Source of the DNA: Polycladomyces abyssicola | GTDB lineage: Bacteria > Bacillota > Bacilli > Thermoactinomycetales > JIR-001 | Length of the DNA stretch: 64,000 nt | Assembly (NCBI RefSeq): GCF_018326425.1 | Contig: NZ_AP024601.1 | Location: forward strand, 2,716,001 to 2,780,000 | Reading direction: 5' to 3' | Shown: positions 1-64,000 of the stretch, piece after piece | Layout of the letters: each line of letters begins with the position of its first letter | Numbering within the stretch: position 1 is the first letter of the stretch | Position numbers and translations under genes: made by a program | The notes under the pieces: generated by a model | The model's input: only the letters and a program-made list of their open reading frames with translations | What the model was told of the DNA's origin: nothing | The model's database searches: none

Positions 1-1236
1 CTTACGTACATCAAGATAGCCAGCTTGATCGCCAGACATTTCCTGAGAAGTGGACATTAGGATACTCTTGACGTCATTGGGGCTCAGATACGGATTGGCT
101 TCCAGCAGCTGTGCCACGACGCCGGCGCAAATCGGTGTGGCCATCGAAGTGCCGGACAGACGAATGTAATGCTCTCCCACACGGTTTTCCGGCAATTGTT
201 TTTCCAACTGCGAACCCGGCGCGGACAGAGAGACGATATCAGTACCCGGCGCATACACATCCGGTTTGACCAGTTGATCGATGGTCGGGCCGCGGCTGGA
301 GAAGGAGGCTTTTTCGTCATCCCCGCGCGTGACGGTGTTATGGTCATCCGCCGCCCCCACTGTGATGATCATCGGGTCCAAACCAGGCGTGCTGATCGTC
401 ATCGGGTACGGTCCCTCGTTGCCTGCGGCCGCACACACGACAATACCGCTGTGCCACGCTTTTTCCACGGCCTGAGCCACCGGGTCGTCCCGGTACGATT
501 CAAACGCCGGCGCGCCCAGAGAAAGCGAAAGGACACGAATGTTGTACTTCTGCTTGTTTTTCACACACCACTCAATCCCACGGATCACTGTGGACAATTG
601 ACCGCTGCCGTTTCCGTCCAATACCTTGACGCCAACCAGGTTGGCTTCCGGTGCAGGGGCCGTATACAGACCTTCCGACTGGTAACCGTTTCCGGCTGCA
701 TCTCCCGCACAGTGGGTCCCGTGTCCCTGATCGTCGTACGGCTCGGTTTTTCCGTTTACCAAGTCGACAAACTTCAGGATGCGATTTTTGGGGCGGGTCA
801 AGTCCGCATGCGGATAGATGCCGGTGTCCACGATGGCGATGGTGACACCTTTACCCGTGTATTCCAGTTTTGCCTGCACATCGCGGGAACCGATGGATCG
901 GGTGGCTACGTCCAAAAACGCCCGCACTTCCCGGTCATGGAAGATACGGTCCACCGCTTCATGTTCCACCAGTTGCCGAATGGTCTCGGGATGAAGGTTG
1001 CCATATAACCCGTGCACCAGCTCCAACTCACCGTGAACGGCGTTGCATTCCCCTTCTTGGCACAGCTGAAGAAGATGCTCTTTTTTCTCATTTTCCAGAT
1101 CCTTCTTCAACCGGACAATCACCGGAACCGTTGCTTTGTCATCATCATGTTCCCGGAGGCGTCTCAATTCATGAACCAATACCGGATCCAGCGAATGTGC
1201 CACTTGTTCAAACCAGGCCTTTTGCCCTTTCCCCAT
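1..1236 (-). CDS. aprX: Subtilisin-family (S8) serine protease, AprX-like; C-terminus beyond window edge
   Basis: Endopeptidase of the subtilase family, 412 residues visible and still open at base 1. The catalytic residues are all present: Asp137 in AIVDTGI, His172 in GHGTH, the oxyanion Asn273 in AAGNEGP and Ser364 in SGTSMATP. There is no signal peptide; residues 1-110 form a charged N-terminal domain. This matches AprX of Bacillus subtilis (about 440 aa, non-secreted), so about 30 residues are probably missing. The ATG at 1236 follows GGGAGGTGG at a good distance. It is followed upstream by a separate transcription unit whose terminator lies at 1312-1344. Family is certain; the aprX name is by architecture and length. 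Confidence 0.88.
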   Translation of the reverse strand, partial: MGKGQKAWFEQVAHSLDPVLVHELRRLREHDDDKATVPVIVRLKKDLENEKKEHLLQLCQEGECNAVHGELELVHGLYGNLHPETIRQLVEHEAVDRIFHDREVRAFLDVATRSIGSRDVQAKLEYTGKGVTIAIVDTGIYPHADLTRPKNRILKFVDLVNGKTEPYDDQGHGTHCAGDAAGNGYQSEGLYTAPAPEANLVGVKVLDGNGSGQLSTVIRGIEWCVKNKQKYNIRVLSLSLGAPAFESYRDDPVAQAVEKAWHSGIVVCAAAGNEGPYPMTISTPGLDPMIITVGAADDHNTVTRGDDEKASFSSRGPTIDQLVKPDVYAPGTDIVSLSAPGSQLEKQLPENRVGEHYIRLSGTSMATPICAGVVAQLLEANPYLSPNDVKSILMSTSQEMSGDQAGYLDVRK

Positions 1237-1311
1237 TTTTTCCACCTCCCATATAAAGAATTGGCCATTTTTGTCCTCAATCCTGCTCCAAATTAAAAAA
1301 ATTTCCGGAAA

Positions 1312-1344
1312 ACAAAAAAGTCCGTCCGAATGCTCGGACAGACT
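1312..1344 (-). terminator. Rho-independent terminator of the acetyltransferase gene
   Basis: An 11-bp stem (1319-1329 with 1334-1344, loop ATGC) is perfect on the minus strand with one G-U pair and is followed there by TTTTTTGTTTT. It lies 46 bases after the stop of the acetyltransferase gene. On the plus strand the stem has a C-A mismatch and no T-run, so the minus orientation is preferred. Confidence 0.8.
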
Positions 1345-1390
1345 CATCGGGTTGAATATTGTATGGATAATGAAATTCAAATAAGCCCGT

Positions 1391-1831
1391 TTAAGCTTGT
1401 TTTCGCCATTCGATGCGTTCTTCGAATAAATCCTTTTCCATCATACTGGAACAAGTATTTTTATAACCCAGATGCTGATAGAACGGAAGCAATTTTTCCG
1501 TGCCGGGATCCACTGTGATCCACAACCGTTTGACCCCTTTTTTGCGTAACCGCTCTTCCAAAGCGCGGATGAGACTGCGACCGATTCCCCGGCGTTGATA
1601 AGAAGGATGAACAGCCAAACAGTAGAAAAAGCCACTGGTTCCATCCTGCACGCCAACGATCGCACCCACCACCCGGTTATCCACTTCCGCCACCAGCACC
1701 AGATCGCGGTCACGAGCCAACTGCTGTGCGAGTACCTGCAGTGTTTCCGCTTCTGGCTCGGCGGATGTGTTCAGTTTCCAAATTTCTGACACATCGTGTG
1801 CATCGGATAATTGAAAAGAGCGCAGACGCAT
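1391..1831 (-). CDS. GNAT-family N-acetyltransferase (YpeA-like)
   Basis: 146-residue single-domain GNAT protein, expected to transfer acetyl from acetyl-CoA to an unknown amine. The acetyl-CoA loop is visible as YQRRGIGRSLIRALE (about residues 78-92), preceded by the beta-4 strand FFYCLAVHP and followed by LLPFYQHLGY near the C-terminus. Size and motif order resemble the E. coli YpeA group. The ATG at 1831 has GGAGG ten bases upstream. Monocistronic by its own terminator at 1312-1344. The substrate cannot be told from sequence. Confidence 0.85.
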   Translation of the reverse strand: MRLRSFQLSDAHDVSEIWKLNTSAEPEAETLQVLAQQLARDRDLVLVAEVDNRVVGAIVGVQDGTSGFFYCLAVHPSYQRRGIGRSLIRALEERLRKKGVKRLWITVDPGTEKLLPFYQHLGYKNTCSSMMEKDLFEERIEWRKQA

Positions 1832-2034
1832 GCTGTAATTTCCTCCCTCGATGGCGGCTTCCTTTCAAACAGTGTAACGTGCTCGCCCCCTGAATGCAAA
1901 CCCCGTTAACAGTCAAATATCTTTCAAAAACTAGCATTTGCTTGGTTTCCCGTCAACAATTCAATTACTTTGCGTCCCCACTCGTTTCACCGATATCAGC
2001 TTTCTTCCCCATCCGAAAACTCGGATTGGTATGT

Positions 2035-3471
2035 TCATCCACGCAACAGTGGCAGGCGAAACCGGATCATCAGACTCCCTTGATCCTGTATGACCGTCAC
2101 GTATCCCCCGTGCATTTCCGCAATCATCTTGACGATGGCCAAACCTACACCCGATCCCCGTGATCGGGATCGCTCCCCGGTGACAAATACGTCAAACAAT
2201 CGGTTCAGTGTCTCTTTTGGCAAGGGATCAGCCATATTTCTCACCATCAAAACGGCCATGTCCCCTTCCCTTGCCGTGGACACCACAATCTCGCCAGGTT
2301 GGATGCCATGCTGGAGCGCATTGTGAAAGACATTGTCCAACATCCGCACCAACAAGTCGGGATCGCCTTCCAATTCCAACGGGTCTTCGCACAAATCAAG
2401 CCGGATACTCATTTGTTCCCGTTCGGCGAGGGGATTTGTCTCCTCTGCCAGCTGCTCGATCAATCGGTTGAAAAACAGACGGTTTTTCCTGATCGGTGCT
2501 TGATGATGCGTCCACTTGGCATAGTCAAACAAATCCTCGATCAACCGCTTCATGCCTTGGGCTTTGGAAAGCCCGATACCCGCATAACGGCGAACCTCTG
2601 CTTCGGACATGTCGGGGTGGTCCCTCATCCAGAGAAGGTATCCGATGATGGAGGTCAACGGCGTTCGCAGATCGTGGGAAATGATGGTAATAAACTCATG
2701 GCGCTGTGCGTCCAAGCGTTTTTCCTTCTCCCGGCTTTCCTTCAGCTTTCTTGCCATTTCATTGATATGTCTGCCCAAAATACCCAATTCATCGTCGCCT
2801 TTTTCCGGCACGCGCGTTTCCCACCTGCCTCGGGCAATCTCCTGGACACCACGGGACATTGCGGCAATCTGCCGAAGTTTTCCCCTGGTCAGCAAGTGGT
2901 ACGCAAGCCAGAAAGACAAAATGCCGGAGAAAAAACTCATCAACGGATTTCCCTGACGGACCGGTTGCCCGTTTCCCTTCCAATCGCCCACAAAATAGAC
3001 CGGTCGATGATCGAGATAGAATGGATAGATAAACGTCAAATTTCGTACGCCGCCACTTGTACTCGAAAGATCCGATTGACGCTTTGCCCGTAAAAACAGG
3101 GTATGGATGTCCTCTCTTCTCTTGGGTGCATGCGCTGACTGGTAAAGCGGGTTCCCGTTTTGATCCAATATGCGCAGTTTCATCCGGCTGGTTGGTTCGA
3201 GGCTGTTTAACCATGCGTTTCGCTTGGCGGGGCGGATCTGTGACATTTTCCGGGCGTAATGTGACAAGAATATTTGGGTCATTTCCTCTGCTCTCGGGTA
3301 GTAGTAATAACGCGTCTTTTTGAAGGTAAGCTCCTCCCCGATCGTTCCCCCTACCAACATGGCCGCCAAACTGATCAGAAATACGACGATCATCCGGGTT
3401 CGCAGGCGGGACCACATTTTTCTGAGCCAACGGATCACAGGATGGCATTTCCGCCGTTTCGGCTCATTCAT
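2035..3471 (-). CDS. Sensor histidine kinase with extracytoplasmic domain and HAMP
   Basis: 478-residue membrane histidine kinase. A membrane segment lies at about residues 27-45, an extracytoplasmic sensor region of about 130 residues follows, a second membrane segment at about 178-194, then HAMP, the dimerisation/phosphoacceptor site ISHDLRTPLTS (His near 266), and a C-terminal HATPase with GDPDLLVRMLDNVFHNALQHG (N box) and GSGVGLAIVKMIAEMHGG (G2). The start is the ATG at 3471, which overlaps the last 8 bases of the response regulator gene, so the two are translationally coupled. A longer reading frame to 3552 exists but would lie entirely inside the regulator. Together with the regulator and the methyltransferase it forms one minus-strand operon. 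Signal unknown. Confidence 0.9.
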   Translation of the reverse strand: MNEPKRRKCHPVIRWLRKMWSRLRTRMIVVFLISLAAMLVGGTIGEELTFKKTRYYYYPRAEEMTQIFLSHYARKMSQIRPAKRNAWLNSLEPTSRMKLRILDQNGNPLYQSAHAPKRREDIHTLFLRAKRQSDLSSTSGGVRNLTFIYPFYLDHRPVYFVGDWKGNGQPVRQGNPLMSFFSGILSFWLAYHLLTRGKLRQIAAMSRGVQEIARGRWETRVPEKGDDELGILGRHINEMARKLKESREKEKRLDAQRHEFITIISHDLRTPLTSIIGYLLWMRDHPDMSEAEVRRYAGIGLSKAQGMKRLIEDLFDYAKWTHHQAPIRKNRLFFNRLIEQLAEETNPLAEREQMSIRLDLCEDPLELEGDPDLLVRMLDNVFHNALQHGIQPGEIVVSTAREGDMAVLMVRNMADPLPKETLNRLFDVFVTGERSRSRGSGVGLAIVKMIAEMHGGYVTVIQDQGSLMIRFRLPLLRG

Positions 3472-4186
3472 CGCGACCTGGATGGGAATGGGCTGCTGCC
3501 TTGTATCCCACCCCCCAAACCGTAAGCACGATCGCGGGGTTTTTGGGGTCATCCTCGATCTTTTCGCGAATTTTTCGAATATGTACCATGATCGTATTGT
3601 TGGAGGTCAGCATCGGTTCCCCCCACACCCGTTCATAGATTTCTTCCGACGGAAACACCACTCCGGGATGACGGAACAACAATGCCACTATATCAAATTC
3701 GCGCGGTGTCAGGTGAACGGGTTGACCGTGCACCCACACCTGGCGTTTCTCGGGATGAAGGGTCACCCCGCCGATGGAAAGCAGATTTTTTTGTACAGGA
3801 GCGGCGTTGGTATATTGTTTATATCGGCGCAACTGCGACTTGACCCGCGCCACCAGTTCCAAGGGGTTGAACGGCTTGGTGACATAATCGTCGGCTCCCA
3901 CGGCCAACCCCTGTATCTTGTCCAAGTCTCCCGTTTTGGCCGTCAGCATGATGATAGGCATCCACTGTGTTTTGCGGATTCTAACGCATACCTCCATCCC
4001 TTCCATCCCCGGCATCATCACATCCAAAATCATGAGGTCTACTGTGTGTTGACGAGTCAGTTCCAACGCTTCCCGACCGTCGGCCGCTTCCAATACGTGA
4101 TACCCCTCATTTGTCAAATAAAGACGGATCAACTCCCGAATGTCCGGCTCATCGTCAACGATCAACACCGTTGTTTGCATTTCCAT
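3464..4186 (-). CDS. OmpR/PhoB-family response regulator
   Basis: 240 residues. Receiver domain with acidic pocket Asp11-Asp12, phosphoacceptor Asp55 in DLMILDVMMPG, and the conserved Lys in YVTKPFNP; C-terminal winged helix with LTPREFDIVALLFRHPG and VHIRKIREKIEDDP. The start is the ATG at 4186 (MEMQ), which has a strong GGGGGGAGG just upstream. It overlaps the kinase gene by 8 bases at its 3' end. The upstream methyltransferase ends 65 bases earlier on the same strand and is probably cotranscribed. TTAAG repeats in the promoter of that operon (4895-4947) are candidates for its own binding site. Confidence 0.93.
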   Translation of the reverse strand: MEMQTTVLIVDDEPDIRELIRLYLTNEGYHVLEAADGREALELTRQHTVDLMILDVMMPGMEGMEVCVRIRKTQWMPIIMLTAKTGDLDKIQGLAVGADDYVTKPFNPLELVARVKSQLRRYKQYTNAAPVQKNLLSIGGVTLHPEKRQVWVHGQPVHLTPREFDIVALLFRHPGVVFPSEEIYERVWGEPMLTSNNTIMVHIRKIREKIEDDPKNPAIVLTVWGVGYKAAAHSHPGRDE

Positions 4187-4251
4187 CCGGCCTCCCCCCT
4201 CCAACCACTACCCTTTGTCATTCTCCGCCCATGCCAGATGATCTTTCACAG

Positions 4252-4860
4252 CTATGGATTCAAATTTGCCCATCTATTTCCCTTTTCCTTCTCCTGTGTT
4301 TTGGGTTTGCTGCATACATAGACGAAAGCGGGCGGCAAATTCCAGAGGACCCACCGGAACGAGACGTGGTGAAATCGCTCCCGCAAAAGGGGCAACATGT
4401 GCAGTGTGTACTGGTAGGCGACAAACATACCGTCCGGTGCCAACCGTTCCGTCACTTCATTCAAGATGACTTGCCGTATTCTTTTCGGAAAATTGGTGAA
4501 AGGCAAACTGGACAGGATGCAATCCACCTGTCGGATCCCGTACCGCTCCAACACCTCACCCAATTTTTCCGCATGATCGGCATGATGAAGGTACGGAAAA
4601 CGGTGAAAAAGCAAATCCCGCAACTGGGAATCTTGTTCAAATACGATGACTCGGGTCTCCGGACGGATCCGTTGAACCAACGCTTCGGTGATCACCCCGG
4701 TTCCCGCTCCCAATTCAACCACTGTGTTGACCCGTTCCCACGGAATGGGATCGAGCATGGCCCCAACGAGGTGAGCGGAGCTGGGGGTGATGCTGCCGAT
4801 CATACGGGGAGATCGGAAAAAACGCAACAAAAACGCCATACGGTCCATCAATGACTCCAC
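4252..4860 (-). CDS. Class I SAM-dependent methyltransferase, phospholipid N-methyltransferase-like
   Basis: 202 residues. Begins with FFRSPRMIGSITPSS, a signature of the PmtA/rRNA-dimethylase-like group that acts on phospholipids, followed by the SAM-binding VVELGAGTGVITEAL (motif I, about residues 47-61) and VIVFEQD (motif II). IL-SSLPF occupies the motif IV position. No membrane segment. The GTG start at 4860 has GGGAG upstream. It is the first gene of a minus-strand operon with a response regulator and histidine kinase, which suggests a membrane-lipid modification under two-component control; that link is inference. A Bacillales substrate is not established. Confidence 0.75.
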   Translation of the reverse strand: MESLMDRMAFLLRFFRSPRMIGSITPSSAHLVGAMLDPIPWERVNTVVELGAGTGVITEALVQRIRPETRVIVFEQDSQLRDLLFHRFPYLHHADHAEKLGEVLERYGIRQVDCILSSLPFTNFPKRIRQVILNEVTERLAPDGMFVAYQYTLHMLPLLRERFHHVSFRWVLWNLPPAFVYVCSKPKTQEKEKGNRWANLNP

Positions 4861-4894
4861 GATATCACTCCCTTGTTCCCTTCGACACTACCAG

Positions 4895-4950
4895 TTTAAG
4901 CGCGGATTCTTAACATTACAGGGGGAAAGCCCTTAAATTTCTCTTAACAC
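4895..4950 (-). promoter_or_regulatory. TTAAG repeats upstream of the methyltransferase/two-component operon
   Basis: On the minus strand four TTAAR motifs occur within 55 bases upstream of the GTG at 4860. Two of them (at 4932-4936 and 4943-4947 in plus coordinates) are exactly 11 bases apart, the helical spacing expected for tandem OmpR-family binding. A third lies at 4909-4913 and a fourth (TTAAA) at about 4895-4899. This is consistent with autoregulation by the adjacent regulator. The binding claim is inference. Confidence 0.4.
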
Positions 4951-4985
4951 AAGCCAAAAAGCGATTTTCTTCAGCCCCCAATCAG

Positions 4986-5624
4986 TCAACAAGATGCTGC
5001 CCCGTCCTCTGTGGGGGTGGCTCCCGCCATCAATGCCGACCATCCGCCGGACAAAAACAGCGGAAACCCAAACAACCAAGCTGACGGAACATTTACATAC
5101 CAGCACCAGAGTACGGATGCCAGACCCACCAACCACAAACCGAATGAGCAACCAGCCACCCGCGCCGAAAACGAAGGATGCCGAGACAAGACCACCGTAC
5201 TCATCAAACCGGAACATACATAACAGAAGTGACCGAATATGCCGCCAAAAACGTACAGCAAACGGTTCCATTCGGCCAAATATGCCTGCAACCCAACTGA
5301 CGGAATTTGCCTCAGCAATTCAGTCAAAGCGGAGATCATCGTCAATTGGACCACATGGTGCAGGACAACGGAAGCAGACCCAATCACCCATATCAACCAT
5401 GCCAACGAAAGAAAGGCACCGTATTCAGCGGAAAAGTACCGATACCATCTCCCGTACCAAACAGCCATGCAACAAGCTGCCAATATGCCGGCCTGCCACA
5501 ACCACGCCGGCGACCCTCCCTCTCCATCCCGCCAATACCAAACCAACCATCCGGCCACCCCTCCCGCATGCACCGCCAGGGTAACCGGAAGCAACCACTT
5601 CGATACACGTATGGGTACGGCCAC
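4986..5624 (-). CDS. Polytopic membrane protein of unknown function
   Basis: About 212 residues with six hydrophobic segments of 17-22 residues: near the N-terminus (WLLPVTLAVHAGGVAGWLVW), then ILAACCMAVWYG, FLSLAWLIWVIGSASVVL, LLYVFGGIFGHFCYVCSGL, FGLWLVGLASVLWCWY and WLFGFPLFLSGGWSALMAG. No motif that I recognise. I chose the GTG at 5624 because GAGGTGG lies five bases upstream; a GTG at 5633 in the same frame is the alternative. It is transcribed alone on the minus strand, divergent from the lipoprotein gene that starts at 5728. Confidence 0.7.
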   Translation of the reverse strand: MAVPIRVSKWLLPVTLAVHAGGVAGWLVWYWRDGEGGSPAWLWQAGILAACCMAVWYGRWYRYFSAEYGAFLSLAWLIWVIGSASVVLHHVVQLTMISALTELLRQIPSVGLQAYLAEWNRLLYVFGGIFGHFCYVCSGLMSTVVLSRHPSFSARVAGCSFGLWLVGLASVLWCWYVNVPSAWLFGFPLFLSGGWSALMAGATPTEDGAASC

Positions 5625-5727
5625 ATTCTCCACCTCTTTTTCATCAAGCTTCGGACCAACAGGGAAGATTTCCCTTGTAAAGCCGGACTTTCTTCAATCC
5701 AAACTATGCAAAAGAGGAGGGAAGGGA

Positions 5728-6090
5728 ATGAATCATCGCATTTTCGCAAGTTTGGTGTGCGGTTTCTTGTTGACCGTTTCAGTGGGATGCCAATGGGCCA
5801 AACCGCCGGAACAACGCCAAGGATTGTCCAATGACAGTCAATCCTATACCTATGTAGGTTATCCTGAAAGCCATATGATACAGGCGGCGCAAAACGTCGA
5901 CGGAGTTCGATCCGCCCGGATGGACTACGATGGGCGACGCCTCATCGTATACGTGGAGCCGGAACGCTGGGTAAAACCGGAGCAATACCACCGTCTCAAA
6001 CGACAGGTACATCGCAATGTGGGTGATATCGCCCCGCACAAACCATTTGAAGTCAGAATACTGTCCAACATCCGAACGGGAACGCATTGA
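5728..6090 (+). CDS. Small lipoprotein, YhcN/YlaJ-like
   Basis: 120 residues. Signal sequence of about 20 residues ending in a lipobox (SVG-Cys), so the mature protein should be anchored on the outer face of the membrane. After a short polar linker it has one alpha/beta unit with the pattern AAQNVDGVRSARMDYDGRRL, followed by a basic, tyrosine-containing region. This pattern resembles the sporulation lipoprotein YhcN/YlaJ family, but the match is by eye only. GGAGG lies eight bases before the ATG and a strong terminator follows at 6175-6218. Confidence 0.75.
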   Translation: MNHRIFASLVCGFLLTVSVGCQWAKPPEQRQGLSNDSQSYTYVGYPESHMIQAAQNVDGVRSARMDYDGRRLIVYVEPERWVKPEQYHRLKRQVHRNVGDIAPHKPFEVRILSNIRTGTH

Positions 6091-6174
6091 CGTTTTCCTA
6101 TTTTTCCCGTCGCAAACAACGAGATACATGCTTCTCGCATCATTTTTGACGATCCTCGTACACTTGACTCCATG

Positions 6175-6218
6175 ACCTTTTTCCTTTGGTTCTCAATCAA
6201 CCGGAAAAAGGTTTTTTT
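6175..6218 (+). terminator. Rho-independent terminator of the lipoprotein gene
   Basis: ACCTTTTTCC (6175-6184) pairs with GGAAAAAGGT (6203-6212), with a further GGTT/AACC pairing inside, and runs directly into seven Ts. It lies 85 bases after the lipoprotein stop and just before the convergent end of pabB. Confidence 0.85.
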
Positions 6219-6235
6219 ATCCGTGGCAGGTGGTT

Positions 6236-7663
6236 TCAATTTTTGCGATTTACCCAGTGGATCGCTGCCTTGAGCGCACGGGCTTTGTCCATCGTTTCCT
6301 GATACTCCGCCTCGGGATCAGAATCGGCGACGATCCCGCCGCCCACGTGAAAAAAGGCTTGTCCCTTTTGACAAATCACCGTACGGATCACCATACTGAG
6401 ATCCATTGTCCCGCGGACGTCCAAATAACCGATCCCACCGGAATATATCCCCCGCACCGTCGGTTCTAACCGATCCAAAATCTCCATCGCACGAATCTTG
6501 GGCGCACCCGTCATCGAGCCGCCGGGAAACGCGGACTGCAACGCATCCACGGCGTGCAGGTCTTCCCGCAATCTGGCTTCCACTGTGGACACCAATTGAT
6601 GAACGGTGGCGTAGGATTTCACCGCAAGCAGTTCCGACACAAGCACACTGCCGGGCTCCGCAACTCTGCCCAGATCATTGCGCACGAGATCGACGATCAT
6701 CACGTTTTCAGCCCGGTCTTTTTCATGCGTGGCCAGCTCATGGGCCAATCGTGCATCCTCCTCCGGGGTACGTCCCCGCGGACGCGTTCCTTTGATCGGA
6801 CTGCTGTCCACCATGCGATCGGCACGCACACGCAAAAAGCGTTCCGGAGAGGAAGAGACCACTTCTGTTTCTCCCAATTTGAGATAGCACGAAAAAGGTG
6901 CGGGATTGATTCGGCGCAATACCCGATACAACTCCCAACCATTCGTCAACAAATCAGCAGTGACCAAATGCGTCAGACAAGCTTGGTAAATATCCCCATC
7001 CGCAATATGGCGCTGAATGATTTCGATATTGCGCAGATATTGATCACGGCTCACCGTGTACCGAAACGCCGACTCATCCAAATCGATCCCGGTAGTATCG
7101 GGCCACACACGGGTGGGGAGGGGACACTGAGCGGCACGCAAGAGAGCTGTTTCCCATTCGTTTAACGTTTGTTCCACTTCAGAAGCGGTTTCTCCGTCCA
7201 ATCTCCATTTGCAGAGCCAAACACGTCGTTCCCCATGGTCAAATACCATCACTTTGTCAAACCACATCCAGCACATTTCCGGCAGTCCAAACGGGTCGGC
7301 GCCGGTCTGCGGCAGTTGCTCCACATACCGCTTCATCTCATACCCAACATATCCGACACCGCCTGCCAAAAACGGGATATCCGGCAAAGGGACGTCCGTC
7401 ACCGACCACGACCGGGCCAGCGATTTCAATAATGCGAACGGATGGTCTCCATATGTGCGTACCTGACCGTTTCGGTTCATCGTGGTCCGCCCATCCCGGG
7501 TGGACATCAGCAGAAACGGATCTCCTCCCATCCAGGAAAAACGGCCACTGCGGTCACTTCCTTGACCATCCAGCCAAAACGCATAGGTACAACTTCCGTA
7601 CAACCGGGCGAACACGCGCTCCGGTTCAATCTCATCCGGCAGGGAACGCACTACGATCCTCAT
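6236..7663 (-). CDS. pabB: Aminodeoxychorismate synthase component I
   Basis: 475 residues of the chorismate-binding TrpE/PabB family. The decisive motif is SSPIKGTRPRG with Lys291: the PIKGT lysine marks aminodeoxychorismate synthases, whereas anthranilate synthases have PIAGT. Other family motifs include HEKDRAENVMIVDLVRNDLG, SAFPGGSMTGAPK and IYSGGIGY. It should make 4-amino-4-deoxychorismate for folate, with a PabA glutaminase that is not in this window. The ATG at 7663 is eight bases from AAGGAG; a GTG at 7669 is too close. No pabA or pabC neighbour is present, which is less usual. Confidence 0.9.
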   Translation of the reverse strand: MRIVVRSLPDEIEPERVFARLYGSCTYAFWLDGQGSDRSGRFSWMGGDPFLLMSTRDGRTTMNRNGQVRTYGDHPFALLKSLARSWSVTDVPLPDIPFLAGGVGYVGYEMKRYVEQLPQTGADPFGLPEMCWMWFDKVMVFDHGERRVWLCKWRLDGETASEVEQTLNEWETALLRAAQCPLPTRVWPDTTGIDLDESAFRYTVSRDQYLRNIEIIQRHIADGDIYQACLTHLVTADLLTNGWELYRVLRRINPAPFSCYLKLGETEVVSSSPERFLRVRADRMVDSSPIKGTRPRGRTPEEDARLAHELATHEKDRAENVMIVDLVRNDLGRVAEPGSVLVSELLAVKSYATVHQLVSTVEARLREDLHAVDALQSAFPGGSMTGAPKIRAMEILDRLEPTVRGIYSGGIGYLDVRGTMDLSMVIRTVICQKGQAFFHVGGGIVADSDPEAEYQETMDKARALKAAIHWVNRKN

Positions 7664-7750
7664 GATCACAACTCCTTGACGTTTCGATGTATCAAATCTT
7701 TGAATTCAACCATACTGAAAGCAAACCTGATGCAAATGAGGTGAGCTATC

Positions 7751-7927
7751 ATGTTTGTCGGCCGTGATTGGCAAACGTTGCACACCACACCGCTTCCCCA
7801 ATGGACTGATGAGGAGCTGGCGTTTCAGCATGCCGTTTTTTCACAGCTATCCCCGCTGATGAATGCACAGGGCATCAGCCTGCATCATCAGATCATCGAG
7901 GAAATCGAACGGCGCAACCAACGGTAA
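7751..7927 (+). CDS. Small protein of unknown function (58 aa)
   Basis: 58 residues starting MFVGRDWQTLHTTPLPQW and ending in a charged helix IIEEIERRNQR. It has a GAGGTGAGC site upstream of the ATG, codon choice like its neighbours and no hydrophobic segment. It is divergent from pabB. I do not recognise the family. Support comes from the ribosome-binding site and the length of the open frame only. Confidence 0.6.
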   Translation: MFVGRDWQTLHTTPLPQWTDEELAFQHAVFSQLSPLMNAQGISLHHQIIEEIERRNQR

Positions 7928-7980
7928 TCCAAGATGTGGTACACCCGCCAGGGGGAACCCGTCAAAATCATCTGAGTGAG

Positions 7981-8155
7981 AGAAGGAGGAAGCAGGACAT
8001 GGTCGCACCGACCCGGAATGCAGGACGCGGGCAAAGTTTGCTTCGCTTAGAGGAGGTTGCCCGCGATTTCATCCCTGCTCTTTCCAGGTCTTCGGGGTTG
8101 GTAATTGGCTCATCTGGGAAAACATTTGCTCCCTCACAGATTTACCAGACATGCC
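7981..8155. repeat. Dispersed palindromic repeat, copy 1
   Basis: Shares long stretches with copies at 36204-36445 and 43733-43955. The core is a nested hairpin: GCAGGACGCGGGCAA (8020-8034) pairs with TTGCCCGC (8057-8064) and CCCTGC (8073-8078), and an outer ACCCGG faces CCAGGT. The right end (TTACCAGACATGCCC) matches the ends of the other copies. The left arm is missing. It fills the space between two convergent genes and ends at the base before the stop codon of the gene at 8156. Confidence 0.8.
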
Positions 8156-8860
8156 CTAATCCACCATTTCCCCTTGTAACCGACACTCAGCCACCACCCA
8201 AACACCCGGGCGGATTTTCCCCTCGACCAAAGATGGATGTGTCAACATTGTCAACCGCCACTGGTCTTTTCCTGACAATGTGATTTTCCAAAGTGTTTGA
8301 CCGGTGATCCGGTTAACCTCTTCTTCCACTCCCTCTACCTTTCCCCGAACGGCATAATTCGCCTGCTCCTCCAAGGGGATCTCACGTGTAAAGCGAGCCA
8401 CCTGCGCAAACAGTGGCATCGATCCTGCCGTGCCCAAAGATATCGGATCCACCTTTACTTGATACGCCAGACCGGTAATTCTCATCGTCCACGGCCCCGG
8501 TTGCTCCGCCCCCCAGTCATTTTGCAACCATACTGCTGTTCTGTGCAAAATTCCACCCGGTATGCTCCGCCACGCTCCCCAGACGATGCTGTGGCGTTCC
8601 GTTTGCCGTACGGTGGAAGGCAGAAACGTATGAGACAAGCCGCAAATGAGCGCCGGTACCAATTGCACCACACGTGTTCCGTCCGTCACCACACGAAAAC
8701 GAACACTCGGCGACATGGGCCAATCCACCCATTCATGCCGTTGATCTCCCAGCCGTCCCTTTCGTTTTTCTCCCTCTTTCAACGCCCGTTCCACCCACAT
8801 TTTCGCCTCTTCATGGGACGGCACACCCCATCCGGCCGCCCGCCACAATTGGGCCAGCAC
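8156..8860 (-). CDS. Conserved-looking hypothetical protein
   Basis: 234 residues, soluble, tryptophan-rich, without motifs that I recognise. The N-terminal third is helical and charged; the last 100 residues look like beta strands (KVEGVEEEVNRITGQTLWKI, VWVVAECRLQGEMVD) as in a small barrel. The GTG start at 8860 follows AAAGGAGGG at about six bases, so translation is well supported. It is divergent from the molybdopterin oxidoreductase gene, and a dispersed repeat abuts its stop codon. Confidence 0.6.
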   Translation of the reverse strand: MLAQLWRAAGWGVPSHEEAKMWVERALKEGEKRKGRLGDQRHEWVDWPMSPSVRFRVVTDGTRVVQLVPALICGLSHTFLPSTVRQTERHSIVWGAWRSIPGGILHRTAVWLQNDWGAEQPGPWTMRITGLAYQVKVDPISLGTAGSMPLFAQVARFTREIPLEEQANYAVRGKVEGVEEEVNRITGQTLWKITLSGKDQWRLTMLTHPSLVEGKIRPGVWVVAECRLQGEMVD

Positions 8861-8982
8861 ATCAGTCCCTCCTTTGCTTTCATCATGAGCATTGTCTCAA
8901 ACGATACCGGATTCGTACAGTCTCTTTCCAACCGCTTATGCAAAAGGTAAAATATGTGGAAAAAGGCTGGGGGGAGAGAAAC

Positions 8983-11043
8983 GTGTCACAATCAACCCGA
9001 GAGGTTTTTCGCTCCGTCTGCCCGCTGGATTGCCCGGACACCTGCGGTTTGCGCGTCATAGTGGAAGACGGCCGCATCACCCGGGTGACCGGCGATCCCG
9101 ATCATCCCATCACCCGCGGAGTGATTTGCCATAAAGTACGCCACTTCCCTGACCGTGTCCACCATCTTGAACGGCTGCTTTACCCGATGCGACGCACGGG
9201 TGAGAAAGGGGAAGGCAAGTTTGAACGGATCACTTGGGAAGAAGCACTGGACGAAATCACGTCGCGAATGAAGCAACTCATCGCCGAACACGGCGCCGAA
9301 TCGATTCTTCCCTACAGTTATTACGGCAACATGGGTTTGGTCAACAATGGGACGATGGATCGACGCTTCTTTCATCGTCTCGGAGCGTCGCGGCTGGATC
9401 GCACCATCTGCAACGTGGCGGGCAGTCAAGGATTCCAAGCCACCATGGGGATCAAGGGGGCAATCGATCCCGAAGACACGGTCCATAGCCGGTATATCAT
9501 CGTTTGGGGCGGTAACATCGTCAGCACCAACATGCATCAGGTCATGTTGTTTGAACAAGCCCGCAAACAAGGGGCCAAAATCGTGGTCATCGACGTCCAT
9601 CGCAATCAGACGGCACGGTGGGCCGATGAGTTCGTTCAGTTGTATCCCGGCACTGATGCCGCACTGGCGCTCGGCATGATGCACGTGTTGGAGCGGGAAA
9701 ACCTGATCGACGAAGCGTTTTTGCGCGATTATACCGTTGGATGGGAGCAACTGCGGGAACGGCTGAAAGCATATCCGCCCGAACGCGTGTCCCGCATCAC
9801 GGGCGTCCCGAAGGAGACCATCATCCGGCTGGCCCGGGAGTATGGGAAAACGTCTCCCTCGTTCATCCGGATCGGCAACGGGTTGCAACATCATGACAAT
9901 GGCGGCATGATCGTCCGCACCATCACCTGTCTGCCGGCCCTCACTGGCCAATGGCGGTACAAAGGCGGCGGAGCGCTCAAGGGGAACGGTTTGGTCCAAG
10001 TGGACACCGACAAACTGGAACGTCCCGATTTGTTGCCCAATCCCAACGTACGCAGCATTAACATGATCCATCTGGGGAGGGCTTTGCTGGAGGCTGATCC
10101 ACCGATTCGCATGCTGTTCGTCTATAACAGCAATCCGGCCGCGGTGGCACCGTCTCAGGAAAAGGTGTTGCGCGGTCTGGCGCGGGAAGATCTGTTCACA
10201 GTGGTACATGATCTGTTTCTCACGGATACCGCCCGTTATGCCGATCTGGTGCTGCCCGCCACATCCCATTTTGAAAACTTGGATGTGTACAAATCCTACT
10301 GGCATATGTATGTCCAAGTAGCTCGTCCGATCCTGCCACCGCAAGGTGAAGCCTGGTCCAACTACAAACTGTTCCGTACACTAGCCAAACGGATGGGGTT
10401 CACCGAACCCTGCTTTGACGATACGGAGGAAGACCTGATCCGACAAGTCCTGGATAACCCCGACAATCCCTGCCTGTCCCGAATCGATTTTGACGAGCTG
10501 ATGGAAAAAGAGATCGTCAAGCTGGATATATCGGAGAACGCGGTATTCCCGGAACGGTTGCAGCGCGGTGAGCGTATTCTCCTGTTCAACGAATCGCTCC
10601 GGGCAGCGGGATTGGATCCCCTCCCCGCTCACACCCCGCCGAAAGAGGGGACTGACGGGGAACGAAACGCGGAAGATCCCGATACGTTCATGCTCATCTC
10701 CCCGCCCAACCATCAGTTTCTCAACTCCAGCATGGGCAACATTGGCAAACTGCAGAAGATGGAAGGACGGCCCACTTTGCAAATTCACCCGAAAGATGCA
10801 GAGCGGAAGGGGATTGTCAACGGGAGCCTCGTACGCATCTGGAATGAGCGGGGGAGCTGCACTTTAACTGTCAAGGTAACCGACGCAGTCCTTCCCGGCG
10901 TGTTGGTCAGCATGGGATTGTGGTGGTTGTCCTCCTATCCGGACGGAAAAGGGATCAACCAACTCACTCCCGACCGGGAAGCTGATATGGGGGGCGGTGC
11001 CGTCTTCTTCTCCACAGCAGTCCAACTGGAAAAAGCGGAATGA
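8983..11043 (+). CDS. Molybdopterin-dependent oxidoreductase with N-terminal [4Fe-4S] site (YoaE/YyaE-like)
   Basis: 686 residues of the DMSO reductase/formate dehydrogenase superfamily. An N-terminal Fe-S motif CPLDCPDTC followed by GVICHK (about residues 14-50) precedes the molybdopterin domain (WEEALDEITSRMKQLI, NVAGSQGF, VWGGNIVSTNMHQ) and a C-terminal molydopterin dinucleotide-binding domain (residues about 560-680, SPPNHQFLNSS and RKGIVNGSLVRIWNERG). Size fits Bacillus YoaE/YyaE. No Tat signal is visible, so it is probably cytoplasmic. The GTG at 8983 follows GGGGGGAG; longer in-frame starts have no such site. No partner subunit is adjacent. The substrate is unknown. Confidence 0.85.
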   Translation: MSQSTREVFRSVCPLDCPDTCGLRVIVEDGRITRVTGDPDHPITRGVICHKVRHFPDRVHHLERLLYPMRRTGEKGEGKFERITWEEALDEITSRMKQLIAEHGAESILPYSYYGNMGLVNNGTMDRRFFHRLGASRLDRTICNVAGSQGFQATMGIKGAIDPEDTVHSRYIIVWGGNIVSTNMHQVMLFEQARKQGAKIVVIDVHRNQTARWADEFVQLYPGTDAALALGMMHVLERENLIDEAFLRDYTVGWEQLRERLKAYPPERVSRITGVPKETIIRLAREYGKTSPSFIRIGNGLQHHDNGGMIVRTITCLPALTGQWRYKGGGALKGNGLVQVDTDKLERPDLLPNPNVRSINMIHLGRALLEADPPIRMLFVYNSNPAAVAPSQEKVLRGLAREDLFTVVHDLFLTDTARYADLVLPATSHFENLDVYKSYWHMYVQVARPILPPQGEAWSNYKLFRTLAKRMGFTEPCFDDTEEDLIRQVLDNPDNPCLSRIDFDELMEKEIVKLDISENAVFPERLQRGERILLFNESLRAAGLDPLPAHTPPKEGTDGERNAEDPDTFMLISPPNHQFLNSSMGNIGKLQKMEGRPTLQIHPKDAERKGIVNGSLVRIWNERGSCTLTVKVTDAVLPGVLVSMGLWWLSSYPDGKGINQLTPDREADMGGGAVFFSTAVQLEKAE

Positions 11044-11114
11044 TGAAGAGATAATGGACCGGAGAAACTGGGGCATTCCCGAGCAATTCGTGCCTGATCA
11101 TCCTTAATCCGGGG

Positions 11115-11188
11115 GAGGGTGGGCCTTTTCCCAAGATGACCTTTGCGTCGTGACGAAAAAGGTGCAAGGAGGAAAAAGGCTCACCCTC
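11115..11188. other. Long imperfect hairpin between two genes
   Basis: An 18-base arm at 11115-11132 is complementary, with two mismatches, to 11171-11188 (GGAAAAAGGCTCACCCTC). Inside, ACCTTT and AAAGGT arms flank a short GTCGTGAC palindrome. Neither strand has a T-run next to it, so it is not a normal terminator. It lies between the end of the molybdopterin oxidoreductase gene and the end of the broken VOC gene. Confidence 0.6.
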
Positions 11189-11200
11189 ACAAATTGTCAT

Positions 11201-11557
11201 TCAGTCTTCATACACAAAGTGGAACAAGTTGCCGTCTTCATCCTAGAAATTGTCCTTGTAGGCGTGATAACCGGCATCCCGCAGTTTTTGGAGCCAATAC
11301 TCTTTGTCGCTTCGTTTGATCCGGAATTCAAGATGAGAGATGCCTTTGACCGCTCCTTCCAAGCGACGTGCACCTTCCGGGTGATTTTCGTGAGTAAAGA
11401 GGGCGATCATTTGCTCACCGCACTTGAGAAAGGCCGACTGATCCGACTCGTATGTCACCTCCAAACCCAACACATCGCGATAAAACCTCTTTTGTTTTTC
11501 CAAGTCTTTGACGAACAGGACAACCGCATGCAATCCGCGGATTATGGGTTGTTGCAC
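11201..11557 (-). pseudogene. VOC (glyoxalase/bleomycin-resistance) family protein with in-frame TAG
   Basis: VOC-fold protein: LHAVVLFVKDLEKQKRFYRD, FLKCGEQMIALF and ISHLEFRI are typical beta-alpha-beta modules. The frame is stopped by TAG at 11245-11243 after 104 residues, yet the codons beyond continue in the same frame as DEDGNLFHFVYED and then TGA at 11201-11203, which is exactly how VOC proteins end (DEDGN..). So a single nonsense codon removes the last 13 residues, including a strand that usually carries a metal or substrate ligand. The GTG start has GGAGGTGATC upstream. It may be inactive, read through, or a sequencing error. Confidence 0.75.
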
Positions 11558-11794
11558 AGGGGATCACCTCCGTTTGAGGTATTACCCGTTTTATGACTAT
11601 TTATAAACATATTAATTTAAAAAATATGTTTTGTTAGAGATTGGGCACGTTTTCTCTCCCAACCCTCATGCCGGACATGGCAAAACGAGAAACTGCCCCG
11701 AAGCTTTTTTTGACAATGACCCCATTTTACAAGGCACCATCACATATGTGAAAATAATTTTATAAATAAGCTACATAATCGGGAGGAGAGAAAC

Positions 11795-12532
11795 ATGGCG
11801 CCCATCCTGAAAAATGATTGGGCCGATCATTTGAATGCTGAATTCGAAAAGCCGTATTACCAAAAGTTGCGCCAGTTTTTGATCCACGAATACAATACGT
11901 ATACCGTCTATCCGGACAAATATGATATCTACTCCGCCTTGCACCTCACCCCTTATGCCAACACCAAGGTCGTCATCATCGGACAAGACCCGTACCATGG
12001 ACCGGGTCAAGCGCACGGGCTCAGCTTTTCCGTTAAGCCCGGGGTGAAAGTGCCACCCTCGCTCAAAAACATTTTCAAAGAGTTGCATGATGATCTCGGA
12101 TGCCGGATTCCCAACCACGGTCATCTGGTTAAGTGGGCAGAACAAGGTGTCCTGCTCCTCAACAACGTCCTGACCGTTCGCCGGGGTCAGCCCAATTCCC
12201 ATAAGGGGAAAGGATGGGAAACGTTCACGAGCCAAGTGATCCGCACGTTGAATGAACGGGAACAACCCGTCGTCTTTCTCTTGTGGGGAAGAAATGCGCA
12301 GGAGAAAAGAGCATTGATCACCCGCGATCATCATCTGGTGATCGAATCGGCCCATCCCAGTCCGTATTCCGCCAATCGCGGCTTTTTCGGCAGCCGTCCG
12401 TTTTCCCGAACCAATGAATTTTTGCAAAAGGTCGGTTTGGAACCCATCGACTGGCAACTGGACGATATAGATTATTCCGAAGAACGGCCTCATTCAATCG
12501 ACAATCCTTTACCTAAAAAAGCCGTCCCGTAA
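11795..12532 (+). CDS. ung: Uracil-DNA glycosylase, family 1
   Basis: 245 residues, removes uracil from DNA. The water-activating motif [13 protein letters not shown] (Asp65), the Pro/Ser loop [13 protein letters not shown], the stacking motif [13 protein letters not shown] and the Leu-loop [14 protein letters not shown] are all present. Length fits the family (225-245). ATG follows GGGAGGAGAG. The TAA stop at 12530-12532 sits in the loop of a terminator hairpin that faces the convergent anti-sigma gene. Upstream (11558-11794) is an A+T-rich divergent promoter region with a palindrome around AACATATT/AATATGTT. Confidence 0.95.
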
Positions 12533-12541
12533 AGGGACGGC
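12515..12541 (-). terminator. Terminator of the sigma/anti-sigma operon
   Basis: GCCGTCCC (12521-12528) and GGGACGGC (12534-12541) form an 8-bp G+C-rich stem with a 5-base loop. On the minus strand it runs into TTTTTT (12520-12515). It overlaps the last codons of ung. The same stem and loop recur at 15018-15038. Confidence 0.8.
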
Positions 12542-12690
12542 TTCAGCCTGTAAACAAAGTTCCGTAAGAAACAAGTCTGCAGGCTTGGTGATTGCATATT
12601 TTGAGCAAATAAGAAACACACGCTCCCAATGAATTCGGAAACGCGTGATCTTATCAGAGTGGAGAGAAGTGAAACGGCCAGCCCTACCAC

Positions 12691-14265
12691 TTACGGGTTC
12701 ACAGGCAGTTCCGTCTCGACGGACAAGCCTTCATATTTCTTCACCCAAAACGGTTGCAGTGTGATCTTTTGTGGCAGCTGTGAAATTTCGTCGACGATGA
12801 ACGTCCCTGTCATCTCCACGCCCGTCCCTCTCTTCTTCATGCCTACGCCTCCTAAAGGCCAGTATCTTTTCCCGCTTTCGACCGTTACAGCCATAGTCAT
12901 TTGGTGGGAGGGAAAATCGTTCTCCTTCAGGTGCCCCTTGGCATAAAACGCGAACACTTTTTTCTGGGGAGCATTCTGGATGTAGAACGACTTCGGCTTG
13001 ATGGCCGCGAATGTAACCGCCAGGCTGTTTCCTTGCCCATCTTCCACTTTGGCCGGCAGCTTGCGCGGGTCAAACGTCAGGGTTAGCGGTGCCGACTCCA
13101 CCCGGTTGACTTCCGTCAGCTCAAAGGTGAGGCGCTTGTTGTGAGGGAACGGCTGGAACAAGTAGTTATCGAGCTTTTCATAAATATGCGCCCCATACTT
13201 ATCCATCATATGGAATCTTCCTCCAATCCCTGCTTCTTTCTCCACCAGCACCTTGCCGGTCTCATCCAAAATGCGGAACCCGTAGTCGACGTCCCCCAGG
13301 GCGAAACGGGCGAACTTCGGGCCGTAAGTTTGTTCGTACTGGTTCCTCAGCTGCGGGGAAATCTGCCGGTCCAGTTCCAGGAAAGTGCCGAGGGGCGTGT
13401 ACTTGATCTTCTTCAGTGTCACCCGGACACCGTGCGCTTCCAAGGTTTTTCCGATCACTACTTCACGGAGGGTGCCTTTCAGCTTGCTGAGATCGATGGG
13501 CACGTTCAGCTTCCAAGAGCCCTTGACGCTTCCAACCTGTTTCGTGTCAAGCTTGAGGACGAGCCGGTCCTTGTGTTTCACCTTGTTCAGGTCGAACACT
13601 AGCACGGCCCAGGTGGCCTTGTCTACATCCTGACCCGGATATCCACCCGGACGAAATCCCCCAACCTGTGGCTGGCCGCTTCCGTCATCCAGCACCAGGT
13701 AAGGATAACGAATCCAGTGATGGTAGATTGGGAGCACCTTCCCCCGGCTGTCTTCGATCTGGTAGAAGACCATCAGCTGGGTGGAGTCGGCCACAATCTG
13801 CTTCACATGAACGGTGAGCCCCTTGTCCGTCACCTTGATGTCTTCCTTGCGATACAGTTTGTTCATGTCCTGTTCCTGGACCTGGACGAACTGTCGAAAC
13901 AGCGGGAGATACGAAGCGAAGGTGGGAGAAGCTACGGCTCCGACGATGACGGCTACGGCCAGTCCGGCCGCGACGGTGCCGAACCATTTCCACCTGCGGA
14001 ACCTTCCTGCCGGCTTCCGGTTTTCTTTCACGGGGTGCTCCTTTTCGTCCAGTTCCGTGATCCGGTTCATCACTTCTCCGACAAACGACTCATCCAGCAG
14101 TTTCACCTGGCCGGCGGCCTGCCGGAGTTCGGACTGTTCAGCCTTCAGTTTTTCCAGCCGTTTCCGGCAATTGTCGCAGTGCTGGATATGCTTCAGAACG
14201 GCATCCTTATCCGAAGAACCCCCTTCGAGGAAGTCCCACAACACCTCATCAGCAAAGCAATTCAT
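12691..14265 (-). CDS. Membrane-bound zinc-finger anti-sigma factor with DUF4179-type extracytoplasmic domain
   Basis: 524 residues. The N-terminus carries the zinc-binding anti-sigma motif H26-x3-C30-x2-C33 (HIQHCDNC). A single membrane segment lies at about residues 94-112 (VAAGLAVAVIVGAVA), and about 400 residues outside the membrane follow, with the DUF4179-like start YLPLFRQFVQVQEQD and repeated beta-rich segments. It should hold the adjacent ECF sigma factor at the membrane until a signal arrives. The ATG at 14265 overlaps the sigma gene by 17 bases, so the two are coupled. The extracytoplasmic ligand is unknown. Confidence 0.88.
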   Translation of the reverse strand: MNCFADEVLWDFLEGGSSDKDAVLKHIQHCDNCRKRLEKLKAEQSELRQAAGQVKLLDESFVGEVMNRITELDEKEHPVKENRKPAGRFRRWKWFGTVAAGLAVAVIVGAVASPTFASYLPLFRQFVQVQEQDMNKLYRKEDIKVTDKGLTVHVKQIVADSTQLMVFYQIEDSRGKVLPIYHHWIRYPYLVLDDGSGQPQVGGFRPGGYPGQDVDKATWAVLVFDLNKVKHKDRLVLKLDTKQVGSVKGSWKLNVPIDLSKLKGTLREVVIGKTLEAHGVRVTLKKIKYTPLGTFLELDRQISPQLRNQYEQTYGPKFARFALGDVDYGFRILDETGKVLVEKEAGIGGRFHMMDKYGAHIYEKLDNYLFQPFPHNKRLTFELTEVNRVESAPLTLTFDPRKLPAKVEDGQGNSLAVTFAAIKPKSFYIQNAPQKKVFAFYAKGHLKENDFPSHQMTMAVTVESGKRYWPLGGVGMKKRGTGVEMTGTFIVDEISQLPQKITLQPFWVKKYEGLSVETELPVNP

Positions 14266-14806
14266 CCCTGATCTCCCTCCTTTGATTCCGGTCCCTCATC
14301 TCCCGAAGCTTCTTTCTCGCCCGATGAAGCCGGTTGGCCACATCGTGCGGGGAGATCTCCAGGATTTCCGCGATTTCCTTGTAACTGAAATCGTGCCGAT
14401 ACCGAAGTAAGAGCACTGCCTGGTAATGTGGCGGGAGCGCCCGAATCCATCCGGCCATCTCCTCCATCTCCTCATTTTCCACCACGATCTCTTCCGGCGT
14501 TTTCTTTTCGGCCACGTCCGTTTCCAAGAACGGGGCCATGTTACCTTTCTTTTGGCGCCATTCATCCACACAGGCGTTCCGGGCAATCTGAAACAGCCAA
14601 GTGGCAAAGCTGCGCGCTGGGTCGAACCGGTGCAGGTTCCGATATGCCCGGATGAAGCATTCCTGCGCGAGGTCCCGGGCTTCCTCTTCGTGATGAACCA
14701 TTCTGAGCAGCATGGCATACACGGCATTCATGTATTTCCGGACGAGGTGGCTGAACGCGTCCCGGTCTCCGTCCAGCACCCGCTCCACGATTTGTATGTC
14801 GTCCAC
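14249..14806 (-). CDS. ECF RNA polymerase sigma factor
   Basis: 185 residues with sigma-2 (DLAQECFIRAYRNLHRFDPA, FATWLFQIARNACVDEWRQ) and sigma-4 (LPPHYQAVLLLRYRHDFSYK, ISPHDVANRLHRARKKLRE) regions and little else, the ECF layout. I chose the GTG at 14806 because the protein then has normal ECF length; AAGGAGG lies 13 bases before it, a little far. Longer frames reach back through the promoter and cannot be right. It directs its own operon, to judge from the ECF-type promoter at 14847-14874, and is followed by its anti-sigma gene. Confidence 0.9.
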   Translation of the reverse strand: MDDIQIVERVLDGDRDAFSHLVRKYMNAVYAMLLRMVHHEEEARDLAQECFIRAYRNLHRFDPARSFATWLFQIARNACVDEWRQKKGNMAPFLETDVAEKKTPEEIVVENEEMEEMAGWIRALPPHYQAVLLLRYRHDFSYKEIAEILEISPHDVANRLHRARKKLREMRDRNQRREIRDELLC

Positions 14807-14846
14807 CTTCTGTGTCTGCCCTCCTTCAGATCCGGTTTCACTCCTA

Positions 14847-14874
14847 TATACGGAATCCCGGTGCAGAAATTTCA
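14847..14874 (-). promoter_or_regulatory. ECF-type promoter of the sigma/anti-sigma operon
   Basis: On the minus strand TGAAAT (14874-14869), exactly 16 bases, then CGTATA (14852-14847). This fits the TGAAAC-N16-CGTA pattern of ECF factors such as SigW and lies about 40 bases before the sigma start codon, indicating autoregulation. Confidence 0.75.
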
Positions 14875-14905
14875 CGGGACACATTTTTTTATCACACAAA
14901 AACGG

Positions 14906-14930
14906 AAAAAAGCCGCCCGCCTGGGGCGAC
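14906..14930 (-). terminator. Terminator downstream of the vanW-like gene
   Basis: On the minus strand GTCGCCC pairs with GGGCGGC (one G-U) around a short loop and is followed by TTTTTT. It separates the VanW-family operon from the ECF promoter. Confidence 0.65.
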
Positions 14931-15017
14931 CCCTGTGGATTCAATCTTTCTTGGCGAATGTTCATGGCAACCAAGTCTTCGAGAAGGTGTCGAATGAAAT
15001 GACCAAAACGTTCTGAA

Positions 15018-15038
15018 GCCGTCCCGTAAAGGGACGGC
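15018..15038. repeat. Hairpin identical to the one at 12521-12541
   Basis: GCCGTCCC, loop GTAAA, GGGACGGC. Twenty-one bases are identical to the stem-loop after ung. No T-run follows on either strand, so termination is doubtful. It lies 12 bases after the vanW-like stop. Confidence 0.6.
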
Positions 15039-15049
15039 CTTCCCATTGG

Positions 15050-16441
15050 TCACTGCGGTTTTTTCCCGTTCGAAGCACCGGGGTTGGTGACGGGCACCGA
15101 CTCCACTTTGGTCGGTGCGGGTTGCACCGGTTTCCGTTTTTTCACTCGGGCGTCCGGTGTCGTGTATACATAGGCCGTGATCGAATTGCTGGTCACCCGG
15201 ATACGGATCAATACCGGCTTGGTCAGATTGTTTTTAAAACGGAAATCCGGTCCACCCCAGGAAACGGTTGCATCGCGCCCGGGCGGAACGTAGGCCACCT
15301 CTTTGCTGTGGGAATTGCGCTGCAGGATTCTCAGCCCCGCTTCATCCACGCTGTTGAACAGTGTGCTTGACACTTGACAGATCCCGCCGCCGATGCCTTC
15401 ACTGTATTCCCCCCGCACGATCACCTTGGCTGATTTGTACCCACGACCCGATGTGCGAGGACCTACGACACGGTTGAAGGAGAAACGCTCTCCCGGGCTC
15501 AGGATCAGGTTGTTGATCGCCTTGGATGCCAATCGGATGTTGGTGGTACGGTTGACGTTGCTTCCATCGAAGTACGTCGTATACTTGCCGATCAACCGTT
15601 GATCCACCTGTTGAAAATCCTCTTCGGTCACCTCCGGCTGATCGATCACCATCGGCAGCTCTTGCGGCTGACCGGTCATCGTCGTCAAACGGGGCAGCCA
15701 TTCTTTTTCGATGGTGTCCATATCCACCAATTTTCCCGTTTTCGACGGGGTCAGCTTACCGCCAAACCAATTTTGCTCCGCGTCCACGGCCGGTTGGTCC
15801 ACTTCTTTTTTCACCCTACGAAACCAATCCAACCATTTGTCGCGATTCAAGGTGGATGGATCTTTTCCGTCATAGCCAAGCGTACGCAGGTCAACAGTCC
15901 ATTGTCGGCCCTCAAAGGTGACGATAAAAGGAATCGGTTTGGGTTTCAGCTGTTGATGCGGCTTTGTTACACCTGCCCGTGGAGCCTCTTTGGCATCGGT
16001 CGTTCCGTCAAACGCAAACACAGACAAGCTTCCTACCAAAGCGAAAGCCACCACCAGCGTGCCGATGACCGTTTTTTTCGGACCGATTTGTTCAAACGGA
16101 ATGCGGTTGACCAGCGGTACACGATGCAACACTCGGGTGATCCGATCCCACAAGCTCACTTGTGGGGATCCAGACACCCATGCAGCGGCGGCCATCTCTT
16201 CCCGTTCGGGAGAAGAAGGCGCACTTTCCGCTGAACCACCCGTCTCCGTTGTAGCCTCACGGTCGTTTGATTCTGTTTCTTCGGACATCTCCACCCATAC
16301 CGGTACCGATTCATCCACTTCCGTCTTTGTCTCTGTCGACCGATCCGCCTTCGGTTGCGAATCGGGGGCGATTGGGGAGGACGGCGGCTCGTTTGTTGTT
16401 TCTTTTGAGTCGCCGACGCTCCGATCTTTTTTCTCTTCCAC
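15050..16441 (-). CDS. VanW-family protein with N-terminal membrane anchor
   Basis: 463 residues. A charged, Glu/Ser-rich cytoplasmic stretch of about 120 residues, a membrane segment (KTVIGTLVVAFALVGSLSVF), a peptidoglycan-binding-4-like region around residues 175-290, and a VanW domain at about 300-430: FNRVVGPRTSGRGYKSAKV, GIGGGICQVSSTLFN, NSHSKEVAYVPPGRDATVS. Similar to YoaR-type proteins of bacilli that act outside the membrane on the cell wall. It is the last of four minus-strand genes (from 19337) with short gaps. The GTG start follows GAGGGGG. Confidence 0.88.
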   Translation of the reverse strand: MEEKKDRSVGDSKETTNEPPSSPIAPDSQPKADRSTETKTEVDESVPVWVEMSEETESNDREATTETGGSAESAPSSPEREEMAAAAWVSGSPQVSLWDRITRVLHRVPLVNRIPFEQIGPKKTVIGTLVVAFALVGSLSVFAFDGTTDAKEAPRAGVTKPHQQLKPKPIPFIVTFEGRQWTVDLRTLGYDGKDPSTLNRDKWLDWFRRVKKEVDQPAVDAEQNWFGGKLTPSKTGKLVDMDTIEKEWLPRLTTMTGQPQELPMVIDQPEVTEEDFQQVDQRLIGKYTTYFDGSNVNRTTNIRLASKAINNLILSPGERFSFNRVVGPRTSGRGYKSAKVIVRGEYSEGIGGGICQVSSTLFNSVDEAGLRILQRNSHSKEVAYVPPGRDATVSWGGPDFRFKNNLTKPVLIRIRVTSNSITAYVYTTPDARVKKRKPVQPAPTKVESVPVTNPGASNGKKPQ

Positions 16442-16517
16442 GGATCATTTCCCCCTCGGTTTCTCCCTCGCCTGCACGGTGGCCACATTCACCGTGTTTC
16501 CCTTCATGGTCAAAAGA

Positions 16518-17624
16518 TCAAGCAAAAATGGAAGATAAAGCTGTTTGGACAGCCTTTTGGTATACTTTGGGCAATGCCACCTTTTCCAGTTCATCCAGCG
16601 TTGCCCACCGCCAATGTTGCGGAAGTTCTCTCTTTATCCCGACGCACGTACCGCCGATGATCGTAGCACGCCATTTGCGATGCGTAAAGACATGCTCCAC
16701 CATCCCCAACGTTTCGCCGGGTTGTATGGACATACCATGTTTCTCCATCCACGCGATCAATGCTTGCACTGAATCGCTGGCATCCGTCTCCAGTGTGGGC
16801 AATCCCCACAACCCCGCCAAGAGTCCCGTCTCCGGTCTTCGTTCCAGCAATACGCGATCGCCGTCCCGAATCCAGCCGAACACGAGCGAGACTGGAACGG
16901 GCGGTTTCGCTTTTTTCTTGACGGGCAAATCGTGTTGCATCCCTTTTTCATATGCCAGACAATCGGAGCGGACCGGACAAGTCGCACAGGAAGGCGACGT
17001 GGGTGTACACACCATCGCCCCCAGCTCCATCAATGCCTGGTTGAAATCACGCGGATTGGATTCCGGAATCAGATGATAAGCCCACGTTTCCATTTTTTTG
17101 CGTGTCTGAACACGGGCGATGTCATCCGTCGAAGCGAACAACCGGGAAAAGACGCGCAACACATTGCCGTCGACGGCCGGGACCCGCCGGTTATAGGCGA
17201 TACTCAAAATGGCCCCTGCCGTATACGGTCCCACTCCTTTCAGCTGAGAGATGGTCTCCAGTGTGTCGGGCACTTTCCCCCCGTGTTTCTCCACCACCTC
17301 CTTAACAGCGGCGTGCAGGTTACGCACGCGCGAATAATACCCCAATCCTTCCCACGCTTTGATGACGTCAGCCTCATCGGCCGCCGCTAGCGCTTCCAGT
17401 GTGGGGAACCGTTCCAAAAAACGATGAAAATAAGGGATCACGGTCTCTACCCGCGTCTGCTGCAACATCACTTCGGACACCCAGATCTTATAGGGGTCCT
17501 GATCCCGCCGCCAAGGCAGATCCCGTTGGTGAATGCGATACCATTGGAGCAAACGTTGTTGAATGGATGTTTTTCGCTCTTCCGTAAAAGGAAGTGCCGA
17601 TTGCTTTGTTGAGACTTTGGCCAT
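16518..17624 (-). CDS. mutY: A/G-specific adenine glycosylase
   Basis: 368 residues. Removes adenine opposite 8-oxoguanine. Catalytic Glu51 in SEVMLQQTRVE, helix-hairpin-helix LKGVGPYTAGAI, catalytic Asp152 in AVDGNVLRV, and the iron-sulfur loop Cys206-x6-Cys213-x2-Cys216-x5-Cys222. A C-terminal Nudix-like domain (VFGWIRDGDRVLLERRPETG) reads the oxidised base. Full length for the family. It starts 13 bases after the end of an unknown beta-rich gene and is probably cotranscribed with it. Confidence 0.95.
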   Translation of the reverse strand: MAKVSTKQSALPFTEERKTSIQQRLLQWYRIHQRDLPWRRDQDPYKIWVSEVMLQQTRVETVIPYFHRFLERFPTLEALAAADEADVIKAWEGLGYYSRVRNLHAAVKEVVEKHGGKVPDTLETISQLKGVGPYTAGAILSIAYNRRVPAVDGNVLRVFSRLFASTDDIARVQTRKKMETWAYHLIPESNPRDFNQALMELGAMVCTPTSPSCATCPVRSDCLAYEKGMQHDLPVKKKAKPPVPVSLVFGWIRDGDRVLLERRPETGLLAGLWGLPTLETDASDSVQALIAWMEKHGMSIQPGETLGMVEHVFTHRKWRATIIGGTCVGIKRELPQHWRWATLDELEKVALPKVYQKAVQTALSSIFA

Positions 17625-17637
17625 TGCTCGTGCTCCT

Positions 17638-19011
17638 TTATCTTGTATTGCCGGGATCGCCGGAGGACGACGATTGGCCCAACCGTTTCAAATCGATCAG
17701 GCTCAACTTGCACCCTTCCGGCATTTTTTCCACAATCAACAGTCGATGCAAACGAGGTGACAGATAAAATCCCATCAATGGACGGGAAGTTCGGTAAATT
17801 TCCTTTTCCTTCATGCTGTCACCGATAAACAGGATATGGTGTCCCTCCGCCAACCACACCCCGTTACGCTCATGACGGATGAAGGGATGGGACTGTCCCG
17901 CCAGCTGATGATACACATCGAATATCTGCGAATTTTGCGTGCGAAGATGAATCAGCTTCAACATCCCGTTGATCACGTACGATACATAACCGCCGTCGGG
18001 TCCGATCATGAGGCGATCCAACTGTGTTGATTGCAGATTATGTTCATTCTCCACGTAATGATACAATTGTCCGTCCATAACGTGTACTTTTTCAAAAAAT
18101 AGCTCTCCGCTAACCCTGCGACCGGTTGCAAAAGCGAAATAATGACCTTTGGGATCCCACACAACGGGCGGGACGATCTCCTCGCCCGCAGGTGCTTCGA
18201 ACTCGACCTGTCGTTTCCCCGTCACGGCATTCCACAGAACCAAACGTCGATTGTCCTCCACGATCACCCGCACATCTGCCGTTGGGGACCACCAACCCGG
18301 ACTGCTTCGAAGGATGGTGACAGGGACAGAATCACCCACCTCGTACACTCTGTCCGCCACTGCCAGAAAACGGCCACTCGGTGACCAAGATACAGCCGAC
18401 GCTATGTTGGTACGGGAGGAAAACTTGGCATCGGGGATAGGGTGAGAACGTCCCTCCTTGGGACGAAACAGGGCCAACGCCACATCGTCCGCATCTTCAA
18501 CCGGATACACGATGGCATCTCCCCGCGGCGAAACCGATATCGGATGGCGCATCCCCGCCGGGACGCTGAAAGCAATCCGTGTGCCTCCTTTTTGCACCAC
18601 CAATGACAGGGCGGCACCTTCAGACAACATGGTCAACACGCCGTGTTTTCCCAAGGGGAATACACCCGTTCCGCTTTTCCCGTCCACTTTCAATAAATCT
18701 CCCGAGCGCAGGTTCCACTCGTAATCAGCTTCCCCCCGCTCCGACTTCCCTCGGAATAAGAAACGATCTTCTTGAAGGCGCTCCGGTCTCACTTCCTGAA
18801 ATTCCACCGTTCGAATAACAGGTGAAGGAACGCGCGGCCTCTCTTCATCCCGCCATCCCCATATCAGCAGGCAAATAAAAGCGGCAGCCAATAATCCCGT
18901 CAACGCCGCAAAGCGCACCGGCCACACTGAAGGAACCATACAAAGCCGACGAAACCGCCTTCTTGTTCGCCGCCATACAGACCGGCGAGCCGACGGATCT
19001 TTCGCGCCCAT
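17638..19011 (-). CDS. Membrane-anchored, beta-propeller-like protein of unknown function
   Basis: 457 residues. Very basic N-terminus (RRTRRRFRRL), one membrane segment (FAALTGLLAAAFICLLIWGW, about residues 33-52), then about 400 residues outside with repeats of the TolB/WD type: AVSWSPSGRFLAVADRVY, PPVVWDPKGHYFAFATG, MIGPDGGYVSYVINGM. No catalytic motif seen. The ATG at 19011 is nine bases from AAGGA and overlaps or abuts the preceding gene's stop at 19014. It sits in a four-gene minus operon with mutY and a VanW protein. Confidence 0.65.
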   Translation of the reverse strand: MGAKDPSARRSVWRRTRRRFRRLCMVPSVWPVRFAALTGLLAAAFICLLIWGWRDEERPRVPSPVIRTVEFQEVRPERLQEDRFLFRGKSERGEADYEWNLRSGDLLKVDGKSGTGVFPLGKHGVLTMLSEGAALSLVVQKGGTRIAFSVPAGMRHPISVSPRGDAIVYPVEDADDVALALFRPKEGRSHPIPDAKFSSRTNIASAVSWSPSGRFLAVADRVYEVGDSVPVTILRSSPGWWSPTADVRVIVEDNRRLVLWNAVTGKRQVEFEAPAGEEIVPPVVWDPKGHYFAFATGRRVSGELFFEKVHVMDGQLYHYVENEHNLQSTQLDRLMIGPDGGYVSYVINGMLKLIHLRTQNSQIFDVYHQLAGQSHPFIRHERNGVWLAEGHHILFIGDSMKEKEIYRTSRPLMGFYLSPRLHRLLIVEKMPEGCKLSLIDLKRLGQSSSSGDPGNTR

Positions 19012-19013
19012 GA

Positions 19014-19337
19014 TCAAACATCCTTTTCTCCGGTGGAAGATTGTTCGGCGGGCCGGAACATCCAGATATTCAGTTTGTCTGTCATTTCCTTCATCCGCCC
19101 GTTCAAAGCGAGGTTTCTTCTGAGAGAGATCACACGTTGGCTGGTTTCTTCATCCGGCACACGAATCATCTCGACGAACAATCCCGGTTGATCCACACTT
19201 TCCATCCACTCGTGCCGGATAATCGCACCGGCACGGGCGGTTTCCGATCGCAAATAGTCCAGAAGTTGTAGATACAGTTCCCTTTTATGTGTATGTACTC
19301 GATACTCAAGAAAGACAATAAAACCACCGTTTTCCAC
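19014..19337 (-). CDS. Small protein resembling the dimeric alpha/beta-barrel (ABM-like) family
   Basis: 107 residues. FIVFLEYRVHTHKRELYLQL, an Arg/His-rich middle (IIRHEWMESVDQPGLFVEMI) and a C-terminal NIWMF strand give the beta-alpha-beta-beta order of antibiotic-biosynthesis-monooxygenase-like proteins. The assignment rests on this pattern only. The GTG at 19337 has AAAGGAG eight bases upstream; a longer frame to 19367 lacks a site. First gene of the operon that ends with mutY and the VanW gene. Confidence 0.55.
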   Translation of the reverse strand: MENGGFIVFLEYRVHTHKRELYLQLLDYLRSETARAGAIIRHEWMESVDQPGLFVEMIRVPDEETSQRVISLRRNLALNGRMKEMTDKLNIWMFRPAEQSSTGEKDV

Positions 19338-19551
19338 GAACAGCACTCCTTTGGTCCAGTTTAACAAAAACGGGCGATTGGGTTAAGGGAGAAAGGATGA
19401 CACTTTCCATGTCCCACGATACGGCATCACCGATTCCATCTCCTGTCTGCCATCTGTGACAATCAATCAAACGTCCCCGTCGACCTTCCAGGCTGTGCTA
19501 TAATCGTGAAAGACTACAAAATAGATCCGGATAGGAGGGAGCTCGCACACA

Positions 19552-20418
19552 GTGAACCCAGCCATTTTTCGTATTCCCTCTTGGCGCTGGTGGCGACGCC
19601 TCATTTCACTCACACTGGGCTGTATCTTAGTTGCCATCGGTTTGGACCTGTTTTTGATCCCCAATCAGATTATCGACGGCGGTGTGGTCGGTATTTCCAT
19701 CATTTTCAGTACGATAACACCTTGGTCCTTGTCTGTTTTTCTGGTATTATTCAACCTGCCTTTTTGGTTTCTGGGCTACAAACAAATCGGGAAGACCTTC
19801 ACGTTTTGCACCATATATTCTGTGATTCTACTTGCCGTGTTGACCGAATTCATCCACCATTTTCCGCGAGCAACCGACAACCTCTTTTTGGCGACCGTTT
19901 TCGGTGGCATCATCCTGGGTATGGGCGTAGGACTCATCATCCGTAATGGTGGATCGTTGGACGGGACCGAAGTATTGGCCATCATCGGCAACGAAAAACT
20001 AGGCTTCTCCGTCGGCGAGATCGTCATGTTTTTCAACGTTTTCATTCTGGGAAGTGCGGGATTCGTCTTTGGATGGGACAAGGCAATGTATTCGCTTATT
20101 GCGTATTTCATCGCATACAAGACCATTGATGTTGTTGTGGAAGGACTGGATGAATCCAAATCGGTCATGATCATCTCCGACAAACCGGATGAGATATCTG
20201 AGGCTATTCTGTACCGTCTGGGTCGCGGCGTAACGCATATTTATGGAAAAGGCGGCTACACCCAAGAGGAGAAGGAACTGCTTTACTGCATTGTGACACG
20301 GCTGGAAGTCGCCAAGTTGAAGAGTATCGTCAGTGAAATTGACCCGCACGCCTTCGTGGCCATCGAGCATGTACACGATGTGTTGGGCGGACGGTTCAAG
20401 AAAAAATCCATCCACTGA
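19552..20418 (+). CDS. YitT-family membrane protein (DUF161/DUF2179)
   Basis: 288 residues. Five or six membrane segments (LISLTLGCILVAIGLDLFLI, FLVLFNLPFWFLGY, LFLATVFGGIILGMGVGLII, EIVMFFNVFILGSAGFVFG) with the family motif IIRNGGSLDGTEVLA, and a soluble C-terminal DUF2179 domain (KSVMIISDKPDEISEAIL, ITRG-type turn RGVTHIYGKGGYT). Function of the family is not established. The GTG start follows AGGAGGG at 12 bases. An MscS-type channel gene follows 15 bases after the stop, so the two form an operon. Confidence 0.88.
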   Translation: MNPAIFRIPSWRWWRRLISLTLGCILVAIGLDLFLIPNQIIDGGVVGISIIFSTITPWSLSVFLVLFNLPFWFLGYKQIGKTFTFCTIYSVILLAVLTEFIHHFPRATDNLFLATVFGGIILGMGVGLIIRNGGSLDGTEVLAIIGNEKLGFSVGEIVMFFNVFILGSAGFVFGWDKAMYSLIAYFIAYKTIDVVVEGLDESKSVMIISDKPDEISEAILYRLGRGVTHIYGKGGYTQEEKELLYCIVTRLEVAKLKSIVSEIDPHAFVAIEHVHDVLGGRFKKKSIH

Positions 20419-20433
20419 TCGAGGGGTGATTAC

Positions 20434-21408
20434 ATGCTTGAACAGGAACTGGAGCTCACCAAACCCGAAACCCCCGCTCATCCCGATCACAGTGTGGGCT
20501 TGATCCAAAGCATGAGCGATAAAATGAGCGCGATTTTCAAGAACCCGGTGGAATACCTCTTGTTGCCGCTGGGGCAGATCTTGTTGATCGTCCTGATCAC
20601 GCTGATCGCCTTGCGTTTGGTTAACCGACTGATCGATCATATCTTGAAATTGAGCAAAACGGACAGCAAACGTGCAGTTACCATGAGCAAGCTGATCAAA
20701 TCAACGGCGCGTTATTCCATTTATTTCATTGCGCTGTTGATGATTCTGGATCGGCTGGGCGTCAACATGACACCGGTGCTGGCCGGCGCTGGGATCCTCG
20801 GATTGGCAATCGGTTTTGGTGCGCAAAATCTGGTGCGAGACGTGATCACCGGCTTTTTCCTGATCTTTGAAAATCAGCTGGAAGTAGGCGATTTTGTCGA
20901 GATCAATGGCCAAATTACGGGCACGGTGGAGGAAATCGGGCTTCGGGTGACCAAAATCCGTGAATGGAACCAACGGCTGCACTACATCTCCAACGGCGAA
21001 ATCACGCAGGTGACCAACTACAACCGCGATCGGATGCGGGCGATCGTAACTGTTACGGTTCCGTATGAATCCGATCTGGGACGGGTGCACGAAGTGTTGG
21101 AAGAGGTATGCCGGGACATACACAAACGGTTCTCCCCCTATCTGCTGGAGGAACCGTCCGTATTTGGCGTGACCAATATTGAGCGGGACGGGGTGCAATT
21201 CACTGTCACCGCATTGAGCGATCCGCAGGAAGTGTGGCGGATTGAACGCGAATTACGCAAAACCATCATCACTGCTTTCCAAGAACACGACATTGAGGTG
21301 GCCTACCCGCGGCAAATCCTGATGAGTCCGCCCGAGATCGCGATGATGCGGGCATCCACCCAACCGAAAGAATCATCAGAACCGCCCTCAACAAAAAAAC
21401 AAGGCTAG
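20434..21408 (+). CDS. Small-conductance mechanosensitive channel (MscS family)
   Basis: 324 residues. Membrane segments at about residues 48-68 and 88-105, then the pore helix with the Gly/Ala pattern LAGAGILGLAIGFGAQNLVRD, followed by the beta domain (FEIN-type GDFVEINGQITGTVEEIGLR) and a cytoplasmic vestibule. Acts as a tension-gated relief valve during osmotic down-shock. A proline-rich tail follows. ATG preceded by GAGGGGTGA. The gene ends in a good terminator. Confidence 0.92.
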   Translation: MLEQELELTKPETPAHPDHSVGLIQSMSDKMSAIFKNPVEYLLLPLGQILLIVLITLIALRLVNRLIDHILKLSKTDSKRAVTMSKLIKSTARYSIYFIALLMILDRLGVNMTPVLAGAGILGLAIGFGAQNLVRDVITGFFLIFENQLEVGDFVEINGQITGTVEEIGLRVTKIREWNQRLHYISNGEITQVTNYNRDRMRAIVTVTVPYESDLGRVHEVLEEVCRDIHKRFSPYLLEEPSVFGVTNIERDGVQFTVTALSDPQEVWRIERELRKTIITAFQEHDIEVAYPRQILMSPPEIAMMRASTQPKESSEPPSTKKQG

Positions 21409-21434
21409 GAGCTTCCCTCCCGGCCTTGTTTTTT
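21398..21434 (+). terminator. Terminator of the yitT-like/mscS operon
   Basis: AACAAGGC (21398-21405) pairs with GCCTTGTT (21423-21430) and is followed by Ts to 21434. It overlaps the end of the mscS gene and abuts the convergent small gene. Confidence 0.8.
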
Positions 21435-21580
21435 CAAAACGACGGGATCGTCAACGCCAAGACCGCCGCTGTTCCGACCGCTATTGCCGTCCACAGCACA
21501 ACCCGCTTCAGATCATGGGTCAGTGTGACGATCGGATCAACTGCTTTTACTTCGGTCTGATTTTTCTTCTTCCGTCCCAT
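21434..21580 (-). CDS. Small single-span membrane protein (48 aa)
   Basis: Basic N-terminus (MGRKKKNQTE), a short polar stretch and one C-terminal membrane segment (VVLWTAIAVGTAAVLALTI). The ribosome-binding site AAGGAGG overlaps the stop codon of alkA, which lies three bases upstream, so it is translated from the alkA message. I do not know the family. The position of the site and the clean tail-anchor layout make a real gene likely. Confidence 0.7.
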   Translation of the reverse strand: MGRKKKNQTEVKAVDPIVTLTHDLKRVVLWTAIAVGTAAVLALTIPSF

Positions 21581-21583
21581 CCT

Positions 21584-22492
21584 TTATCCTCCTTTTTTCT
21601 TCGGCTTCCATTCGCTCAACGCATCCCACAGATAAAACGTAGCGTAGCTTCGCCAGGGAGACCAATCTCGTCCGATCTTTCGGATTTCTTCTTCCCCCGG
21701 TTGATGTGCCAATCCGTACACGTGACGGACCGCGTTTCGAAGCCCAATGTCCGCCGCCGGCAAGAGATCGGGACGCCCCAAACCGAACAATAACAAACAT
21801 TCCACCGTCCATCGCCCCACTCCCCTCAGGGGCAACAGACATTCCATCACCGCTTCGTCTTCCATTCTCCACAAGGTTTCCAAATCCAATGTCCCCGAGG
21901 CCACTCGTCGGGAGATGTCGATGATATACTCAGCTTTCCGCCGGTTGAACTGCAGTGCCTGCAATTGCTCGTAATCCAGTGCGGCCACCCGTTCAGGCGA
22001 GGGAAATACGGGCAACGACTCCCCCTTAAACGGCACTCGTTCACCTGCCAGGTCGACCAACCGCTCGATCAACTTGGCAGCGAACGCCAAGTTGAGTTGT
22101 TGGCTGATGATGGTTTTGATCAGGCATTCGTACAACGAAGCATCCAACACCAGATGCAAACCCTTTCGTTTTGCGACAACGGGTCCCAGGTAAGGGTCTG
22201 CTTCCGCCTGTCGGTAGAAAGGAGTCAAATCCACATCCACCGAAAACATCCGGCGCAGTTTGGCTTCCAACCGTTCCTGTTCCGCTTTCGGTGGATTACC
22301 GTGTACGTATACCGTCAGCGAACGAGGTTCCGTCTGCCAACCGATTTCCACCGCATAAGGACGTCCCCCTGCTTCGATCGCCCGCACCAAACGTCCGCTA
22401 TGTAAGCGATAGCTGGACTTTTCGAAAGAAACGAGCCGCCGGACGGTTGCCTCAAACGAGTAGGGATAACGGAGTGGAAACACCCGTTCCAT
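21584..22492 (-). CDS. alkA: DNA-3-methyladenine glycosylase II (AlkA-like)
   Basis: 302 residues. N-terminal AlkA-type domain, then the HhH-GPD glycosylase: IKTIISQQLNLAFAAKLIER, helix-hairpin-helix LLPLRGVGRWTVECLL and the catalytic Asp in LLPAADIGLRNAV. Removes alkylated purines. Similar in size to YfjP-type proteins of bacilli. A 48-residue membrane protein gene is coupled to its 3' end. Start by ATG (MERVFPL) with a modest site. Confidence 0.88.
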   Translation of the reverse strand: MERVFPLRYPYSFEATVRRLVSFEKSSYRLHSGRLVRAIEAGGRPYAVEIGWQTEPRSLTVYVHGNPPKAEQERLEAKLRRMFSVDVDLTPFYRQAEADPYLGPVVAKRKGLHLVLDASLYECLIKTIISQQLNLAFAAKLIERLVDLAGERVPFKGESLPVFPSPERVAALDYEQLQALQFNRRKAEYIIDISRRVASGTLDLETLWRMEDEAVMECLLPLRGVGRWTVECLLLFGLGRPDLLPAADIGLRNAVRHVYGLAHQPGEEEIRKIGRDWSPWRSYATFYLWDALSEWKPKKKGG

Positions 22493-22732
22493 CCACTTCC
22501 CCCCTTTTCGTGGGGTTCCTGCCCGTCCATTTTATCGTATTTTGGCGCCTCGCTCCACTGCCGTTCTCCTTGGGAAACGGGTCTTGCGCTTATGCTCCAT
22601 ATCCTTGAATCCAAGTCGTTGTCTAGAAGCCAGCCGGAAAAACAACCACAAAACACAAAATTTACGGCACTGCTTACAAATCGGCTTCGGGTGACATAAA
22701 CGACCCAGGAATCCTTTTTAGCGCAGGGAGGT

Positions 22733-23380
22733 TCATTCCAAAACATAGGATGCCGGCACCAACATCACCCGAACGTGTTTCTTCACGCCAAATTTTCGTG
22801 CCTCACTCAGGTCGTTCATAAACACATCGATCCGATTTCCTTTAATCGCCCCACCCACATCCTGTGCCGTCCGATACCCGATGCCCTCAATATATACACG
22901 CGATCCAATCGGGATGACCTTGGGGTCAACGGCGATGGTGACACCTTCTCTGGCTTTGGCACCGGTTGCGGTGATACCGTAGGCGGGGTGACCCGGTGCT
23001 TTCCCCGTCGATTCCGGTCCGGCAGTGTATGCAGTCAGGGTAAAATCACCCATTGAGATTCCACGGGACATCGCAGGAACAGAGGCAGATTCTCGTAAGG
23101 GTGCGTCATTATGCCTTTGTGTCTCGGGCACCCATAAAATCTGTCCCGTTCGGATGCGGGATGGATCACGCAAATGGTTGATCCGTGTCACGGTGTCCAC
23201 ATCGGTCCCGTGTTGTTTGGCGATCCGGTAAAGAGTGTCCCCATGATGGACACGAACAGCGATGAGCCCCTTTTTTTCCGCGTACGCTTGCGGAGAAGAA
23301 GGTAAGTCGCCGTCCCAACGCGTCAAACCAATGATGGTGATGACGCCGACGATCAACCAGAAAGCGCGGTGTTTAAACAT
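22733..23380 (-). CDS. LysM and 3D-domain cell-wall protein
   Basis: 215 residues. Signal-anchor FWLIVGVITIIGL, one LysM repeat (VRVHHGDTLYRIAKQHGTDV to ILWVPE, about residues 42-90) that binds peptidoglycan, and a C-terminal 3D domain (FTLTAYTAGPESTGKAPGHP, ITATGAKAREG, DVGGAIKGNRIDVFM) whose three aspartates give the family its name and resemble MltA-like lytic transglycosylases. Comparable to YocH/YuiC-type proteins. GAGGTGG lies seven bases before the ATG. The 240 bases downstream (22493-22732) hold nothing I can recognise. Confidence 0.9.
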   Translation of the reverse strand: MFKHRAFWLIVGVITIIGLTRWDGDLPSSPQAYAEKKGLIAVRVHHGDTLYRIAKQHGTDVDTVTRINHLRDPSRIRTGQILWVPETQRHNDAPLRESASVPAMSRGISMGDFTLTAYTAGPESTGKAPGHPAYGITATGAKAREGVTIAVDPKVIPIGSRVYIEGIGYRTAQDVGGAIKGNRIDVFMNDLSEARKFGVKKHVRVMLVPASYVLE

Positions 23381-23495
23381 AGTAAAACCACCTCATAGAT
23401 TGATAGATTCTGGTAACAGCATGACCGCGCTTTTCCGGTTTTATACTCGGATGGACGTTTTTCCTCAGCTAATTAACTGGGCTGAACCCGCTTAA

Positions 23496-23520
23496 AAAGA
23501 AAAAGGCGCCGTTCGCGCCA
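23496..23520 (-). terminator. Terminator of the yfbR operon
   Basis: On the minus strand GGCGC and GCGCC arms enclose GAACG and are followed by TTTTTCTTTTT. It begins at the stop codon of yfbR. Confidence 0.7.
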
Positions 23521-24117
23521 TCAGGTTGTTTCCGAATCGTCCTTATCATGCAATTCATCCAGTGTCTGGGTGAAACTGGAGCCGAAATGGCGAAGGAAAT
23601 AATCCACTTCCGGCATGTCGAGCGATTGCAAACGCCGCTCTATCTCCTGTTTGGCTACAACGAATTCCCGGTTTCCTGCTGAAATCTCCATTTCACATTT
23701 GAGAAAGGCATCCAGCAAATCGGCCGCTTTCACCCAACGGTGCAAATCAGAATCTTCACCATGAATCAACGGGCGGTAATGCCGGTGCAGCGGTTCGGGA
23801 ATCATGTCGCAGAGCCGTTCCGCAGCCAAATTCTCCAATTCGCGAAATCCACCCAGCAGCTTGTCGTTGTGATGTTTCACCGGGGAAGGAATGTCGCCGG
23901 TGATCACTTCCGTCACATCGTGAAACAATGCCAGTGTAACTGCCTTTTCCACCGGAATCTGCTTTCCGAACACCTCGATGCCGATCGTGCAGAGGGCATG
24001 TGTCAGCAACGCAACATGATAGCTGTGTTCCGCCACGTTTTCCGGCATCACGTTGCGCATCAGGCTCCATCTCCGGATCAACCGCAATCGATACAAATAG
24101 GCGAAAAATGCGTTCAT
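23521..24117 (-). CDS. yfbR: 5'-deoxynucleotidase, HD-domain (YfbR-like)
   Basis: 198 residues. N-terminal signature RLIRRWSLMRNVMPENVAEHS (shown in part) with the metal ligand His in AEHS, the HD pair in ALFHDVTEVITGDIPSPVK, and a distal Asp in KAADLLDAF. Hydrolyses deoxyribonucleoside 5'-monophosphates. The ATG at 24117 has GAGGTGG just upstream; a TTG at 24129 is possible. Follows the ligase-like gene by 31 bases. Confidence 0.88.
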   Translation of the reverse strand: MNAFFAYLYRLRLIRRWSLMRNVMPENVAEHSYHVALLTHALCTIGIEVFGKQIPVEKAVTLALFHDVTEVITGDIPSPVKHHNDKLLGGFRELENLAAERLCDMIPEPLHRHYRPLIHGEDSDLHRWVKAADLLDAFLKCEMEISAGNREFVVAKQEIERRLQSLDMPEVDYFLRHFGSSFTQTLDELHDKDDSETT

Positions 24118-24148
24118 TTTCCACCTCAATCATCTGAAATGAGAAACA

Positions 24149-25606
24149 CTATACCCGGCCTCCGAGCAACGCCTTCCATATACTGCGCGCAGTAATCAAT
24201 GCCGCCTCCCATTTATCCATCTTTTTCTCGGTGGCATTGTCCATGTACAATTCCTGACTCCACTCCGGTTTCTTCAGGCACCGCCGTTCATACTGCGCAT
24301 GGATCATGATCAGGCTCAAAATGAAGATCAATCCGATTTGCGGGGAAATGATGGGATAATCATACATCCCGTGACCCAACAGTGCAAAGAGAATCGAAAT
24401 CAACAACCCGGCCAACCGCTTTTCTTCCTTCCGATTGGCCGTTTTCCGCCACCGGCGGGCACGGTAAGTCGTTACCACGATCAACGCCAAAAACAATCCC
24501 AGACCGATAACACCGTACTCCGTTGCAATACCCAAAAAGACGTTATGCGCATGGAACATGTATTTGCCCGTCAGTTTGGCGAACAGTTGGCCGAAATGGA
24601 GCGGCAAAACGCCAAGCAACCAATGTTCCCGGAAAATTTGAAACGCATGCTGCCAGACGAAAATACGCACTTCCACCGTAGCAAACAGCGTCTCCTCCCG
24701 CGGGATCAGGGTTTGATTGGTATAGATCACACCGCCTAAAATCAACAGTGCACAGAATAACAACACCGTACGACGGCGGTTTCCTGTCATCCATACCTGA
24801 ACCAAGAGGCCGATCAACAAACCCACCCATGCACCGCGGGAACCGGTACACCAAATGGCCACCGAATACAAGGCAAACATCGCGAAGCAACCGACTTTTT
24901 TCCACGCTCCCCGCACGACCGAGGAAGCGTAAATACTCATCAGTGCCAAACAGATCAGCATGGCCGCAGCCAAATTGGAGTTGGCTGCCGTACCCACACT
25001 CCGTTCCATGTCCGTCTGCCACAACGGATAAAACCCAAGCATGTACGTCCAAAACGACTTTTCGCGTGGCAACAGGTCCCACCGCTGCATAATCACGACG
25101 ATGGCGACATAAATGCCGCCCAGCCAAAATTGAAGATACAACCGCTGAAGTTGTTGCCACGACCATTCAGACAGATGTTTGATCCATATCGTCAAAAGAT
25201 AATACAACCCGAACAGGATGATCGGGATGATACCGATGGGAATCCACAAAAACCACGAGGGATTAAACGCCCAACTGATGAGAGACAGAAATGCAAAACT
25301 GAGAAAAATCCCCTCGGGCCAACCACGCACTGGCCATTTGCATTTATAGAAAAAAGGCGTCAACAAGCCGATGCCAAGCGTCACCAATGGCGGCAGCCAT
25401 GGCGACACCAAGATGCTCAAAAACAACAGATGGATGATGCGAATGGCCAGCTGTTGAGTCGATTCAATCTTCAAAGAGATGACTCCCTTTACCCAAAACT
25501 GGGCGAACCGAACTATCCAGGCTCTGATCCGGGTGTCGGTTTGCCCCAGCTTCTTGGAATAAATACCGGTATCCGGTATCACGATATCTGAAGGCTGTTT
25601 ATCCAT
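24149..25606 (-). CDS. O-antigen ligase/polymerase-like membrane protein (Wzy/WaaL type)
   Basis: 485 residues with about 11-12 membrane segments. The PF04932-like core shows GSRGAWVGLLIGLLVQVW and a large outer loop with HAHNVFLGIATEYGVIGL, where the His/Asn region is characteristic. Likely joins or polymerises surface glycans. A charged tail of about 60 residues lies at the C-terminus. In Gram-positives this family belongs to cell-surface polysaccharide loci, but no other such genes except the following glycosyltransferase are near. Start ATG with a close GGAG. Confidence 0.8.
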   Translation of the reverse strand: MDKQPSDIVIPDTGIYSKKLGQTDTRIRAWIVRFAQFWVKGVISLKIESTQQLAIRIIHLLFLSILVSPWLPPLVTLGIGLLTPFFYKCKWPVRGWPEGIFLSFAFLSLISWAFNPSWFLWIPIGIIPIILFGLYYLLTIWIKHLSEWSWQQLQRLYLQFWLGGIYVAIVVIMQRWDLLPREKSFWTYMLGFYPLWQTDMERSVGTAANSNLAAAMLICLALMSIYASSVVRGAWKKVGCFAMFALYSVAIWCTGSRGAWVGLLIGLLVQVWMTGNRRRTVLLFCALLILGGVIYTNQTLIPREETLFATVEVRIFVWQHAFQIFREHWLLGVLPLHFGQLFAKLTGKYMFHAHNVFLGIATEYGVIGLGLFLALIVVTTYRARRWRKTANRKEEKRLAGLLISILFALLGHGMYDYPIISPQIGLIFILSLIMIHAQYERRCLKKPEWSQELYMDNATEKKMDKWEAALITARSIWKALLGGRV

Positions 25607-25755
25607 GGCTCCAATAACATCCTCATCCCATGTCGATTACTGCGATTGCCCCGCCGTCTGCGTTGGCAAGGCTTTGTCGCATCTGTGAATTTATACCTGC
25701 CCTTTGCATTATATCGATGGATGCACAAAAGGGCAAGTAAAACAAAACCTCACAT

Positions 25756-26964
25756 TTATGCCTTTATCAGGAACCCTGAGGACGGTTCTGACACCATCAT
25801 CTCCAACACGGCCTCCACACTTTTGGAGGGGTGGATGTGCTTGCGCCATCGGAGCATATTCTCCCGTATGGTTTGAAACCGATCCGGTTTACGCAACAAC
25901 TGAGCAAACCACGCGTCCAGCTCCTCTTCGTTTTTCGCCTGGACAGCCAGTCCGTGAGAAACCAGAAACCGACTGTTCTGTTCCTCGTGTCCGGGGATCG
26001 ATCCATACAACAATAGCGGTGTTCCCTTGGCGATCGCTTCCGAACATGTCAACGCACCGGGTTTGGTCAAAATGAGGTCGGCCGCTTCCATCCAATCCGA
26101 CAATCTCCGAGTGTACCCCAAGATGCGTATGTGGGGGTGCCTTAGAGATGGATCGCTCCGCAACCATTGGTACACTTTTCGGTTATGCCCCGTGCAGACC
26201 ACGATTTGCATTTCTTCTTTCCACTTGGCAGCCATCTGGACGAGCATGTCCGTCCCGATACCCAGTCCTCCTCCCAGGATCAAAACGGTCGGCTTGTCCG
26301 ACAAACCAACGCGCTCTCGGGCATGCAAACGATTTCCCTCTTCCCAAAACTGCACATCCGTTGGAATGCCCGTCACCTGAATGTGGCGATCCTCTACACC
26401 CAACTGCACCAATTGTTCACGTACCTGGGGGATGGGAACCAAGTAACGGTCCACTTCGGGATGAACCCATGAGCCGTGTGCTGTAAAATCGGTGATGACT
26501 GTACACAGGCGAAGGGGGAACCCTTTTTGTTTCAGTTTGGCCACGCCGGAGCTGGCAAATGGATGGGTGGAAACGACGAGTTTGGGGCGGAAGGTTTCAA
26601 TCAAATCGGATAAACTGGCATACAGTGTCTGATGCAAACACCACTGCAACCAACGGGGAAACAGCCGTTCATGGTGTCGCCCGTACACTTTTCGCCATAA
26701 GTTGGGCGCCCGTCTGATCATGCTCAAATAAGAGGTCAAGAGAGCACGGTTGATTTGCGGTTGCAATGCCCTCCCCAACTCAATCAATTGCACCCGCAAC
26801 TCGGGGCGAGATTGTTTGATGCCGCGGGCCAAGGCTTCCGCCGCGCGTGTATGACCGGTTCCGAAGTTTTCGGAGACCAGCAGGATATCGACGGGGCCAT
26901 GATCCACTGCATCATTGGTTCTCGCCAACCCATTCCGGGCGCCCGTTTGAGCGATCCGATCCAT
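25756..26964 (-). CDS. Diglucosyl-diacylglycerol synthase-like glycosyltransferase (UgtP/MGDG-synthase family)
   Basis: 402 residues of the GT28 type. N-terminal VDILLVSENFGTGHTRAAEA is the MGDG-synthase signature; central TVLILGGGLGIGTDMLVQ and GYTRRLSDWMEAADLILTKP; and the nucleotide-sugar site GALTCSEAIAKGTPLLLYG. Likely adds glucose to diacylglycerol, giving glycolipids and lipoteichoic-acid anchors. The ATG at 26964 follows GGGGGAGG; the frame extends further but without a site. A Gly-rich acceptor specificity cannot be read from sequence. Confidence 0.85.
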   Translation of the reverse strand: MDRIAQTGARNGLARTNDAVDHGPVDILLVSENFGTGHTRAAEALARGIKQSRPELRVQLIELGRALQPQINRALLTSYLSMIRRAPNLWRKVYGRHHERLFPRWLQWCLHQTLYASLSDLIETFRPKLVVSTHPFASSGVAKLKQKGFPLRLCTVITDFTAHGSWVHPEVDRYLVPIPQVREQLVQLGVEDRHIQVTGIPTDVQFWEEGNRLHARERVGLSDKPTVLILGGGLGIGTDMLVQMAAKWKEEMQIVVCTGHNRKVYQWLRSDPSLRHPHIRILGYTRRLSDWMEAADLILTKPGALTCSEAIAKGTPLLLYGSIPGHEEQNSRFLVSHGLAVQAKNEEELDAWFAQLLRKPDRFQTIRENMLRWRKHIHPSKSVEAVLEMMVSEPSSGFLIKA

Positions 26965-27190
26965 GCTTTCCTCCCCCTCTTTTTGCCCTCTCACATTCCC
27001 ACATATCCACCCCAGCGAACGTGTTCCATTGCCGTTCGGTTTCAAGTTCCCTTATTATACCATATGTATGAGTCAGACTCTCCCATGTTATTCGCCAGAC
27101 GATACAAAATTCTCCTTTTCAGCCATCTTCTTTTTCCGGAACTCCCTTCTCATTTTGACCTGTTTCGGAAAAGGGTGCAACTTTGGTTAC

Positions 27191-27466
27191 ATGAAAAAAG
27201 CCCCGCCAACCGGAGCTGTGCAATCCTGGGATTTAGACCCGTATTTCAAGGGTGCTTTTTCCATGTTTAAACCATACCTGGAAACAGGTCTTTTCCCCAA
27301 CATCCCTGTCCCTGAGAGAGTTCACTTTGCGGATGAACACACTTCACTTACTCATGCCTGGATTCAAAAAGCAATCGAATCGGGAATAAGAGTTGCCCTT
27401 GAAGTAAATGACTTGCCGGGTAATGATCAGTTTAAAAAATCCAATGTATCTTCCAGTAACCCCTAA
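27191..27466 (+). CDS. Small open frame of uncertain status (91 aa)
   Basis: Reads AVQSWDLDPYFKGAFSMF, then ERVHFADEHTSLTHAWIQKA, which looks protein-like. There is no good ribosome-binding site at the ATG, and base composition is more A+T-rich than its surroundings. It may be the tail of a decayed gene. No family recognised. Confidence 0.3.
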   Translation: MKKAPPTGAVQSWDLDPYFKGAFSMFKPYLETGLFPNIPVPERVHFADEHTSLTHAWIQKAIESGIRVALEVNDLPGNDQFKKSNVSSSNP

Positions 27467-27511
27467 TTGCCAGCAGAATGATTGGAGACGGGAAAACACA
27501 TAGTTTGGTTG

Positions 27512-27542
27512 GGAAAAACACGGCGCGGAACCATCCCGCGCC
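27512..27542 (-). terminator. Terminator of the rlmCD gene
   Basis: GGCGCGG (27522-27528) pairs with CCGCGCC (27536-27542). On the minus strand it is followed by GTGTTTTTCC. It lies about 75 bases after the rlmCD stop. Confidence 0.6.
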
Positions 27543-27617
27543 TATTTCTATGATTAGAGTTAATACCAGCGAAGCTGTTACCAGGGACAAAGTCAAATTC
27601 AATCACGTGTCTAATCA

Positions 27618-28997
27618 TTAAAGGGTTTTCCCCGCCGGTTTCATCCAAGCAACGCACTCCACATGACTGGTGTGCGGAAACATGTCCACCGGCTGCACTT
27701 CGAGCGTTTCAATGCTCCGCTCCCGCAAATAACGGGCATCGCGTGCCAACGTGGCCGGATTGCACGAGACGTAGACCAACCGCTTGGGATGCATGTCCAC
27801 CACCGTATCCAACAAAACAGGATCACAACCTTTGCGCGGCGGGTCCACCACGATGACGTCGGGCCGGATGCCCTGTTCCCGCCACCTCGGCATGACATCC
27901 TCCGCTTTGCCTGCCTCAAACGTGACATGTTCGATGCCATTGATCCGCGCATTGCGCCGCGCATCCTCAATCGCCTCAGGCACCGATTCCACACCGTACA
28001 CCCATGCCGCGCCGTCGGCCAGATACAATCCGATGGTACCGGCACCGCAATAGACGTCCATCACGATCTCCCGACCCGTCAACCGGGCATACCGGCGCAC
28101 CTGGTCGTACAGCACACGTGTCTGGACGGGATTAACCTGAAAAAATGACTGCGGAGAAATCACGTAGGTCACTGACCCGATCCGGTCACGGATTACCGGC
28201 TCCCCCCACAACAGCCGATTTTCCCGACCCAATATCACATTGGTGCGACGATCGTTGATATTTTGCACCAACGATTTCATCCGCGGCAGTGCCTTCCGCA
28301 GTTCAGCCACCAGCGTCTCCCGATGCGGCAACTGTTTTCCGTTGGTCACCAGTACGACCATCATCTCGCCGGTGGCAAACCCGGTTCGTACCATGACATG
28401 GCGCAGTACCCCACGGTGGTTCTTTTCATCATACGGCGGGATTCCCAATTCCTTGGCCAGCCGCTTTACCTCCCGGACTGCCCGGTCGTTGTCCGGATGT
28501 TGAATGCCGCAAGTATCCATGTCGACAATCGTATGCGTACCGGCGGCGTAAAAACCGGCCACCAACTCCCCGCCGCTCAAGCCGAACGGTACTTGCGCTT
28601 TATTGCGGTATACCCACGGATCTTGCATCCCGATTACGGGCAAAACGGGCACCTCTTCTTCCCACCCACCGATCCGTTGAAAACTGTCGATGACTTGCTG
28701 CCGCTTGATCCGTAACTGCTCCTCATAGCTCACGTGCTGCAACTGACATCCGCCACACCGCTCGAAAACGGGACAAGCCGGTTCCGTCCGTGCCGGAGAT
28801 GCTTCCAAAATCTCCAACATTCGTCCGTGAGCGTATGTCTTCTTCACCTTCGTGATTTTCGCCCGGATTCGTTCACCCCTCAGTGCCAGCGGCACAAATA
28901 CGGTGAACCCCTCATATTTTCCCACACCGTCCCCGGTATGGCTCTGACCGGTAACGGTCAGTTCGATGATTTCTCCCGTGGTAACAGGTGGTTTCAT
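27618..28997 (-). CDS. rlmCD: 23S rRNA (uracil-C5)-methyltransferase, RlmCD/RumA type
   Basis: 459 residues. TRAM domain at the N-terminus, iron-sulfur motif Cys-x5-Cys-x2-Cys (CPVFERCGGC) plus a later Cys in DMDTCGIQ, SAM-binding VMDVYCGAGTIGLYLA, motif IV VVDPPRKGCDP and the nucleophilic Cys in YVSCNPATLARD. Methylates U747/U1939-type positions in bacilli. The ATG at 28997 is eight bases from AAAGGAG. dagK lies upstream in the same direction, the order seen in B. subtilis (dgkB-yefA). Confidence 0.93.
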   Translation of the reverse strand: MKPPVTTGEIIELTVTGQSHTGDGVGKYEGFTVFVPLALRGERIRAKITKVKKTYAHGRMLEILEASPARTEPACPVFERCGGCQLQHVSYEEQLRIKRQQVIDSFQRIGGWEEEVPVLPVIGMQDPWVYRNKAQVPFGLSGGELVAGFYAAGTHTIVDMDTCGIQHPDNDRAVREVKRLAKELGIPPYDEKNHRGVLRHVMVRTGFATGEMMVVLVTNGKQLPHRETLVAELRKALPRMKSLVQNINDRRTNVILGRENRLLWGEPVIRDRIGSVTYVISPQSFFQVNPVQTRVLYDQVRRYARLTGREIVMDVYCGAGTIGLYLADGAAWVYGVESVPEAIEDARRNARINGIEHVTFEAGKAEDVMPRWREQGIRPDVIVVDPPRKGCDPVLLDTVVDMHPKRLVYVSCNPATLARDARYLRERSIETLEVQPVDMFPHTSHVECVAWMKPAGKTL

Positions 28998-29068
28998 CTC
29001 GTTTGCTCCTTTGCTCCTCACCATCATTCTTCAACTGCCGTAACTCGATTCACAGAGTCAGGGCTCTA

Positions 29069-30004
29069 TTATACCAGAACCGTTTCATCCGGCTCTGTTC
29101 GATCTTTTACAGCCGGCCGCGGGCAAAATACCCGCAGATGACCCGGCAACGCTTCACAGATACCGGGCAGGATCCCGCCCAGCTCCCCGTCCAGGTTCCA
29201 GCGCAGCGGCTCATCCGATTCGACATAGAGGTATCGCGCTTGAAAATACACGACGCTGGGATCATAGATGTGTCCGCCCTTCCTCGCGATTCTGACCAAA
29301 GGAATCAGATCGGCGATACCGGTTTTGCGTACCACGATCACATCCAGTTTCCCGTCGTTCAAATCCGCTTTCGGAGCCAACTGTTCAAACCCGCCCACCG
29401 ATCGGGTATTGGCCACCATCATCAATAAAATGTCTTCCTCCCATTGTCGGCCGTCCGCCTCGATGCGAACCGGAAATGAACGCGACAATGATCCTATTTT
29501 CTCCAGTCCTTTCAAATAATAAGCCAACGGGCCGACCAGCGTTTTCAATCTGCTGGGCGCCTCGTAGGTGACGGCCGTCACGTCACCGACCGCCGCCACG
29601 TTGACAAACAGCCGATCTCCTACACGCCCCGCATCCACTGTCCGCACGAATCCGTCACCAATCACGTCGCACGCCCGTAACAAGTCACGGGGTAACCCCA
29701 TACCACGCGCAAAATCGTTGGTCGTACCACACGGCAAAACGCCCAGGATCGGACGGTGCGGACCCTGTGATATGCCGGTGACCACTTCATGCACTGTCCC
29801 GTCTCCTCCAGCAGCGATCACCACGTCAAACCCGCGTTCCGACGCCTGACGCGCTGCTATGGTCGCCTGACCCGGCTCACGCGTTGCGTGACAGGACGTT
29901 TCCAATCCCGCCCGCTCCAACCGTTCGAGAATGCGGGGCAACTGTCGTACAAACATCTCTCTCCCTGCGGTGGGATTGTAAATCAATCTCGCGCGCCTGT
30001 ACAT
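29069..30004 (-). CDS. dagK: Diacylglycerol kinase
   Basis: 311 residues of the DgkB/YegS lipid kinase family. Glycine-rich nucleotide loop VIAAGGDGTVHEVVTGI (residues about 62-78), LPCGTTNDFARGMGLP, and the C-terminal beta domain with DGKLDVIVV and WNLDGEL. Phosphorylates diacylglycerol back to phosphatidic acid. Followed by rlmCD. ATG preceded by GAGGTGATCC. Conserved synteny with gatCAB, now separated by extra genes. Confidence 0.92.
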   Translation of the reverse strand: MYRRARLIYNPTAGREMFVRQLPRILERLERAGLETSCHATREPGQATIAARQASERGFDVVIAAGGDGTVHEVVTGISQGPHRPILGVLPCGTTNDFARGMGLPRDLLRACDVIGDGFVRTVDAGRVGDRLFVNVAAVGDVTAVTYEAPSRLKTLVGPLAYYLKGLEKIGSLSRSFPVRIEADGRQWEEDILLMMVANTRSVGGFEQLAPKADLNDGKLDVIVVRKTGIADLIPLVRIARKGGHIYDPSVVYFQARYLYVESDEPLRWNLDGELGGILPGICEALPGHLRVFCPRPAVKDRTEPDETVLV

Positions 30005-30114
30005 ACGGGATCACCTCTTTTGTCGTTTCGCCGGACGGTCTGCTTAATTTCCCGTCCACCGCATACAATGGTGAAAGACAAGACTTCGCCCGCTTGAGAA
30101 AGGAGGAACCGTCA

Positions 30115-30618
30115 ATGACTGATTCCCATTCATCCTCCGGAAGAAAGTCGCAACCGATCCAGGACGGACCGGAGCCCTATCGGTTGACCGAAGTACAACA
30201 CGCGTTGGACCAGAGCATCTCCGCAGACGAAACATTGAGTTCCATTTGTTATCAACTGCGTTGTTCCGTGTTTGCATGCGATTGGGACGGCTGGGAGGAA
30301 GCACATCGGGAGTGCATGCTGTCCAACCACTACCGTCTGACCGCTTCCGGTTGCCTCAAACGAATGGCGATGGGTGATTGGCATGAAACCCTGTTGATGA
30401 CACTGGTACAATGCTTGTATCTCGCCCGACGGGCGGATCGCATCAAACAAGGATATTTTCACCGGTTGTGCGGTTCAGCGCCGGAAGGATTCCGTCCCAC
30501 GGCGGAATTGCTTCTCGTTTGGAACCGCCATGCGGAGGCGCATTTGCAAGAAGCGATGGTCGGTGCACAGCATCTGTTGGGTACGCGGCAATGGACCCGG
30601 TGGATGCCCGAAACATAA
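30115..30618 (+). CDS. Hypothetical protein (167 aa)
   Basis: Soluble, helical, with several cysteines (ICYQLRCSVFACDWDGW, HRECML, SGCLKRM) and Trp residues, but no metal-site spacing that I can name. AAAGGAGG lies nine bases before the ATG, so it is very likely expressed. Divergent from dagK. Function not known. Confidence 0.65.
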   Translation: MTDSHSSSGRKSQPIQDGPEPYRLTEVQHALDQSISADETLSSICYQLRCSVFACDWDGWEEAHRECMLSNHYRLTASGCLKRMAMGDWHETLLMTLVQCLYLARRADRIKQGYFHRLCGSAPEGFRPTAELLLVWNRHAEAHLQEAMVGAQHLLGTRQWTRWMPET

Positions 30619-30698
30619 GATAGGACGATCCCTAGAACGGGTTTGTACACTGGTCCATATGGTATACCAAGAGCAGTCAAAAGGAGGAGAACGCCCAC

Positions 30699-31439
30699 GT
30701 GCGTCAACCCGTCATCATTTTTTCCCACATCCCCAAAACAGGCGGCCTGACCTTACGCAGCATTATCGACAAACAGTACCGACCGGCCAGATCTACAAAT
30801 ACCCGGCCCATCACCAAAAGGAAGCCGTAAAAAACCTGTCCGCCACCCAGCGGGAGAAAATCAAATGTGTATACGGTCATTGCCGTTTCGGGATTCATCG
30901 CTATTTCCGTCGTCCCTTCAGGTACATCACCATGTTGCGCGATCCCGTCAACCGAGTCATTTCCGCCTATTATTACCTCAAATCCAACACCAACAACAAA
31001 CTCTATGCCAAAGCCAACCGTATGAGTTTCGAAGAGTTCATTTTCAGTAAAGACGACGGCATTCAAACGCAGCTTTGGAATCACCAAACCCGGTTCCTCT
31101 CCGGCAAACATCAGCCGGATCGGAATCTGGCCAAACAACATCTCCGCAAACATTACGCTGTCGCGGGGATTACCGAATTATATCCGCATTCGGTGTTTCT
31201 GAGTGAAACAGGCTCTGGGATGGGGCAATGTCAACTACACCAGACAAAATGTCACCAAGCGCCGCCCGCAAAAACAACAGATTCCCAAGGAACTGATCCA
31301 CATCATCAAACAAAACAATGCTCTCGACCTACAGTTGTACCATTACACCAAACAATTGTTGATCCGGCAAATCAACAATCTGAATCCCGTAACCAAACGT
31401 CAGTTGGCGCTGTATGTCAAACGGCATCAACAGGCGTGA
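30699..31439 (+). pseudogene. Sulfotransferase-family gene with two single-base frameshifts
   Basis: The GTG at 30699 follows AAGGAGG. Frame one gives VIIFSHIPKTGGLTLRSIID, the PAPS 5'-phosphate loop of sulfotransferases. At about 30785 the frame shifts (a G appears lost from a GGG) and the second frame reads GQIYKYPAHH and YITMLRDPVNRVISAYYYL, the 3'-phosphate site. At about 31203 an extra G returns to the first frame, which continues KQALGWGNVNYTRQNV to the stop at 31439. Restoring both bases gives one product of about 245 residues. Either a young pseudogene or two sequencing errors. Confidence 0.8.
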
Positions 31440-31462
31440 AAAAACCGTCCCTCACGGGACGG
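31439..31462 (-). terminator. Terminator downstream of the CbiX/SirB-like gene
   Basis: CCGTCCC (31445-31451) pairs with GGGACGG (31456-31462). On the minus strand it is followed by TTTTTT. It begins at the stop codon of the sulfotransferase pseudogene and lies about 95 bases after the chelatase gene. Confidence 0.75.
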
Positions 31463-31557
31463 CTGATGACTGTCAGGGCGGGGATGCCGACATCCGGCTG
31501 CCGGTCTTGCCCGACATTGTTCGCCCCGTGGCAGCGTTGTACCTACGCCGGTTTCAT

Positions 31558-32337
31558 TCACTGGGTGGCGGCAGAAGGTGCGCGCCGGGATTGACCGATC
31601 GCATCCCTCACCATTTCTTCTATCCAACGGGAAATCAACGGATGCGGCAGATATGTCTCTCCGGAATACACATACTCCAACCCCGCCAATTTCGACGGGA
31701 TTACTTTTTTGGTAAAATATCCTTCACTCAAAAACAATGGCAACACCAACACCCGGTGTTGGGCGCTCCAAGTGCGCACCACCTCATGCAAATGGTCCGG
31801 ATGCAAAGAAGCGTATACCGCTTGCCGGAATCCCAATGCACGCTGTACCTGTGCAGCAAGCTGATTGGCGCCTTCTTCCCATTTTTCCCGGAATCCGGGC
31901 ACTTCGCTGCCGTGGCCGACCAGCACGACAACTTCTTCCTCCGGCCGTTGGCTCAGTTTACGGGCACGCTCCGTCACAATCTCACCGATCAACGGGTGAC
32001 CATCCATCGCCGGTGTATAATGAACGGGAATCTCCAAGGGGATGGGTTTTTCTTCAAACGAAAGACGCGGCTTGGCAATGACACCCAAAAAATATCCGAT
32101 CTCCTCAATATGTGTACTTCCGGATGAAACGAACAGTGGTACGGCAATGATTTCATCCACCCCTCGGCGGCGCAGTGACTGTATGGCATCCACAATCGCC
32201 CGGCCCGGCACCATCTCCAAATAACCAACTTCTACAGGCAAATCCAATCGAACCCGTGATACCGCATCATCAACCAACTGCACCCATTCCGGTTTGCTGG
32301 ACCCGTGCGCAATGACCAAAACACCACGTTGGGCCAT
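31558..32337 (-). CDS. Sirohydrochlorin chelatase, CbiX/SirB family
   Basis: 259 residues with two CbiX modules: VLVIAHGSSKPEW near the N-terminus (metal-binding His) and VVVLVGHGSEVPGFREKW in the second half, plus ASLHPDHLHEVV. Length equals SirB of B. subtilis (about 261 aa). Inserts Fe2+ (siroheme) or Co2+ (cobalamin) into sirohydrochlorin; metal choice is not readable. The ATG at 32337 has GAGGTGG six bases upstream. No other siroheme or cobalamin genes are in the window. Confidence 0.85.
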   Translation of the reverse strand: MAQRGVLVIAHGSSKPEWVQLVDDAVSRVRLDLPVEVGYLEMVPGRAIVDAIQSLRRRGVDEIIAVPLFVSSGSTHIEEIGYFLGVIAKPRLSFEEKPIPLEIPVHYTPAMDGHPLIGEIVTERARKLSQRPEEEVVVLVGHGSEVPGFREKWEEGANQLAAQVQRALGFRQAVYASLHPDHLHEVVRTWSAQHRVLVLPLFLSEGYFTKKVIPSKLAGLEYVYSGETYLPHPLISRWIEEMVRDAIGQSRRAPSAATQ

Positions 32338-32424
32338 CTGTGACCACCTCGGTTTGTCCATGTTCAAACAATCACATGTAAGACCGGCGGACGGGATCGT
32401 GACACACACAGAGACGGATCATCG

Positions 32425-32718
32425 TCAAGACAATCGCCGTTGGGCTTGCCAGGTGGACAGTGCAAACATCGCACTGACCAAGCCGCTGATCATATTCATA
32501 TCCCCAATGGAAAACTGCATGAAAGCATCCCCGACCAACAACAGCAACAACAACCAATAGACGCTTCTCGAAAAGGGTTTTCCCCGAATCTCAAACAAAA
32601 AAACAAAGAAATAAAGGGAGATCAAAAAATGATGCACCGCCACGACCGGTTCCGTATTCAAATAATACACGCCCATGCCCAAAAACAATAGCACAATGGC
32701 GGTGTACAAACCTTGCAC
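32425..32718 (-). CDS. Small membrane protein of unknown function
   Basis: 97 residues and three or four hydrophobic segments (AIVLLFLGMGVYYL, AVHHFLISLYFFVFLF, SVYWLLLLLLVGDAFM, LVSAMFALSTW). The GTG at 32718 is eight bases from GGGAGG. It lies upstream of the CbiX/SirB-like gene on the same strand. No family recognised. Confidence 0.65.
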   Translation of the reverse strand: MQGLYTAIVLLFLGMGVYYLNTEPVVAVHHFLISLYFFVFLFEIRGKPFSRSVYWLLLLLLVGDAFMQFSIGDMNMISGLVSAMFALSTWQAQRRLS

Positions 32719-32816
32719 TTCCAACACCTCCCACCCCAACGCCGACTTAACAGATCATCTTTTCTCTTGGCAAAACACACGCTGAATGACGGCGTTCGTT
32801 TTCACAAGCGGATCTC

Positions 32817-32863
32817 AAAAACCTGACGGGAGCCGTTCTCCCGTCGTTCAGGAGACGGCTCCC
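32817..32863 (-). terminator. Hairpin at the end of the gatCAB operon
   Basis: GGGAGCCGTTCTCC (32828-32841) pairs with GGAGACGGCTCCC (32851-32863) with one bulge. On the minus strand TTTTT follows six bases after the stem. About 70 bases beyond the gatB stop. Confidence 0.6.
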
Positions 32864-32930
32864 AGACTTCCATCGGAGAGTCCGCAGCTTGGCATCCTCT
32901 AAACTGACACCGGTCTGCTTGATCTCGACA

Positions 32931-34364
32931 TCAAGCGTTGATCTGTTCCCGGATCAACTGGTTGACCAACTGCGGATTGGCCTTACCTTTGGTCAGTTTC
33001 ATTACTTGTCCCACGAGGTATCCCAGAGCGCGGTCTTTTCCGTTGCGGTAATCTTCCACCGACTGCTGATTCTCGGCCAGCACCTGCTCCACGATCTGCC
33101 GCAATTGCCCCTCGTCGCTGATTTGTACCAAACCTTTTTCCTCGACGATCCGTTTCGGGTCTCCGCCTTTTTCGACCAGTTCCTTGAACACTTTCTTGGC
33201 GATTTTGGTGCTGATCGTTCCGTCTTGAATCAACCCGATCATGCCGGCCAACCCTTGTGGCGTGATGTGGGTGTCGGCCAGTTCTTTGTCGTGGGCATTG
33301 AGATAACCCAGCAATTCACTGGCGATCCAGTTGGCCGCCGCTTTCGGTTCCGCCCCGGCCTCAACCGTTTGGTCAAAAAAGTCAGCGATTACCTTGGAGG
33401 CAGTAAGCAAACCGGCATCATAGTTGGACAAGCCGTACTCCTTGGTATAACGGGCTTGACGTGCGTCCGGCAGCTCCGGAATCGTGGCGCGAACCCGCTC
33501 TTTCCAGTCAGCATCGATGTGCAGACGGACCAGATCCGGCTCCGGGAAGTAACGGTAATCATGTGCTTCCTCTTTGCTGCGCATCACTTTGGTCCGTCCT
33601 TCATCCTCCAACCACCGCAACGTTTGTTGGGTGATTTCGCCCCCTTGGGAGAGGATTTCCGCTTGCCGTTTTTGTTCGTACTCCAGACCGCGTTCCACGT
33701 TACGGAACGAGTTCAGGTTTTTCAGCTCGGTTTTGGTACCGAATTTCTCGGAGCCCACCGGACGCAAACTGATATTGGCGTCGCACCGGAGTGATCCTTC
33801 TTCCATTTTCACATCGGAGACTCCGGTATATTGCATGATCGCCTTCAATTTTTCAAGATATGCGCGTGCTTCCTGCGGTGAACGCAGATCCGGCTCGGAG
33901 ACGATCTCGATCAGCGGGACACCCACACGGTTGAAGTCGACCAGTGAGCCTTCCTCGTTGTCCATGTGGTTCAGCTTGCCCGCATCCTCCTCGAGATGGA
34001 CACGTGTGATTCCGATTCGTTTCTTCTCTCCGTTTACTTCGATTTCGATCCATCCGTTTCGACCGATCGGCTGATCATACTGCGAAATTTGATAGGCCTT
34101 TGGCAAATCGGGGTAGAAGTAGTTTTTCCGGTCGAATTTGCTGTATTCGGCGATTTCGCAGTTGAGCGCCATGGCCGCCTTCATCGCGTATTCCACAGCT
34201 TGCCGGTTCAACACGGGAAGTACGCCGGGATGCCCCAGGCAAATCGGGCAAGTGTGCGTGTTCGGCGGGGCGCCGAATTCGGTGGAACAACCACAGAAAA
34301 TTTTCGTTTTGGTGGAAAGCTCCACATGCACTTCCAATCCGATGACCGTTTCAAACTGCGTCAT
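32931..34364 (-). CDS. gatB: Aspartyl/glutamyl-tRNA amidotransferase subunit B
   Basis: 477 residues. [20 protein letters not shown] with zinc-type cysteines, [15 protein letters not shown], and a C-terminal tRNA-binding YqeY-like tail ([20 protein letters not shown]). Phosphorylates and amidates Glu-tRNA(Gln) or Asp-tRNA(Asn) with GatA and GatC. The ATG overlaps the gatA stop by four bases. Last gene of gatCAB. Confidence 0.97.
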
Positions 34365-35827
34365 GCTTCCGCACCTCCGATCGTCGGCTCCGGCAAACGC
34401 TCCCCGTGCTGCTCGTAGGCATGGGCCACCCGCAACACAGTGGATTCGTCAAACGCCTTGCCGATGATTTGCAGACCGACCGGCAGTCCGTCAGACAGCC
34501 CACACGGCACGCTGATCGCCGGCAGTCCCGCCAGGTTCACCGGGATGGTGAGGATATCGTTCAGATACATCGTGAGCGGATCGTCGACCTTTTCCCCGAT
34601 TTTGAAAGCGGTGGTCGGTGCAGTCGGTCCGACAATGACGTCGTATTGCTCAAAAACCCGGTCGAAGTCCTGTTTGATCAAGGTACGCACCTTTTGCGCC
34701 TTCAGATAGTAGGCATCATAGTAACCGGAGCTCAGAGAGTACGTCCCCAACATGATCCGGCGTTTCACCTCGCTGCCGAACCCTTGGCTGCGCGTCTGTT
34801 TGTACATCTCCACCAACGAGTCCGCTTCGACGCGCACCCCGTAGCGCACTCCGTCATAACGTGCGAGGTTCGAGGACGCTTCAGCCGGAGCCAGCAGGTA
34901 ATACGTGGCCACGGCATACTCGGAATGCGGCAGGGAGACTTCCTCGATGACAGCACCAAGGCTTTCCAACACCCGCAACGCCTGCTGCACCTTCTCGCGA
35001 ACGCCGGGATCGATGCCCTCTCCCATCATCTCCTTGGGAACGGCCACTTTGAGCCCTTTCACATCTCCCGTCAGCGCGGAGAGATAATCCGGGACCTCCA
35101 CATCGGCCGAGGTGGAATCCATCGGATCGTGTCCAGCAATCGCCTGTAACACATACGCCGCATCTTCCACGTTTTTCGTCAGCGGCCCGATCTGATCCAG
35201 CGAAGAAGCAAACGCGACCAAACCGAACCGGGACACCCGTCCGTAAGTGGGTTTCAACCCGACAACCCCACAATATGCGGCCGGTTGCCGAATCGATCCG
35301 CCGGTGTCTGATCCGAGCGCGAAATACACTTCCCCCGCTGCAACGGCGGCGGCCGATCCCCCGCTGGAACCGCCGGGAACGCGACTGAGATCCCACGGGT
35401 TGTATGTGGGGTGAAACCCGGAGTTTTCCGTCGATGATCCCATTGCAAACTCGTCCATGTTCATTTTGCCGACCGTGACAGCCTGAGCTTGTTCCAGCTT
35501 CTTCATCACCGTGGCTGAGTAAATCGGTTCATAGTTGGCCAACAGCCGGCTGGCACAAGTGGTTTTCAGCCCTTCCGTACAGATGTTGTCCTTGATGCCC
35601 GCAGGCAATCCGAACAGGATCCCCCGCTGATCCGACTCCACCCGTTCCCGATCAAGCGCTTCCGCCCGTTCACGGGCTCCCTCTTCATCCACCGTCAAAA
35701 ACGCGCGTACCTGCCCGTCCACTTCGCGAATCCGGGCGAGCGATGCATCGACCAAATCGCGTACTGTCAGTTCGCGGTTCGCCAGACGGCTATGTATCGA
35801 CTTCAGCGATTCTCTCAACAGCGACAT
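34361..35827 (-). CDS. gatA: Aspartyl/glutamyl-tRNA amidotransferase subunit A
   Basis: 488 residues of the amidase-signature family: Lys in [10 protein letters not shown], and the Ser-rich [14 protein letters not shown] with the cis-Ser and nucleophile in [13 protein letters not shown]. Releases ammonia from glutamine for GatB. ATG after AAAGGGGGAG; 12-base gap from gatC. Confidence 0.97.
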
Positions 35828-35839
35828 GGTTCTCCCCCT

Positions 35840-36130
35840 TTACTCTTCGAATACAGCCGGTACGCGGAACATGCCGTCCCGTTTTTCCGGTGCGTTGGCC
35901 AGTGCTTTGTCCCGCGGAATAGACGGACGCACTTCGTCTTCTCGCAACACGTTGGCCAACGGCAAAACATGAGTGGTCGGCTCCACATTATCCGTGTCCA
36001 ATTCGTTCAATTTTTCCGCAAAGTGAAGGATATCGTTCAACTGCGTGGTGAACTGCTCCACTTCCTTTTCCGTCAACGACAAACGCGCCAGATGCGCGAC
36101 ATGCTGCACTTGTTCCTTGGAAATGGCCAT
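35840..36130 (-). CDS. gatC: Aspartyl/glutamyl-tRNA amidotransferase subunit C
   Basis: 96 residues. [20 protein letters not shown] and [15 protein letters not shown] are typical. A short linker protein that holds GatA and GatB together. The ATG at 36130 has GGAGGTG seven bases upstream. First gene of the gatCAB operon; no gene lies between it and cstA (start 36773), only repeat sequence. Confidence 0.95.
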
Positions 36131-36203
36131 CGGTTTCACCTCCGAAAAGCGCTCAGTATCTGATCCATTGTATCATGCAAAGCGCGGGGAAGCCACGTTC
36201 GTT

Positions 36204-36445
36204 GGGGTGAGTTTGATCCAGATCGTCCGTTTCTCGTTGCCAGATCGCTCCACCTGTGCCCGGCAAGGAAAACAGGTCATGGCCGCTCCAACCCGGAACG
36301 CAGGACGCAGGCATAGCACGTTTCACTTAAAGAAGTTGCCCGCGATTTCATTCCTGCGCTTGCCGGGTCTTCACTCGGCCGGGCTTAGCTCAGTCGCTCA
36401 TCCGGGAAAGCATTTACTCCTTCTTGGATTGACCAGACACACCCC
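36204..36445. repeat. Dispersed palindromic repeat, copy 2 (most complete)
   Basis: Begins GGGGTGAGTTTGATCC and ends GGATTGACCAGACACACCCC, so its ends are imperfect terminal inverted repeats. The centre matches copies 1 and 3: ACCCGGAACGCAGGACGC on the left faces TTCCTGCGCTTGCCGGGT on the right, around GTTGCCCGCGA. A smaller ACCTGT/ACAGGT stem lies in the left arm. It sits between the divergent gatC and cstA genes. Confidence 0.8.
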
Positions 36446-36772
36446 AGGTACTCGCGGCAAAAAGAAACGTTGTCGCCTGATGGTCGAACCAGACACATCC
36501 CAGGCAGTGCTCCAGCATCGCTCACTCCAGAAAACTTCTCCCGCTTTTACAAACCGGACGAACCCCACGTCCGTTTTCTCCCATCCTTCCTATGACAGTA
36601 TAGCACAAACTCTTCCCTTTTCTTTCACCGGCCGTACAGCTTTTCGGGACAAAATCTTGACGGCACATCCCAAAGGGAAAAATTGACCGGTCCAGATTTG
36701 GTGCATTTTGCAGTATAATCATTAATGAGGGAAGATTCCTTCATCAATATTGTCAAAGGGGGTCAAAATATT
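36446..36772. other. Intergenic stretch with a repeat fragment and cstA promoter
   Basis: No gene. At 36476-36503 a fragment (GGTCGAACCAGACACATCCC) matches the end of the dispersed repeat. A TATAAT hexamer at 36714-36719 would start transcription near 36726, so the cstA start must be the later ATG at 36773. A TTGACC lies 25 bases before it, too far for a standard spacer. Confidence 0.5.
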
Positions 36773-38836
36773 ATGAACAAATGGGCTTCCGTTTTGCTCT
36801 GGGGATTGATCTCCGCGGCAGGCACGGCTGGGTTCGCCGTTTTGGCACTCAATCGCGGTGAGACGGTGAATGCGGCATGGATGCTGGTGGCCGCCATCTG
36901 CACCTATGCCATCGCGTACCGTTTTTACAGCCGCTTTTTAGCAAACAAGGTTTTCGGTTTGGATGACAACCGGAAAACACCGGCTGAACGCATCAATGAC
37001 GGTAAAGACTACGTGCCCACCAACAAGTGGGTGTTGTTCGGCCACCATTTCGCCGCCATCGCCGGCGCGGGACCGTTGGTCGGCCCGATTTTGGCCGCGC
37101 AGATGGGATATCTCCCCGGGACCTTGTGGATTCTGGTCGGTGTGGTATTAGGCGGTGCTGTACAGGACTTCATCATTCTTTTCGGATCGATGCGCCGCAA
37201 CGGCAAATCGCTCGGAGAAATGGCAAAACAGGAGATCGGGCCGGTTGGCGGATTCATCGCGCTGTTCGCTATCCTCGGCATCATGATCATCTTGTTGGCC
37301 GTTTTGGCTTTGGTTGTGGTGAAAGCGCTCGCACACAGTCCGTGGGGTATGTTCACCATCGCCGCGACGATTCCGATCGCCTTGTTCATGGGTGTGTACA
37401 TGCGTTATATCCGCCCGGGACGGGTGTTGGAAACATCGGTGATCGGTTTTGCTCTGCTGTTGCTCTCCCTGTATCTGGGACAGTATGTGTCGGAGCATCC
37501 CACGTTGTCTAAAATGTTCACCTTTGAAGGCACCACGATCGCCTGGATGATGATCATCTACGGCTTTGTCGCCTCCGTTATCCCCGTGTGGCTGTTGTTG
37601 GCGCCGCGCGATTATCTGAGCACGTTCCTGAAAATTGGCACGATCGGCGCTTTGGCGCTGGGCATTCTGCTGGTATTGCCACCTTTGCATATGCCGGCGT
37701 TCACCAAGTTTATCGACGGAACGGGTCCGGTGTTTGCCGGTGACTTGTTCCCGTTTGTCTTCATCACGATCGCATGTGGTGCCGTCTCTGGGTTCCACTC
37801 GCTGGTTTCCTCCGGCACAACGCCGAAGATGATCGCACGCGAATCCCACGCTCGTATGATTGGATACGGCGCCATGTTAATGGAATCGTTCGTTGCGATC
37901 ATGGCCATGATCGCGGCTTGCGCGCTGACACCGGGCGTCTACTTCGCGATGAACAGCCCCGCTGCCGCGATCGGTACCGATGTGGTGACCGCGGCGAAGA
38001 CGATCACCTCGTGGGGCTTCACCTTGACACCAGACCAATTGCAAACATTGGCCAAAGATATCGGAGAGGAAACCCTGCTGTCCAGAACCGGCGGTGCGCC
38101 CACGCTGGCGGTCGGTATGGCGCAAATCTTCTCTGCTGTTATCGGTGGAAAAGCGTTCATGGCCTTCTGGTACCACTTTGCGATTCTGTTTGAAGCCGTT
38201 TTTATTCTGACGACGATCGATGCTGGTACGCGTGTCGGACGGTTTATGCTGCAGGATCTACTCGGAAACTTCTACAAAAAATTAGGCGATACGTCGAACT
38301 ATTTTGCCAATGTGCTGGCCAGCGGTTTGATCGTGGCGGCTTGGGGTTACTTCCTTTACCAAGGGGTCGTCGATCCGCTCGGTGGCATCAACACGCTGTG
38401 GCCGCTCTTCGGGATTGCCAACCAGATGCTGGCGGTCGTCGCACTGGTTGTCGGCACGACGATTCTCCTGAAAATGGGCAAAACCCGTTACGCCTGGGTG
38501 ACCCTGCTACCGACCGCCTGGCTGACCACCGCCACCATGACGGCGGGATGGCAGAAACTGTTTGATCCCAGCGCCAAAATCAGCTTCCTGGCAGCAGCCG
38601 ACAAATACCAGGAGGCAATCAACGCCGGCAAAGTACTGCCTCCGGCGCAATCGATGGAGGAAATGCACCGCATCGTGCTGAACAACCAGATCGATGCCAT
38701 TTTGACCGCCATCTTCATGCTGCTGGTCGCCCTGATCATACTGGATTCGTTACGCGTATGGTATAAATTGATCATTAAGCGGGAACGCTTGCCGCTCATG
38801 GAAACGCCCTACACACCGGTAACGTCGACCCGATGA
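36773..38836 (+). CDS. cstA: Carbon-starvation protein A family transporter
   Basis: 687 residues with about 16-18 membrane segments. Family motifs include FGHHFAAIAGAGPLVGPILA, LWILVGVVLGGAVQDFII, SGFHSLVSSGTTPKMI and GTRVGRFMLQDL. Relatives take up pyruvate (CstA, BtsT) or peptides. The ATG at 36773 has GGGGG ten bases upstream and fits the predicted transcript start. The partner ybdD-type gene follows 12 bases after the stop. Confidence 0.93.
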   Translation: MNKWASVLLWGLISAAGTAGFAVLALNRGETVNAAWMLVAAICTYAIAYRFYSRFLANKVFGLDDNRKTPAERINDGKDYVPTNKWVLFGHHFAAIAGAGPLVGPILAAQMGYLPGTLWILVGVVLGGAVQDFIILFGSMRRNGKSLGEMAKQEIGPVGGFIALFAILGIMIILLAVLALVVVKALAHSPWGMFTIAATIPIALFMGVYMRYIRPGRVLETSVIGFALLLLSLYLGQYVSEHPTLSKMFTFEGTTIAWMMIIYGFVASVIPVWLLLAPRDYLSTFLKIGTIGALALGILLVLPPLHMPAFTKFIDGTGPVFAGDLFPFVFITIACGAVSGFHSLVSSGTTPKMIARESHARMIGYGAMLMESFVAIMAMIAACALTPGVYFAMNSPAAAIGTDVVTAAKTITSWGFTLTPDQLQTLAKDIGEETLLSRTGGAPTLAVGMAQIFSAVIGGKAFMAFWYHFAILFEAVFILTTIDAGTRVGRFMLQDLLGNFYKKLGDTSNYFANVLASGLIVAAWGYFLYQGVVDPLGGINTLWPLFGIANQMLAVVALVVGTTILLKMGKTRYAWVTLLPTAWLTTATMTAGWQKLFDPSAKISFLAAADKYQEAINAGKVLPPAQSMEEMHRIVLNNQIDAILTAIFMLLVALIILDSLRVWYKLIIKRERLPLMETPYTPVTSTR

Positions 38837-38848
38837 GGAGGGAGATGC

Positions 38849-39055
38849 ATGGACGGTTTGTTGACGCGTTGCCTGCGCCCGTTGAAGGCGGTAGCCAACT
38901 ATCTGAACGCCATCGCCGGTGTACCTGATTATCAAAAATACCTGGAACACATGCGCCGCCACCATCCCGACCAACAGCCCATGTCAGAAAGTGAATTTCA
39001 TCGCTGGGCCACCGATGAAAAATATGGCGGCAAAGGTGTCCGGCGCTGTTGTTGA
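38849..39055 (+). CDS. YbdD/YjiX-family (DUF466) partner of CstA
   Basis: 68 residues. YLNAIAGVPDYQKYLEHMRR, FHRWATDEKYGGKGVRRCC is the normal end of the family. Almost always encoded next to CstA and thought to work with it. GAGGAGGGAG lies before the ATG. Its last 29 codons and the following hairpin are duplicated at 40851-40963. Confidence 0.92.
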   Translation: MDGLLTRCLRPLKAVANYLNAIAGVPDYQKYLEHMRRHHPDQQPMSESEFHRWATDEKYGGKGVRRCC

Positions 39056-39082
39056 AAAAGGGACAGGGAAAAGCCCCGTCCC
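38969..39082 (+). repeat. Direct repeat, left copy: ybdD 3' end plus hairpin
   Basis: 114 bases covering the last part of the ybdD-like gene and a GGGACAGGG/CCCCGTCCC hairpin. About 90% identical to 40851-40962. The hairpin here has a mismatch and no T-run. The two copies enclose the dehalogenase/peroxiredoxin island. Confidence 0.85.
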
Positions 39083-39118
39083 GAGACTATGAACAAAGGG
39101 TATCAGGTTAGTCCCAAC

Positions 39119-39145
39119 AAACCCAGCGGTTTTTCCGCTGGGTTT
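39119..39145. terminator. Perfect 11-bp hairpin after ybdD
   Basis: AAACCCAGCGG (39119-39129), loop TTTTT, CCGCTGGGTTT (39135-39145). Terminator-like, although only the TTT of the stem forms a T-tract. It may replace the weakened hairpin at 39060-39082. Confidence 0.5.
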
Positions 39146-39189
39146 GTCAATAGCCTCTTCACTGGCCGGATGTTAGGTGTGATCGACAA

Positions 39190-39310
39190 ATCGCGAATCA
39201 GAAGAACATATCAAAGAATTACTGGAAAAAAACCGATTTGCGTTGCCCGGTCTACACAACACTGAATGCAGCGGGTGTAGAATGGATCCAAATTGGGTAA
39301 AAGCATAACA
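39190..39310 (+). pseudogene. Possible decayed coding remnant
   Basis: Two overlapping frames look coding: ESEEHIKELLEKNRFALP, then, one base out of frame, VYTTLNAAGVEWIQIG and a stop at 39300. Joining them by loss of one G gives a plausible protein C-terminus. No family recognised and no start is seen. Confidence 0.25.
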
Positions 39311-39340
39311 CAAGCCCCTAAAAGGAGGCTATGAATTGAG

Positions 39341-40015
39341 TTGAAACACCTTACAACCATTGTTTTTGATGCATATGGAACCTTGTTTGACGTTCATTCC
39401 GTCTCAGAAAAAAGTGAGGAACTCTTCCCAACTCGTGGTCGACAGATCAGCGAGTTATGGCGAACGAAGCAACTGGAGTATGCGTTCATCCAACAAATCA
39501 TCGGTCGTTACCAACCATTTGATGAAATTACGAGAAACAGTCTTCGGTTTACTTGCGAACAATTAGGAGTAACGCTTACGGAGGAAAAGGAGAAGGTCTT
39601 GCTCGATTCATATTTGACCCTGTCTTTATATGAAGAAGTACCGAACGCACTGAAACAGTTGGCAAACCATTATCATCTTGCCATTTTGACCAATGGAACA
39701 CTTAACATGATTCAACCATTAGTGGAATATCATCATCTGACCCCATACTTTACTCAAGTGATGAGTATTGATGACGTAAAACAATACAAACCTTCGCCAG
39801 CGGCATACTCGTATGCTCTCGACAGATTCAATTGCAAACGCGAAGACATATTATTCGTTTCATCGAATACATGGGATATTACAGGTGCATCTAGCTTTGG
39901 GTTCCAAACAGCGTGGGTCAACCGAAAATCTCAATCGGTTTTTGATCGTATGGGTCAGCAACCGGATCATATTATTTCTAATTTAAATGAATTAGTCAGG
40001 ATTGTTTGCTATTAA
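39341..40015 (+). CDS. Haloacid dehalogenase, type II (HAD superfamily)
   Basis: 224 residues. Nucleophile Asp10 in IVFDAYGTLFDVHSV, motif II LTNGTLNMI, motif III Lys in KQYKPSPAAY, and motif IV as SSNTWDITGASSFGFQTAWVNR, which marks L-2-haloacid dehalogenases rather than phosphatases. Expected to hydrolyse short L-2-haloacids. TTG start with GGAGG 12 bases upstream. Base composition is clearly more A+T-rich than neighbouring genes and codon use differs, as for transferred DNA. Confidence 0.85.
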   Translation: MKHLTTIVFDAYGTLFDVHSVSEKSEELFPTRGRQISELWRTKQLEYAFIQQIIGRYQPFDEITRNSLRFTCEQLGVTLTEEKEKVLLDSYLTLSLYEEVPNALKQLANHYHLAILTNGTLNMIQPLVEYHHLTPYFTQVMSIDDVKQYKPSPAAYSYALDRFNCKREDILFVSSNTWDITGASSFGFQTAWVNRKSQSVFDRMGQQPDHIISNLNELVRIVCY

Positions 40016-40085
40016 AAATAAAGAGCCATTTTTTGAATAGCTCGGTGTCATCCCAAAATATGGATGAGAAGAGGTAATATCAACA

Positions 40086-40115
40086 TCTGATAGAAGTTAA
40101 TCTGATAGAAGTTAA
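40086..40115 (+). repeat. Tandem 15-bp duplication
   Basis: TCTGATAGAAGTTAA occurs twice without gap, 26 bases before the peroxiredoxin start codon. No role seen. Confidence 0.8.
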
Positions 40116-40140
40116 GTTATCATAGGGGGAGTGAAAATCA

Positions 40141-40806
40141 ATGGCAAAAACGCAAATGCGCGAACAGTTTAAACAGTATTTGGAAAGTTTTCGAAAGAAA
40201 GTACCACAAGAGCAGCAAGAATTGATGAATCGGGCAATTGAAGAACTGGAGGCGTCCGGTGTAGCAACGGGTTTACGTAAGGGACAACAGGCTCCGGATT
40301 TTACTTTGCCGGATGCAACCGGAAAAGACGTATCTTTGTACGAAGAACTTAAAAAAGGCCCAGTCATCCTCACTTTCTATCGTGGAGGGTGGTGTCCGTA
40401 TTGCAACATGGAATTGCGGGCATACCAAAATATCTTGAATGACATTCATCAAGCAGGCGGTCAACTCATTGCAATCAGCCCCCAAACGCCGGACCATTCC
40501 TTGAGCACCAAAGAAAAAAACGAGCTACGGTTCCATGTGTTAAGTGACGTGGGAAATAAAGTGGCTCAAAAATATAATCTCGTTTACCGTTTACCCGATT
40601 ACTTGATTGACTTGTATAAAGAGCTCGGATTGGATGTTGCAGCCTATAACGGTGACCATTCCTGGACCCTTCCTGTTTCTGCCACTTATATCATTGGACA
40701 GGATGGTAAAATCGCTTTTGAATACACGAAAGCAGATTATAAAGATCGTGTTGAACCATCCGAAGTCCTCGATGAACTTAAAAAAGTAGTAGCTAAATCC
40801 TCTTAA
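40141..40806 (+). CDS. Peroxiredoxin-like (AhpC/TSA) protein
   Basis: 221 residues. N-terminal helical part of about 45 residues, then thioredoxin fold with APDFTLPDATGKDVSLYEEL, the active-site FYRGGWCPYCNMELRAYQ (two cysteines spaced CPYC), IAISPQTPDHS and a late SATYIIGQDGKI. Probably reduces peroxides with a thiol donor. Start ATG with GGGGGAG ten bases upstream. Low-G+C, in the same island as the dehalogenase. Confidence 0.85.
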   Translation: MAKTQMREQFKQYLESFRKKVPQEQQELMNRAIEELEASGVATGLRKGQQAPDFTLPDATGKDVSLYEELKKGPVILTFYRGGWCPYCNMELRAYQNILNDIHQAGGQLIAISPQTPDHSLSTKEKNELRFHVLSDVGNKVAQKYNLVYRLPDYLIDLYKELGLDVAAYNGDHSWTLPVSATYIIGQDGKIAFEYTKADYKDRVEPSEVLDELKKVVAKSS

Positions 40807-40850
40807 GGCAGAGAAGATGGAATGAGATAACCAATAACTTGAATGTGTAA

Positions 40851-40963
40851 GACCAACAGCCCATGTCAGAAAGAGAACATCGCTGGGCCACCGATGAAAA
40901 ATATGGCGGCAAAGGTGCCCGGCACTGTTGTTGAAAAAAGGGACGGGGTTATTCCCCGTCCCT
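40851..40963 (+). repeat. Direct repeat, right copy: truncated ybdD tail
   Basis: Matches 38969-39082 but starts abruptly after the peroxiredoxin gene. It keeps the ybdD frame (MSEREHRWATDEKYGGKG, shorter by one codon) to the same CC-stop, and its hairpin is intact with a T-run. This suggests the right copy holds the original chromosomal terminator. Confidence 0.85.
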
Positions 40964-40970
40964 TTTCTTC
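40934..40970. terminator. Bidirectional terminator between island and tatA
   Basis: GGGACGGGG (40940-40948) and CCCCGTCCC (40954-40962) with a TTATT loop; TTTTCTTC follows on the plus strand and TTTTTTC on the minus strand. Confidence 0.85.
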
Positions 40971-41147
40971 TCAGTTGCTGGTTTTGTCTTTGTTTTGTTC
41001 GTCCTTGCCTACACCGCCGACAGCTTCTTTGAATTCCCGCAAGGCACTGCCAAGCGATTTACCCAACTGCGGCAACTTGCTCGGGCCAAACACCAACAGC
41101 GCGATCACCAAAATGATGATCCATCCGCTCAACGAAGGCATGTGCAT
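40971..41147 (-). CDS. tatA: Twin-arginine translocase subunit TatA
   Basis: 58 residues. N-terminal membrane helix (WIIILVIALLVFGPSKLP) with the FGP-x-KLP hinge and an amphipathic helix LGKSLGSALREFKEAVGG, then a charged tail. Forms the protein-conducting part of the Tat system. ATG at 41147 with GGAGGG eight bases upstream; an ATG two codons later is an alternative. No tatC nearby. Confidence 0.93.
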   Translation of the reverse strand: MHMPSLSGWIIILVIALLVFGPSKLPQLGKSLGSALREFKEAVGGVGKDEQNKDKTSN

Positions 41148-41304
41148 CGATGACGCCCTCCCCGTTTTTTGAGTTTCCCATATGTGAACGCTCGATGACT
41201 GCGTTTGTTTTCAGCGTACCCTGTTCTGCCCCTATTGTAACAAAGATTCCTGTATCCATGGGAGGGCATCTTGACATTTTCATGGCCTCATTTTTTCCCA
41301 GTGA

Positions 41305-41910
41305 TCAGCCATTGTTTTGTGCGCGTTTTCTCTTCATCGATTGGATCAACACATAAACGACAAGCAGGATCCCCGCAACGATTGCCAACGGCTGTACATA
41401 TGGTTCGGCGATCTTTTTGAAATCTTCCCAGCGATCTCCCAGCTCCCAACCGATATAAATAAAGAAAATCGACCAAGGGATGACGGCCGCCGTGGTATAC
41501 GCCGTAAATTTAATCCACGACATTTTGGCAATTCCGGCCGGGATCGAGATGGCATGACGCACAACCGGGATGAAACGGGCACCAAAGATAACGCCCGCCC
41601 CGTAGCGTTGAAACCACTCTTCCGCCACATCGAGATGCTTTTTATTGATGAGGACGTATTTCCCATATTTCTCCAAGAAAGGCCGACCACCATAATACCC
41701 TGCCCAGTACAGAAACAACTGTGCCAGCACACCACCGATCGTACCGGCGATCACGGCACCCACAAACGTCACTTCTCCGCGAGATACAAGGTAACCCCCG
41801 TAAGCTAGCACAATTTCGCTCGGGATCACTTCCACCATCAATCCCAGAGCGATCCCCAGATAACCGAGATCTGCCAACCACTGTAAAAAGGATTGAATAA
41901 ATTCGCCCAT
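41305..41910 (-). CDS. DedA-family membrane protein
   Basis: 201 residues. EVIPSEIVLAYGGYLVSRGE near the N-terminus, FGARFIPVVRHAISIPAGIA with the conserved Arg, and several membrane helices. Members flip phospholipids or undecaprenyl phosphate (UptA-like). The ATG at 41910 follows AAAGGGG. Monocistronic. Confidence 0.88.
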   Translation of the reverse strand: MGEFIQSFLQWLADLGYLGIALGLMVEVIPSEIVLAYGGYLVSRGEVTFVGAVIAGTIGGVLAQLFLYWAGYYGGRPFLEKYGKYVLINKKHLDVAEEWFQRYGAGVIFGARFIPVVRHAISIPAGIAKMSWIKFTAYTTAAVIPWSIFFIYIGWELGDRWEDFKKIAEPYVQPLAIVAGILLVVYVLIQSMKRKRAQNNG

Positions 41911-41943
41911 CCCTGACCCCTTTCTTCGACTCCATTGATTCAT

Positions 41944-42331
41944 GGTATATATACAAAAGTGGGAATCACATCAATAGCCAACCCGTTAAACGGGCATCCA
42001 CGCATATGTATGCCACATGGCCAAGACAGTATGTCCTTTTTTGAATGAGTTCGCCACTTTTGATCTTATTCGATCTACATTGTTGTGTCCATATTCACAG
42101 AAAGGGATTCCGTGAAGATTGTGTGTTGGATGAAACTGCATCCAATACGCTGGGGTCATGTCTGAGCCAAAAACACCCCAGACCAGACTCTCGTTCCCCC
42201 GAAAAATGCCACCTCGGAGTCCACGCATTGGTCACAATCCGAAATCATTCGGGATGGGCGATAATTAGCGGTGGTGAGACCAGACGTCCTGTACCAATAC
42301 CGGGATGAAATATCAGTGGAGGTCTGCCGTG
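41944..42331. other. Intergenic stretch without a clear gene
   Basis: An 80-residue open frame on the minus strand (41986-42228) reads AYWMQFHPTHNLHGIPFCEY and may be a relic, but it has no ribosome-binding site and no recognisable family. I see no terminator for the importer operon here. Confidence 0.4.
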
Positions 42332-42985
42332 TCAGCCCGCCAAGCGTTTTTCCAAATACCGGCTCACCCTTGAGAGGCTGTAATTGATGGTGAAATAGAT
42401 AAACGCCACCAGCAAGAGCAACGGGATGGTCGCATTCACGTACTTGTTGTAAACGATCTGCGCGTTGTGCATAATTTCCTCCAAACTGATCACAACCGCG
42501 AGCGATGTGTCCTTCACCAATGTGATAAACTGGCTGACCAACGGCGGGATCATGCGTTTGAGGGCCTGCGGCAGAATGATGTACCACAAGGTTTGTACAT
42601 AGGTGAACCCTTGGGCACGTGCGGCTTCGATTTGCCCTTTTTCCACTGAGTTCAATCCGCTTCGCACAATCTCCGCGATCAACGCCGAGGTGAATACCGT
42701 AAGCCCCGCAATCGCCGCCATGGTCACGGGCAATTCTACTCCCATGTCTCGCAAACCGAAATAGCCGAAGAAAATGATGAGCAACAGCGGCAAATTGCGC
42801 ATCACCTCGATGTACAACACCGCGAGCTGGGATAATACCGGCAATTTCGTATACCGCAGGATACCCAGAATAATACCGAAGACGAAACTGAGTACAATGG
42901 CGGATGCCGCCACTTCCAATGTGACCAGTAGGCCTTCCATCAACGACCGGAGCGTTGCTGGTGCGAATGTGTGTTGTAAATCCAT
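42332..42985 (-). CDS. glnP: Amino-acid ABC transporter permease (GlnP-like)
   Basis: 217 residues, about five membrane segments, with the permease EAA loop EAARAQGFTYVQTLWYIILPQAL. Pairs with the upstream permease, the binding protein and ATPase to import a polar amino acid, probably glutamine or glutamate. ATG at 42985 six bases after GGGGG. 13 bases after the preceding permease. Confidence 0.88.
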   Translation of the reverse strand: MDLQHTFAPATLRSLMEGLLVTLEVAASAIVLSFVFGIILGILRYTKLPVLSQLAVLYIEVMRNLPLLLIIFFGYFGLRDMGVELPVTMAAIAGLTVFTSALIAEIVRSGLNSVEKGQIEAARAQGFTYVQTLWYIILPQALKRMIPPLVSQFITLVKDTSLAVVISLEEIMHNAQIVYNKYVNATIPLLLLVAFIYFTINYSLSRVSRYLEKRLAG

Positions 42986-42998
42986 CGGCATCCCCCTT

Positions 42999-43652
42999 TC
43001 AGTAGTTCTTACTCAGCCGACGTTCCAACCAATTGACACCCAAACTGAGCGGCAGAGTGATAACCAGATACAGCAAAGCGACAAAACCGTATACGAGTGC
43101 CACCTCAAACGTATCCGACGATACCCGATCGGCGGTATACAGCAAATCCCCACCAGCGATGATAGCCAGAACCGATGAGTTTTTCACCAGGTTGACGAAC
43201 TGGTTGCCGAGCGGTGGGATGACCAGCTTAAACGCTTGCGGCAAAATCACGTATCGCATGGCCTGCACATAACTCATTCCGGATGAACGTGCCGCTTCCA
43301 TCTGCCCTTTCGGCACGGACTGGATCCCGGCACGTAGCGCTTCGGCGATGAATGCCCCGGTGTAGATGGACAGTCCCAGCACGCCACTGGTGAACTCAGA
43401 AAACCGAATGCCCAACGTGGGAAGTCCGATTGCAAACAGAAACACCTGTATCACAATGGGCGTGTTGCGAAAAAACTCCACATAAGCCGTTCCCACGATT
43501 TCCAATGGCCGCACTCCGGACAACCGCAACACCGCGATGAACGTACCGATGGCCAAACTGAGTCCCAATGCCAGTACGCTTGCCGAAAGCGTGACAAGAA
43601 ACCCATCGATAAACTCCTGCTTGTAATCGGCCAAAACTGTTACGTCGAACAT
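42999..43652 (-). CDS. glnM: Amino-acid ABC transporter permease (GlnM-like)
   Basis: 217 residues. EAA loop MEAARSSGMSYVQAMRYVILPQAF; several membrane segments. Second permease of the GlnQHMP-type importer. ATG after GGGGGTGAG. The 406 bases upstream (43653-44058), which separate it from the binding-protein gene, hold a dispersed repeat. Confidence 0.88.
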   Translation of the reverse strand: MFDVTVLADYKQEFIDGFLVTLSASVLALGLSLAIGTFIAVLRLSGVRPLEIVGTAYVEFFRNTPIVIQVFLFAIGLPTLGIRFSEFTSGVLGLSIYTGAFIAEALRAGIQSVPKGQMEAARSSGMSYVQAMRYVILPQAFKLVIPPLGNQFVNLVKNSSVLAIIAGGDLLYTADRVSSDTFEVALVYGFVALLYLVITLPLSLGVNWLERRLSKNY

Positions 43653-43732
43653 CGCTCACCCCCGCTTTCGTCTCAGGACAAATCTGGTCAATATCTGTCG
43701 ATCATCTGATACACGATCGTGGCTCCAGCCAG

Positions 43733-43955
43733 GACCTGTCTGATCTATGACCCGCATCGCTTTCCCGGCTTGCTCCACCTGCACCCTCTCGGGAAGCAGT
43801 TCATGGACGCTTGGAACCGGGGGCAGGACGCGGGCAATTACGCTTCGAACGGGTAAATGCCCGCGAGTGATTCCTGCGCTTACCGGCGCTCCCTCGGTCG
43901 GGCTTGGGAAAGCCGTTCACCCGGGAAATCGTTGCTTCCCACGGCTGAAGAACTA
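43733..43955. repeat. Dispersed palindromic repeat, copy 3, inside the importer operon
   Basis: Left end CCTGTCTGATCTATGACCCG and CATCGCTTTCCCGG match the repeat end; core GGCAGGACGCGGGCAA faces TGCCCGCGAGTGATTCCTGC and CTTACCGG. It lies between glnH and glnM on the transcribed path of the operon. Confidence 0.75.
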
Positions 43956-44058
43956 GAGGCACTCCCTATGGTCGCTGTGGGCCTCTCACTTCATCTGGAG
44001 TAGCAATCTACATTCATCCACAGTGGATTTGTCCAAGCCCGGATATGCCGTACGCGTA

Positions 44059-44898
44059 TCACGGAGCTTTTTGTACTGCGTCTGCCGGAATGTTGGCTGG
44101 CGGGTCTTTTTTGAACCACTTCTGATAGAGCTTCTGATAGGTGCCGTCCTTCATGATGTCATTCAAGAAATCGTTCAACGCTTTCAGGAGATCCTTGTTC
44201 CCCTTTTTCACCGCCATCCCGTACGGCTCTTGCGTAAACTGCCCGCCGACGAGTTTGAAGTGGGTGGGGTCCTGTTGTTGCATGCCCATCAAGATACTGT
44301 CATCGGTCGTCACGGCATCCGCTTGACCGCTCTTGAGCGCCGTGAATGCATCGGCATAGTTTTCATACTCCTTGATCTTCACACCGGGAGCCAATTTTTC
44401 CAAGTTCCGGCCGCTCGTGGCTCCTTTGGCCGTGGCCACCACTTTTCCGTTCAAAGATTTCAGCCCCGTGATCGGACTGTTGGTCGGCACCAGCAAGGAT
44501 TGTCCGGCCATGAAATAGACGCGGGAAAAATCCACCTGTTTCTTCCGCTTGTCGGTAATGGTCATCGTCGCCGCGATCACGTCGACATCGCCGCTTTGCA
44601 GCATCTTGATCCGCGTTTTGGAGGTGACCTCCTTGAACTCCACTTTCTTTTCATCTCCCAGCAGTCTCTTGGCAAACTCGCGCATCAAATCGATTTCAAA
44701 ACCTTTGACTTGACCGTCAGCGGGATCTTTGTAGCCGAACAGGTTGGTATCATACTTGACACCGACGACCAATTTCCCCCGCTTTTTAATCGCTGCCAGT
44801 GACGAATCGTCGGCCGAGCTTCCATCACCGCACGCCGTCAGGGAAAACGCTAACACCACGGACAGACACAGCACCAACCAACGCTTCCAAAAACGCAT
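44059..44898 (-). CDS. glnH: Amino-acid ABC transporter substrate-binding lipoprotein (GlnH-like)
   Basis: 279 residues. Signal with lipobox (LTAC, Cys23), then the polar-amino-acid binding fold: KLVVGVKYDTNLFGYKDP, GFEIDLMREFAKRLLGD, the ligand-binding MTITDKRKKQVDFSRVYF and DAVTTDDSILMG. Anchored outside the membrane. Glutamine/glutamate is the probable ligand from operon type. ATG after AAAGGGGG. Confidence 0.92.
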   Translation of the reverse strand: MRFWKRWLVLCLSVVLAFSLTACGDGSSADDSSLAAIKKRGKLVVGVKYDTNLFGYKDPADGQVKGFEIDLMREFAKRLLGDEKKVEFKEVTSKTRIKMLQSGDVDVIAATMTITDKRKKQVDFSRVYFMAGQSLLVPTNSPITGLKSLNGKVVATAKGATSGRNLEKLAPGVKIKEYENYADAFTALKSGQADAVTTDDSILMGMQQQDPTHFKLVGGQFTQEPYGMAVKKGNKDLLKALNDFLNDIMKDGTYQKLYQKWFKKDPPANIPADAVQKAP

Positions 44899-44913
44899 CG
44901 AATTCCCCCTTTT

Positions 44914-45657
44914 TTAATGTTTCAGAATTCTGCTTAAAAACTGCCGGGTCCGTTCTTCTTTTGGATTGTTGAAAAACGTCTCCGGCTCGGATTCTTCCAA
45001 AATCCGTCCTTCATCCATAAAGATCACCCGATCCGCCACTTCCCGTGCGAACCCCATCTCGTGGGTCACAACCACCATGGTCATGCCTTCTTTGGCCAGC
45101 GTTCGCATCACATCCAACACTTCGCCGATCATTTCGGGATCGAGTGCGGAAGTTGGCTCGTCAAACAACATGATTTTCGGTTTCATCGCCAATCCTCTGG
45201 CGATCGCGACGCGTTGCTGCTGACCGCCCGACAATTGGGAGGGATAGGCGTTGGCCTTCTCTGGGATTCCCACTTTTTGCAGGTAAAATTCTGCAATTTT
45301 TCGCGCTTCCTCTTCCGGCACTTTTTTTACTTTCATCGGGGCGAGCATGATGTTTTCCAACACCGTTTTGTGGGGATACAGATGAAAGTGCTGGAAAACC
45401 ATGCCGATCTCTTGTCGCGCTTTGTTCAGGTTGGTTTTGGGGTCGTTCATTTTTACCCCGTCCACAATCACTTCGCCCTCAGAAACCGTTTCCAACTGAT
45501 TGATACAGCGGAGCAAGGTGCTTTTGCCCGATCCGCTGGGTCCAAGAATCACGACCACTTCGCCCGCTTGGATCGTCAAGTTGATATCTTTTAGGACATG
45601 AAAATCTCCGAACCATTTGTTGACCTGGCGGAACTGAATGATCGTACATCCCTCCAT
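44914..45657 (-). CDS. glnQ: Amino-acid ABC transporter ATP-binding protein (GlnQ-like)
   Basis: About 247 residues. Walker [14 protein letters not shown]-loop [14 protein letters not shown], signature [16 protein letters not shown], Walker [16 protein letters not shown]-loop VVTHEMGFA. The start is uncertain: the first ATG (45657) overlaps the GGAGGG that should be its ribosome-binding site, and relatives begin at the ATC-ATT-CAG codons 12-18 bases later, so a non-ATG start is possible. First gene of the importer operon, with promoter at 45717-45746. Confidence 0.93.
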
Positions 45658-45716
45658 TGCAGACAATTTTGAAATCAATATGAGGAATGAGGAAGAAAAA
45701 CACTTTCCGTAAGGTG

Positions 45717-45746
45717 AATATACCCATTCCTCCCTCCCAATGTCAA
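45717..45746 (-). promoter_or_regulatory. Sigma-A promoter of the gln operon
   Basis: On the minus strand TTGACA (45746-45741), 18-base spacer, TATATT (45722-45717). It lies about 60 bases before glnQ. Confidence 0.7.
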
Positions 45747-45859
45747 GGAATCAATCGGATTCTTCTGTTTTATCGGAAAGAAATGAGGGTAAACGAGCGA
45801 GTTTTGGTTATGTTACCAAATGTACCCATGATCGTCCAACAAATCGATCATCATTAAGG

Positions 45860-46025
45860 TATAATCAGATTGGCACCTGCACATGTAATCATGATACGGG
45901 ATATTTTCCCCAGCTGAGCGACTTGAAACAATCCGAGGTGCAGAGTGGCCTATAGCGTTGCTGGGCGAAATGGAAAACGGTACAATCGAACAATCTCGTA
46001 TGAGACCTTAGAAGGAGTCCGCACA
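45860..46025 (+). promoter_or_regulatory. Promoter element and structured leader of the antiporter gene
   Basis: TATAAT at 45860-45865 (no clear -35) would give a leader of about 155 bases before the ATG at 46026. The leader starts with CACCTGCAC (45874-45882), which can pair with GTGCAGAGTG (45938-45947), and has a GGGA/TCCC arm inside. A regulatory RNA is possible, not shown. Confidence 0.35.
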
Positions 46026-47264
46026 ATGGAATCCAAAGTAATGGAAATCGCACAAACCGAAATGTTTATGTTTTCCATGGTCTTTCTGCTCGGGCTGATC
46101 GCCACCCGACTGGCGGAATGGATCCGCATCCCCGACGTTGCATTATTCTTGATACTTGGCATGCTCGTCGGTCCGGCCGGTTTGAACTGGATCGTACAGC
46201 CCGGCAACTCTGTGGCTTATCAGTTCATCATTTTGATCGGGTCCACGTTGATCCTGTTTGAAGGAGGACGAGCGATTCAATTTACCGTATTAAAGCGCGT
46301 ATGGATCACGGTGACCCTGTTATCCGTTCCTGGCGTGCTCATCACTGCCGCCATCGTGACAGCAACGGCGGTCGTCATATTGAAATTGCCGGTTTTGTAT
46401 GCCGCCTTGTTGGCAGCGGTGATCGCGTCGACCGATCCGGCGACATTGATCCCCGTCTTCCGCCAAGTGGCGGTGGAACCCCGGGTACGTCAAACCGTCG
46501 AATCAGAATCCGCTTTCAACGATGCCACCGGCTCGATTCTCACCTTCACTATTCTAGGACTGATCCTCGGCGAAACCCGTTTTTCCGCCATTGATACCAT
46601 CTGGAGTTTCGTTCGCGAGGCCGGTGGCGGATTGATCGTCGGCATCCTGGTTGGCTGGCTGGGTTTGTTGGTCACATCCGAGCATCGAATGGGCGTATTT
46701 CGCCGGTATGGTACAGTCGTCAGCCTGCTGGTGGCGATCGGTTCCTACCTGGCGGCAGGCTCGATACACGCCAGTGGTTTCATGGCCACTTTTGCCGCGG
46801 GCGTTGTTTTCGGCAACCCGGATCAGTTCCGGTTGCGCATCCCGGAGAACACCGTTTCGGAAATCGTCTTATTCGGAGACACTGTCACATTGCTGTTACG
46901 CAAACTGATCTTCGTTCTGCTCGGGACACAAGTCAATTTCGACGTATTGTCCCAATACTGGTGGCAAGGCATACTGGTCGTTCTTGTGTTGATGTTTGTC
47001 GCACGTCCATTTACCGTGCTGGCATGCGCCCTGCCCGACCGGATCGCTCGCTGGCGATGGCGGGAGGTATTGTTTTTCTTTTGGGTGAGGGAAACCGGCG
47101 TAATCCCCGCCGCCTTGTCCGGTATGATCGTCGGTGCCGGTGTCGCGCATGCCGATGTGATCGCGGCAGTCACGTTTATCGCCATCCTGTTGACCATCGT
47201 GCTCCAGGCGAGCACCACCGGCGTGGTCGCCCGTTGGCTCGGTGTGGATGTAGCCAAAGAATGA
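46026..47264 (+). CDS. Cation:proton antiporter, CPA1/NhaP-like
   Basis: 412 residues, about 12 membrane segments. IASTDPATLIPVFRQ and ESAFNDATGSI carry the paired acidic residues typical of NhaP/CPA1 exchangers; WVRETGVIPAALSGM follows later. Probably exports Na+ (or another cation) against H+. The ATG at 46026 has AAGGAG nine bases upstream. The DUF5819 gene begins 63 bases after it on the same strand. Confidence 0.88.
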   Translation: MESKVMEIAQTEMFMFSMVFLLGLIATRLAEWIRIPDVALFLILGMLVGPAGLNWIVQPGNSVAYQFIILIGSTLILFEGGRAIQFTVLKRVWITVTLLSVPGVLITAAIVTATAVVILKLPVLYAALLAAVIASTDPATLIPVFRQVAVEPRVRQTVESESAFNDATGSILTFTILGLILGETRFSAIDTIWSFVREAGGGLIVGILVGWLGLLVTSEHRMGVFRRYGTVVSLLVAIGSYLAAGSIHASGFMATFAAGVVFGNPDQFRLRIPENTVSEIVLFGDTVTLLLRKLIFVLLGTQVNFDVLSQYWWQGILVVLVLMFVARPFTVLACALPDRIARWRWREVLFFFWVRETGVIPAALSGMIVGAGVAHADVIAAVTFIAILLTIVLQASTTGVVARWLGVDVAKE

Positions 47265-47327
47265 ACGGCTTTTGTTTCCCAAGTATGATAGGATAATAGC
47301 TGAACCTTCCCGGACGAGGTGAGGTCC

Positions 47328-47942
47328 GTGAATTGGAAAACCGCCGTATTGGGCACTTGGATCATTGGCCTGGCGTGCTTGTTGGGCTTTCACTTCGGCA
47401 TGACCGCTTTGTACCTGGCACCACCCAACCCGGTCAAGCAAGCATGGTTTGAGCCTATGATGAAATATATGGACCCTTTGTTCATGCAGAACTGGAAATT
47501 ATTTGCTCCCAATCCCGTTTCCCAACACCAGAATATCTTCGTCAAGGCCAAGTGGAAGGATCCGGAGACGGGCCAAATCAAGGAAACCCCTTGGCGTGAT
47601 GTTTCCCAGCCCCTGATCACCCACATACAACGGGACCGCTTTTCCAACGACGGACGTTTGTACCGGTTTCAATACACCGCCATCACCTGGTTCACCGACA
47701 AAGACCGGAACCGCAAGGCCAAGGGTGAACAGATGCTGGAGCGGGTGGCCGCCAACGCAATCCGCGACTTTCCGCACCGGCCCCACGTACTGCAAGTGAA
47801 AGTGCGCATCGTCACCAACGTATTTCCGCGGTTTTACGAACGGTACAAGCCTGATCGCAAGGGTACGTTTTACTACCGCGAAACAAATTGGATGAACGTT
47901 CGTCCCATCGATTCGGGAACGACGGGAGGGAGCTTCCGATGA
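47328..47942 (+). CDS. DUF5819-family (SdpA-like) membrane-anchored protein
   Basis: 204 residues. One N-terminal membrane segment (VLGTWIIGLACLLGFHFGMT), then a soluble outer part with WKLFAPNPVSQHQNIFVKAK, a signature of DUF5819. The protein resembles SdpA-type partners of HTTM proteins in sequence layout. The GTG at 47328 follows GAGGTGAGG. It overlaps the HTTM gene by four bases (ATGA). Role unknown; the coupling implies the two proteins act together. Confidence 0.75.
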   Translation: MNWKTAVLGTWIIGLACLLGFHFGMTALYLAPPNPVKQAWFEPMMKYMDPLFMQNWKLFAPNPVSQHQNIFVKAKWKDPETGQIKETPWRDVSQPLITHIQRDRFSNDGRLYRFQYTAITWFTDKDRNRKAKGEQMLERVAANAIRDFPHRPHVLQVKVRIVTNVFPRFYERYKPDRKGTFYYRETNWMNVRPIDSGTTGGSFR

Positions 47943-49339
47943 CCACCCGGATCTTCCGCTTTCTCACCAAGGAACATATGTTGATCGGAGCCAGTCTGGT
48001 ACGGATCGCCGTCGCTGCGGCCATTCTTTTTTACTTACTCTCCAACTATACCGATCGCCATTTGTTGTGGGGCACTCACGGCATTTGGCCATACGACGAC
48101 TTTTTGCGGTATCTTCGGGAGCGTCACACCTTTTCGCTCTACCAACTCAGTGCGGATCGCATCTATTTCGAATGGGTGTACCACGCGACCATTTTGGTCG
48201 CATTGGCCTACCTGATCGGTTACCGGACACGGGTCACCGGCGTGCTGCTCGCGGTGCTGTATTGGTCCCTGTTCATCCGCAACCCTTTTATCACCAACGG
48301 TGGGGACAACGTTCTCCGATTGGACCTGTTTTACCTCATGTTCGCCAACACCGGTGCCTGGTTCTCGTGGGATGCCCGCCGTCGTCGGAGGCAGCCGGAT
48401 CAAACGGCCGCCTCGCTCCCTCGCCAGATGCTGGCGGTTCTTCACAACGCAGCAGTACTGGCCATCATGATTCAAGTGTCAATGGTTTATTTTACTTCGG
48501 GTATGTATAAAGTGATGGGCAGCATGTGGCAACACGGGACAGCCATCTACTATGCCACGCGGGTCAACGAGTTTTACTGGCCCGGTTACAGTGAGTGGAT
48601 CTGGAAATATGATATCGTGGTGGTCTTGTTAAGCTATGCCACCGTGTTTTTTCAGGTCGGATTTCCGTTTTTGCTGCTCAATCGTTACACCAAATACGCG
48701 GCTGTCTGTTTCGCCGTCTTCATGCATATCGGGATCGCTCTGTTCATGGGGTTGATCGAATTTTCGTGGGTGATGATCGGAAGTGAAATGATATTGCTGA
48801 CCGACCGCGACTACCGGCGGATCGGCTTAGCCATCACATGGGTGGGAGATCAAATGAGGATAGGATGGGAGAAATTGACCCAGTGGATTGGAGAGAGGAA
48901 CTGGGCGCAACGTCACCGTGTCATCGTGTTTTATGACGGATGGTGCCCGTTTTGCAGGCAAAGTGTGGAGACGGCTCGCAAACTGGACTGGTTCTCCCTG
49001 CTGACGTTTGTCTCTTTCCGTGAGCCGGGCGTCATCGAACGATACGGATTGTCGGCGGAAAAAGTGGAGAAACGCTTGCACAGTACCGTGGACGGCCGAC
49101 ATTTTCGTGACGGGATTGACGGCATCATCCAGATGTCCTCCCGCCTGCCGCTTCTGTGGCCCTTGGTTCCACTGATGTGGATCGCACGCCGGATCGGGAT
49201 GGGCCAAAAAGTGTACGATTTCATTGCCAGCCGCCGGACGGTGATTCCTGCGGGTGGTTGCGATGATGCATGTCCTGTCAACCCGGCAGAAAAAGAGACT
49301 GCATCCACCAGCGAAGAAGAAAACCCCGGCAAGGCATAA
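47939..49339 (+). CDS. HTTM-domain membrane protein fused to a DUF393 thiol-oxidoreductase-like domain
   Basis: 466 residues. Residues about 10-300 form an HTTM domain (horizontally transferred transmembrane domain, shared with vitamin-K-dependent carboxylase and SdpB) with RIYFEWVYHATILVALAYL, NPFITNGGDNVLRLDLFYL and FTSGMYKVMGSMWQHGTAIY. Residues about 325-450 are DUF393: VIVFYDGWCPFCRQSVETAR with a CPFC active-site pair, and a C-terminal GGCDDACPV. The fusion of the two is the notable point. Translationally coupled to the DUF5819 gene. A terminator follows directly. Confidence 0.85.
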   Translation: MTTRIFRFLTKEHMLIGASLVRIAVAAAILFYLLSNYTDRHLLWGTHGIWPYDDFLRYLRERHTFSLYQLSADRIYFEWVYHATILVALAYLIGYRTRVTGVLLAVLYWSLFIRNPFITNGGDNVLRLDLFYLMFANTGAWFSWDARRRRRQPDQTAASLPRQMLAVLHNAAVLAIMIQVSMVYFTSGMYKVMGSMWQHGTAIYYATRVNEFYWPGYSEWIWKYDIVVVLLSYATVFFQVGFPFLLLNRYTKYAAVCFAVFMHIGIALFMGLIEFSWVMIGSEMILLTDRDYRRIGLAITWVGDQMRIGWEKLTQWIGERNWAQRHRVIVFYDGWCPFCRQSVETARKLDWFSLLTFVSFREPGVIERYGLSAEKVEKRLHSTVDGRHFRDGIDGIIQMSSRLPLLWPLVPLMWIARRIGMGQKVYDFIASRRTVIPAGGCDDACPVNPAEKETASTSEEENPGKA

Positions 49340-49357
49340 ACCTGCCGGGGTTTTGCT
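49321..49357. terminator. Bidirectional terminator between HTTM gene and rocA
   Basis: AACCCCGGCA (49321-49330) pairs with TGCCGGGGTT (49342-49351), with TTTT after it on the plus strand and TTTTC after it on the minus strand. It covers the HTTM stop codon. Confidence 0.85.
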
Positions 49358-49364
49358 TGTGACT

Positions 49365-50912
49365 TCAGAACAACTCGGAAACCACTTTGGCTTGGGTGAA
49401 CAAGAGCAGGTAATCGCGTCCGCCTGCTTTGGAGTCGGTACCGGACATGTTGAAGCCACCGAACGGATGCACACCCACCAAAGCACCGGTACATTTACGG
49501 TTGAAGTACAGGTTGCCGACATGGAACTCTTCACGTGCTTTTTCCAGATTGGCGCGGTTTCTGGAAATAACGGCACCGGTCAAACCGTACTCGGTGTTGT
49601 TGGCAATTTCCAGCGCATGATCAAAGTCTTTCGCCTTGATGAACGCCACTACCGGACCGAAGATCTCTTCTTGGGCGATCCGGGCGTTCGGGTCCACATC
49701 GGCGAAGATCGTCGGCTGGATGAAGTACCCGTTTCCTTCGGCTTTTCCGCCACCGATCACCAAACGGCCTTCCTGTTTTCCGATCTCAATATATTCCAGG
49801 ATTTTCTTGTAGGCGTTTTCGTCGATCACCGGACCCATATCGATGCCGAATTCACGCGCTTCAGCCACTTTGAGGTTTTTTACTCTCTCGGTTACTTTGG
49901 CCAGCACTTCGTCGTAGACGTCTTGATGGACAATTGCCCGGGAGCAAGCAGAACATTTTTGACCGGAGAAACCAAACGCCGAAGTGACAATCGCTTGAGC
50001 AGCCAGATCCAGGTCAGCCTCTTTGTCCACAATGATGGAATCTTTTCCGCCCATCTCCGCGATGACGCGTTTGATCCATTTTTGCCCTTTGGCCCGTTTG
50101 GCAGCCAGCTCGTTGATGCGCAGCCCCACGTCACGGGAACCCGTGAAGGAGATGAACCGTGCCAACGGATGTTTCACCAAGTACTCACCCACGACCGGTC
50201 CGGAACCGGGCACGAAGTTGACAACGCCCGCCGGCAGACCGGCTTCCTCCAGGATTTCCATGAACTTGGCGGCGATCACCGTCGTCGGCCCGGCCGGTTT
50301 CAGCACCACGGTGTTACCCGCGACGATCGCGGAAGTGGTCATGCCAACCATGATGGCCAACGGGAAGTTCCACGGCGGGATGATGATCCCCACACCCAGC
50401 GGAATGTAGGTGAGCTCGTTGTCTTCTCCCGGAATGCGGGTCAACGGTTGCCGTTCGCTCAGACGAATCATTTCACGACCGTAGAACTCCATAAAGTCAA
50501 TCGCTTCGGCGGTGTCGGCATCGGCTTCCGGCCAGGATTTGCCAGCTTCGAACACCATCCAAGCGGAGAACTCATGTTTTTTCCGGCGCAGAATGGACGC
50601 CGCTTTGAACAAAATCCGGGCACGTGCTTCAGGAGAAACTTTTTTCCAGGTTTCGAAGGTTTTCGCGGCCACTTGGATGGCTTTTTCCGCGTGCTCTTCC
50701 GTGCCTTTGGACGTATAACCGACTACCTGATCCAAGTTGGACGGGTTGATGGAGTGGTACTTCTCTTCGGTTTTGATCCGCTCTCCGCCGATGATCAAGT
50801 CATATTCGCGACCCAGTTCGGATTCCACTTTGGCCAGTGCTTCTTCAAACGCGCGTCGGTTTTCTTCTTTGGAGAAATCGGTGAAGGGTTCATTTCGAAA
50901 TTCGACTACCAA
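49365..50912 (-). CDS. rocA: 1-pyrroline-5-carboxylate dehydrogenase
   Basis: 515 residues of the aldehyde dehydrogenase superfamily: [37 protein letters not shown], catalytic Glu in [14 protein letters not shown] and nucleophilic Cys in [14 protein letters not shown]. Oxidises glutamate semialdehyde to glutamate. Length and motifs fit RocA/PutC of bacilli. TTG start with GGAGG eight bases upstream. Divergent from putB. Confidence 0.95.
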
Positions 50913-51000
50913 CGAAAACGCCTCCTCTTATCCTGATTTGCCTCCCTTATTGTACCCTACCTCATAGAAAATCTTCAAATCGTTCGAATGATAAAAAGGA

Positions 51001-51028
51001 TTGCAGATCACCCATGCTAGTGTATAAT
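51001..51028 (+). promoter_or_regulatory. Sigma-A promoter of putB
   Basis: TTGCAG (51001-51006), 16-base spacer, TATAAT (51023-51028), about 68 bases before the putB start. Confidence 0.75.
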
Positions 51029-51095
51029 GAAAACGGTTTAATGGTGAATGCTATGACTATTATATACAATCGGCCTCGAAAAAGGAGGAATGAGG

Positions 51096-52016
51096 ATGTC
51101 CTTCTCACGTAAAGTGGTGCTAACAATTGCTGGAAACCCTCTCGTCACGAAATTCGTTTCCAAATACGGTTTGAAGCTGGGGGCATCCCGTTTTGTCGCC
51201 GGAGAAACATTGGACGAAGCGGTGGACATCGTCAAAAAGCTGAATGAAGAGGGCTTGGTCGTCACATTGGACTTGCTAGGAGAAAGTGTGACCACCGAGG
51301 AAGAAGCCCGGCAAGCCACTGACGCAATTATAGAAATATTTGACGCCATCGCCAAAAACGGTGTCAATTCCAACGTCTCCGTCAAGCTGACCCAACTGGG
51401 ATTGGACATCAGCTACGACTTCTGTTTGGAAAACATGCGCCGGATTGCGGCCAAAGCCAAAGAAAAGGGCAACTTTGTCCGCATCGACATGGAAGACTCG
51501 CCTCGGGTGCAACAAACGATCGACCTGTTCAAAACGCTGGTCCAGGAATACGGGAAAGAACATGTGGGCCTTGTCATCCAGTCCTATCTGTACCGTTCTG
51601 AGTCAGACGTCAAAGAGCTGGGTGAGATGGGCGTCAATCTGCGGATTGTCAAAGGAGCCTACAAGGAGCCCAAAGACGTAGCTTTCCCGGACAAAAAAGA
51701 TGTGGACGAAAATTATCTCAAGCTGGTCGCCATGCACCTGAAAAACGGCTGTTACACGGCGATCGCCACCCACGACGAAAACATTATCAACTGGACCAAA
51801 CGGTTCGTCAAGGAAAACAACATCCCCGACGACCTTTACGAATTCCAGATGTTGTACGGTGTGCGCAACGGCCTGCAGCGGCAACTGGTGGCTGAAGGCT
51901 ACAAAGTTCGGGTGTATACGCCGTTCGGAAAAGATTGGTATCCCTACTTTACCCGCCGGATCGCTGAACGCCCGGCCAACGCACTGTTCGTGCTCAAAAG
52001 CTTTTTCAAGGATTAA
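51096..52016 (+). CDS. putB: Proline dehydrogenase
   Basis: 306 residues, FAD-dependent (beta-alpha)8 barrel: VSVKLTQLGLDISYDFCLEN, FVRIDMEDSPRVQQTIDLF, IQSYLYRSESDV, RIVKGAYKEPKDVAFP and YTPFGKDWYPYFTRRIAERP. Oxidises proline to pyrroline-5-carboxylate, the substrate of the divergent RocA. ATG at 51096 seven bases after AAGGAGG. Short monofunctional form as in bacilli. Confidence 0.95.
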   Translation: MSFSRKVVLTIAGNPLVTKFVSKYGLKLGASRFVAGETLDEAVDIVKKLNEEGLVVTLDLLGESVTTEEEARQATDAIIEIFDAIAKNGVNSNVSVKLTQLGLDISYDFCLENMRRIAAKAKEKGNFVRIDMEDSPRVQQTIDLFKTLVQEYGKEHVGLVIQSYLYRSESDVKELGEMGVNLRIVKGAYKEPKDVAFPDKKDVDENYLKLVAMHLKNGCYTAIATHDENIINWTKRFVKENNIPDDLYEFQMLYGVRNGLQRQLVAEGYKVRVYTPFGKDWYPYFTRRIAERPANALFVLKSFFKD

Positions 52017-52042
52017 AAAACCCCGATACCAATTGCGACTTA

Positions 52043-52110
52043 GGCCGTTTTCCCTTTCTCTCTTTCCACAAGCTCAAAGATCGCTCGTTGGAAAACGGCC
52101 ACCTTTTTTT
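52043..52110 (+). terminator. Terminator of putB
   Basis: GGCCGTTTTCC (52043-52053) pairs perfectly with GGAAAACGGCC (52090-52100); TTTTTTT follows three bases later. The 36-base loop is long. Confidence 0.7.
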
Positions 52111-52112
52111 AA

Positions 52113-52155
52113 GGGTGTGTCTGGTGAATACTGTCCACATTGCTTTCCCGGCTCT
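52113..52155. repeat. Fragment of the dispersed repeat (one end)
   Basis: GGGTGTGTCTGGTGAAT, then ATTGCTTTCCCGG, matches the terminal inverted repeat of copies 1-3; the body is absent. Follows the putB terminator directly. Confidence 0.7.
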
Positions 52156-52232
52156 GACAAGGTGGCTGGATGGACCAGGCCGCCTTTTCTTTTTTTGTTT
52201 TTGTCCTATAGGGATTCAAAACCATGAAGGCG

Positions 52233-52306
52233 AATGGAAGAAGTAAAATGGATGTGGTTCCAGGACCTCGATGGCAATCTCATCGAGATTTGTTGTTTTT
52301 ATAAGG
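52233..52306 (+). pseudogene. Tail of a VOC/glyoxalase-like gene
   Basis: A short frame reads VKWMWFQDLDGNLIEICCFY, the usual last strands of glyoxalase-family proteins (DxDGN-x-IEI). No N-terminal part is present upstream; only HEGEW appears, in another frame. It abuts the SDR ribosome-binding site. Confidence 0.5.
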
Positions 52307-52316
52307 AGGAATCATC

Positions 52317-53081
52317 ATGCGACCGGTTGCTCTTATCACCGGGGCATCATCGGGGATCGGCCGCGCGTTTGCCGAGGAGCTGGCGAACAGGGGATATGAT
52401 TTGGTGCTGGTCGCCCGCCGAACCTCCTTGCTGCAGGAGGTGGCAACCTCCGTCGAACAACGGGGGGCGAAGGCAACCGTAATCACGGCCGATTTGACCA
52501 ACGAGGATGAGGTTACCCGGATCAGCCAGTGGATCACTCAGCATCAAATCGACTTGCTCGTCAACAATGCGGGCATCGGGCTGTACGGCCCCGTCATTCA
52601 CACCGACGCCGCCTTGGAACAGGCGTTGGTGCGTCTTCATATCCAAGTACCGTTGGCTCTCACCCGTGCCGCTTTGCCCGATATGATCGCACGAAAGCAG
52701 GGCGGAATCATCCAAGTGTCCTCCTCTCTGGCCTTTTTCCCCACTCCCTACATGGCCGTATATGGGGCGGCCAAAACCTTTTTACTTCATTACACGGAGG
52801 CGTTGGCTGAGGAGCTGAAAGGCACCGGCATCACTGTAACTGTTGTTTGTCCGGGCAGTACCCGAAGCGAATTTGCGGAGCGAACGGGGATAACGCAGCC
52901 CTATGCCGTTTCAGCCGAACAAGTGGTGCGTGAGGCTCTTGACGGATGGGAACAACAAAAAACGGTCGTGGTGACCGGTATCCGCAATCGCTGGATTGCC
53001 AGATTGCCCCGCATTTTGTCGAGAAAAGCCATGCGCCGACTCATCGCCGTTTTTTTCCGTGATCGCAGACCGAAACGTTGA
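52317..53081 (+). CDS. Short-chain dehydrogenase/reductase
   Basis: 254 residues, classical SDR. NAD(P)-binding ITGASSGIGRAFAEEL, DLLVNNAGIGLYG, catalytic Ser in VSSSLAFFPTPYMAVYGAAK with Tyr-x3-Lys. The C-terminus is basic (RRLIAVFFRDRRPKR). Substrate unknown. ATG with AAGGAGG eight bases upstream. Confidence 0.88.
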   Translation: MRPVALITGASSGIGRAFAEELANRGYDLVLVARRTSLLQEVATSVEQRGAKATVITADLTNEDEVTRISQWITQHQIDLLVNNAGIGLYGPVIHTDAALEQALVRLHIQVPLALTRAALPDMIARKQGGIIQVSSSLAFFPTPYMAVYGAAKTFLLHYTEALAEELKGTGITVTVVCPGSTRSEFAERTGITQPYAVSAEQVVREALDGWEQQKTVVVTGIRNRWIARLPRILSRKAMRRLIAVFFRDRRPKR

Positions 53082-53243
53082 CATCCTTAGTCGGGATGAC
53101 CTTTCCTTAACGTAATGGTTGGCTCTGCCTGAAATTCGGTTTGAATCGCGTGATCTCCTCCAGGGAGATTCTTGTTGGTTGGGTTCATCCGCACCCATGA
53201 TATCGGCTTATCCTTTCATTCATTGAACGCGAGGTGGCTCAAA

Positions 53244-53867
53244 ATGGATCCAGTCCACATCCTGTATTTTCTCGCCGTTTCGGTGGCCATCACACTGATG
53301 CCCGGTCCCGACATTTTGTTCGTGATCGCGCAAAGCATGAGCCGGGGAAAAAACGCCGGGATCGCCACCGCTCTCGGCTTGTGTACCGGATTGATCGTTC
53401 ACACGCTGGCTGCTGCACTGGGTGTTGCAGCGATATTGCATCAATCGGCGATCGCATTTGCCGTTTTGAAGTACGCCGGAGCGCTGTATCTGCTGTATTT
53501 GGCTTGGCAGTCGGCTCGTGAAGGAAAAGCAACGTTTGATCTGCCGCAAGCGGAACGACGTTCGCACAGCGCTCTCTACCGCAAAGGGATTTTCATGAAT
53601 TTGCTTAATCCGAAGGTATCATTGTTTTTTCTCGCGTTTTTGCCGCAGTTTGTTCCCCCGTCCGCGGAGAATGCCGTATGGCAGATGATGTTATTGGGCG
53701 TCCTTTTTCTCTTGCAAGCTCTGGCGGTGTTTACCGCTGTCTCCATATTTGCCGGTATGATCGGGCAACGATGGCTTCGACGTCCGGCCGTTGCAAGACA
53801 TGTCAACAAGGTGAAGGCGGCTCTGTTCGCCATTTTGGGAATCCGGCTCGCTTTGATGGAACGTTGA
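53244..53867 (+). CDS. LysE/RhtB-family amino-acid exporter
   Basis: 207 residues and six membrane segments, with the family start ITLMPGPDILFVIAQSMSRGK and FMNLLNPKVSLFFLAFLPQF. Exports amino acids or related compounds; the substrate cannot be inferred. The ATG at 53244 follows GAGGTGG. Followed by a mobile-element relic. Confidence 0.9.
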   Translation: MDPVHILYFLAVSVAITLMPGPDILFVIAQSMSRGKNAGIATALGLCTGLIVHTLAAALGVAAILHQSAIAFAVLKYAGALYLLYLAWQSAREGKATFDLPQAERRSHSALYRKGIFMNLLNPKVSLFFLAFLPQFVPPSAENAVWQMMLLGVLFLLQALAVFTAVSIFAGMIGQRWLRRPAVARHVNKVKAALFAILGIRLALMER

Positions 53868-53899
53868 AAAACATCAGGGATGACTGGCTGGCAAACGGC

Positions 53900-54053
53900 T
53901 TTCGCCTCTCCCACCGATTTCACGACGGCAGGACGCTGCCCTCGTGACCATGTGGCGGCTCGTACCTTTGCGAGTCGGTCAGCCGTCAACCTGTCGAACG
54001 CGGTCATTTTCTGATGAACTGCAAGCCCACCACTTCAGTGGTGGGTAGTTGAC
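53900..54053 (+). mobile_element. Right-end relic of an IS200/IS605-type element
   Basis: GAACTGCAAGCCCACCACT, then AGTGGTGGGTAGTTGAC, is a 9-bp perfect stem (54026-54034 with 54037-54045) followed by TTGAC, as at the right ends of IS200/IS605/IS1341 elements, where the tnpB 3' end and its guide RNA lie. Upstream, frames read like a decayed TnpB tail (PCGGSYLCESVSRQPVE) but no tnpA or tnpB remains. The identification rests on this end structure. Confidence 0.5.
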
Positions 54054-55162
54054 TCCCACGTCTCCTCCGATCCCAGCCACACATATCCCTCTTCCAAGCT
54101 CACTTCCATAGAATGGCCGATGCCCCGTTCCTGCCAGGCCTGTTTCAACCGTTTCGTCAATTCTTCCAACCAATCCCGGTGAACGTACCGTTCATCAGTG
54201 ATCAGCACGTCCTCTTCGCTGGCAGTGATCCGAACGGCGCCGTCCCAATATACCTCCATCACATCCAAATAAGGAATACGCGTCTCCTCTCCATCCTCCA
54301 TGATGACAACGGCATCATCCGCTAACCGGATCTCCCGGTACTGTTGCGGCCGACTGTATCTCCCCTGCGCATGAGCGATCAGACCGGCCTTTTTGGCGGT
54401 TTGTCGCAACTGTTCCTTCACCTCCGGTTCTGCTGTCCAATGATGAACCACTTCTTCCGTCTCGACCGAGACTCGTTTTAGATTCTCATCGATACGGATA
54501 TGAATGATCTCCTTATACGGCAGAAGGGTGAAAGAACGCCAACGGTGAAAGACGAGCGCTTCGTCGGTTATTTGGACGTAACGAGTCCACACACTGAGCA
54601 CATAGGCGAAATAACCCACGAAGGCGCCCAATGCCGTCAACCCCACGGCCAGGTGCACCATGCGATCGGTCCATGTGTATCCTGTGTATTCGGGATCGGC
54701 AAACGCCAGAATCATCCCTTCATCCCGTGCCAGATAAACGGGTACCGCCCGTTCCTCCCGTACCGCCTCCAGGACTTTCACCTGATCAAAAGGAAAATAC
54801 GGCACCCGGTACACATGACGGTCGGTCACCAATGCGTTAGCAGTATAGCCTTTGAGTATGACCGTCTCTCTGACGACGGGGCCGTACTGTCGCATGATAT
54901 CCGCCGTTCCCAGAACGATGACCAACACAAACAGCATGATCGTCAATACACTATACCCTTTAGGACGCCGTTTTCCCCAGTGCGTCGTCATCGTGGCAAT
55001 CGCTGCGGCGGGAAACCAAAGATACAGATACGATTCTCCCAGCCAAAACGGATAAAAACGTACACTGTCCAATACCAACTGATAGGCGATGATGAGAATA
55101 AACGTTCCGACAATCGGCGTACCCAGAAAAAATACCAACCAGACGACTATCCACCTTTTCAT
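54035..55162 (-). CDS. Membrane protein with PH-like C-terminal region; stop lies in IS-end hairpin
   Basis: 375 residues. Four membrane segments at about residues 5-28, 42-60, 72-90 and 170-195, then about 180 residues with repeated beta strands (FTLLPYKEIIHIRIDENLKR, IPYLDVMEVYWDGAVRI) that resemble bacterial PH domains. The final residues WESTTHH and the stop come from the IS200/IS605-like hairpin, so the original C-terminus was probably replaced. ATG after GAAGGGAGC. Function unknown. Confidence 0.65.
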   Translation of the reverse strand: MKRWIVVWLVFFLGTPIVGTFILIIAYQLVLDSVRFYPFWLGESYLYLWFPAAAIATMTTHWGKRRPKGYSVLTIMLFVLVIVLGTADIMRQYGPVVRETVILKGYTANALVTDRHVYRVPYFPFDQVKVLEAVREERAVPVYLARDEGMILAFADPEYTGYTWTDRMVHLAVGLTALGAFVGYFAYVLSVWTRYVQITDEALVFHRWRSFTLLPYKEIIHIRIDENLKRVSVETEEVVHHWTAEPEVKEQLRQTAKKAGLIAHAQGRYSRPQQYREIRLADDAVVIMEDGEETRIPYLDVMEVYWDGAVRITASEEDVLITDERYVHRDWLEELTKRLKQAWQERGIGHSMEVSLEEGYVWLGSEETWESTTHH

Positions 55163-55339
55163 GCCGATTGCTCCCTTCGGCGGTCATCACACCGCCTCAA
55201 TACCCAAAAAATGTGTATACTTCCTTTCTACACCAAGAACCCCCATCCCTTCTTTATTTTATTTAAAATTTCATGAAACGCTGAGGAAAGCCGTGGTGCA
55301 AATATCACTGAATCCATTTCAATGGAAATATGGAAAAAC

Positions 55340-55510
55340 ACCGTAGTGAGAACATGAATGACGGACGACCGCTCGCAAGCCACACCATTACGGTCGGCAT
55401 CTAAACCATATGGATCTCCTGGTTGTCCAGGTACCCCCTGTGATTAATGGGATGGATTTCAGGGGTATCCACCAACAACATACGTACTGCTTCCACCTCG
55501 TTCCTCAGTT
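55340..55510 (-). pseudogene. Relic of a thermonuclease (SNase) with Excalibur tail
   Basis: On the minus strand EVEAVRMLLVDTPEIHP is the active-site strand of staphylococcal-type nucleases, and, in another frame, PGDPYGLDADRNGVACER is an Excalibur calcium-binding motif (DxDxDGxACE type). The nuclease core between them and the N-terminus are missing. Homologues (YncB/YokF type) are secreted. The rest of 55163-55726 shows no gene. Confidence 0.6.
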
Positions 55511-55726
55511 TTACCTCCAACAATCCTATTGTACTTCTACACAGCTCGATGTTTTTCTATCCGAGGTAGATATAAAAAAAGACCCTGAATCGGGGATAAA
55601 AGCACGCTCAAAGAAGAGTTTGGACGGATTGGCGTGAGGGAGAAAAATCATTCAGTGTGTGTCGGGTACGCGGAGACGATTCCTTATTATTCGGAAAAAT
55701 GGCTGTCTCCGCGTTCACCTGTACCA

Positions 55727-56497
55727 TTACAATGTCATCGCCCCGAATCCGCCGTCTACCCGGATCAATGCGCCGGTCACAAAACCGGACGCCTTTTCCG
55801 AAGCCAACCAGACCGCGGTGCCCTTCAATTCTTCGGGATTACCGAAGCGCGCCATCGGCGTGTGGCGCATGATCGCCTCGGTTCGTTCCGGGGTGAGCAA
55901 TCTCCGGTTCTGCTCAGCAGGGAAAAATCCAGGGATAATCGCATTGACCCGGACCCGGTGAGGTGCCCATTCCCGCGCCAGATATTGTGTGATATTGTTG
56001 ATGCCCGCCTTGCTCACCGAATACGAAAACACCTTGGACAACGGCGGTCCCGACGATACGGAGGAGATGTTGATGATACTTCCGCCATTTCCGCTCTCGA
56101 CCATCCCTTTGCCAAACACCTGGCAAGCCATCACGACGCTTTTCAAATTGACGCTCATGATGTAATCCCATTCTTCCATGTCCAGATCAAAAAACGGGGT
56201 AGATGCATTCACCCCTGCGGCATTGATCAATATGTGGTATCCGCCGGCCCATTCACGAATCGAACGCTCCAGCTCCTGAATGCTCTCCTTCACCGTCACT
56301 TCCACAAAAAATGCTTGTCCTTTTCCACCTGCGGCTTCGATTTGTTCCAACACGGTCCCCGCTTTTTTCTGATTGCGTCCGGCGATGGCCACGCGTGCGC
56401 CGTGTTCCGCCAATCCGACCGCCATAGCACTGCCCAATACACTGGTTCCTCCGATCACCACTGCAGTTTTTCCTGTCAGATCAAACAGATTTTCCAT
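55727..56497 (-). CDS. SDR oxidoreductase resembling D-mannonate oxidoreductase (UxuB/YjmF)
   Basis: 256 residues. AVVIGGTSVLGSAMAVGLAEHG cofactor loop (shown in part), NAAGVNASTPF, ISSVSSGPPLSKVFSYSVSK with catalytic Ser-Tyr-Lys, and AREWAPHRVRVNAIIPGFF, with NRRLLTPERTEAIMRHTPM as in bacillary UxuB. Likely reduces or oxidises a sugar acid. Starts five bases after the LarA-like gene, so the two form an operon. The ATG at 56497 follows GGTGAG. Confidence 0.75.
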   Translation of the reverse strand: MENLFDLTGKTAVVIGGTSVLGSAMAVGLAEHGARVAIAGRNQKKAGTVLEQIEAAGGKGQAFFVEVTVKESIQELERSIREWAGGYHILINAAGVNASTPFFDLDMEEWDYIMSVNLKSVVMACQVFGKGMVESGNGGSIINISSVSSGPPLSKVFSYSVSKAGINNITQYLAREWAPHRVRVNAIIPGFFPAEQNRRLLTPERTEAIMRHTPMARFGNPEELKGTAVWLASEKASGFVTGALIRVDGGFGAMTL

Positions 56498-56502
56498 GTC
56501 TC

Positions 56503-57780
56503 TCACCATCCATCCGTGAAATTTCCCTCTCCATCAAACTGCATCGGCTCGGGTTGAGACAACACTTCCACATCCGGATGCTGCTCCGCTTCCGGCAACA
56601 ACGTCTCTGAAATCCGGATTTCCCCCAGATGCAATGTGTCTCGGATGCGAACCAGTTTTACCAGGTGCAGATCAAGGATGTTGCAAGTCTTCACGGCGGC
56701 TTGAACCGCCAACCGATCGTTGGGCAAGGTGGTCGGAATCTTGGTCGGCGCGACGACCGTTGAAGTCAAGCCGTTGGCGTAGGTGGCGATGTTGTCCATT
56801 TGATCCACCAGACGTTGCGTGGTAAAATCCGCCGTTCCGACACCGTTGGCGTTTCCCCCTGTCTCGGACGTCAGATCCAGCACCACCATTTTATTAACCC
56901 GGGGACCTCCCTGGGCGTAGGGGGTAGGATAACGCCCGGTAATATTGGGGTCCATCCCGTCCCCGCTGATGTTTTTGCCGATCCGGTCAATCACCAGTAC
57001 GTCCAGATCGGGAAACAACAGCCGCGGCATGCGGGATTTGGCCATCTCCAACAGAGTGGGTTCTCGTGTTTCAATCTGATCGGACAATACCACTTCCACG
57101 TGGCACAACTGGTCGTACGCGTTTTCCACCAAGGCCACCCCAAAGACGATCGGCAAACGGGAAATCAGGATACGCCCCATGTCCACGATATTTTCCGCCA
57201 TCTGCCCAAAGCCCAGCCGGTGGCATGCTTCCGCCCCTTTCTGTTTGCCCAAACCGATGCTGATCATTTTCATCAGACCACTTTCAATCTTGGCACGAAA
57301 GGCCGTATGCGGTTTGATCCGGTTGATCACCACGATCGCATCCGCTTCCGCGGCCGCCTTGTCGGCATAGACCGGCAAACCGTTGGGCAAGGTGTCCACG
57401 CGCACCACTTCCATCGAGGAGCAGATTGGTGCCCCCACCGTCTCTTCCCTTATGCCCAACTTGGCCAGCACCGCCCGCTGCCCCTCCGCGGTGGCCCCAC
57501 CGTGACTGCCCATGGCTGGCACGATGAAGGGAGCCGCCCCCGTCTTCCGCAGTTCTGTCACAATAACACGGGTGACTTCGTCGATTCGGTCAATGCCGCG
57601 GCTGCCCACTGCCACGGCGACCCGTGCTCCGGGGGAAAGGCGTCCTCTCAGGTCCGGTTGCTGCAACTGCCGAATCAGTTTCCGTTCCCAATCCTCCAGA
57701 CGTGAATCGTCAAACCGTTGCCGAACCCTCACCATGCGGGGAAGCGGTACATCCCGCAGCAGTTCCTCCAGTACACCCAC
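56503..57780 (-). CDS. LarA-like (DUF2088) nickel-pincer-cofactor isomerase family protein
   Basis: 425 residues. VAVAVGSRGIDRIDEVTRV, AMGSHGGATAEGQ with the His of the LarA-type cofactor site, VINRIKPHTAFRAKIESGLM and KQKGAEACHRLGFG. Members isomerise or epimerise 2-hydroxyacids, including sugar acids, with a nickel pincer nucleotide. Paired with a mannonate-dehydrogenase-like SDR, so a sugar-acid epimerase is likely; no larB/C/E maturation genes are in the window. The GTG at 57780 is seven bases from GGGAGG. Confidence 0.75.
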   Translation of the reverse strand: MGVLEELLRDVPLPRMVRVRQRFDDSRLEDWERKLIRQLQQPDLRGRLSPGARVAVAVGSRGIDRIDEVTRVIVTELRKTGAAPFIVPAMGSHGGATAEGQRAVLAKLGIREETVGAPICSSMEVVRVDTLPNGLPVYADKAAAEADAIVVINRIKPHTAFRAKIESGLMKMISIGLGKQKGAEACHRLGFGQMAENIVDMGRILISRLPIVFGVALVENAYDQLCHVEVVLSDQIETREPTLLEMAKSRMPRLLFPDLDVLVIDRIGKNISGDGMDPNITGRYPTPYAQGGPRVNKMVVLDLTSETGGNANGVGTADFTTQRLVDQMDNIATYANGLTSTVVAPTKIPTTLPNDRLAVQAAVKTCNILDLHLVKLVRIRDTLHLGEIRISETLLPEAEQHPDVEVLSQPEPMQFDGEGNFTDGW

Positions 57781-57907
57781 GCGGGCACCTCCCACCTGAT
57801 CATGCTATCTTTTCATTTCATTGTAAGTCTATGGTCGGATGATTGACAATATTTAGATTGCAGGAATCGGAATAGAGCATATTTACTAAAAACCGCCGAC
57901 CTTACCA

Positions 57908-57956
57908 GGTCGTGTCTGGTCATTCCGTAAGGAAGCAATGTTTTCCCAAATCATGG
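57908..57956. repeat. Fragment of the dispersed repeat (one end)
   Basis: TCGTGTCTGGTCATTCCG and GGAAGCAATGTTTTCCCAAAT follow the terminal inverted repeat of copies 1-3. The body is absent. It lies 45 bases upstream of the MerR promoter. Confidence 0.65.
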
Positions 57957-58000
57957 TCACAACAATTGGAGAGAGTGTACGCTGTCATCCAAAAAAGGGA

Positions 58001-58032
58001 TTGACATTGACGTATACGTAAAGGTGTACAGT
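58001..58032 (+). promoter_or_regulatory. MerR-type promoter/operator
   Basis: TTGACA (58001-58006), a 20-base spacer and TACAGT (58027-58032). A perfect palindrome ACGTATACGT (58010-58019) lies in the spacer. The overlong spacer with a central dyad is what MerR activators require, so the gene below probably controls itself. Confidence 0.7.
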
Positions 58033-58054
58033 TATGGTGTCAGGAGGTGAACAA

Positions 58055-58816
58055 ATGGAATACACCGTGCAGAAGCTGGCCCAGCTGGCAGGAATCAGTA
58101 CCAGAACGCTTCGGTATTATGATGAGATCGGGATTCTGAAGCCAGCAAGAATAAACTCGTCGGGTTACCGGATCTATGGTCAGGCGGAAGTAGACCGTTT
58201 ACAGCAAATATTGTTTTACAAAGAATTAGGGGTCAGTCTTGACGTGATTAAAGAAATCGTCACTTCCCCTACCTATGACGGAGCCAAAGCTCTTCGTGAA
58301 CACCGTGAAAAGCTCCTCGAAAAAAGAAAGCGGTTGGATGTGCTGATCGCCAATGTGGAAAAAACAATTGCTTCAATGGAAGGGAGAATCATCATGACCG
58401 ATAAAGAGAAGTTTGAAGGTTTCAAGCAACAGATGATTGACGACAACGAGGCCAAGTACGGAAAAGAAATCCGTGCGAAATATGGCGATGACGTCGTGAA
58501 CCGATCCAATGAAAAATTGAAGAACATGACGAAAGAAGAGTATGAAGAGGTTACCCGTCTGGCGGATGAAGTCCTGGCGACGCTTGCCGAAGCGTTTGCA
58601 AATGGTGATCCAGCCAGCGACATCGCGCAAAAAACGGCTGAGTTGCATAAGAAGTGGCTGATGTATTACTGGAGCGAATACAGCAAAGAAGCGCATGCTA
58701 ACCTTGCCCAAATGTATGTGGAAGATGAACGGTTTAAGGCGTACTATGAAAAGAAACCAGGTATGACCGAATTCCTGAGAGACGCGATTCACATCTATAC
58801 AGGCGTTACGAGATAG
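58055..58816 (+). CDS. MerR-family regulator with TipA-like C-terminal domain
   Basis: 253 residues. N-terminal winged helix (VQKLAQLAGISTRTLRYYDE, NSSGYRIYGQAEVDRLQQI), a coiled coil at about residues 80-115 and a TipAS domain (FKQQMIDDNEAKYGKEIRAK, NLAQMYVEDERFKAYYEK). Relatives (TipAL, Mta, SkgA) sense hydrophobic drugs such as thiopeptides and activate efflux or their own promoter. ATG with AGGAGGTGA eight bases upstream. No efflux gene is adjacent. Confidence 0.9.
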   Translation: MEYTVQKLAQLAGISTRTLRYYDEIGILKPARINSSGYRIYGQAEVDRLQQILFYKELGVSLDVIKEIVTSPTYDGAKALREHREKLLEKRKRLDVLIANVEKTIASMEGRIIMTDKEKFEGFKQQMIDDNEAKYGKEIRAKYGDDVVNRSNEKLKNMTKEEYEEVTRLADEVLATLAEAFANGDPASDIAQKTAELHKKWLMYYWSEYSKEAHANLAQMYVEDERFKAYYEKKPGMTEFLRDAIHIYTGVTR

Positions 58817-58995
58817 GTACGCTTCCCAAAACAGGAGGGAAACGGCCTTTTGCAGCAGTGAACTGCTCATGAGACTGATGACAAAGTGGCCGAGGCTAGC
58901 TATATCTGATGAGTCGGCCCGCTCCACTTAAAGGACATTTGCCAGACACGGATACGGAAAATCGGAAACCGTGTACCTTTGTCAACAAACTGAAA

Positions 58996-59023
58996 AGCAC
59001 CTTCCCCGATTGGGGAAGGTGCT
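58996..59023 (-). terminator. Terminator of the fadNAE operon
   Basis: AGCACCTTCCCC (58996-59007), GATT loop, GGGGAAGGTGCT (59012-59023), a perfect 12-bp stem; TTTTC follows on the minus strand, 27 bases after the fadE stop. Confidence 0.8.
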
Positions 59024-59049
59024 AATCTGGCGGGGGCACAGAGCTAGGA

Positions 59050-60825
59050 TCACACCACGTATTTTTCCGCCTCAATCACCCGTGCGGCGATACGGCGATT
59101 CAACGCCACTTCGTTGATCGGTTCGTGGCGGGTCAACTTCTTCAGGATCGAGAGTTGGGTACGCAGGACATCTCCTTCTTCCATCGCGGACAGGATGCGG
59201 CGTGCCTTTTTCTCGATCCGACCGAATGCATCGTAGACGTATGCCTGAACCATATCCACTTTGGCTTGCGCATTTTCCAATCCGTCTTTGTCCAGCGCTT
59301 TTTTGGCACGGAGCCATGCGGATTCCATCGCATAGATTTCGATGGCAATATCCGCGGTATCGCGCAGAATTTCTTGCTCTTTTTCCAGCTTTTGCTGGTA
59401 TTTCTCTACAGCCAGACCGGCGGTCATGAGGAAGATCTTCTTGGCCATGTCGATCAATTTGGCCTCTTCTTCCAGCGGGGCAGGTTCTTCCTCCGGCAGA
59501 CTGGGCATCATCGTCAGCAACTCTTCCTGCAGAGATTGCGCAGCTTGCAAGAGCGGCAGTTCGCCCTTCATCGTTTTCCGCAGCAAGGTGGCCGGGATCA
59601 GCAAGCGGTTGATCTCGTTGGTTCCTTCAAAAATCCGGTTGATGCGCGAGTCGCGATACATGTTTTCAATTTCGTATTCCTGCATGAAACCGTAACCGCC
59701 GTGGATCTGAACACCCTCGTCCACCACGAAATCCAGTGTTTCCGAGCCGAACACCTTGTTGATGGAGCACTCCAAGGCATACTCGGCGATGGCTTTGGCC
59801 ACTTCCGCTCCCTCGGCATTCTCGACGCGGTTCAAGCTGTCTTCGAAATAACCGGCCGTACGGTATACCATGCTCTCCAATGCAAACGTCTTGGTCGCCA
59901 TTTGCGCCAATTTTTCTTGGATGAGCGGGAATTGTGCGATCGGCGTGTTGAATTGTTTTCGCTCCTTGGCGTATTTAACCGAGATTTCAATTGCCCGTTT
60001 GGACGAACCCAAGCACCCCGCGGCCAGTTTCCAGCGGCCGATGTTCAGGATGTTGAAGGCGATGACGTGTCCTTTGCCCACTTCACCCAGCAGGTTTTCC
60101 ACGGGGACTTGCGCGTCTTCCAGAATGAGCGTCCGGGTGGAAGAGCCTTTGATCCCCATTTTCTTTTCTTCCGGACCAGTGGATACACCCGGAAAGTCCC
60201 GCTCGACGATAAATGCGGTAAACTTCTCACCGTCGACCTTGGCGTACACAACAAAGACATCGGCAAAACCGCTGTTGGTGATCCACTGTTTTTCACCGTT
60301 GAGGATGTAATACTTCCCGTCCTCGCTCAGTTTGGCCGTCGTTTTCGCTCCCAAGGCGTCGGAACCGGACCCCGGCTCGGTCAGCGCATAGGCCGCAATT
60401 TTCTCACCCGAGGCGAGAGCGGGCAAGTATTTTTTCTTTTGCTCCTCTGTACCAAAGAAGACAATCGGCAAGCTCCCGATCCCCACGTGCGCACCGTGGG
60501 TCAGGCCAAACGAACGGGCGAGCGCGACTTTCTCGGTGATCAGCGTGGAGCTGATTTTGTCCAGCCCCAAACCTTCGTATTCTTCCGGCACGTCGGCACC
60601 CAGGAGACCCAATTCGCCTGCTTGCTTCATCAGGCGGACAGAATGCTCAAAGTTGTGGTTTTCAATCTCCTCCAGCACCGGCCACACTTTCTCTTTCACG
60701 AAATCTTCCGTGGTTTTGGCGATCATTTTGTGTTCTTCGGTCAGATCTTCCGGGGTGAACACGTCAGTCGGGTCGGGTTGATCGATCAGGAACGATCCGC
60801 CTTTGATCACAGTATCCGTGGACAT
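59050..60825 (-). CDS. fadE: Acyl-CoA dehydrogenase
   Basis: 591 residues, the long Bacillus-type FadE (about 594 aa). FAD and substrate motifs AAYALTEPGSGSDALGAK, WITNSGFADVFVVYAKVDGE, the family loop VDEGVQIHGGYGFMQEYEIE and RDSRINRIFEGTNEINRLL. First step of beta-oxidation. ATG after AAAGGAGG. Last gene of fadNAE. Confidence 0.95.
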   Translation of the reverse strand: MSTDTVIKGGSFLIDQPDPTDVFTPEDLTEEHKMIAKTTEDFVKEKVWPVLEEIENHNFEHSVRLMKQAGELGLLGADVPEEYEGLGLDKISSTLITEKVALARSFGLTHGAHVGIGSLPIVFFGTEEQKKKYLPALASGEKIAAYALTEPGSGSDALGAKTTAKLSEDGKYYILNGEKQWITNSGFADVFVVYAKVDGEKFTAFIVERDFPGVSTGPEEKKMGIKGSSTRTLILEDAQVPVENLLGEVGKGHVIAFNILNIGRWKLAAGCLGSSKRAIEISVKYAKERKQFNTPIAQFPLIQEKLAQMATKTFALESMVYRTAGYFEDSLNRVENAEGAEVAKAIAEYALECSINKVFGSETLDFVVDEGVQIHGGYGFMQEYEIENMYRDSRINRIFEGTNEINRLLIPATLLRKTMKGELPLLQAAQSLQEELLTMMPSLPEEEPAPLEEEAKLIDMAKKIFLMTAGLAVEKYQQKLEKEQEILRDTADIAIEIYAMESAWLRAKKALDKDGLENAQAKVDMVQAYVYDAFGRIEKKARRILSAMEEGDVLRTQLSILKKLTRHEPINEVALNRRIAARVIEAEKYVV

Positions 60826-60885
60826 GCGCTATTCCTCCTTTATAATATGAAGACAAATTTAACGGAAAGCAGTCCATCGTTTACG

Positions 60886-60932
60886 AAGGGCACCATTTTC
60901 GTTGCAAGTTCGCGGGAAAATGGTCACCCTTC
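60886..60932 (-). other. Intergenic hairpin between fadA and fadE
   Basis: On the minus strand AAGGGTGACCATTTTC and GAAAATGGTGCCCTT pair with one mismatch and one bulge around a 16-base loop. There is no T-run. It may stabilise or process the operon message. Confidence 0.55.
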
Positions 60933-60967
60933 TCTCATTGTCGACAACCGGAATTTCTGATGCGGTG

Positions 60968-62149
60968 TCACTGCACCATTTCAAATACGCCGGCTGCGCC
61001 CATACCGCCCCCAATACACATGGTGACCACGCCATATTTTTGGCTGCGACGTTTCAGTTCGTTGAGCAGAGTGACGGTCAGCTTGGCCCCGGAACAGCCC
61101 AGCGGGTGTCCCAGTGCAATCGCACCCCCGTTGACGTTGACGATGTCCGGGTTCAGCTCCAGCTGACGGATGACGGCGAGGGACTGGGAAGCGAACGCTT
61201 CATTCAGTTCCACCAAATCCACCTCATCCAGCGTGATGCCAGCCAATTTCAGCGCCTTCGGAACCGCTACGACCGGGCCGATCCCCATCACATCCGGATC
61301 AACGCCGCCGACGGCAAAGGAACGGAACACAGCGAGTGGTTGGATCCCCAACTGTTGCGCCCGCTCAGCCGACATTACCACCACGGCCGCGGCACCGTCG
61401 CTGGTCTGCGAGGAGTTGCCTGCCGTCACCGTCCCATTGACGCGAAAGACCGGTTTCAACTTGGCCAGCGATTCCAGCGAAGTGTCGGGACGTACCCCCT
61501 CGTCGGTGTCAAACACCACTTCATGTTCCTGCAATTTTCCATTGTCATCCACCGTGCGATGAGTCACGTTGAGCGGAACGATTTCATCCCGGAACTTGCC
61601 GGACTGAATCGCCTCGTACGCTTTGCGGTGGCTTTCCACGGCGAAACGATCCTGATCCTCTCGAGAAATCTCGTATCGTTTGGCCACTTCTTCCGCCGTG
61701 TGCCCCATCGACATGTAGACTTGCGGCATATGCTCCATCAGGTAAGGGTTGGGCGCGGGTTTGTATCCGACCATCGGTACCAGACTCATGCTCTCCACCC
61801 CGCCGGCAATCACGACATCGGCAAACCCGCACATGATTTTCTCCGCCGCAATGGCAATCGTCTGAAGGCCGGACGAGCAGAACCGGTTGACCGTCATGCC
61901 CGGTACGTCGGTCGGCAGACCGGCCCGCAACGCAATGATGCGGGCGATGTTGAGACCCTGCTCACCTTCCGGCATGGCGCAACCCATAATCACATCTTCC
62001 ACTTCGCGGGGGTCCAGCTGGGGAACGCGTCTCATCAGCTCTTTGACAACGGCCGCGCCCATTTCATCCGGTCGCGTCGACCGCAAGGTGCCTTTGTGCG
62101 CTTTCCCGACCGCCGTACGTACACCCGCGACGATGACGGCTTCACGCAT
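60968..62149 (-). CDS. fadA: Acetyl-CoA C-acyltransferase (3-ketoacyl-CoA thiolase)
   Basis: 393 residues. Nucleophile Cys in [33 protein letters not shown] with His, and the second Cys in [17 protein letters not shown]. Cleaves 3-ketoacyl-CoA in the last step of beta-oxidation. The ATG at 62149 has AAAGGAGGAG upstream; the frame goes on to 62242 but would overlap fadN. 23 bases after fadN. Confidence 0.96.
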
Positions 62150-62172
62150 GCTTCTCTCCTCCTTTGTCGGGT

Positions 62173-64000
62173 TTAGTTTCGAAGCGGCTTGTTTTTGGTC
62201 AACATGTACTGCATCCGCTGTTGCGATTTGGGCTCGCCGCACAAGCTGAGGAATGCCTCGCGCTCCAGATCCAGGAGATACTCCTCCGTAACCAACGTCC
62301 CTTCCGGCACGTTGCCTCCTGCCAACACGTAGGCCAGTTTGCTGGCGATCTTGTAGTCGTGTTCGGTAATGTAACCGGATTGCAGCATCGTGTACGCACC
62401 CAAACGAAGCACGTTATATCCCGTTTCACCGACGACAGGGATTTTCTTCGGTTGCGGCGGACGGTAACCAGCGCGGTCCATGGCCAGCACCGTTTGCTTG
62501 GCATCATAGAGCAGGTGGTCAGTGTTGATCGTGATGCCGTCCTCCGGACGAAGGAAACGGTAATCCCGTGCTTCACGTGCGCTGGTGGACACTTTGGCCG
62601 TGCCGATCACTTCGAACACATGGTTGACCAACGGTTGCAACGCGACGCGATCCTTGGGGTCGACCCCCTCCATCCAACGAAGCAACATCTCCTTGTTGCC
62701 GCCACCGCCGGGAATCAGACCGACGCCTACTTCAACCAGACCCATATAAGTTTCGGCGGCCGCCTGAATCCGGTCACACGGCAGACACACTTCCACTCCG
62801 CCGCCAAGGGTCATGCCGAACGGTGCTGCCACCACAGGTTTGTCGAGGTAGCGCAGAGAGCCCATCGCTTTTTGGAACTGGCGCACCATCAGGTCCAACT
62901 CGGGCCAGTTGTGATCCTGCGCTTCCATCAAAATCAGCATCAGGTTGGCACCTACGCAGAAATGGGTTCCCTGGTTGCCGATGACCAATCCGCGGTAGTT
63001 GGCCGATACCTCTTTGACCGCCGCGTTGATCATGGCGATGATGTCCGCACCGATGGCGTTTTTGGGCGAGTGGAACTCCAACAGAGCCACATCGTCCCCG
63101 ATGTCGATCAAGGAGGCACCCTTGTTGGAACGGATCACTTTGTTCTGTTCTTTCAAACGAGCCAGATCAATCGTTTTCGGATGTTCCTCCACGCCGACAT
63201 ATTTTCCGCCGATTGCAAATACCCGGGGGGGCTCGCCCTTCTCACGGGAATAGAACGACGTATAACCGGAAGCCAACAGCTCCTCCACCAACGGCGGGAT
63301 CTTTTCTCCCTCTTCCCGCATGCGGGCGACTGAACGTTCCACGCCGATCGCGTCCCAGGTTTCAAACGGACCCAACTCCCAGTTGAAGCCCCATTTCATC
63401 GCCTTGTCGACGCTGACGATGTCGTCGGCGATCTCCGGAATGCGCGCCGCCGTATAGAGCAACACCTTTTTCAAGATATGCCAGGCGAATTTCCCCGCCG
63501 GGTCGTCCGCATATACCAAAGTGCGAAGTTTTTCCGGCAAGGTTTTGGCCCGTTTCGCCGTTTCCAGCGAAGCCGCTTTCAGTTTTTTGCGGGGACGGTA
63601 TTCCATCGTCGCAAGGTCCAGGGCGAGAATCTCTTTGCCTTTGTCGGTTTTCACCTTTTTAAAGAACCCTTGTCCCGATTTCTCACCCAACCAGTTTCGC
63701 GACACCATTTCCTTCAGAACATCTGGTACTTCAAACGCTGCCTTTTCTTCGGGGTCATCCACATTGCTCCGAACATTTTCCGCCACATGAACGAAAGTAT
63801 CCAACCCAACCAAATCCAACGTGCGGAACGTGGCGCTTTTGGGCCGTCCCATCACCGGGCCGGTGAGCGCGTCCACTTCGTCCGGTCCCAGGTTCTGCTC
63901 GAACATCGCCTGTAAGGTGACCAGCGTTCCGTACACGCCGATCCGGTTGGCGATGAAATTGGGCGTGTCCTTGGCCATCACCACGCCTTTGCCGAGCACA
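62173..64000 (-). CDS. fadN: 3-hydroxyacyl-CoA dehydrogenase/enoyl-CoA hydratase; N-terminus beyond window edge
   Basis: 609 C-terminal residues of the Bacillus FadN type (about 789 aa). The visible part has the end of the dehydrogenase ([20 protein letters not shown]), the C-terminal helical domains, and a C-terminal crotonase domain ([52 protein letters not shown]) in the order dehydrogenase-hydratase, opposite to E. coli FadB. First gene seen of fadNAE. Confidence 0.95.

Follow-up and report, generated by a model that had tools for sequence, protein, structure and literature searches.

In the importer operon of the heat-loving bacterium Polycladomyces abyssicola studied here, the gap between the substrate-binding protein gene and the first permease gene contains, as we conclude with high confidence, a non-autonomous structured insertion that lies in sense orientation and predates the split of three Polycladomyces species, and whose left end has since given way, in P. 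abyssicola, to a right-end remnant of a TnpB transposon. The explanation we favor overall, with a probability of about one in two, joins an ancestral insertion of this repeat (repeat B), the loss of a hairpin, and a role of the repeat as a barrier to mRNA decay. The site forms a natural before-and-after comparison, in which the operon of most related genera has a terminator-like hairpin where that of Polycladomyces has a mobile structured repeat; a possible takeover of importer stoichiometry control by a selfish repeat is therefore directly testable.

The importer gap and its two mobile elements

The window analyzed is a stretch of 64,000 nucleotides (G000:C1:2716001-2780000) from the chromosome of P. 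abyssicola JIR-001, a single contig of 3,197,230 bases from a strain grown at 60 °C (PMC8210696). Based on ORF calls and Pfam, the operon runs on the minus strand in the order ATPase, binding protein, gap, permease 1, permease 2. The preliminary description of this DNA, in which 406 bases split glnQ-glnH from glnM-glnP, is confirmed: the gap extends exactly from 43653 to 44058, with the binding-protein stop at one side and the permease 1 start at the other, and four Pfam assignments support the gene identities. Two mobile elements share these 406 nt, namely a copy of repeat B and a remnant of the right end of a TnpB transposon (family A), the latter having been overlooked in that description. 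When the gap was used as a query against the genome, two sets of partial matches were obtained, covering approximately query positions 17-127 (family A) and 117-331 (family B). R1 and R2 below are covariance models of the B core, R2 being built from 22 matches outside Polycladomyces only.

44914..45678, minus strand: ABC importer ATPase gene, glnQ-like (ORF; PF00005, ABC_tran, E 7e-41)
44059..44898, minus strand: substrate-binding protein gene, amino-acid-type, glnH-like (ORF; PF00497, SBP_bac_3, E 4.7e-41)
43653..44058, minus strand: gap between binding protein and permease 1, 406 nt (ORF boundaries)
43932..44042, minus strand: TnpB insertion sequence, non-coding right-end remnant, family A (matches the sequence 3' of a broken tnpB at locus L003)
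43758..43928, minus strand (sense to the operon): repeat B core, a branched structured element (R1, 124.2 bits; R2, 65.0 bits, E 8.4e-15)
43829..43865, minus strand: apical hairpin of the gap core, CGCGGGC..GCCCGCG, without a U-tract (-19.3 kcal/mol at 37 °C, -10.4 at 60 °C)
43729..43757, minus strand: decayed right end of the gap B copy (the terminal inverted repeat, or TIR, of the right end aligns to 43729-43744; consensus ACCAGACACGCCCTAG)
42999..43652, minus strand: permease 1 gene, glnM-like (ORF; PF00528, BPD_transp_1)
42332..42991, minus strand: permease 2 gene, glnP-like (ORF; PF00528, BPD_transp_1)

The gap repeat had been counted as copy 3, which is right by position (the other window cores recovered by R2 are listed below). 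At 37 °C its core folds to -77.2 kcal/mol, whereas shuffles average -63.5 (z -3.0; 2 of 200 did as well), and at 60 °C to -44.2 kcal/mol (z -2.66; 4 of 200 did as well); the fold of the entire gap is modestly better than that of shuffles (z -1.93). Downstream of the strongest stems the sequence is GC-rich. The left end of the copy is lost where the family A remnant lies, and its right end is better preserved in one sister species (G002) than in P. abyssicola. The gap was also considered as a T-box or other known riboswitch, and this was rejected, as no Rfam match was found up to E 5.

We identified 43932-44042 as a TnpB transposon right-end remnant because it is equal to the sequence directly downstream of tnpB at locus L003. 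At that locus the tnpB fragments, which carry OrfB_IS605 and Cas12f1-like TNB domains according to Pfam, end at 1483, and family A starts 14 nt on, at 1498. The family A remnant is absent from the orthologous gaps of both sister species.

The same gap in related genomes

Orthologues of the operon were sought with permease 1 as the query, which gave matches at E <= 1e-40 in 47 of 61 genomes. The gap measures 406 nt in P. abyssicola (G000, the window genome), 339 nt in G001 and 396 nt in G002, the latter two being sister Polycladomyces species. All three carry B at the same place and in the same orientation; the insertion therefore predates these species.

In 14 genomes from other genera of the order (L171-L179, L181-L185), the orthologous gap is 69-186 nt long. 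A scan for hairpins followed by U-runs detected one in 11 of these gaps; seven of these hairpins were unmatched by any of 40 shuffles, and the other four were equaled by 1-3 of 40 (L175, 3; L176, 2; L178, 1; L183, 1). The three remaining gaps (L173, L181, L182) have a strong hairpin with too little U. The comparison with repeat-free relatives that the preliminary description had proposed partly bears out its interpretation, in that it supports the broad view of this gap as a control point. Neither G000 nor G001 has a hairpin with a U-run in the gap, and the one in G002 is no better than chance (equaled by 5 of 15 shuffles). Operon 1 of Polycladomyces has thus lost the terminator-like hairpin carried by relatives after the binding-protein gene.

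Outside the order, the gap of G052 has a hairpin with a U-run and that of G055 does not. Among nine named loci (L079-L087), none was detected in Bacillus subtilis and Paenibacillus cisolokensis, a chance-level one in Lederbergia, and one each in Shouchella, Kurthia and Neobacillus; the remaining three, from Thermoflavimicrobium and two Shimazuella species, are apparently the operons of L176, L177 and L179 again, since they agree with them in gap length and hairpin.

Polycladomyces has two further operons of the same type. In these (operons 2 and 3), all six gaps of the three species have a compact hairpin immediately downstream of the stop codon of the binding-protein gene. Because they keep this hairpin, operon 1 is the exception, lacking the usual hairpin and having B as the next feature after its binding-protein gene. 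Between binding protein and permease, operon 2 of G000 holds a B half-element, that of G002 holds a relic reduced to an end, and that of G001 has neither; in operon 3, B lies just after the last gene in all three species. In operon 2 of G000 (L240, G000:C1:1177500-1183500), the B half lies downstream of the retained hairpin, and a further B half is found upstream of the binding protein.

Repeat B and the family of its core

Repeat B is approximately 244 bp long and has TIRs, the ends of the consensus alignment being CTAGGGYGTGTCTGGT and ACCAGACACGCCCTAG. The TIR pattern GTGTCTGGT../..ACCAGACAC gave 52 matches in the genome, compared with 1 for the reversed control. A first look at P. abyssicola yielded 143 candidates, at least 40 of which scored as matches (the best 40 of the 143), and 62 of 65 scored candidates match R1, giving at least 62 copies. 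Within the window, element ends were searched with TIR patterns allowing mismatches, and the window alone contained 5 pattern matches against a chance mean of 1.02. Besides the gap copy, the window holds the following:

36233..36447 (core 36233-36409), minus strand: B copy 2 of the window (TIR pattern, R1; orthologous copy in G001, L211)
7952..8158 (core 8008-8094), minus strand: B copy 1 of the window (TIR pattern, R1, R2)
52112..52154, minus strand: B element, right end only (TIR pattern)
57912..57948, plus strand: B element, left end only (TIR pattern)

A 64-nt direct repeat, 95% identical and 1.9 kb apart (38999-39062 and 40878-40941), lies in the same window and is outside the B family.

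B has several properties of a MITE, being short, multi-copy, non-coding, bounded by TIRs and, at two loci examined, polymorphic in insertion. A copy in G001 (L159) has no counterpart in G002 and only element ends at the G000 site, and a copy in G002 (L158) is missing from G000, where 9 bases separate the flanking matches. Six of 30 copies in G001 and G002 have an orthologue among 60 G000 loci; for the other 24, the G000 site was inspected at L158 and L159 only. At both sites B or its relic stands in opposite orientations in different species, which suggests in-place inversion or repeated insertion. End-only relics with a deleted interior were observed at L229 (G000:C1:3017593-3017655) and L242 (2817-2871). 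We call B "MITE-like" only, because no autonomous transposon sharing its TIRs was found: a search of its own genome for two transposase families, PF13358 (1 match) and PF01609 (2 matches, 1 above the cut-off), gave none with B TIRs. A decayed IS630-like transposase fragment (DDE_3) occurs at G000:C1:1498587-1498760 (L198), with no B ends nearby. The consensus ends CTAG..CTAG would fit a TA target-site duplication, but individual copies vary by eye, and the poor site alignments gave no empty site at the level of single bases.

Among 69 distinct copies with context, 38 lie between co-directional ORFs, 11 between convergent and 10 between divergent ones, 9 were called inside ORFs, and 1 is unresolved. 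Of 25 filtered copies between co-directional genes, 20 were sense-oriented (binomial p 0.004), a provisional count that used greedy ORF calls and best-scoring copies only, minus 8 orthologous-duplicate loci and those failing on length or distance. Some copies (e.g., L166, L163, L056) start on the TAG of a neighboring ORF's stop, with the ORF ending 3 nt past the first base of the element; a TA target followed by G would preserve the stop codon at such insertions.

The structure of B was taken from the consensus fold and then tested by pair counts. In 28 aligned cores (26 from Polycladomyces, 2 from G035), both partners are substituted in 22 of 56 pairs, compared with 12.6 in shuffles. R1 has matches in 16 of 42 genomes and 12 of 27 genera of the order. 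In the 22 matches outside the genus both sides changed in 45 of 56 pairs, and the covariation score was 0.493, compared with 0.170 when shuffled and at most 0.128 when slid; with new R2 matches added it was 0.576 versus 0.180 (37 sequences). Two of the alignments (A2, A3) were fitted to the model structure, and their pair counts therefore lean toward it. RNAalifold returned almost nothing from a poor alignment of 46 copies and the consensus. R2, which contains no Polycladomyces sequence, recovers all three window copies, and in an even sample of 200 genomes across the class it has matches, often in many copies, in 34 genomes and 20 of 94 genera; 40 other loci of relatives (control, 192 kb) gave none.

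Flanks of 40 nt outside the core pair better with their own partner than with a foreign one (mean -21.8 versus -14.5 kcal/mol, 26 copies), which suggests that the TIRs form the outer portion of a single long helix; in 6 of the 26, at least 30% of foreign flanks paired as well as the own one.

No Rfam 15 match lies over the B element in the window or in 25 other loci, where matches to tRNA, SRP, T-box and two others all fall outside it. We also found no description of B or its core family in the literature searched, mostly papers readable without a subscription, and no plasmid or phage homologues by blastn with four queries. No ORF that looks element-borne was found as a conserved neighbor of distant copies; a long neighbor shared by G001 and G022 was considered as such a protein and rejected as an ordinary RNA methyltransferase (tRNA_U5-meth_tr and TRAM). 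In two genera the element adjoins an RNA uracil methyltransferase-like gene (tRNA_U5-meth_tr with TRAM; L246 1725-3113, L251 1643-3124), which may be chance. Among the class matches (L246-L286), some copies form inverted pairs 107-212 nt apart (L254, L258, L283, L286) and others are in tandem (L276, L280).

A structured repeat with strong covariation, spread through the sampled class and unlisted in Rfam, is a wider result and more interesting than the operon finding. The conserved fold of the family needs explaining, whether by a transposition intermediate, an RNA function, or both. The broadest reading, unlikely when taken as a whole, would make B the Polycladomyces branch of an undescribed class-wide mobile family with a conserved, covarying, branched RNA-like fold and lineage-specific outer arms, dispersing over chromosomes and supplying ready-made mRNA structures between genes, one of which took the place of an ancestral attenuator between binding protein and permease.

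Possible function of the gap copy and comparison with known systems

According to the explanation we favor, transcription of the operon would read through B, the folded B RNA would, after a cut farther downstream in the message, block decay in the 3'-to-5' direction, and the binding-protein mRNA would outlast the permease mRNA. B would fill the place of the lost leaky terminator by another mechanism. That B protects the upstream message is possible; the regulatory step itself, with B as an mRNA 3' barrier, is tentative, its chances falling a little below even. It is supported by the shared position and direction of B in three species, the absence here of the hairpin found in most relatives, the exceptional state of operon 1, and the kept pairing of the core. 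Divergence like that of four-fold sites, broken pairs, invasion by a second element and the weaker fold at 60 °C count against it. The available text of PMC5927463 reports binding-protein excess through differential decay in E. coli, with stabilized binding-protein mRNA in malEFG, by a structure downstream of malE, and in four other ABC operons; this is a precedent in favor of a barrier, but the 3' protection comes from a Gram-negative bacterium, which counts against one here. So does the finding, in the part of PMC3446304 available, that of the common B. cereus repeats bcr1-bcr3, bcr3 alone showed a correlation with the rate of decay.

A neutral reading, in which a mobile repeat inserted by chance into a tolerant gap and is decaying without effect on importer stoichiometry, is nearly as likely, since the gap copy diverges about as fast as four-fold sites. 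The operon-1 core is 76-80% identical between the three species, compared with 74-86% at four-fold sites of flanking genes, and this is lower than or equal to the identity of five other shared B copies (80-92%). Retention of pairs relative to permuted mutations gave z values of 2.14 (G000), 2.31 (G001) and 0.58 (G002), with a mean of 0.76 over 70 copies, and the G000 gap copy has lost 9 of its 54 scored pairs; as a sign of selection, pair retention is weak at best. Chance insertion and decay also agree with the second insertion inside B in one species, with the presence of B in many other gaps (69 copies with context), and with the varying state of the operon 2 insertion, which is halved, reduced to an end, or missing depending on the species. 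However, the terminator-like hairpin is missing solely in the operon where B immediately follows the binding-protein gene, and the entire core persists there in all three species.

The two other readings concern transcription. The preliminary description had suggested that the repeat terminates part of transcription, and relatives do carry hairpins of a terminator-like kind there. Internal terminators in ABC operons can also be without clear U-tracts, as are those termed type IV in the available text of PMC9045158. However, B has no U-tract, and intrinsic termination by it is therefore not supported; the scan found no hairpin with a U-run in the G000 or G001 gap and a chance-level one in G002, and GC-rich sequence follows the strongest stems. 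We rejected the gap repeat as an intrinsic terminator, and partial termination by B, or by B together with the TnpB remnant, appears improbable. A separate promoter for the permease genes, which the preliminary description had named as evidence against its proposal if found just before glnM, would suit the length of the gap, and intact copies of B could offer a -35-like half in the TTGGACA of their consensus right end. This segment is decayed in the gap copy, and a crude scan found no sigma-70-like site on the minus strand of the gap, making such a promoter slightly less probable still than partial termination.

Several known systems resemble parts of this arrangement. Family A belongs with the right ends of IS200/IS605 elements, tnpB being adjacent in at least one copy (L003). 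The gap remnant resembles them in matching the tnpB-adjacent sequence of that locus and differs in being isolated, without tnpB. REP elements are short palindromes that go with a RAYT transposase in the genome, and the structure between malE and malF of E. coli is a REP repeat; B, in contrast, is approximately 240 bp long, branched and bounded by TIRs. Both place a palindromic structure in a gap between binding protein and permease, as far as the accessible text of PMC5927463 describes the E. coli case. In cellulolytic Clostridia, internal terminators downstream of binding-protein genes, in the gap before the translocator, give binding-protein excess according to the text available of PMC9045158. 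They share the position of a hairpin right after the binding-protein gene, but B is mobile and lacks a U-tract, and it is the hairpins of the relatives that fit this system.

RUP of Streptococcus pneumoniae, like other IS630-type MITEs, is similar to B in its TIRs, its roughly 100 copies and its non-autonomy, and the B consensus ends CTAG..CTAG would fit a TA target as in that type. RUP is 107 bp, AT-rich and accompanied by a TIR-matching IS in the part of PMC3049150 available, whereas B is approximately 244 bp and no matching transposase was found in the two families sought. B also resembles bcr1-bcr3, which the accessible text of PMC3446304 presents as MITE-like, transcribed, structured repeats of the B. 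cereus group, often located in UTRs and operon gaps; B is likewise short, multi-copy, intergenic and folded. It differs from them in size, and it is set apart from bcr1 by description rather than by sequence comparison. By its published description, bcr1 is confined to the B. cereus group, whereas the B core, with its covarying pairs, recurs in 20 of the 94 genera sampled from the class.

Follow-up and report, generated by a model that had tools for sequence, protein, structure and literature searches.

A DUF5819 and HTTM-DCC1 gene pair of Polycladomyces abyssicola, probably related to SdpAB, and the precursor-linked cassettes of its relatives

What is the task of a two-gene unit in Polycladomyces abyssicola that sets a DUF5819 protein beside an HTTM membrane protein with a fused thiol-redox domain? 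The unit occupies 47328-49339 on the + strand of the stretch analysed here (64,000 nucleotides of NZ_AP024601.1, hereafter the window). To our knowledge, no chemistry has been established for SdpB or for most bacterial HTTM proteins. The reading we prefer, to which we give a probability of about 60%, is that of a membrane module of SdpAB type that handles a secreted substrate and has a cytoplasmic DCC1 thiol relay. It draws on homology, gene order, tail conservation, clade structure and purifying selection. The window pair itself most likely acts in the maturation or export of a secreted protein whose gene lies elsewhere, and the DCC1 thiols would be its intracellular redox partner. The features of the locus are as follows.

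47328..47942, + strand: DUF5819 protein, 204 aa (PF19136; hhalign to SdpA; structure model with pLDDT 77)
47939..49339, + strand: HTTM-DCC1 fusion protein, 466 aa (PF05090, PF04134, TIGR04033 match, 10-sequence alignment)
47939..48898, + strand: HTTM (SdpB/GGCX-like) membrane domain, residues ~1-320 (GGCX profile alignment, residue comparison)
48899..49336, + strand: DCC1-like (DUF393) thiol-redox domain, predicted cytoplasmic (PF04134, alignment, hydropathy and charge)
47939..47942, + strand: ATGA start/stop overlap of the DUF5819 and HTTM-DCC1 genes (sequence)
49323..49358, + strand: GC-rich inverted repeat, then a T-run, CCCCGGCAAGG..CCTGCCGGGGTTTT (sequence, by eye)

The DUF5819 gene starts with GTG at 47328, preceded by GAGGTGAGG, and stops at 47940-47942; an additional in-frame GTG lies upstream, at 47319. 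The HTTM-DCC1 gene starts with the ATG at 47939, which confirms the ATGA overlap given in the initial annotation. Both genes are single-copy in the 3.2 Mb genome. Upstream, a gene of the Na+/H+-antiporter family runs in the same direction and ends at 47264. The downstream neighbour is on the opposite strand and is 1-pyrroline-5-carboxylate dehydrogenase-like by sequence. The inverted repeat directly 3' of the operon is terminator-like by eye and is absent from the list of the consensus terminator scan. No small secreted ORF of the SdpC precursor type was found in the 47264-47328 gap or directly after 49339, and the neighbouring ORFs, read by eye, agree with the earlier remark that the pair has no evident toxin or immunity gene beside it. 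An Rfam scan of 45500-49700 gave no family match, and a search for viral or phage relatives found none. In a literature search, DUF5819 and DUF393 were not found as whole words, nor were HTTM domain and DCC1-like found together.

In terms of domains, the first protein matches PF19136 at 104 bits (E 1.7e-29, residues 34-191 of 204). It has a single N-terminal transmembrane helix and an extracytoplasmic domain, with a P-N-P ... QNWKLFAPNP motif. The second protein contains HTTM (PF05090, 41.4 bits, residues 76-286) and, at residues 330-435, a DUF393 domain that belongs to the DCC1-like family by its PF04134 score of 62.3 bits and its CxxC. The identification of a DUF5819 and HTTM-DUF393 pair is thus upheld, as is the presence of CPFC (336-339) and GGCDDAC (439-445) in the C-terminal part.

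The pair was also proposed to be SdpAB-like, and the comparison of profiles bears this out. The HTTM domain aligns with SdpB from annotated SdpABC loci at P 3e-24 over 271 columns, and DUF5819 aligns with the N-terminal third of SdpA at P 5e-6 over 64 columns. The block common to DUF5819 and SdpA consists of the membrane helix, P.NP, and QNWxLFAPxP versus PQGWGFFSKSP. On account of these values, the pair looks like SdpAB and probably works like it, and the two are probably related by descent. The pair is outside the curated SdpA and SdpB families: the match to the SdpB model TIGR04033 reaches 71.2 bits at residues 73-288, below the cut-off of 178.4, and the SdpA model TIGR04034 has no match in the genome.

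SdpA and SdpB are both required for the processing of SdpC to SDP (PMC6818787). With SdpABC of B. subtilis and its paralogue YitPOM, the locus shares an SdpA-like and SdpB/HTTM pair in one operon and, in relatives, a secreted precursor with a hydrophobic segment. It differs by DUF5819 in place of SdpA, by the fused DCC1 and by the lack of a precursor in the window copy; furthermore, the relatives' precursors are unrelated to SdpC (no NCBIfam match) and have their own type of tail. Judged by sequence, the window pair is a variant of the SDP-type system that is itself new. DUF5819 would be the SdpA counterpart, anchored in the membrane and binding the substrate outside the cytoplasm. HTTM would be the SdpB counterpart, a membrane enzyme of GGCX fold with a (mena)quinone pocket that performs or drives maturation or export.

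The survey of gene neighbourhoods called for by the initial annotation further supports the SdpAB likeness. Many DUF5819-HTTM pairs of relatives are directly preceded by a gene whose small product carries a signal peptide. In a maximum-likelihood tree of 54 HTTM domains, 22 rows have such a precursor directly upstream, from Thermoactinomycetales relatives, Paenibacillus and other members of the class, Virgibacillus, Macrococcus and Streptomyces. The precursors have about 90-146 amino acids. Behind the signal peptide comes a variable, often Ala/Gly-rich middle part, and they end in a common C-terminus such as ...EAFDQ, ...VVFDN, ...TVFDK, ...VIFDR or ...VIFNK. This tail, F[D/N] with a basic or amide residue, is present in 22/25 precursors collected; the remaining three, of which two share a locus, have FGR or FAR at the end. 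An alignment of 16 precursors shows an invariant Pro, part of an 'EP' motif, and an invariant tail Phe.

The tail motif was first noticed in loci L006-L010, and 12 loci gathered later formed the test set. In ten of these, F[DN] falls among the last four residues, compared with a background of 4/606 ordinary ORFs (0.66%); as some of these loci are closely related, a binomial value overstates their independence. The arrangement of precursor and pair is also found on plasmids of Virgibacillus and Streptomyces, and on a Macrococcus plasmid with the tail FAR. The cassette often has a third gene, which encodes a transglutaminase-core protein (L008, L009, L113) or a beta-lactamase-fold serine hydrolase (L042, L114, L116, L121). 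Some actinobacterial plasmid pairs adjoin large secreted proteins rather than small peptides.

Pfam and NCBIfam searches found no family that covers the precursors. By sequence and gene order, the FD-tailed secreted peptides, which come with an SdpAB-like, redox-fused maturation pair, form a previously unnamed family, a finding that is wider than the window. The cassette points to a widespread peptide family without a name in the libraries searched. These peptides are putatively antimicrobial. In the related cassettes the substrate would be the Sec-secreted precursor, with xFD[K/N/Q/R] at its C-terminus as the likely recognition signal.

A different picture is seen for the window copy. Its HTTM domain falls in a clade of 22 rows (clade A, support 100/99), none of which has a linked precursor; the 22 precursor-linked rows are all outside it. 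The sub-clades of clade A match the host families f1, f142, f143 and f146, as vertical descent would lead one to expect. Against two congeners, every part of the operon has a dN/dS in the range 0.09-0.17, which indicates purifying selection.

The search for a precursor in the P. abyssicola genome combined a tail pattern and a profile, and covered a subset of small ORFs. The tail pattern gave 31 matches, with no ORF combining tail and signal peptide. The best profile match had E 0.3 and covered the signal-peptide part only; known precursors are found by the same profile at E 1e-13 or better, and the divergent L010 precursor at 1e-3. The window therefore has the DUF5819 and HTTM pair of the FD-tail cassette and no upstream precursor with an F[DN]x tail. 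Taken together, the lack of precursors in clade A, the host-family pattern and the purifying selection make the window pair a conserved orphan. The function proposed for it is carried over from a sister group. Its substrate would be encoded elsewhere or be of another kind. Such an orphan clade in Thermoactinomycetales would be a case of a peptide module turned into a fixed cellular function.

Next, the fused redox domain. DCC1 is fused to HTTM in 26 proteins collected, and its fused state changes nine times on the 54-row tree. Where it is not fused, the pair has in many instances a stand-alone DCC1 gene as neighbour; at 12 such loci the stretch read showed none. The domain shares PF04134, CxxC and a C-terminal Cys with DCC1-like (DUF393) thiol-disulfide oxidoreductases, and differs from them by the fusion to HTTM and by an extra C-terminal Cys that creates a second pair. 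The cysteines of CPFC and of this second pair (C441/C445) are all invariant in a 10-sequence alignment. Every fused DCC1 has a second pair near its end; a single C-terminal Cys is the rule among the stand-alone neighbours checked, with Niallia as the one exception. Only two plasmid matches of the window DCC1 domain were found, the Virgibacillus cassette and a Niallia plasmid (L083, NZ_CP137637.1 25099-31539) where a DCC1 gene heads a DCC1-SdpA-SdpB-SdpC run, which ties this DCC1 subtype to SDP-type systems. In a sample of 398 genomes, 3/5 matches of the subtype stand alone, without an HTTM neighbour.

The structure model of the HTTM-DCC1 protein is poor (pLDDT 59), so its topology rests on hydropathy and charge. 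The positive-inside rule puts the N-terminus on the cytoplasmic side and the loops with GGDN and K191 on the outer side; DCC1, which follows a basic linker, is predicted to lie in the cytoplasm. The eighth membrane helix (~272-290) is missing from the simple scan of the window protein and was placed by means of the GGCX alignment. In the cytoplasm, the fused DCC1 would act as a two-pair thiol relay for the HTTM enzyme or its quinone, and not in peptide oxidation.

The HTTM-DCC1 alignment profile matches human GGCX at E 3e-6. In GGCX, K218 is the active base, W223, F299 and H160 line the vitamin K pocket, and H160 also holds the Glu side chain (PMC12589487). The window protein has equivalents of K218 (K191), W223 (W197), F299 (F275) and H287 (H263). 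W197, F275 and H263 are identical in 54/54 tree rows, SdpB included. H160 is replaced: G122 is aligned with it, and D123 is next. Since the pocket residues are kept and H160 is not, the comparison makes a quinone pocket in the HTTM domain plausible and classical Glu carboxylation not likely. The K191 position is K in all 22 clade-A rows, in 5/6 SdpB rows and in 4/4 actinobacterial rows. It is Q in 13 of the 22 precursor-linked rows, so some members of the family may do without the base. In addition to the H160 position, the window protein differs from GGCX by its fused DCC1 and by the absence of a fused propeptide-binding domain. A fold comparison of the DUF5819 model gave no significant match; against GGCX 401-490 it reached Z 3.4, tied with unrelated folds and not above noise. 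The fused redox domain, the conserved quinone-pocket residues and the common precursor tail make HTTM chemistry directly testable.

What else could the pair do? The initial annotation saw in it a built-in disulfide-forming step, with DCC1 making the disulfide of a secreted Cys-containing peptide as in SDP. SDP does contain a disulfide, the CPFC and second Cys pairs are invariant in the fused proteins, and a DCC1 gene is at the head of one real SdpABC operon. Against this, 0/25 precursors have two cysteines after the signal peptide (4/25 have one), for which reason peptide disulfide formation is unlikely; the predicted cytoplasmic place of DCC1 and the lack of signal peptides in the stand-alone DCC1 proteins of related cassettes point the same way. 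This part of the annotation is not supported, and we regard it as very improbable. A bolder chemistry, which we hold doubtful, is that HTTM uses reduced quinone and the K218 equivalent to modify the acidic precursor tail, with DUF5819 as a detached propeptide-binding part and DCC1 replacing VKOR. If true, secreted bacterial peptides would undergo a menaquinol-driven modification like that of vitamin K carboxylase, and the cytoplasmic DCC1 thiol relay would feed electrons to the quinone in place of VKOR.

The orphan clade leaves room for two further readings. It could be a general envelope-protein maturation factor, similar to GGCX or lipase maturation factor 1 (LMF1), for larger secreted proteins such as an SGNH/GDSL esterase. 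LMF1 is a membrane protein for the folding of a secreted enzyme, and the HTTM domain of one relative has a weak Pfam match to it. The vertical inheritance of clade A fits this role, as do the actinobacterial pairs that adjoin ice-binding or wall-anchored-like proteins and the SGNH/GDSL esterase gene that is divergently upstream of the pair and conserved in one host family. However, the LMF1 match is below the cut-off and the window genome has no conserved lipase partner. The esterase was rejected as substrate: it is missing from the window genome, and hence not a required partner, and also from other clade-A genomes, and no other conserved neighbour was seen. We consider this role possible, though on the unlikely side. 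Alternatively, the clade-A pair may be what is left of a peptide cassette after loss of the precursor, retained by chance or because it confers immunity. In favour of this, no precursor was found in the window genome, and versions of the cassette are patchy, with decay in some cases (L118). A remnant is at odds with a clade that as a whole follows host families and is subject to purifying selection, and in which all members have K191 and W197 and the fused ones a CPFC-type CxxC. This makes it quite improbable. Our preferred reading remains the SdpAB-type module with a DCC1 relay. Several points count against it: the lack of linked precursors in clade A and of a precursor match in the window genome, Q at the K191 position of many precursor-linked rows, the actinobacterial pairs beside large secreted proteins, the poor HTTM-DCC1 model, and distant DCC1 proteins of the subtype that have no HTTM linked to them.

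Other observations were made at the loci of relatives. Three actinobacterial plasmids (L079, L080, L081) have DUF5819-HTTM directly after an ice-binding-family gene or a large gene whose product has a wall-anchor-like C-terminus. The pair of a plasmid labelled Bacillus subtilis (L078, CP123774.1) groups with a Curtobacterium pair, and by this placement the record may be actinobacterial DNA. The DUF5819 gene is apparently broken in L118 (genome G802) and L119 (G529); at L118 there is also a short precursor, with no HTTM gene recognised beside it. In L129 (G426), a precursor-like ORF with a signal peptide occurs in a genome without any DUF5819 gene. The Niallia run is preceded by a DUF3784 membrane protein.

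Conserved leader DNA lies 5' of the Paenibacillus precursor gene (L008:4640-4780 and its L006/L007 equivalents); for the L008 leader, Rfam gave nothing above chance. The Virgibacillus cassette is followed by genes for a small membrane protein and an HTH regulator (L041:5276-5778) in an SdpI/SdpR-like layout, by analogy a possible immunity pair. Lastly, at L009:3188-4579 four paralogous FD-tail precursors stand in tandem; their signal peptides and tails are nearly identical, and their cores differ.
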